Assembly: GCA_021806345.1 (NCBI GenBank)
Contig: JAJZXP010000206.1
Location: 1-16,286 of the forward strand
Origin: Thermoplasmata archaeon
Lineage (GTDB): Archaea; Thermoplasmatota; Thermoplasmata; Thermoplasmatales; Thermoplasmataceae
Direction: 5' to 3'
Length of the DNA stretch: 16,286 nt
Position numbers and translations under genes: made by a program. The notes under the pieces were generated by a model, which saw only the letters and a program-made list of their open reading frames with translations, did not search any database and was not told where the DNA came from. Position 1 is the stretch's first letter. The number at the start of each line of letters is the position of its first letter. This document shows positions 1 to 16,286 of the stretch, in pieces.

Positions 1-72
1 TACGGGTACAGGCCAGGCAGATTGGCTAGGGAAACGTCTAGGGAAATCTACAAGTATATGAATATCGGATAA
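1..72 (+). CDS. C-terminal end of an unidentified protein (partial)
   Basis: Frame 1 is open from the first base to a TAA at 70-72 and encodes 23 residues, YGYRPGRLARETSREIYKYM plus NIG. The basic, charged composition is protein-like, and the stretch ends in a normal stop before an AT-rich gap. The rest of the gene lies left of the window. I cannot assign a family from so few residues. The YGYRP stretch vaguely recalls the C-terminal end of sugar-nucleotide epimerases, which would suit the neighbouring glycosyltransferase, but this is a guess. A chance open frame of this length is also possible. Confidence 0.4.
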   Translation, partial: YGYRPGRLARETSREIYKYMNIG

Positions 73-184
73 GTGAAAATATACGCCCTAACATAAAAGG
101 TTTCATCAATCACGTCAATAATTGTTGAACAACAGTTTTTTAATATAAATACAAGTTGGAAATAACGTTAATTAACTATCTACT

Positions 185-988
185 TCAATGCATCTGGTTT
201 AATTTACTGGATGCTTTTTTAAGGTACTTATTAATTTTTTCTCCAAAAGAAGTATGGGCAACTTTTATCCCGAAAAGATATAGAAACATTACTGGAATCA
301 TATGAAAGTAAGGCATTCTGGAGTCTTCATTGTTTATGTAATCAATTCCCACTTCCTCTATTTTATACCCCATCTTCTCAATGTTATAAAGTAGACCTAT
401 GTCGAAAAGCCTATTAGTTATAGTAATTTTTGGCAGAACTTCCTGAATCAGGTCTCTTTTGAAACATTTAAGGCCACATTGAACGTCTTTGTACTTAAGA
501 CCAAGGATTAAAAAAATCAAATAATGCCAGGTTCTCCCTGCGAATATCTTAAACAAACTTTCTCTTTTTACTAAATTGGCGTTCCTAGTATATCTCGACC
601 CTATTATGCATGGACTATCATTACTAACCATTTTGCAAAGCCGTATTACCTCGTACCATGGAGCCGCATTATCTGCATCAGCGAAGGCTACAATATCGAA
701 TCTGGCTTTCTTCAAGCCTTCAAGAATTGCTCCCCCTCTTCCTAGCTTAGAATTGTAAGAGTGTACAATAACTTTTTCTCCATAAGATTGGGCTACTTCC
801 TCCGTTCTGTCATTTCCATCAAAAATAACTATTATCTCACGAACTAAATCATTCTTTGTTAATCCTTCTAGTATTGGTCCTATCCTGTCTTCTTCGTTAT
901 AGGCTGGTATTATTATTGAAAAACCAAGGGATTCCTTATAACTTAAAAAATAATTCTTAACAGATGAAACGGCATTTTCTGGATTCAT
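185..988 (-). CDS. GT2-family glycosyltransferase, dolichyl-phosphate mannosyl/glucosyltransferase (DPM1/ALG5)-like
   Basis: Predicted GT-A fold glycosyltransferase that moves a sugar from a nucleotide donor to a polyprenyl (dolichyl) phosphate at the inner membrane face, feeding protein glycosylation or surface polysaccharide. Numbered from the longer open frame starting at 1063, SIIIPAYNEEDRI lies at 49-61, FDGND at 81-85, the metal-binding FADADN at 127-132, GSRY at 155-158 and DVQCGLKCF at 193-201. These are the usual motifs of the family. Segments near 180-190 and 255-268 are hydrophobic. I place the start at Met26 (986-988), giving 267 residues: the first codons of the longer frame come from the end of the neighbouring IS, and a TATA-like stretch at 1016-1024 is well placed for a leaderless start at 988. 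The exact sugar and acceptor are not determined. The fold is certain; the substrate is not. Confidence 0.88.
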   Translation of the reverse strand: MNPENAVSSVKNYFLSYKESLGFSIIIPAYNEEDRIGPILEGLTKNDLVREIIVIFDGNDRTEEVAQSYGEKVIVHSYNSKLGRGGAILEGLKKARFDIVAFADADNAAPWYEVIRLCKMVSNDSPCIIGSRYTRNANLVKRESLFKIFAGRTWHYLIFLILGLKYKDVQCGLKCFKRDLIQEVLPKITITNRLFDIGLLYNIEKMGYKIEEVGIDYINNEDSRMPYFHMIPVMFLYLFGIKVAHTSFGEKINKYLKKASSKLNQMH

Positions 989-1015
989 TGTTCGCACTGA
1001 AGTTAATATGTTATC

Positions 1016-1024
1016 ATTTAAAAG
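1016..1024 (-). promoter_or_regulatory. Possible TATA box for the GT2 gene
   Basis: On the minus strand TTTTAAATG is centred about 31 nt before the ATG at 988, close to the spacing seen at other genes in this window. It lies in host sequence just beyond the IS end, so this promoter would have survived the insertion. Confidence 0.3.
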
Positions 1025-1035
1025 AATTTTTGATT

Positions 1036-1044
1036 GAGTAATAT
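1036..1044. repeat. Left copy of 9-bp direct repeat GAGTAATAT (probable target duplication)
   Basis: GAGTAATAT ends exactly where the IS terminus AGGGTGTC begins. Its partner is at 2020-2028. The 9-bp size equals the duplication around the related decayed IS. Confidence 0.6.
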
Positions 1045-2019
1045 AGGGTGTCTTGAGTTTCATGAATAGTCAGACATATGTCGAACATTATTAACAAAAT
1101 GATAATATTGGGATATGCCCGAACAGCATATCCCGCTGATCATGGAATTGATAGAGAATATAGTTTCGCCCGATCATAGGAGGAGGAAGTATTCAGATCG
1201 GCAGATCCTTAAGATCCTCATACTGTTGCAGATATTTGATATCTCCTACCGTTCGTCGGGGATATTCCTCATCAACCATGAGGAATATCTCAGGATGATT
1301 GACCTCAAAAAAATACCATCATTCCAGACTTTATCAAGAAGATCACGATCAATGGATCTGCATGCCATGAACAGGTCAATCACATTCCTCCATTCCATGA
1401 AGGAATGTGCTGCCATTGATTCATTCATGATTCACACATGCAAGTATTCCACTGCAATGAGAAGGAAATACTGGGGCAACTATAAAGACCCGGGATCAGG
1501 CTGGTCAAAGACCACCAAGGGGTGGTCTTATGGACGCAAGTGTCACATGACACTTGATATAGATTCCCGCGTGTCACATGAAATGGTGGATTCTGTCAGA
1601 GATTTTTCCTATATCTTAGGAGATTCAGATTATGATACCTCAGACATATACGATTATGTGTTTAAGAATACACATTCCATTCCCATAATTGATACCAATA
1701 AGAGGAGGGGCATAGTTCCCGACCGACTGACGGTGAACCGAAAGATCGGAATTGATCTCAGGAGGGAATACTCGTCCATGTATTCCCTCAGGTGGGAGAT
1801 AGAGAGAACATTCTCCATACTTGAGGAGATCATGAGGACAGAGAACATCTGGTACAACAGGAACAGATCATATGATACTGCAATTGGCCTAAAGGCAATT
1901 GCATACAACCTAATGATAATATCAAACATCAAAATGGGAAATAAGCCAAGGGAGATAATGAAAATCGTCAGTTGCTAAAACATGAGACGGGCTATAAATT
2001 TAGTATAGATTTTATTGGA
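1045..2019 (+). mobile_element. Apparently intact DDE insertion sequence (IS4/IS5-superfamily-like)
   Basis: A single transposase gene fills the element. The left end, TAGGGTGTCTTGAG beginning at about 1044, matches the terminus of the decayed relative at 5561 (TAGGGTGTCC) and the arms of the small inverted-repeat element at 14957-15045. A perfect 9-bp repeat GAGTAATAT occurs at 1036-1044 and 2020-2028 and abuts the left end, which suggests the target duplication and sets the right boundary at 2019. The right boundary is uncertain: GAGACGGGCTA at 1983-1993 looks more like a degenerate copy of the terminal repeat and would give about 950 bp, close to the 956 bp of the decayed relative. The element sits just upstream of the GT2 gene. 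Confidence 0.7.
1115..1978 (+). CDS. IS transposase, DDE (DDE_Tnp_1-like)
   Basis: A 287-residue transposase that cuts and joins the ends of its IS. The catalytic triad can be read as D102 (AAIDSF), D170 (LGDSDYD) and E230 in YSLRWEIERTFSILEE at 223-238. The last fits the Y-x2-R-x3-E signature of the IS4/IS5 superfamily (Y223, R226, E230). The N-terminal 95 residues are helical and basic, as expected for DNA binding. No stop or frameshift interrupts it, so it is probably functional. The start is supported by alignment with the decayed relative, which begins MEENNIPLIMERLGKIVSE against MPEQHIPLIMELIENIVSP here. I do not recognise a named IS. Confidence 0.9.
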   Translation: MPEQHIPLIMELIENIVSPDHRRRKYSDRQILKILILLQIFDISYRSSGIFLINHEEYLRMIDLKKIPSFQTLSRRSRSMDLHAMNRSITFLHSMKECAAIDSFMIHTCKYSTAMRRKYWGNYKDPGSGWSKTTKGWSYGRKCHMTLDIDSRVSHEMVDSVRDFSYILGDSDYDTSDIYDYVFKNTHSIPIIDTNKRRGIVPDRLTVNRKIGIDLRREYSSMYSLRWEIERTFSILEEIMRTENIWYNRNRSYDTAIGLKAIAYNLMIISNIKMGNKPREIMKIVSC

Positions 2020-2028
2020 GAGTAATAT
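2020..2028. repeat. Right copy of 9-bp direct repeat GAGTAATAT
   Basis: Exact partner of 1036-1044. It lies 42 bp after the transposase stop, whereas a degenerate terminal repeat ends earlier, at about 1993. Either the element has a 26-bp extra tail or this copy is coincidental. Confidence 0.5.
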
Positions 2029-2243
2029 GGCACTGGATATACCATTATTTCTGACAATTTTCAATATTTGATTTATAAGGCTTTATTACCATCTCTTGGG
2101 GGATTACTGTGATTTACCATTAAACTGAATTCACACAGAACGCCTTATGATTTATAGGAAAAATTAATGTTTTTAATTATGCAGCACAGTTTTTTAGATT
2201 ATAAAGAGTAAGAGATGTCTGACGTGTCTAAGCAAAATGTGAT

Positions 2244-2263
2244 ATATTCTCATTATAGAATAT
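2244..2263 (-). terminator. Small hairpin immediately after the cyclase-family gene
   Basis: ATATTCT and AGAATAT form a perfect 7-bp stem with a 6-nt loop directly after the TGA stop at 2264-2266. On the minus strand it is followed by an AT-rich stretch with TTTT. It may end or protect the transcript. Archaeal termination does not need a hairpin, so the role is uncertain. The rest of 2029-2243 shows no gene. Confidence 0.3.
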
Positions 2264-3175
2264 TCAGACTATAGCTATGGGAGTCGCTGGAGATGCTGTT
2301 GAGCCCTTAATCCTCATCGGAGATAGAACAAACAGGAATTCACTGATTTTCTCAGCGGCCAGCTCATTAAGATTTATGTTGTCTATCAGCCTTATGCCTT
2401 GTTTCGTTATGAGGTACTGATGCACTGGTAGCCTAGTGCCTTCAATTTCCGGTGGAGAAACCTCAGTTGATGGTGTATCTGAACCAGTTACCCCAACTTT
2501 CTTTTCAGCAAGCCATTTGGCAAGTTCCATTCCAATGCCGGGAGATCTCTCATAATATTCGTTGTATTTCTGTGGTTCATGCCATAATCTGCCTGTTCCT
2601 GTATAGAAAAATATTGCGTCACCTGGTTGAACATTAATATCCCTCTCAGAAAGGTATTTTTGGACCTGCTTCAACTTCACCGGCTCATCGTGCTCCATTA
2701 TCTCTCTTCCCTCAGTCGAATCTACCATTATTCCCCTCGTTACAATTGGTGGTGTCTCGTCTATGCCTAGCTTTGTTGTCCCAAAAACTGCTGAGAGATC
2801 ATATGCATCATTGCCGTTGTAGAACTTATTGTCAAAGGATATGTGGTTTAGGGAGTCAATATGTGTGCCCAGGTGATCTACCATCTCCATCCTGCTGAGT
2901 GCAGCTCCAAACTTATTCCTGGTAGGTTTCCGAAATGGGGGGCGATGATCATAGACTCGCTGGGATAGCAGGTAAAAGAAAGGGCCATGGATGGCCTGCC
3001 TTCCAGGCATCCCGTTGTAAATCTCGTGGCTTAAGTTAATGATCCTCCCTGATTTCACAAGACCTATAGCAGACTTTACCTTGTCCTTGTTTATGTGGTT
3101 CAGTGTACCAAGGACGTCATCTTGGCCATATTCTGAAGGATACCATTTCTCATCATTTTCAAACCATTCCTTCAT
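2264..3175 (-). CDS. Cyclase-family metal hydrolase (kynurenine formamidase/isatin hydrolase-like)
   Basis: 303 residues of the cyclase family (PF04199), metal-dependent amidohydrolases that include bacterial kynurenine formamidase (KynB) and isatin hydrolase. The metal-binding signature HLGTHIDSLNH is at 101-111 (H101, H105, D107 and H111, the HxGTHxDxxxH pattern). GDAIFFYTG at 185-193, GSDTPSTE at 231-238 and the C-terminal RIKGSTASPATPIAIV are also typical. The start gives the expected N-terminus (YGQDDVLGTLNHI at 16-28) and has both a TATA-like box at 3198-3206 and an AGGAG at 3180-3184. The substrate is unknown. Location near an aromatic catabolic cluster suggests an amide, lactone or lactam related to aromatic compounds, but IS debris separates it from that cluster. 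Soluble; no signal peptide seen. Confidence 0.85.
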   Translation of the reverse strand: MKEWFENDEKWYPSEYGQDDVLGTLNHINKDKVKSAIGLVKSGRIINLSHEIYNGMPGRQAIHGPFFYLLSQRVYDHRPPFRKPTRNKFGAALSRMEMVDHLGTHIDSLNHISFDNKFYNGNDAYDLSAVFGTTKLGIDETPPIVTRGIMVDSTEGREIMEHDEPVKLKQVQKYLSERDINVQPGDAIFFYTGTGRLWHEPQKYNEYYERSPGIGMELAKWLAEKKVGVTGSDTPSTEVSPPEIEGTRLPVHQYLITKQGIRLIDNINLNELAAEKISEFLFVLSPMRIKGSTASPATPIAIV

Positions 3176-3197
3176 GATTCTCCTAACCAGTTCATCC

Positions 3198-3206
3198 TAT
3201 ATAATA
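3198..3206 (-). promoter_or_regulatory. TATA-like box for the cyclase-family gene
   Basis: ATTATATAG on the minus strand is centred about 27 nt before the ATG at 3175, matching archaeal promoter geometry with transcription starting at or next to the start codon. An AGGAG also sits 5 nt before the ATG. Confidence 0.45.
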
Positions 3207-4596
3207 TTGTAATTTTTTTTGCACATTACTTCATAAAGCTTACTCTAATACAATTGAGAATAAAGTAAAGAAAAACAGTCATCCACTATATTCTGTATGT
3301 TAACTCCGCAACCTTTTAGGGAATATATCAGCTCCCTGCAGCCTGCCTATCTTTTCTATGCTTGAAGGTATCTCCCAAAGAGATTCACTCTTTCCTTGGA
3401 CTTTTTTTATACTCCTTGGAAAATATCAGTAGAACATCATTCATCATCAGTTTAATGGTAAGACCGGCAGGCCTGATCAGCGCAAATATGCTGCAATACA
3501 TATAGGGGGAGAGGAAGGATAGGAAGAAGTATCCTCTCAAAGCATCATCACTGAGGTAAGATTTGTCATTCTCCAGTTCGTTCTTCATTGTATCGAGTAC
3601 CTGCTCTATCTCCTCCATCTGCTTGTACAGACTGTATATGGTTTCCAGATCAACCTTTACCTTGGAGAGTATTAATAATTTCCCTAACTTGTTTTCAGAT
3701 TGGAATTCATTCTTGATCCTCTTCTTCAAAATCATCTTTATGAAGGTTGATGATTCCTCAGCCATCAGCATCTGTTCCTAGAACATGTATGTCCTGAAGT
3801 CATACCTATTCAGGAAACTTGATCTTATACCTCTATCCCTGTAAACAAATCTTGAACTCAGTTTCATGCTGTAATCAATCATGTCCTAGTTACTGCGGAG
3901 ACGCATCACAAATTTCATATCATATCGCATGATCTTTGCCAGATACCGCGATGATAATCCTGTGTCAGGGACAAGAACGCTGTCGAAAAGGATCTGACCA
4001 GGTACATTCCCCAGTGATTTCATATCCCTCACAGATCCCTCCAGCGGCTTGAGTAAAGCAAACCTGTATTGATCCAGATCAAATGCCAACGCCATTTTCG
4101 CTGCGGCAGATATATGTGATCCTCATTATGGTCTTTCGCAACCATGCTGATTTTCACAGATCTAGAAAAGATACTTGACAGATTAGTAGCAAGCTTCCTT
4201 GATTCTGTTATGAGAGACTGGGACAGAGTCATCTGTGCCCCTATGTCTGATGTCGTATCCCTGAGAATGCCCGCCAGCGTGTTCTATGATAGATGGGCAT
4301 GGATATCCCTTGATCCATAGACCTTCTCCCATAGATCCTTCACAAACTTCAATGAAATGGGATACATTAAACTCAACACCGAAAATGCATAAAGATCTGA
4401 CCACCTGTCGGGAAAATATTTCTGAAGCCTGTCAACCAGATACAGGACAGTGAGTAAACCAGTGCAGAATTGCGATACTAGTATATGGATCTAATCACCT
4501 TATTGTTCTCGTTTATTGCATCCTTCGTTATCCTTCTGATATAATCGGATACGCCCACCGCTTTCCAGGTGATGCGATCGTTTCTTGACTTGGGTC

Positions 4597-4605
4597 TGTA
4601 AAGAT
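4597..4605. repeat. Target site duplication TGTAAAGAT, left copy
   Basis: Exact 9-bp repeat bordering the nested IS; the partner is at 5562-5570. Dropping the IS and one copy joins NRNYYLY to RPKSRND in a single frame of the interrupted transposase, which independently confirms the boundary. Confidence 0.88.
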
Positions 4606-5561
4606 TGTGGGGTCCAAATATACGTCAAACAACGAGATCCATTATTTCCCTTTTTGACCTGCGCCTGATCTGATTAGCCATTACAATGCAGCCATATGTC
4701 ACTATCGTTTCACCAACAGCAACATTATAGTTACTGTTGCAGACATACCATATGTGTTCAGAATGCAGTATATCCTCCAGAATGGAAAATGTCGGCTCTA
4801 TTTCCCATCTCAATTTGTATCCTGATTTCTTCCCCTTTCTTATGATTATTCCCTGCTTCCTGTTGAATTTCAGGTTATTTGGAACGATTACTCTTCACTG
4901 TCGGCATCTATCACAGGGAAGGAATATTTGTTGTCCATGACACAATCATAGATGCCGGATGAATCTTATGTGGCATCCATGAGGATATATTCATGCCCAC
5001 TCAAAGGATCTATCATTCCCTGTGCAGCCGTGCTTTCATGAATAAATGCAGATGTCACTTTCCCCTAATGCAGTGGAATCTATATCCAGTGCAACATGTG
5101 TTTTCCTGCCATATCCAAAGTCCTTTGTTCCATAACCCAATGAACTGTCGGGATCCATATGTATGACTGATTTCCTTTTTTGTGCAGTTGCATGCTTTCA
5201 TATCTTAACAAACAAGCTATCTATGACAACATTATCCCATTGGATTCAAAGAGATCAATGATGCCTGCATTGATCACACATCAGTCCATTCTGATTGCCC
5301 TAGGAGATATTGTGCGGAAGTTTAGAATCTTCCCTATGCCAATGAGATCCATTAGTTCAGGTGGTTGCTGAAGAATCACAATGATCTTCACAATATCTTG
5401 CTGGGAAAGTCCCTCTTCTGATATTCAGAAACAATCTTACCCAACCTTTCCATGATCAATGGGATATTGTTTTCTTCCATATCCCTTCAATCTTATTGGA
5501 TTATTATTGGATTAATAATGTCTACAATCATCGATCAATATATGGAAATTTGGACACCCTA
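4606..5561 (-). mobile_element. Decayed IS (relative of the 1045-2019 element) nested in the IS1634-type relic
   Basis: The 956-bp element is bounded by imperfect terminal inverted repeats: TGTGGGGTCCAAATATAC at 4606 and, on the other strand from 5561, TAGGGTGTCCAAATTTCC. It is flanked by a 9-bp target duplication. Its transposase is on the minus strand and full of stops. Size, organisation and terminal TAGGGTGTC match the intact element near the left edge, but the protein is only moderately similar, so it is a separate, older member of the family and not a recent copy. Confidence 0.85.
4625..5480 (-). pseudogene. Decayed DDE transposase of the nested IS
   Basis: The reading starts at the ATG at 5478-5480 with MEENNIPLIMERLGKIVSE, which parallels the intact transposase. 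It continues in other frames with LSQQDIVKIIVILQ, MDLIGIGKILNFRTISPRAI, DFGYGRKTHVALDIDS (near 5100) and LMDAT-stop-DSSGIYDCVMD (near 4950, the second catalytic Asp region with an internal TAA). It ends RWEIEPTFSILEDILHSEHI (4625-4813). In that last block the intact copy has RWEIERTFSILEE, so the glutamate is kept but the following Arg is Pro. Several stops and frame changes make it non-functional. Relation to the 1115-1978 gene is clear over the full length. Confidence 0.85.
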
Positions 5562-5570
5562 TGTAAAGAT
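5562..5570. repeat. Target site duplication TGTAAAGAT, right copy
   Basis: Partner of 4597-4605; flanks the end TTTGGACACCCTA of the nested IS. Confidence 0.88.
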
Positions 5571-5900
5571 AATAATTCCTGTTGAGAAGATTTGCCTCTA
5601 AGGGAATGTTTCTCTTTTTTCTCTCCTCATCAATAATCTTCCTTAGCCAGTATTCCAATAATCCTTATCTGGATGATACATTGATAAATCTTTATGGCAC
5701 AGAATTTTAGTAAACGTAGAATCATGCAATCATAGAATTCTATTCCACAAAATTTGTGATGTTAAGGTTTTGAATAAATGTCCCCTTCCTATTTCTTTGG
5801 ATCATTCTCTGATAAAGTGTAATGAAATAAAAATTGGTCTATGTTAGTCTTTCCTCATCTTGGCTCTTAATCATACAACCACACTTAGTCTAAAATCAAG

Positions 5901-5909
5901 ATTAATAAA
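5901..5909 (+). promoter_or_regulatory. TATA-like box for the thioesterase gene
   Basis: ATTAATAAA is centred about 27 nt before the ATG at 5932, the position expected for a leaderless transcript; no Shine-Dalgarno sequence precedes the ATG. The stretch 5682-5900 upstream shows no gene. Confidence 0.4.
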
Positions 5910-5931
5910 TGAAATCATAATTCAATAAATC

Positions 5932-6339
5932 ATGTTCCAAAATGAAGTGGTTCACCTTGTAGCATGGGGGGAAACAGACCCAGCTGGCATTGTGTTCTAT
6001 CCAAATTTCTATCACTGGTTTGACATGGCAACACACGAAATGTTCAAGGCTGCAGGGCTTTCACCATCAGAACTACTTTCAAGGGAAAGCATAATCATAC
6101 CCCTAGTTTCAGCGTCTGCAGAGTTTATGAAGTCCGTGAAGTACGACGAAACAGTGACCATAAGGACAAGGGTTCAGAGGGTTGGTTCAAAGTCGATTAC
6201 CCTCTCGCAAGAAGTGCTTTTGAATGGAGAAACCGCTGTAAAAGGTACCGAAGTAAGAGTCTGGTCAAAAAATAACGATGGTTCTATCAAAGGCATGCTA
6301 ATACCAGAGAAAGTGAAGAACATACTCTTGGGGCCATAA
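5932..6339 (+). CDS. Hotdog-fold aryl-CoA thioesterase (4-hydroxybenzoyl-CoA thioesterase-like)
   Basis: A 135-residue single-domain hotdog protein, the usual size of the 4HBT family, which hydrolyses CoA thioesters in the cytoplasm. The signature GETDPAGIVFYPNFYHWFD at 13-31 closely follows the active-site segment of Pseudomonas 4-hydroxybenzoyl-CoA thioesterase, with D16 in the place of its catalytic aspartate. Many YbgC-type enzymes share this motif, so specificity for an aromatic CoA is inferred from context. It stands alone on the plus strand with its own promoter, between transposon debris and the end of the ligase operon. In the proposed pathway it would release the free hydroxylated acid (for example gentisate) from its CoA ester before ring cleavage. 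Confidence 0.85.
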   Translation: MFQNEVVHLVAWGETDPAGIVFYPNFYHWFDMATHEMFKAAGLSPSELLSRESIIIPLVSASAEFMKSVKYDETVTIRTRVQRVGSKSITLSQEVLLNGETAVKGTEVRVWSKNNDGSIKGMLIPEKVKNILLGP

Positions 6340-7079
6340 GGCGAAAACTAAGATGAGCCAATAAATATTAATAGTGCTTGTTTAAATTGATATAACCAGC
6401 CCTATCGGAATGATGAAGGTCTTTAAAATCCAATTTTTGAATTAATAAGCCATAAATTTGTTGTGGTGATAATTAATATTGGCTATGAGAATGTATCTGA
6501 TTGCAACGAAACAAGAGTTGTTTTTTTTGCCCTTGGAAATCAAAGTTTATAATGCCTAAAAAAAATAAACGTTAATACATGCTAGGTACAAATTAGTCGA
6601 CAATTCATTATAAAATCTTTGGCGTACTCGACATATAGGAATAAAAAGATAATAGCACTCAAAAACTGAAAGGAGTTATGTTAAAAAAAATATTGATGAA
6701 CAATCCCAAGAATATTATGTTGAAAAAAGTTCTATGGTTTGGTTTCCCCAGAGAAAGGTCTTATTTATATGAACGGTAAGTTATCGGAGAGAAACTTAGG
6801 TACTGTTAGTTTGTCATAATTCAATTATGTTGAAATTAAGCAATGCGGAAGAAAGAAATTATGCTGTCCATTCAATATTCCTGCTTTGTCAATAAAATTC
6901 GTGATTTCACCTATATTCAAACTATTCCAAGGAGCAATTTACCTTATTTTGAACTCTTCTCCATGATTGAATGGATTTCAACCGATTTATTAGATTGAAG
7001 GACATTGAAAACCAGGAACCAACTATGTATAATATTTCCAGGAAAACACCCAATTGAAGGATATTGGAAAATGGAAATA
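6340..7079. other. 740-bp AT-rich region without a convincing gene
   Basis: This gap lies between the 3' ends of the thioesterase and the CoA ligase. It has a T8 run at 6521-6528 on the plus strand, a T8 run on the minus strand at 6683-6690, and an imperfect direct repeat (ATTGAAGGACATTGAAAA at 6994, ATTGAAGGATATTGGAAAA at 7053). The T runs could serve as archaeal termination signals for the two converging transcripts. The only coding candidate is the 33-residue frame at 6678-6779. The amount of unassigned DNA suggests decayed material, but no known gene can be read in it. Confidence 0.5.
6678..6779 (+). CDS. Possible small basic peptide (33 residues), hypothetical
   Basis: An ATG preceded by GAAAGGAG 2-3 nt upstream opens a 33-residue frame beginning MLKKILMNNPKNIMLKKVLW and ending at TAA. 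It is rich in Lys and Arg with a hydrophobic patch. The ribosome-binding sequence is the main support, but other lead genes here appear leaderless, and the A-rich composition makes such a signal likely by chance. No family recognised. Confidence 0.2.
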   Translation: MLKKILMNNPKNIMLKKVLWFGFPRERSYLYER

Positions 7080-8696
7080 TCAGGAGCTGAACATTTCCCT
7101 AGCAATTTCAATAAGTTTACCCTTTGCTATTTTCCCTGTTGGAGTTCGCGGCATGCTATTTTCAACGACAAAATACTCTGGCCATTTATATTTAGCTACC
7201 CCCATGGAACTAAGATATTCTGTAATTTCACTCCTTCCAATTTTCTCAGTTGTGCTATAGAAAAGACAGGCTTTATCACCAAGTCTGGTGTCTGGGACCG
7301 GAACTATGCAAGCGGCTTCTATGCCCTTCATCCTCTCCAAGATTCTCTCTACTTCTTTGGAATTGATCTTCATTCCACCTCTGTTGATTATGTCTTTTTT
7401 CCTGCCCATATACCTAACATTGCCATCAACATCTATCATGCCCAGATCACCTGTCTTGAACCATTTTTCTCCATTTATCTCATAGATGAACTCGTCAATA
7501 TATCTTGATAGTTTGTAATATCCCTTGAAAAGTGAAGGTCCTCTGTAAAGAATTTCACCTGTTTCGTTAATAACAAACCTCCCGTCTTCGGATAGAATGG
7601 CGATCTGCGCCCCTTGAACAGGTTTGCCTATCGTCCCTGCGACTATCTCACGACTATCCCCATGTCTTGTATATGAACCAGCACCTAATTCCGTCATTCC
7701 CCAGTGATTTACCAGATTTCCTTTAGTTTTTTTCATTAGTTCCAGAGCGATTTCCTCTGGTAACATAGCTCCTGCGATCCTGAATTCTTTTACTTCTGAG
7801 AAGGGATCTCCTGGTTTACCCAAGAGGTCCAATAGGTCCCTGAGCTCCGCCGGAACTAGGAAAACATGAGTGGGTTTATGCCTTTCTGCAGCACTGTAGA
7901 ATTCATCAGTATGGAACCTCTTGACAATTACATTTATAGACCCAGAAATCAATGACAAATGCATAGAAAGAAGGCCAAAAAGATGAGAAAAGGCACTGCC
8001 TGACATTATAATTCCATTCTCATCGATTTCCGCATCCCTGCAAACAGACAGGGCATTCCCCATCAGCGAAGAATGGGTGTGTATGCATCCCTTTGGTTCT
8101 CCAGTTTCTGTTCCGGAAGTGAAAAATAACCCTATCGGATCCGATGCCATTACTTTGGGTAGATTCCTATAAATCCTTTGGCTTTTGCATATTTCCCAGA
8201 AATTATCCCATCCTCGTTTCATGAATTCTCTATCGCCATTTATAAGGACTCGGTTAATGTTTGTTGACTCTACTACACCTTTGACCTTTTCACTTAGGTC
8301 TTTTCCTGAATAAGATGTGTCAGAAATAAGCAGCTTTGCTCCTGAAAATGATATTAATTCTTTGAGTTCCTTCTCACCGTAAGTCATATGGAGTGGAGAG
8401 ACAAGGGCGCCTATCCTAGAGGCTGCAATATTGGCTATTGCAAATTCTGCTGAACTAGGAATGTGAAGTGATACTACATCACCCTTTCCAATCCCTTGGT
8501 CAATCATCCATGATGCCAGCGCTTCGGAATAACGCTTTATTTCACTGAATGTATGAGAAACCACGGAATCTATAAAAGATATACCTTTCGGATTTGAATC
8601 AGCTTTTCTGTCAAAGATGACATGCAACGGCTCCTCATTCTTATTTGAATTTTTCTCGAATTCTGCTTCCAGTGTGTAATCGTTTTTGGTGATCAT
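7080..8696 (-). CDS. Acyl/aryl-CoA ligase (ANL superfamily, AMP-forming)
   Basis: 538 residues, a full-length adenylate-forming ligase that activates a carboxylic acid with ATP and joins it to CoA. Motifs: TSGTETGEPKG at 193-203 (ATP-binding loop), HWGMTELGAG at 331-340 (A5), KTGDLG at 414-419 (A7 Asp), GRKKDIINRGGMKIN at 431-445 (hinge and A8), and PRTPTGKI at 516-523 with the catalytic Lys at 522. It is the last gene of the leftward operon, starting 9 bp after the stop of the gentisate dioxygenase-like gene. Context points to an aromatic acid such as a benzoate or hydroxybenzoate as substrate, but the acid-binding pocket cannot be read reliably. It would supply the CoA ester that the PaaA-like oxygenase in the same operon attacks. 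Confidence 0.92.
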   Translation of the reverse strand: MITKNDYTLEAEFEKNSNKNEEPLHVIFDRKADSNPKGISFIDSVVSHTFSEIKRYSEALASWMIDQGIGKGDVVSLHIPSSAEFAIANIAASRIGALVSPLHMTYGEKELKELISFSGAKLLISDTSYSGKDLSEKVKGVVESTNINRVLINGDREFMKRGWDNFWEICKSQRIYRNLPKVMASDPIGLFFTSGTETGEPKGCIHTHSSLMGNALSVCRDAEIDENGIIMSGSAFSHLFGLLSMHLSLISGSINVIVKRFHTDEFYSAAERHKPTHVFLVPAELRDLLDLLGKPGDPFSEVKEFRIAGAMLPEEIALELMKKTKGNLVNHWGMTELGAGSYTRHGDSREIVAGTIGKPVQGAQIAILSEDGRFVINETGEILYRGPSLFKGYYKLSRYIDEFIYEINGEKWFKTGDLGMIDVDGNVRYMGRKKDIINRGGMKINSKEVERILERMKGIEAACIVPVPDTRLGDKACLFYSTTEKIGRSEITEYLSSMGVAKYKWPEYFVVENSMPRTPTGKIAKGKLIEIAREMFSS

Positions 8697-8705
8697 GGGT
8701 CATCA

Positions 8706-9737
8706 CTATAAGAGTTCTTCTCTGAAGAGGCCAAATGGTCTTAGAACAGGTGCATTCGAAAATGAGAAAAGTACTGCGTCTGATTGCCCATCATTTATGT
8801 GCCTGTGTTTTGCCCATGAAGGGATAACGATAATATCGTTCTTTTTCCAATGGAATTTTCTACCCTCAATTTCCAGCGCTCCACTGCCCTCTACTCCTAG
8901 AAAGACAGCGCTGCTGGAACGTCTCAAGGGTTTCAGAGTCTTTCCTCTCTTAATAAGATGCAGACGGCTATCCATTGTGGGAAGAACTGAGCCTCCGTTC
9001 ATGGGGTTCTTGTATTCAACAGTGTACCCATCATGCAGAGAACTCTCACTATCCTGAACATCATCTAGGGCAGCCCTTGCCTCTGCGTAGGGGTATTTCA
9101 TAATGGGTGAATAGTGCCTCTTCGGGATATCTCCTGAAGGAAAAAGAGATTTTCCATACGTCTTGGATGAATATCCATCAGGAAACGCTGACGGTTGGTA
9201 TTGGTCAGGGTACTCCTCAAAGAATATCCCTGAAAGTGATGTGGCAAGAGGGATGTCTAATCCGTCCAGCCATACTACAGGATTGGTTCCTTCATTTCCA
9301 TGATCATGCCAAGACCATGTCGGAGTAAGAACAAGGTCCCCAACTTTCATGCGAATCTTTTCACCGTTAACTGTAGTATACGCACCTTCACCCTCCATGA
9401 TGAAACGGAGGGCATTTGGTGTGTGACGGTGTGTTCTGGCTATCTCTCCTGGCATGATGATCTGTATGCCTGCGTATAGTGTCTGGGTGCAGGCATTCTG
9501 ATTTTTTAGCTTTGGATTAAGAAGCATGAGAACACGCCTTTCAGCCTCATCTGCAGAGACAATTTTTGCAGATTCATAAACAAGGTCTCTCACCTGCTCC
9601 CATCTCCACTGGTACGGTATCTCCAAAGGCATGGGATGTTCCGTGAGTAGGTTTCTGAGTACCTTCCAAAGAGGACCCATGCTTGCCTTGTCAACTTCGT
9701 TGAAAAATGTGTGCTCTTCATCGGTACTTGATTCCAT
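8706..9737 (-). CDS. Gentisate 1,2-dioxygenase-like bicupin ring-cleavage dioxygenase
   Basis: 343 residues, the usual length of the gentisate/salicylate/1-hydroxy-2-naphthoate dioxygenase family, iron(II) bicupins that open the ring between the carboxyl-bearing and adjacent hydroxylated carbons. The N-terminal cupin carries the iron ligands H103 and H105 (RTHRHTPNALRFIMEGEGAY, 101-120) and H144 (TWSWHDHGNEG, 140-150). A second, apparently metal-free cupin covers about 275-325 (SWAKHRHIND). The ATG overlaps the TGA of the PaaA-like gene by one base (TGATG), indicating translational coupling. The reaction would be gentisate plus O2 to maleylpyruvate. Salicylate or a hydroxynaphthoate as substrate is possible, since these cannot be separated by eye. 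Confidence 0.9.
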   Translation of the reverse strand: MESSTDEEHTFFNEVDKASMGPLWKVLRNLLTEHPMPLEIPYQWRWEQVRDLVYESAKIVSADEAERRVLMLLNPKLKNQNACTQTLYAGIQIIMPGEIARTHRHTPNALRFIMEGEGAYTTVNGEKIRMKVGDLVLTPTWSWHDHGNEGTNPVVWLDGLDIPLATSLSGIFFEEYPDQYQPSAFPDGYSSKTYGKSLFPSGDIPKRHYSPIMKYPYAEARAALDDVQDSESSLHDGYTVEYKNPMNGGSVLPTMDSRLHLIKRGKTLKPLRRSSSAVFLGVEGSGALEIEGRKFHWKKNDIIVIPSWAKHRHINDGQSDAVLFSFSNAPVLRPFGLFREELL

Positions 9738-10450
9738 CAGTTATCGATCTCCTTTGCATATTTTTCTGGGATTCTCGGCATCCTTAGGCCAAGTTCATCC
9801 ATTACCTCCCTTACCTTTTCAACATATGATTTCCTCATTTCAGTATTAGTTCTTCTTTTAAGTCCGCATTTTACGAATAATTCATTATTCCTTGAGTTGG
9901 CACTTCCGAAAAATGCCAGGGTCTCGGGAAAAAGCCTGTCAATCGCAGTCTGAATTTTCTCCACATTTTCGGGATCCTCCTCCAGCAGAGCTCTGAGAAT
10001 GTCCTTTCCAAGGCCCACATGGAACATTTCTTCAGGGAATGTTTTCACTGCAACGTTTTTTAATGGGATATAAGTAGCCTCCATCAGATCCTCGAGCTCT
10101 ACGACTTCAGCTATATCGACAATGGCCTTAATAGCACCAAAATCTATCCAGTTCATCATGGGGTAGTCAAAAAGTGAAAGAGACTTCTTGTCCTTCCATT
10201 CGACGCCCATATCTTCAGCGAGTCTGCTGAATAGTATATGGTGACCAAACTCCTCCATAGTGTTCCGGCTCACTAACCATTTGAATTTTGGGGTTGGTGC
10301 CATCCTAATGGCTGGTTCATCAAAAACTAATGCCCCTCTAAGTTCATTTATTGCATGACCTGCAACGATCTTAGCTACCGCTATCCTGTATTCCTCCGGC
10401 ATTTTTTTAATTTCATCCTTATCCTTTACTATACCATATTCTGTTTTCAT
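9737..10450 (-). CDS. PaaA-like non-heme di-iron oxygenase (aryl-CoA epoxidase/hydroxylase candidate)
   Basis: A ferritin-like protein resembling PaaA, the catalytic subunit of phenylacetyl-CoA 1,2-epoxidase, over its whole length: PEEYRIAVAKIVAGHAINEL against the PaaA segment around its first Glu ligand, then MAPTPKFKWLVSRNTMEEFG, FDYPMMNWIDFG and TFPEEMFH. In the longer-frame numbering (ATG at 10468), candidate ligands are E42, E73 with H76 (EEFGH) and E147 with H150 (EEMFH). At 237 residues it lacks the C-terminal tail of bacterial PaaA (about 310). I chose the ATG at 10448-10450 because GGTGA precedes it by 5 nt and it sits just after the SDR stop; ATGs at 10462 and 10468 are alternatives. 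No PaaC-like scaffold, PaaE-like reductase or other pathway subunits are visible. Substrate inferred from the CoA ligase in the same operon. Confidence 0.85.
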   Translation of the reverse strand: MKTEYGIVKDKDEIKKMPEEYRIAVAKIVAGHAINELRGALVFDEPAIRMAPTPKFKWLVSRNTMEEFGHHILFSRLAEDMGVEWKDKKSLSLFDYPMMNWIDFGAIKAIVDIAEVVELEDLMEATYIPLKNVAVKTFPEEMFHVGLGKDILRALLEEDPENVEKIQTAIDRLFPETLAFFGSANSRNNELFVKCGLKRRTNTEMRKSYVEKVREVMDELGLRMPRIPEKYAKEIDN

Positions 10451-10451
10451 T

Positions 10452-11384
10452 TCATTCACCATCCCCACTGCTCTCTTTCAGGGGTTTGGACATATACATT
10501 AAATCAGTTTCAAGGGGAGAGAAAAGCCCTTCTTCCTCCCAGTCCATAAAAGTCCGTTCGTAAAATGTATCCTTGACCTCCCCTTGTTTAAGGATATGGA
10601 TACCTATAGGTCTGGGCTGCGAAAACAGGAAAAGTTCACCATTCCTGACTCCGAATACTTGACCAGTTATATTTTTTGAACGCTCACTTATGAGATAGGA
10701 GACTAAATCTGCAACGCTCTCTCCATGAGCCCTGTTTTTAATTGTTCTCTTGTAATCGACAAGCCATGGGGTTGTTTCAGGAATTATCTCCGTGACTCTC
10801 GTGTGTGCAAATGGGGAAATTGCGTTCACAGTTATGCCGTATCGTGCAAGATCAAGAGCTGCTATGCGGGAAAGGGAAACCAATCCACCCTTTGAGGCAC
10901 CATATGCAGATTGACCAATGTTACCGATGAGCCCCGCCGATGAGACCATGTTGATTATCCTACCCCATTTGTTCTCCCTCATCCTTTCCGAAACTAAGTG
11001 GGTGAGGTAAAAATGCATCTGTAGATTGTTTTTGATTACGATGTCAAATGAATCCGGATCAAGCTTGAATACCATTCGATCCCTCAGAATTGCTGCGTTG
11101 TTCACAAGTACATTAACACCCCCCATAGAGTCTCCACAGTAATCCAGTAATTTTCTTACACTTTCGAGGTCCAACAGCCTCTCACTGTAGTAATAAGTTT
11201 TGTAACCCTTGGAGTTGAGTTCCTCTGATAATTTTTTAGCAACGCTGCTGTCGCATTCTTCTCCAGAAATCCCAAGGCCCGCATCCGCAATTATAACCTG
11301 AGCGCCATCATTAGCTAACCTCCTTGAAATGGATTCGCCAATGCCCCTTCCCCCTCCGGTTACCAGTGCTTTAATCTCATTCAT
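10452..11384 (-). CDS. Short-chain dehydrogenase/reductase with C-terminal extension
   Basis: 310 residues, NAD(P)-dependent. TGGGRGIG at 9-16 binds the dinucleotide, NNAA is at 95-98, Ser148/149 and Y161-x3-K165 (SAYGASKGG) form the active site, and ILRDRMVFKL recalls the dehydrogenase domain of multifunctional beta-oxidation enzymes. The core SDR ends near residue 250, and about 60 extra residues follow (QPRPIGIHILKQGEVKDTFY onward), longer than a classical SDR. It is the first gene of the leftward operon, and its stop is 1 bp from the likely start of the PaaA-like gene. It may oxidise or reduce the product of the oxygenase (a diol, epoxide-derived or hydroxyacyl-CoA intermediate), which is inference. 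A TATA-like box may lie at 11428-11437. Confidence 0.88.
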   Translation of the reverse strand: MNEIKALVTGGGRGIGESISRRLANDGAQVIIADAGLGISGEECDSSVAKKLSEELNSKGYKTYYYSERLLDLESVRKLLDYCGDSMGGVNVLVNNAAILRDRMVFKLDPDSFDIVIKNNLQMHFYLTHLVSERMRENKWGRIINMVSSAGLIGNIGQSAYGASKGGLVSLSRIAALDLARYGITVNAISPFAHTRVTEIIPETTPWLVDYKRTIKNRAHGESVADLVSYLISERSKNITGQVFGVRNGELFLFSQPRPIGIHILKQGEVKDTFYERTFMDWEEEGLFSPLETDLMYMSKPLKESSGDGE

Positions 11385-11757
11385 TTTGGGCTCAATTATT
11401 ATATGAAATAATGGTTGAAATCTTTTTCGATATAATGTAAGAGGTGGGTCATTATTCCTTTAGCCCTAGGAAATATACTCTCTTGCAAATATAAACATTT
11501 CCGGAATTTCCAAATGACTCTATTGTTAATACATACATTGTTTCTGAACTCTCCATTATTGTTAAAAGCAGATATTTCAGAGTCAATGTGGTTCTATAAG
11601 TAGATTTAGGGATTATCAGGTGATTCGTTCTCATTGTAAAGTTCGGGTAATCCTGTGAAGTAAATGTAAATCGATCAAAAGGTCACGAAAAAGGTGTATG
11701 GTCTGAGTTTTTGGAAATCTTCACTTATATTTTTAATAGTTGAATGAATACAAAATT
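11385..11757. promoter_or_regulatory. Divergent control region between the SDR operon and the FAH-family gene
   Basis: No convincing gene is present; an open frame at 11452-11634 on the minus strand looks fortuitous. For the leftward operon a TATA-like CATTATATCG lies at 11428-11437 (minus), which would give a leader of roughly 20 nt. ATAATG (11432-11437) and CATTAT (11450-11455) form a 6-bp inverted repeat over that box, a possible operator. TATTGTTAA is repeated at 11521-11529 and 11557-11565. A shared regulator for both directions is plausible but unproven. Confidence 0.4.
11724..11732 (+). promoter_or_regulatory. TATA box for the FAH-family gene
   Basis: CTTATATTT, a good archaeal TATA match, is centred about 30 nt before the ATG at 11758 and only 12 nt before the upstream TTG at 11740. 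It therefore favours the ATG as a leaderless start. Confidence 0.5.
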
Positions 11758-12600
11758 ATGCTTGTAACAGTTACAAAGAATGGGAAAGGACAGTTGACAC
11801 CGGTATTTCATGAGAGGAATACCTATTACGTAGATGACAATGCAAAGCCTCATTTCTTAGACTCAAGTGCCTTTTTCTCTTACATCCAGAGAGACATCAG
11901 TGAGAAAAATCTTAAAGAAATAGATCCACCAGAGGAACTTTATTATCCATCACCTGTGGAACGAATCTTCCTCCCAGCCGTTAATTTCAAACTACATTCA
12001 AAAGAATCGTCTATGTCGCGGCTAGAAAACCCATATTTTTTCCTGAAATTTCCATCTTCCCTTGTACCACCTGATGGTATTTCCTATATACCGAGGGGCG
12101 TGAAGAAATACGATTATGAAGGTGAAATAGCAATTGTAATAGGTAAATCAGGGAAATACCTGTCCAAAGAAGAAGCCTCTTCTATTCTTTATGGATATAG
12201 CATTGTTAATGATTTAAGCATTAGAGATTATCAGATGACAGAGTTTCCTAGGTACGGGAAAAACTGGGTTCTCGGCAAGGCAGCGGATTATGCCCTTCCA
12301 TATGGGCCATACATTCTTCCAAAGGAAGACGTGGAAGGCTTTCGGTTCAGGATAAAAACAACGGTAAATGGAGAGATTAGGCAGGACGGCACCACCGATG
12401 ACATGATTTTTACTGTGGAAGAACTCATCAGCGAACTGAGTAAGGTAACACGCCTTAGACCCGGAGATATTATAACGACAGGAACTCCTTCCGGTGTTGC
12501 CATTCATACAGGGACGGGTTTCCTAAAAGAAGGAGATACTGTGAGTGTCGAAGTGTCGGGAATTGGGAAACTGTCCACACATATAATGCAGGAAAGATAA
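11758..12600 (+). CDS. Fumarylacetoacetate hydrolase-family enzyme (fumaryl-/maleylpyruvate hydrolase candidate)
   Basis: 280 residues, FAH fold, a Mg/Mn-dependent C-C bond hydrolase. Numbered from the ATG at 11758, the metal ligands are E121 and E123 (DYEGEIAIVIG) and D152 (GYSIVNDLSIRDYQ). K174 lies in NWVLGKAADYALPYGPYI and TTGTPSG at 240-246 closes the active site. A TTG at 11740 would add six residues, but the TATA box at 11724-11732 is too close for it. Divergent from the ring-cleavage operon, it is the natural last step: hydrolysis of fumarylpyruvate, or of maleylpyruvate directly, to pyruvate plus fumarate or maleate. No maleylpyruvate isomerase is visible in the window, so direct maleylpyruvate hydrolysis or an isomerase elsewhere must be assumed. 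Other FAH-family reactions (2-oxo-acid hydratase or decarboxylase) are possible. Confidence 0.88.
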   Translation: MLVTVTKNGKGQLTPVFHERNTYYVDDNAKPHFLDSSAFFSYIQRDISEKNLKEIDPPEELYYPSPVERIFLPAVNFKLHSKESSMSRLENPYFFLKFPSSLVPPDGISYIPRGVKKYDYEGEIAIVIGKSGKYLSKEEASSILYGYSIVNDLSIRDYQMTEFPRYGKNWVLGKAADYALPYGPYILPKEDVEGFRFRIKTTVNGEIRQDGTTDDMIFTVEELISELSKVTRLRPGDIITTGTPSGVAIHTGTGFLKEGDTVSVEVSGIGKLSTHIMQER

Positions 12601-12707
12601 CGGTTATTGCTTTAGCCTAAATGGGTTATACATTACTTTATTTTTATTGCTATTCTGTGTTTCTTTGTACTTAAATGTTATTATTCCGTAAGTATCATTT
12701 AGTAATA

Positions 12708-12716
12708 TTTAATAAG
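12708..12716 (+). promoter_or_regulatory. TATA-like box for the MFS transporter
   Basis: TTTAATAAG is centred about 28 nt before the ATG at 12740 with no Shine-Dalgarno sequence, consistent with a leaderless transcript separate from the FAH-family gene. Confidence 0.45.
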
Positions 12717-12739
12717 GTTGAAAAATTGACATTTGTATC

Positions 12740-14203
12740 ATGGCTGAAACCGACAGTAGTGAACGAGCAAATATGATCGTGTCAAAGTTGGACTCCATTC
12801 CCAGTTGGGCATTGTCTTATATTTTTATCGGAATTCTAGGAGTTGGCTTCTTTTTTACATTCTTTGACATTTTTAACATAAATGTGTCTATGATCCAGAC
12901 AAGTGTCGAAATAATTCCCGGAACTGTTGGGCCCACAGGCCCTAATTTCGCTCTTATTGATACTTATCTCGGATACGCAACCGTTATCCAGTTGATTGGC
13001 TATGCAATAGGTACCCTCATACTGAGCCCTCTTGCCGACAGATATGGTAGAAGGAATCTACTATTGGTAACAATGCTTATTGCTGCTCTTGGCTCATTGG
13101 TCACAGTCTTCGTTTCCAATTTCCCTGATTTTGCCCTAGGCCGTTTTATTACCGGAATTGGAATAGGTGCAGACATAGCAATTGTGAATACTTACATCGG
13201 CGAAACTTCACCCAAGGGAAAAAGAGCTGGATATGGGGCTTTCGTGTTCTTCTTTTCTGCAGTTGGCACCATCGTTGCAGTATGGCTTGGCCTTTACCTG
13301 ACCACACCATCAGCACCTTTCCCAAACGGACTACCATTTGCAGTAGGAGGACCCGGCGCATTTGGTGGAGTTATAGGCTGGAGGCTTATGTATGCCATAG
13401 GTGCCGTACTTGGGTTAATTGGAGTGCTGATGAGACTCGAACTACCTGAATCCCCGAGGTGGCTTATTTCAAAAGGCAGAATGGATGAGGCTGAGAAGAT
13501 TGTGGACGGCATGCTTAGGAGGGTGAAACAGAAAACCGGCAGAGATGTCCCTATTGTCCCTACAATAGATGTTGCCGTTATCCCTAAAGCATCACCATAC
13601 AAGGAAATATTCAGCAACAAAACCTACAGGAAGAGAGCATTCCAATTCTTGGCAATTTGGTTCATCGGATATATGGCAGTATACATTCTAGCCGCAGGAT
13701 TTACAGGAGTTCTTGGAGCCCTAGGTTACACTTCTTCAAGGGCTGGTGTTGTGGTTGCAGTAGGTTCAATAGGTTTTATCCCAGCCACACTTATTCCAAC
13801 TTTTTATGGAGATGCGTTCTCGAGAAAATATTGGCTTCCAATTGCTGCTGTAATTACCCTTATTGGGGGATTAATAATAACATTCAGTGGCACTAACACA
13901 TTATTTTCTGCAGTTGGAGCTATACTTGCATTCCTTGGATTCAATATTTGGGTCCCTGTCACTTACATATGGTCAACAGAAAACTTCCCAGCAAGGGCAA
14001 GATCAACAGGTTTTGCGCTTGTGGATGGGATCGGGCATATTGGGGGAGGGGTTGGCGTACTTTTTGTGGCGTTCCTTCTGACAAATAATGTAGGAATTCT
14101 CTACATCTTCGTCCTAATTGCAGTGTTCCTGTTTATTCCATCTGGAATTGCCCAGTTTGGAAGTAAAACAAGAAATGTAAGGTTGGATGAAATATCCCCC
14201 TAA
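12740..14203 (+). CDS. MFS transporter, aromatic acid/sugar-type symporter family
   Basis: 487 residues with about 12 hydrophobic segments, a cytoplasmic-membrane proton-coupled transporter. The family motif SPLADRYGRRN is at 96-106 in the loop between helices 2 and 3. FFDIFN is at 41-46 in helix 1, and PESPRWLISKGR at 236-247 marks the start of the central cytoplasmic loop, as in sugar porters and aromatic acid:proton symporters. A Gly/Pro-rich stretch (about 188-213, PSAPFPNGLPFAVGGPGAFG) forms a long external loop before helix 6 and is unusual. Its position between the FAH-family gene and the di-metal oxidase suggests uptake of the aromatic substrate. Specificity cannot be told from sequence. 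The 3' end overlaps the next, convergent gene by 4 bp. Confidence 0.9.
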   Translation: MAETDSSERANMIVSKLDSIPSWALSYIFIGILGVGFFFTFFDIFNINVSMIQTSVEIIPGTVGPTGPNFALIDTYLGYATVIQLIGYAIGTLILSPLADRYGRRNLLLVTMLIAALGSLVTVFVSNFPDFALGRFITGIGIGADIAIVNTYIGETSPKGKRAGYGAFVFFFSAVGTIVAVWLGLYLTTPSAPFPNGLPFAVGGPGAFGGVIGWRLMYAIGAVLGLIGVLMRLELPESPRWLISKGRMDEAEKIVDGMLRRVKQKTGRDVPIVPTIDVAVIPKASPYKEIFSNKTYRKRAFQFLAIWFIGYMAVYILAAGFTGVLGALGYTSSRAGVVVAVGSIGFIPATLIPTFYGDAFSRKYWLPIAAVITLIGGLIITFSGTNTLFSAVGAILAFLGFNIWVPVTYIWSTENFPARARSTGFALVDGIGHIGGGVGVLFVAFLLTNNVGILYIFVLIAVFLFIPSGIAQFGSKTRNVRLDEISP

Positions 14204-14916
14204 TTTTTTAATGCACAATTTATAAGTTCATCCAAGAATAATTTTCTAATTTTAATAGCTCCTTTTACGGCTTGAAGGCAATCCATCTGAATTCCTTCTT
14301 CTTGTGTGTAATCCACAAGTGCCCTTATGCCCCTATTGCCATGCTCCTGATCTGCAAGATAGTGTTCCTCGAAAAATTCTATTTTCTTGTCTCCTTCCTT
14401 GTATCCATAATGTGAATGGAGGGCAGGTACTATCCTCCCCATAATCCCCACCTCCATGGATTCATTTGCAACAACCGATGCCGCAACGTATTCCTGCCAT
14501 GTTTTGCCTAGAGCGAGATGCCAGTGGTAACTTATCATTGCAAGGCATCCTGCCGTTGGTTCCGTTTCGGTAATTTCCTTTTCGCTTAGTCCGCATTCCC
14601 TTGCAAAGGAAATCTGCATTTCCACATGGGGTGTCGATGTTCTCCCACCCTCTGACAGAATCCCATGTTCCTCCGCCATGTTTTCAAGGAAAAAATCCTG
14701 AACTTTTGTTTCACTGGCCTTTGCAACTACTGTTCCCCATAGGTTTACAACCTGTGAGCTCCAGAGTCTGTGCTGCAAAACGTAATTGGCCATGTCCTTT
14801 TTGGTCAGTTTTCCTTGGCTCCACAGATCAAAATATGGATGGTTCTTCAAGTGATTAGCTTCTCTAAGTTCTATAAGTCTGTTCTCAAATTCTTTACTGC
14901 TCCAAGCTTCTTTCAT
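14200..14916 (-). CDS. Heme-oxygenase-like di-metal oxidase (HDO; CADD/PqqC/TenA fold)
   Basis: 238 residues, all-helical, related to CADD, PqqC and TenA. All six ligands of the di-metal HDO site can be placed: E83 (MAEEHG), H97 (STPHVEM), E152 (NESMEVG) and H185, D189, H192 (EEHYLADQEHG, an H-x3-D-x2-H motif). An insertion of about seven residues separates E83 from H97 compared with Chlamydia CADD as I remember it. LWSQGKLT at 31-38 also matches CADD, but its self-sacrificing Tyr27 aligns with F29 here; Y28 is adjacent. A TenA thiaminase role is unlikely because the ligand set is that of an oxidase. Known HDOs oxygenate, decarboxylate or rearrange amino acids, fatty acids and aromatic precursors. 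The gene is convergent with the transporter (4-bp overlap) and probably leaderless. Substrate unknown. Confidence 0.85.
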   Translation of the reverse strand: MKEAWSSKEFENRLIELREANHLKNHPYFDLWSQGKLTKKDMANYVLQHRLWSSQVVNLWGTVVAKASETKVQDFFLENMAEEHGILSEGGRTSTPHVEMQISFARECGLSEKEITETEPTAGCLAMISYHWHLALGKTWQEYVAASVVANESMEVGIMGRIVPALHSHYGYKEGDKKIEFFEEHYLADQEHGNRGIRALVDYTQEEGIQMDCLQAVKGAIKIRKLFLDELINCALKN

Positions 14917-14938
14917 TTAGAATCATCTCAATTATAAT

Positions 14939-14947
14939 GTTATAAAG
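14939..14947 (-). promoter_or_regulatory. TATA box for the HDO gene
   Basis: CTTTATAAC on the minus strand is centred about 27 nt before the ATG at 14916, ideal for a leaderless start. The inverted-repeat element begins only about 10 bp upstream, so it sits at the edge of this promoter. Confidence 0.5.
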
Positions 14948-14956
14948 CATAAAAAC

Positions 14957-15045
14957 AATAGGGTGTCTTCTATGAAGGAAAGATAAATGGTGGGGATACA
15001 ATCATATGAATGTCATAGAAATTTTTTCATAGAAGACGCTCTATT
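14957..15045. mobile_element. 89-bp inverted-repeat element (MITE-like)
   Basis: The arms AATAGGGTGTCTTCTATGAA (14957-14976) and, on the other strand, AATAGAGCGTCTTCTATGAA (15045-15026) match at 18 of 20 positions, and both mismatches leave G-T pairs in RNA. The 49-bp centre shows no gene. ATAGGGTGTCTT is identical to the left end of the intact IS at 1043-1054, so the element could be moved by that transposase. It could instead act as a structured RNA or terminator between the flanking genes. No clear target duplication beyond TA was found. Confidence 0.6.
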
Positions 15046-15074
15046 AATGAAACTAGAACGAGCCTTTACTGAAA

Positions 15075-15311
15075 CTACCTAGCTATCCTCCTTCGTAAAC
15101 CGTATTGTATAAACGTCAGTAAGATGAAAATGACCATTCCTACACCAAGATCAACGAAAGAAAGAGGGGCCTCACCCCTGAGTATACGGATAATGCTCAG
15201 TATGTAGGCCCCAAACAGTACCAGAGCGTAAATTAAAGCTCCTATAGTGAAAATCTTTAGTCCTTTAGGATAACTTTTGAACGTCTTCTGGCACTTATTA
15301 TCAGCCTCCAT
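15075..15311 (-). CDS. Small two-helix membrane protein, hypothetical
   Basis: 78 residues. The N-terminus is hydrophilic and basic (KCQKTFKSYPKGLK, 6-19). Two hydrophobic segments at about 20-42 (FTIGALIYALVLFGAYILSI) and 54-70 are joined by a short loop, and the C-terminus is RRRIAR, suggesting both ends face the cytoplasm. No family recognised. It stands alone, leftward, between the inverted-repeat element and IS debris; no strong TATA box is visible. The clear membrane pattern and charge distribution argue for a real gene, but no function can be proposed. Confidence 0.55.
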   Translation of the reverse strand: MEADNKCQKTFKSYPKGLKIFTIGALIYALVLFGAYILSIIRILRGEAPLSFVDLGVGMVIFILLTFIQYGLRRRIAR

Positions 15312-15496
15312 TTTTATCGTTCTGGTAAATGCTATTTCTATTCCGTAATCCCATATAGATTTTCCTAAAGAAGATCTTCATATTAATAGAACAATATCAA
15401 AAGAACTAGCTATATCCTTACATTACTTAATCCCTTAACATCTTAATGAGGATTTCGAATAAGACTCTGAATCTTCTCCGATCTAGCTTAAGAACA

Positions 15497-15526
15497 GGAA
15501 TATTCCCATAAAGATTGCAATATTCC
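15497..15526. repeat. 8-bp inverted repeat GGAATATT / AATATTCC
   Basis: Perfect arms at 15497-15504 and 15519-15526 with a 14-nt loop, about 25 bp beyond the hairpin at 15551-15577. It may belong to the end of the neighbouring IS5-type element or be a weak terminator. The remaining part of 15312-15496 shows no gene. Confidence 0.35.
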
Positions 15527-15550
15527 TTCAAATATTGCTTTTATTCCTGG

Positions 15551-15577
15551 ATTTTCCCTGTTTCTTTCAGGGAAAAT
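15551..15577 (-). terminator. Perfect 10-bp hairpin after the IS5-type transposase
   Basis: ATTTTCCCTG (15551-15560) and CAGGGAAAAT (15568-15577) pair perfectly around a 7-nt loop, 12 bp after the transposase stop. The arms contain A4/T4 tracts. It could terminate the transposase transcript or form part of the IS end. The palindrome is seen directly; the function is inferred. Confidence 0.5.
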
Positions 15578-15589
15578 TGATGGCTCACG

Positions 15590-16286
15590 CTATCCCTGAA
15601 GGATTTTAAGGGCATGGACATTGTATCCGAAGCATGCAAACATGAACTTCACCCTCACCCTTCCTGCAAGGGTGACCATGAAATGTGAAAAATGAAACAT
15701 CCTTTTCATGACGGCATAAGGATATTCCACAAGTGATCTCTTGCGTGATATCCTCCTGTTTCTTCTAACAGATTCAATGGACAGTTTATGGTTTCTGACA
15801 GATCTGTCCATTGTACCATCAATGCCCTTCGGATCATGTCTGAAGTACCCCTTGTCCCGGTACACTGTTATCCCGACTTTGGAGAGATCAATCTTTGTGT
15901 CATGATCCTTTGCTGTTGTGACAGCATAGGATCTTATTACAGGAACAGGATTGCCGTCATCAACAATGTCATGACCCTTGTACCCGAAGAATGTCTTATT
16001 GTTCTTTTTTGTGAATGAACCATCCTTCGATCTCCTTGTTTTTCCTTCATCTCTAGGTTCCTCATGCTTCACATGTCCAGGATCGGAGGTGATGAAAGTG
16101 GCATCCTGTGCTGATCCCTTCTTCACCTTTATGCCCTTCAATTCAAGCTGTCTCTGCAGTTCGTTCCATATGATCCTGTCTCTTCCCGTCTTCGAGAGTC
16201 TTTCTCTGAAGTACCATATGGTCTTTGCATCCCCTAAGATTGGGGATAGTCCAGGAAATTCATGAAGGATATCCTGTCATGGATCT
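15590..16286 (-). pseudogene. IS5-family transposase, 3' part, frameshifted and cut by the window edge
   Basis: The main frame runs from about 16230 to the stop at 15590 without an ATG; the TTG at 16139-16141 is not a real start, because coding continues upstream as AKTIWYFRERLSKTGRDRII and WNELQRQLELKG. Catalytic regions of the IS5 family are visible: QDATFI (first Asp), VYRDKGYF (second Asp) and SLVEYPYAVMKRMFHFSHFM (the Glu block). KTFFGYKGH is also typical. Beyond 16234 the homologous N-terminal segment ISFMNFLDYPQS lies in another frame and hits a TAG at 16236-16234, so this copy carries a frameshift. It is of a different subgroup from the element at 1045-2019. The 5' part and the other end lie outside the window. 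Confidence 0.8.

Follow-up and report, generated by a model that had tools for sequence, protein, structure and literature searches.

Can a single di-iron protein of the PaaA kind feed a gentisate-type pathway in an archaeon? The question arises from a cluster in the window, by which we mean the whole 16,286-nucleotide stretch of Thermoplasmata DNA that was analysed. A sequence-only reading had described a tight operon of CoA ligase, PaaA-like protein, gentisate dioxygenase-like bicupin and SDR, with an aryl-CoA thioesterase-type hotdog protein, an FAH-family hydrolase and an MFS transporter around it. That layout held up: the four operon genes are intact and packed, the other three lie where they had been placed, and all seven are intact open reading frames. 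Kinship with Thermoplasmata sequences supports an archaeal origin. We consider it probable, on sequence grounds, that the cluster serves to degrade an aromatic carboxylic acid aerobically by way of its CoA ester, and that the PaaA-like protein would be the ring oxygenase. The features are as follows.

2264-3175, minus strand: PF04199 'cyclase' metal-dependent hydrolase, 303 aa (PF04199, 3.2e-24)
5932-6339, plus strand: hotdog thioesterase, 4HBT class I, 135 aa (4HBT, 3.5e-13)
7080-8696, minus strand: AMP-forming acyl/aryl-CoA ligase, 538 aa (AMP-binding PF00501, 2.3e-67)
8706-9737, minus strand: gentisate 1,2-dioxygenase-like bicupin, 343 aa (Cupin_2 in two stretches; TIGR02272, 1.8e-111)
about 9737-10462, minus strand: putative stand-alone PaaA-like di-iron oxygenase, 241 aa (PaaA_PaaC PF05138, 2.2e-31)
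10452-11384, minus strand: SDR, (3R)-hydroxyacyl-CoA dehydrogenase-like, first gene of the operon (adh_short, 2.1e-40)
11740-12600, plus strand: FAH-family hydrolase with a TTG start, candidate fumaryl/maleylpyruvate hydrolase (FAA_hydrolase PF01557, 5.3e-59)
12740-14203, plus strand: MFS transporter of aromatic-acid/H+ symport type (Sugar_tr/MFS_1; TIGR00895, 2e-38, below cut-off)
14200-14916, minus strand: CADD/PqqC-like protein with a haem-oxygenase fold (PF14518, 5.2e-19)

From 11384 to 7080 on the minus strand, SDR, PaaA-like, bicupin and ligase genes follow one another with overlaps or with gaps within 9 bases. The hotdog, FAH and MFS genes are separate plus-strand units, so the word operon is apt for four of the seven genes. 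Among the window frames scanned with profiles, no PaaB, PaaC, PaaD or PaaE and no maleylpyruvate isomerase was recognised. No reductase, ferredoxin or other ring hydroxylase gene was recognised in the cluster, and no flavin hydroxylase in the window. The window also carries transposase genes and one remnant.

Does this grouping exceed chance? We compared 12 loci, that of the window and those of 11 Thermoplasmata genomes, spanning two orders and widely differing G+C contents. The SDR gene adjoins the PaaA-like gene in 11 of 11 testable loci, and a bicupin gene accompanies the PaaA-like gene in 11 of 11 testable ones. PaaA-like and bicupin genes lie side by side in 10 of the 11 loci that allow this to be judged, and all three genes are together in each of the 10 loci with the three places on available contigs. 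Because the grouping recurs in other genomes, it is a real module, beyond chance. The sequence-only reading had named clusters that never keep these genes together as an outcome that would count against it; in the other Thermoplasmata the set is kept together. Its gene list was right for the genes it named and overlooked the PF04199 gene, which is present in 11 of the 12 loci and belongs to the conserved set; orthologues of 51-61% identity accompany the cluster in 10 of the 11 genomes. The FAH gene is linked in 10 of the 12 loci and the hotdog gene in nine, with a hotdog homologue in 9 of the 11 genomes. The CoA ligase, which had been taken as a fixed part of the set, is linked in just three of the 12 loci, and the idea of a core ligase is thereby ruled out. 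A 68% identical MFS copy adjoins the SDR gene in genome G092. The CADD/PqqC-like gene may be an accessory member, with a 72-73% orthologue beside the hotdog gene in the Acidiplasma genome (G188) and matches of at most 28% in the other 10 genomes. Absences among the 11 genomes are weak evidence because genome completeness is not stated.

The sequence-only reading had assigned the oxygenase to the PaaA type, and all six di-iron ligands are indeed kept. Its longest frame starts at 10468 with GTG. It matches E. coli PaaA at 6.8e-20, and its AF2 model reaches a pLDDT of 92.2 and a pTM of 0.88. E41, E72, H75, D117, E146 and H149, numbered on the 242-residue translation of 9737-10465, do not vary in any of the 26 family rows. 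In pattern (E, ExxH, D, ExxH) they match the E. coli PaaA ligands E42, E72, H75, D126, E155 and H158, as given in PMC4498308. In the tree, whose deeper order is unsure owing to long branches, the 26 rows form a PF05138 clade of their own with 100/99 support and a stem of 1.92 changes per column; E. coli PaaA and the nine common PaaA-type rows of Thermoplasmata lie outside it. Against the TIGR02156 equivalog the protein scores 106 bits, below the cut-off of 280.

How would such a protein work by itself? It seems, from gene counts, to act without PaaC, because it is the sole PF05138 gene over the cut-off in 7 of the 11 genomes; a PaaC that is too divergent or lies in an unassembled part is possible. 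The other four genomes have a second PF05138 gene on another contig or more than 250 kb away. Extra weak PF05138 matches occur in genomes G001, G003 and G004, and the one examined, from G001, is a BoxB-like protein. A canonical PaaA complex scattered over the genome was also considered, and the single PF05138 gene in seven genomes speaks against it. The PaaE model TIGR02160 has matches below the cut-off in 9 of the 11 genomes and none above it (controls: 9 of 14 match, none over the cut-off, which makes this a weak test); genomes G092 and G188 gave no match.

The oxygenase family extends beyond archaea, with at least one named bacterial relative. In ENA, an SDR of the cluster type and a member of the bacterial-type PaaA-like clade come from contigs of equal listed size (25335), and on this one equal size the SDR/PaaA-like pair probably also exists in bacteria. 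In plasmid records, nothing above about 32% identity appeared among the matches listed for the window protein (10 of 205) or for protein P0036 (30 of 201), and all records for both were below 60%. Plasmid contexts viewed in Alteromonas, Haloterrigena and Streptomyces belong to other PF05138 systems, and the Ciceribacter plasmid record is unannotated at the stretch concerned. The plasmid search with the BoxB-like protein of G001 returned no match, and the viral contigs searched contained no relative.

The constant partner of the oxygenase is the SDR, and the pair persists also in loci that lack a linked ligase. The best solved relative of the SDR is 2et6, a (3R)-hydroxyacyl-CoA dehydrogenase (8.3e-56). 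Its catalytic S147, Y160 and K164, numbered on the translation of 10452-11381 (the full protein minus one), are invariant in 8 aligned members, and a C-terminal tail (FSQPRP ... PLETDLM) is conserved. If oxygenation formed a phenol directly, the SDR would have no obvious step.

The bicupin is a predicted gentisate dioxygenase-like enzyme with intact metal ligands, in agreement with its earlier naming. TIGR02272 (gentisate_1_2) is its best model at 372 bits, still 70 bits short of the cut-off of 442, and E. coli gentisate dioxygenase 2d40 matches at 5.5e-84. H102, H104, H143, H145, R66 and R110, numbered on the translation of 8706-9734 (the full protein minus one), are invariant in 5 aligned members; by hand count, H102, H104, H143, R66 and R110 align with H119, H121, H160, R83 and R127 of 4fag. 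We take the HxH...H histidines to be the metal site and R66 and R110 to be carboxylate-binding arginines. The copy in G092 is just 36-38% identical to that of the window.

The best solved relatives of the ligase are aryl-acid adenylating enzymes, namely DHB- and salicylate-AMP ligases. Clear orthologues (39-40%) exist in only two of the 11 genomes, G092 and G188; the other nine have only weaker AMP ligases, so CoA activation there must use another enzyme. In 2-hydroxybenzoate-adenylating enzymes of the DhbE/EntE/PchD type an active-site Asn reads the 2-hydroxyl. The ligase lacks this Asn: the window, G092 and G188 copies all read HLF, not HN[FY] (HLF against HNF). For the hotdog protein, the proposed aryl-CoA thioesterase type is borne out by its best solved relatives, the 4-hydroxybenzoyl-CoA thioesterases 5wh9 (7.8e-21) and 1bvq (4.7e-15), and by D16 and D31 at the catalytic Asp16/17 and Asp31/32 positions. 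The same aspartate pair is described for the gentisyl-CoA thioesterase of B. halodurans in PMC516016. The hotdog scores 66.7 bits against 68.7 for the general TIGR00051 model, and no more than 5 of the 9 other loci scanned fitted the strict aspartate pattern. The FAH hydrolase is related to HpaG 1gtt (5.4e-45), the putative fumarylpyruvate hydrolase 4maq (4.9e-24) and the maleylpyruvate hydrolase 6jvv (1.3e-21). The MFS transporter reaches 132 bits against the aromatic acid/H+ symport model TIGR00895 (cut-off 419).

What would these proteins do together? Computed here are the gene set, its conservation, the intact di-iron, cupin, SDR and thioesterase residues and the PF05138 counts, and from these we infer every reaction that follows. 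The MFS transporter would bring the aromatic acid into the cell and the AMP ligase would form its CoA ester. The lone PaaA-like protein would then put one oxygen atom on the ring, by epoxidation or hydroxylation, with the acyl-CoA-type SDR acting on the aryl-CoA directly before or after oxygenation; the product may be gentisyl-CoA or a close analogue. The hotdog thioesterase would release gentisate, the bicupin would open the ring to maleylpyruvate, and the FAH hydrolase, perhaps with the PF04199 hydrolase, would cut this to pyruvate and a C4 acid. The hydroxyacyl-CoA type of the SDR, the aspartate pair of the hotdog and the lone di-iron protein support predicted ring oxygenation at the CoA-ester level, followed by gentisate-type cleavage; the substrate, the electron donor and the roles of SDR and cyclase we infer. 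As substrate we favour 4-hydroxybenzoate, quite tentatively, because gentisyl-CoA would result if the PaaA-like protein oxygenated its CoA ester at positions 1,2 and the acyl-CoA group then shifted, and because 4-hydroxybenzoate use with an NIH shift has been recorded for a haloarchaeon (reportedly Haloarcula D1, by Fairley in 2002). Salicylate, 3-hydroxybenzoate, anthranilate and benzoate share the remaining probability.

Could the substrate be an amino- or otherwise substituted benzoate? Anthranilate, for example, might pass through 5-hydroxyanthraniloyl-CoA, with the bicupin cleaving 5-hydroxyanthranilate or 5-aminosalicylate and the PF04199 protein serving as an arylformamidase-like amidase or lactonase. 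The bicupin does reach 278 bits with the model for 5-aminosalicylate dioxygenase, and the PF04199 protein weakly matches arylformamidase (7.4e-5), kynurenine formamidase (1.6e-4) and isatin hydrolase (0.59). However, the bicupin's gentisate score is 94 bits higher, and the 303-aa PF04199 protein fits the uncharacterised 5ibz better (7.2e-17). A kynurenine/anthranilate link of this gene was rejected, as tryptophan 2,3-dioxygenase was found in 0 of the 11 genomes (controls: 2 of 14 match). We regard this route as unlikely, and give the same low weight to a pathway in which the PaaA-like/SDR pair takes a non-aromatic or side-chain acyl-CoA, as in beta-oxidation-like trimming of an aryl-alkanoyl-CoA, the di-iron protein is not a ring hydroxylase and the gentisate genes take a later product. 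The dehydrogenase kind of the SDR would suit such trimming, as would a thiolase gene about 5 kb from the SDR gene in G003 and the pairing of SDR and PaaA-like genes where the ligase is unlinked. Yet no thiolase appeared among 9 other context proteins scanned (a part of the context genes), and the window's cluster holds no second recognisable ring hydroxylase. PaaA and its structural homologue BoxB oxygenate the aromatic rings of CoA esters, according to PMC4498308 and PMC5489048.

A convergent neighbourhood, in which an ordinary gentisate route merely lies beside an unrelated PaaA homologue serving a separate pathway, is very unlikely. The ligase, MFS and CADD-like genes do differ between loci, and the transposase genes and remnant would fit such an assembly. 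This view has to contend with SDR, PaaA-like and bicupin genes found together in 10 of 10 loci across two orders of differing G+C, and with the direct PaaA-like/bicupin adjacency in 10 of 11 visible loci.

Returning to ring oxygenation by the PaaA-like protein, a more general proposal seems to us a serious possibility, if short of even: that acidophilic archaea and bacteria share a family of lone di-iron oxygenases, each about 240 residues long and acting on aryl-CoA, for which a dedicated acyl-CoA SDR takes the place of PaaBCE. Such an enzyme would turn hydroxybenzoyl-CoA into gentisyl-CoA, plausibly by 1,2-epoxidation and CoA-thioester migration, and CoA-dependent gentisate pathways would then have a second chemistry, one without flavin. 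Our search of the accessible literature found no PaaA-like oxygenase paired with gentisate genes in Thermoplasmata. If the proposal is true, a lone PaaA-like protein feeding a gentisate dioxygenase unites two separate aromatic strategies, the protein is a small and tractable oxygenase of the di-iron aryl-CoA kind, and members of the Thermoplasmata, among them the cultured Acidiplasma, gain an aerobic route for aromatic acids that growth experiments could probe. Our analysis also suggests that automatic 'PaaA' or 'PaaI' labels on these proteins are misleading.

How does the cluster compare with known systems? It shares with E. coli PaaABCE the PF05138 fold family and an aryl-CoA context. The window protein has 241 residues against 309 in E. 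coli PaaA, its invariant Glu120 corresponds to an Ala in E. coli PaaA, and its neighbours are gentisate-type rather than PaaG/PaaZ. Another PF05138 protein with a solved structure, 4mud (235 aa; titled 'ring oxydation complex/phenylacetic acid degradation related protein'), is of its length class and matches residues 19-226 at 1.9e-6, but is far more distant than E. coli PaaA. PaaA is the catalytic subunit of an epoxidase with several subunits and is insoluble by itself; BoxB, also di-iron, oxygenates aryl-CoA as a lone subunit with no PaaC beside it, and ring opening in the box pathway needs no ring-cleaving dioxygenase (all from PMC4498308). The PaaA-like protein is proposed to be a lone di-iron subunit as BoxB is. 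However, the BoxB model TIGR03225 (471 positions) does not match the 241-aa window protein at E 0.001, and no BoxA or BoxC was recognised in the window.

Another parallel lies in CoA-ester gentisate routes, whose known hydroxylases are flavoproteins; 4-hydroxybenzoate reaches gentisate through a 4-hydroxybenzoyl-CoA hydroxylase. The salicylate route, as described in PMC4600096, runs through a ligase, salicylyl-CoA 5-hydroxylase, gentisyl-CoA hydrolysis and gentisate dioxygenase. The window's cluster would share this logic of ligase, ring hydroxylation of the CoA ester, gentisyl-CoA hydrolysis and gentisate dioxygenase, with SDR and PF04199 genes as extras over the known routes. Haloferax D1227 has an aerobic archaeal gentisate route, as given in PMC4005966, and the proposed pathway resembles the haloarchaeal one (Haloarcula D1, Haloferax D1227) in being archaeal, aerobic and directed through gentisate.

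The sequence-only reading called seven genes of a CoA-linked gentisate pathway in the window. We found these calls to be correct, as the frames are open and have matching family assignments from Pfam and NCBIfam:

11384-10452, minus strand: SDR, first gene of a four-gene operon
10462-9737, minus strand: PaaA-like protein, a stand-alone 241-aa PF05138 candidate di-iron oxygenase, same operon
9737-8706, minus strand: bicupin, a gentisate 1,2-dioxygenase-like protein, same operon
8696-7080, minus strand: AMP ligase, same operon
5932-6339, plus strand: hotdog (4HBT-type) thioesterase
11740-12600, plus strand: FAH-family hydrolase, TTG start
12740-14203, plus strand: MFS transporter

No internal stops occur in the nine frames that we counted as parts. 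The term operon applies to the four minus-strand genes, which are intact: SDR and PaaA-like genes overlap, PaaA-like and bicupin genes share one base, and nine bases separate bicupin from ligase. It does not extend to the plus-strand hotdog, FAH, and MFS genes. Insertion sequences flank and split the cluster: a DDE transposase lies at 1115-1978, its decayed second copy (5230-4631; 35% identity over residues 99-285) sits between the gene for a PF04199 metal-dependent hydrolase (the cyclase, 2264-3175) and the hotdog gene, and a partial IS5-type transposase lies at 15590-16141. A 128-aa open frame at 3385-3771, with no match in Pfam or PHROG, is probably outside the cluster.

How widespread is this arrangement? 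We drew 400 Thermoplasmata genomes from the class. A PaaA-type match of some kind (E up to 1e-10) occurs in 79 of them, and a close PaaA-like relative (57-63% identity, E ≤1e-90) in only 10; an eleventh relative, in genome G129, is a fragment cut by the contig end (59% identity). The next-best match in the 400 genomes is only 29% identical at 3e-26, which marks a sharp break between the close group and the rest. Every available genome of two orders was then searched: the protein occurs in 8 of the 106 genomes in one and in 2 of the 117 in the other. A search of the family of G092 found it in 2 of 77. By eye, the G188 protein is letter for letter database protein P0020 (Acidiplasma).

The cluster recurs in 12 loci (the window, G001-G004, G092, G129, G179, G188, G195, G223, and G334), which, together with the intact genes, confirms it as an observation. 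SDR lies directly upstream of the PaaA-like gene in all 11 loci with that side on the contig (G129 left out). The bicupin accompanies it in 11 of 11 testable loci and is its immediate neighbor in 10; the exception is G092, where the ligase lies between the two. The cyclase is present in 11 of 12 loci, adjoining the bicupin in 9, FAH is present in 10, and the hotdog gene is linked in 9. Hotdog and FAH lie ~17 kb off on the same contig in G001, the G188 hotdog is on another short contig, and a search of the cluster-bearing genomes found no hotdog in G002 and G334. Contig ends also intervene: the 3.3-kb G188 contig ends just beyond the ligase, and the G195 cluster spans two contigs with the break inside the bicupin gene. 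A single 10-kb segment of G092 carries counterparts of eight window genes (bicupin 36%, ligase 40%, hotdog 45%, SDR 45%, cyclase 51%, PaaA-like 58%, FAH 59%, and MFS 68% identity). G+C is low in G092 and G188; the remaining nine genomes belong to another order and are high-G+C by GC3 (G129 left out of GC3). The core of the cluster is SDR, PaaA-like, bicupin, PF04199, FAH, and hotdog. The pathway interpretation is supported in part and sharpened: a conserved core exists, but it also includes PF04199, and the ligase (3 of 12 loci) and transporter (2 of 12) are optional.

A CADD/PqqC-like iron protein (2 of 12 loci) adjoins the MFS gene in the window (14200-14916), and its 72-73% identical counterpart adjoins hotdog in G188 (Acidiplasma; locus L058, 2432-3148). 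The best match in 10 other genomes is 28%. This protein may serve the pathway in an accessory redox role.

A PDB sequence search with the PaaA-like protein retrieved E. coli PaaA (6.8e-20), the 235-aa chain 4mud (1.9e-6), and PaaC only at 0.68. Residues E41, E72, H75, D117, E146, and H149 align with the six E. coli PaaA di-iron ligands, given in PMC4498308 as Glu42, Glu72, His75, Asp126, Glu155, and His158. None of the six varies among 20 aligned relatives, nor does any vary across all 26 family rows used for the tree; in that tree alignment, E. coli PaaC lacks four of them. The 26 rows also all share E120, which sits a helical turn away from D117. E. coli PaaA, Haloterrigena PaaA, and nine common Thermoplasmata PaaA-type rows carry Ala or Gly at this position. 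Glu or Asp occurs in the distant rows P0073 and P0074, and E120 is therefore not unique to the family. The AlphaFold2 model is helical and confident (pLDDT 92.2, pTM 0.88). In the PF05138 tree, whose deep joins rest on long branches and are not to be trusted, the family forms its own clade (support 100/99, stem 1.92). This splits into archaeal-type (94/64) and bacterial-type (99/90) halves, labels that are ours, as few tree rows carry a source name.

A profile search found some 45 further PaaA-like relatives, nearly all at 43-50% identity, among them P0036 from Alphaproteobacteria. The closest solved relative of the SDR is a (3R)-hydroxyacyl-CoA dehydrogenase, and its conserved tail recurs in other copies, including P0116 (Alphaproteobacteria). 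Ten contig sizes occur both among the best 120 of 7319 SDR rows and among the PaaA-like rows: one is that of the window itself, eight are archaeal-type, and the last, 25335 (ENA in both cases), is bacterial-type. The SDR of the size-25335 contig is 46% identical to the window SDR and has the FSQPRP tail. This probable bacterial-type pair, one among some 45 rows with the SDR side limited to the best 120 of 7319, suggests that SDR/PaaA-like is the older unit and that the gentisate genes are its usual archaeal company.

The bicupin is likely a gentisate dioxygenase. Its closest solved relative is the E. coli enzyme (5.5e-84) and the metal and arginine positions are kept; we say likely rather than certain because it scores below the NCBI cut-off. 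The closest solved structures to the hotdog are 4-hydroxybenzoyl-CoA thioesterases. Its Asp16 and Asp31 share the numbers of the two active-site aspartates described in PMC516016 for Bacillus halodurans gentisyl-CoA thioesterase, whose gene lies within a gentisate cluster. With a strict motif pattern, the pair was recovered in five of nine other hotdog loci, and the remaining four did not match it. FAH is closest to HpaG and more distantly related to a putative fumarylpyruvate hydrolase and a maleylpyruvate hydrolase. The ligase is closest to aryl-acid adenylating enzymes but lacks their Asn, which we take to be the residue that reads the 2-hydroxyl; salicylate is therefore mildly disfavored as a substrate.

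We propose that aryl-CoA formation would be followed by oxygenation by the lone di-iron PaaA-like protein, SDR action, thioester hydrolysis, gentisate-type ring cleavage, and FAH hydrolysis. PaaA has 1,2 regiochemistry, and the haloarchaeal 4-hydroxybenzoate route yields gentisate. On 4-hydroxybenzoyl-CoA, 1,2 regiochemistry would place oxygen on the thioester-bearing carbon, and the epoxide would be opened by para-hydroxyl push and acyl migration to give gentisyl-CoA. Haloarchaeal 4-hydroxybenzoate use is treated in PMC4005966, and an NIH shift appears in the title of a paper cited there. The main weakness of this epoxide route is that it gives no role to the SDR, which could possibly rearomatize a dihydrodiol or act first on a side chain. 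As for a possible electron donor, the PaaE model matched nothing in G092 or G188, and its matches in the other nine genomes all fell below the cut-off, as they did in the control genomes. Altogether, we regard the cluster as a predicted new form of CoA-dependent aerobic aromatic degradation.

Other PF05138 proteins occur in these and other genomes. A second, common Thermoplasmata kind (L018-L037; 275-287 aa in seven of nine translated) is ~27-33% identical to the window protein and present in ~70 of 400 genomes. It too may lack PaaC, because none of the four cluster-bearing genomes with this kind has an additional PF05138 gene (PaaC, for example) above the cut-off. G001 encodes a 514-aa BoxB-like protein (L061, 1129-2673; TIGR03225 28.8 bits against a cut-off of 499), and similar weak PF05138 matches occur in G003:C9 and G004:C56; these are possibly a divergent benzoyl-CoA epoxidase family in Thermoplasmata. 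The conjugative Alteromonas plasmid pAMDE1 (L073, 7959-10314) encodes a 250-aa PF05138 protein that stands alone, with genes for a radical SAM protein and a MaoC dehydratase coming after it; this is another PaaA-like system with PaaB/C/E absent beside it.

Does the PaaA-like protein need a partner? Seven of 11 genomes (G001-G004, G092, G188, and G334) have a single PF05138 gene over the cut-off. G179, G195, and G223 have a common PaaA-type gene besides, and G129 has only the common gene over the cut-off, its PaaA-like gene being a fragment. A PaaC partner therefore seems not to be needed, unless PaaC has diverged beyond what the model recognizes or lies in unassembled sequence. According to PMC4498308, PaaA is insoluble by itself and BoxB is monomeric. 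The PaaA-like protein, also without an apparent PaaC partner, is thus predicted to work more like BoxB in architecture, though it is nearer to E. coli PaaA in sequence.
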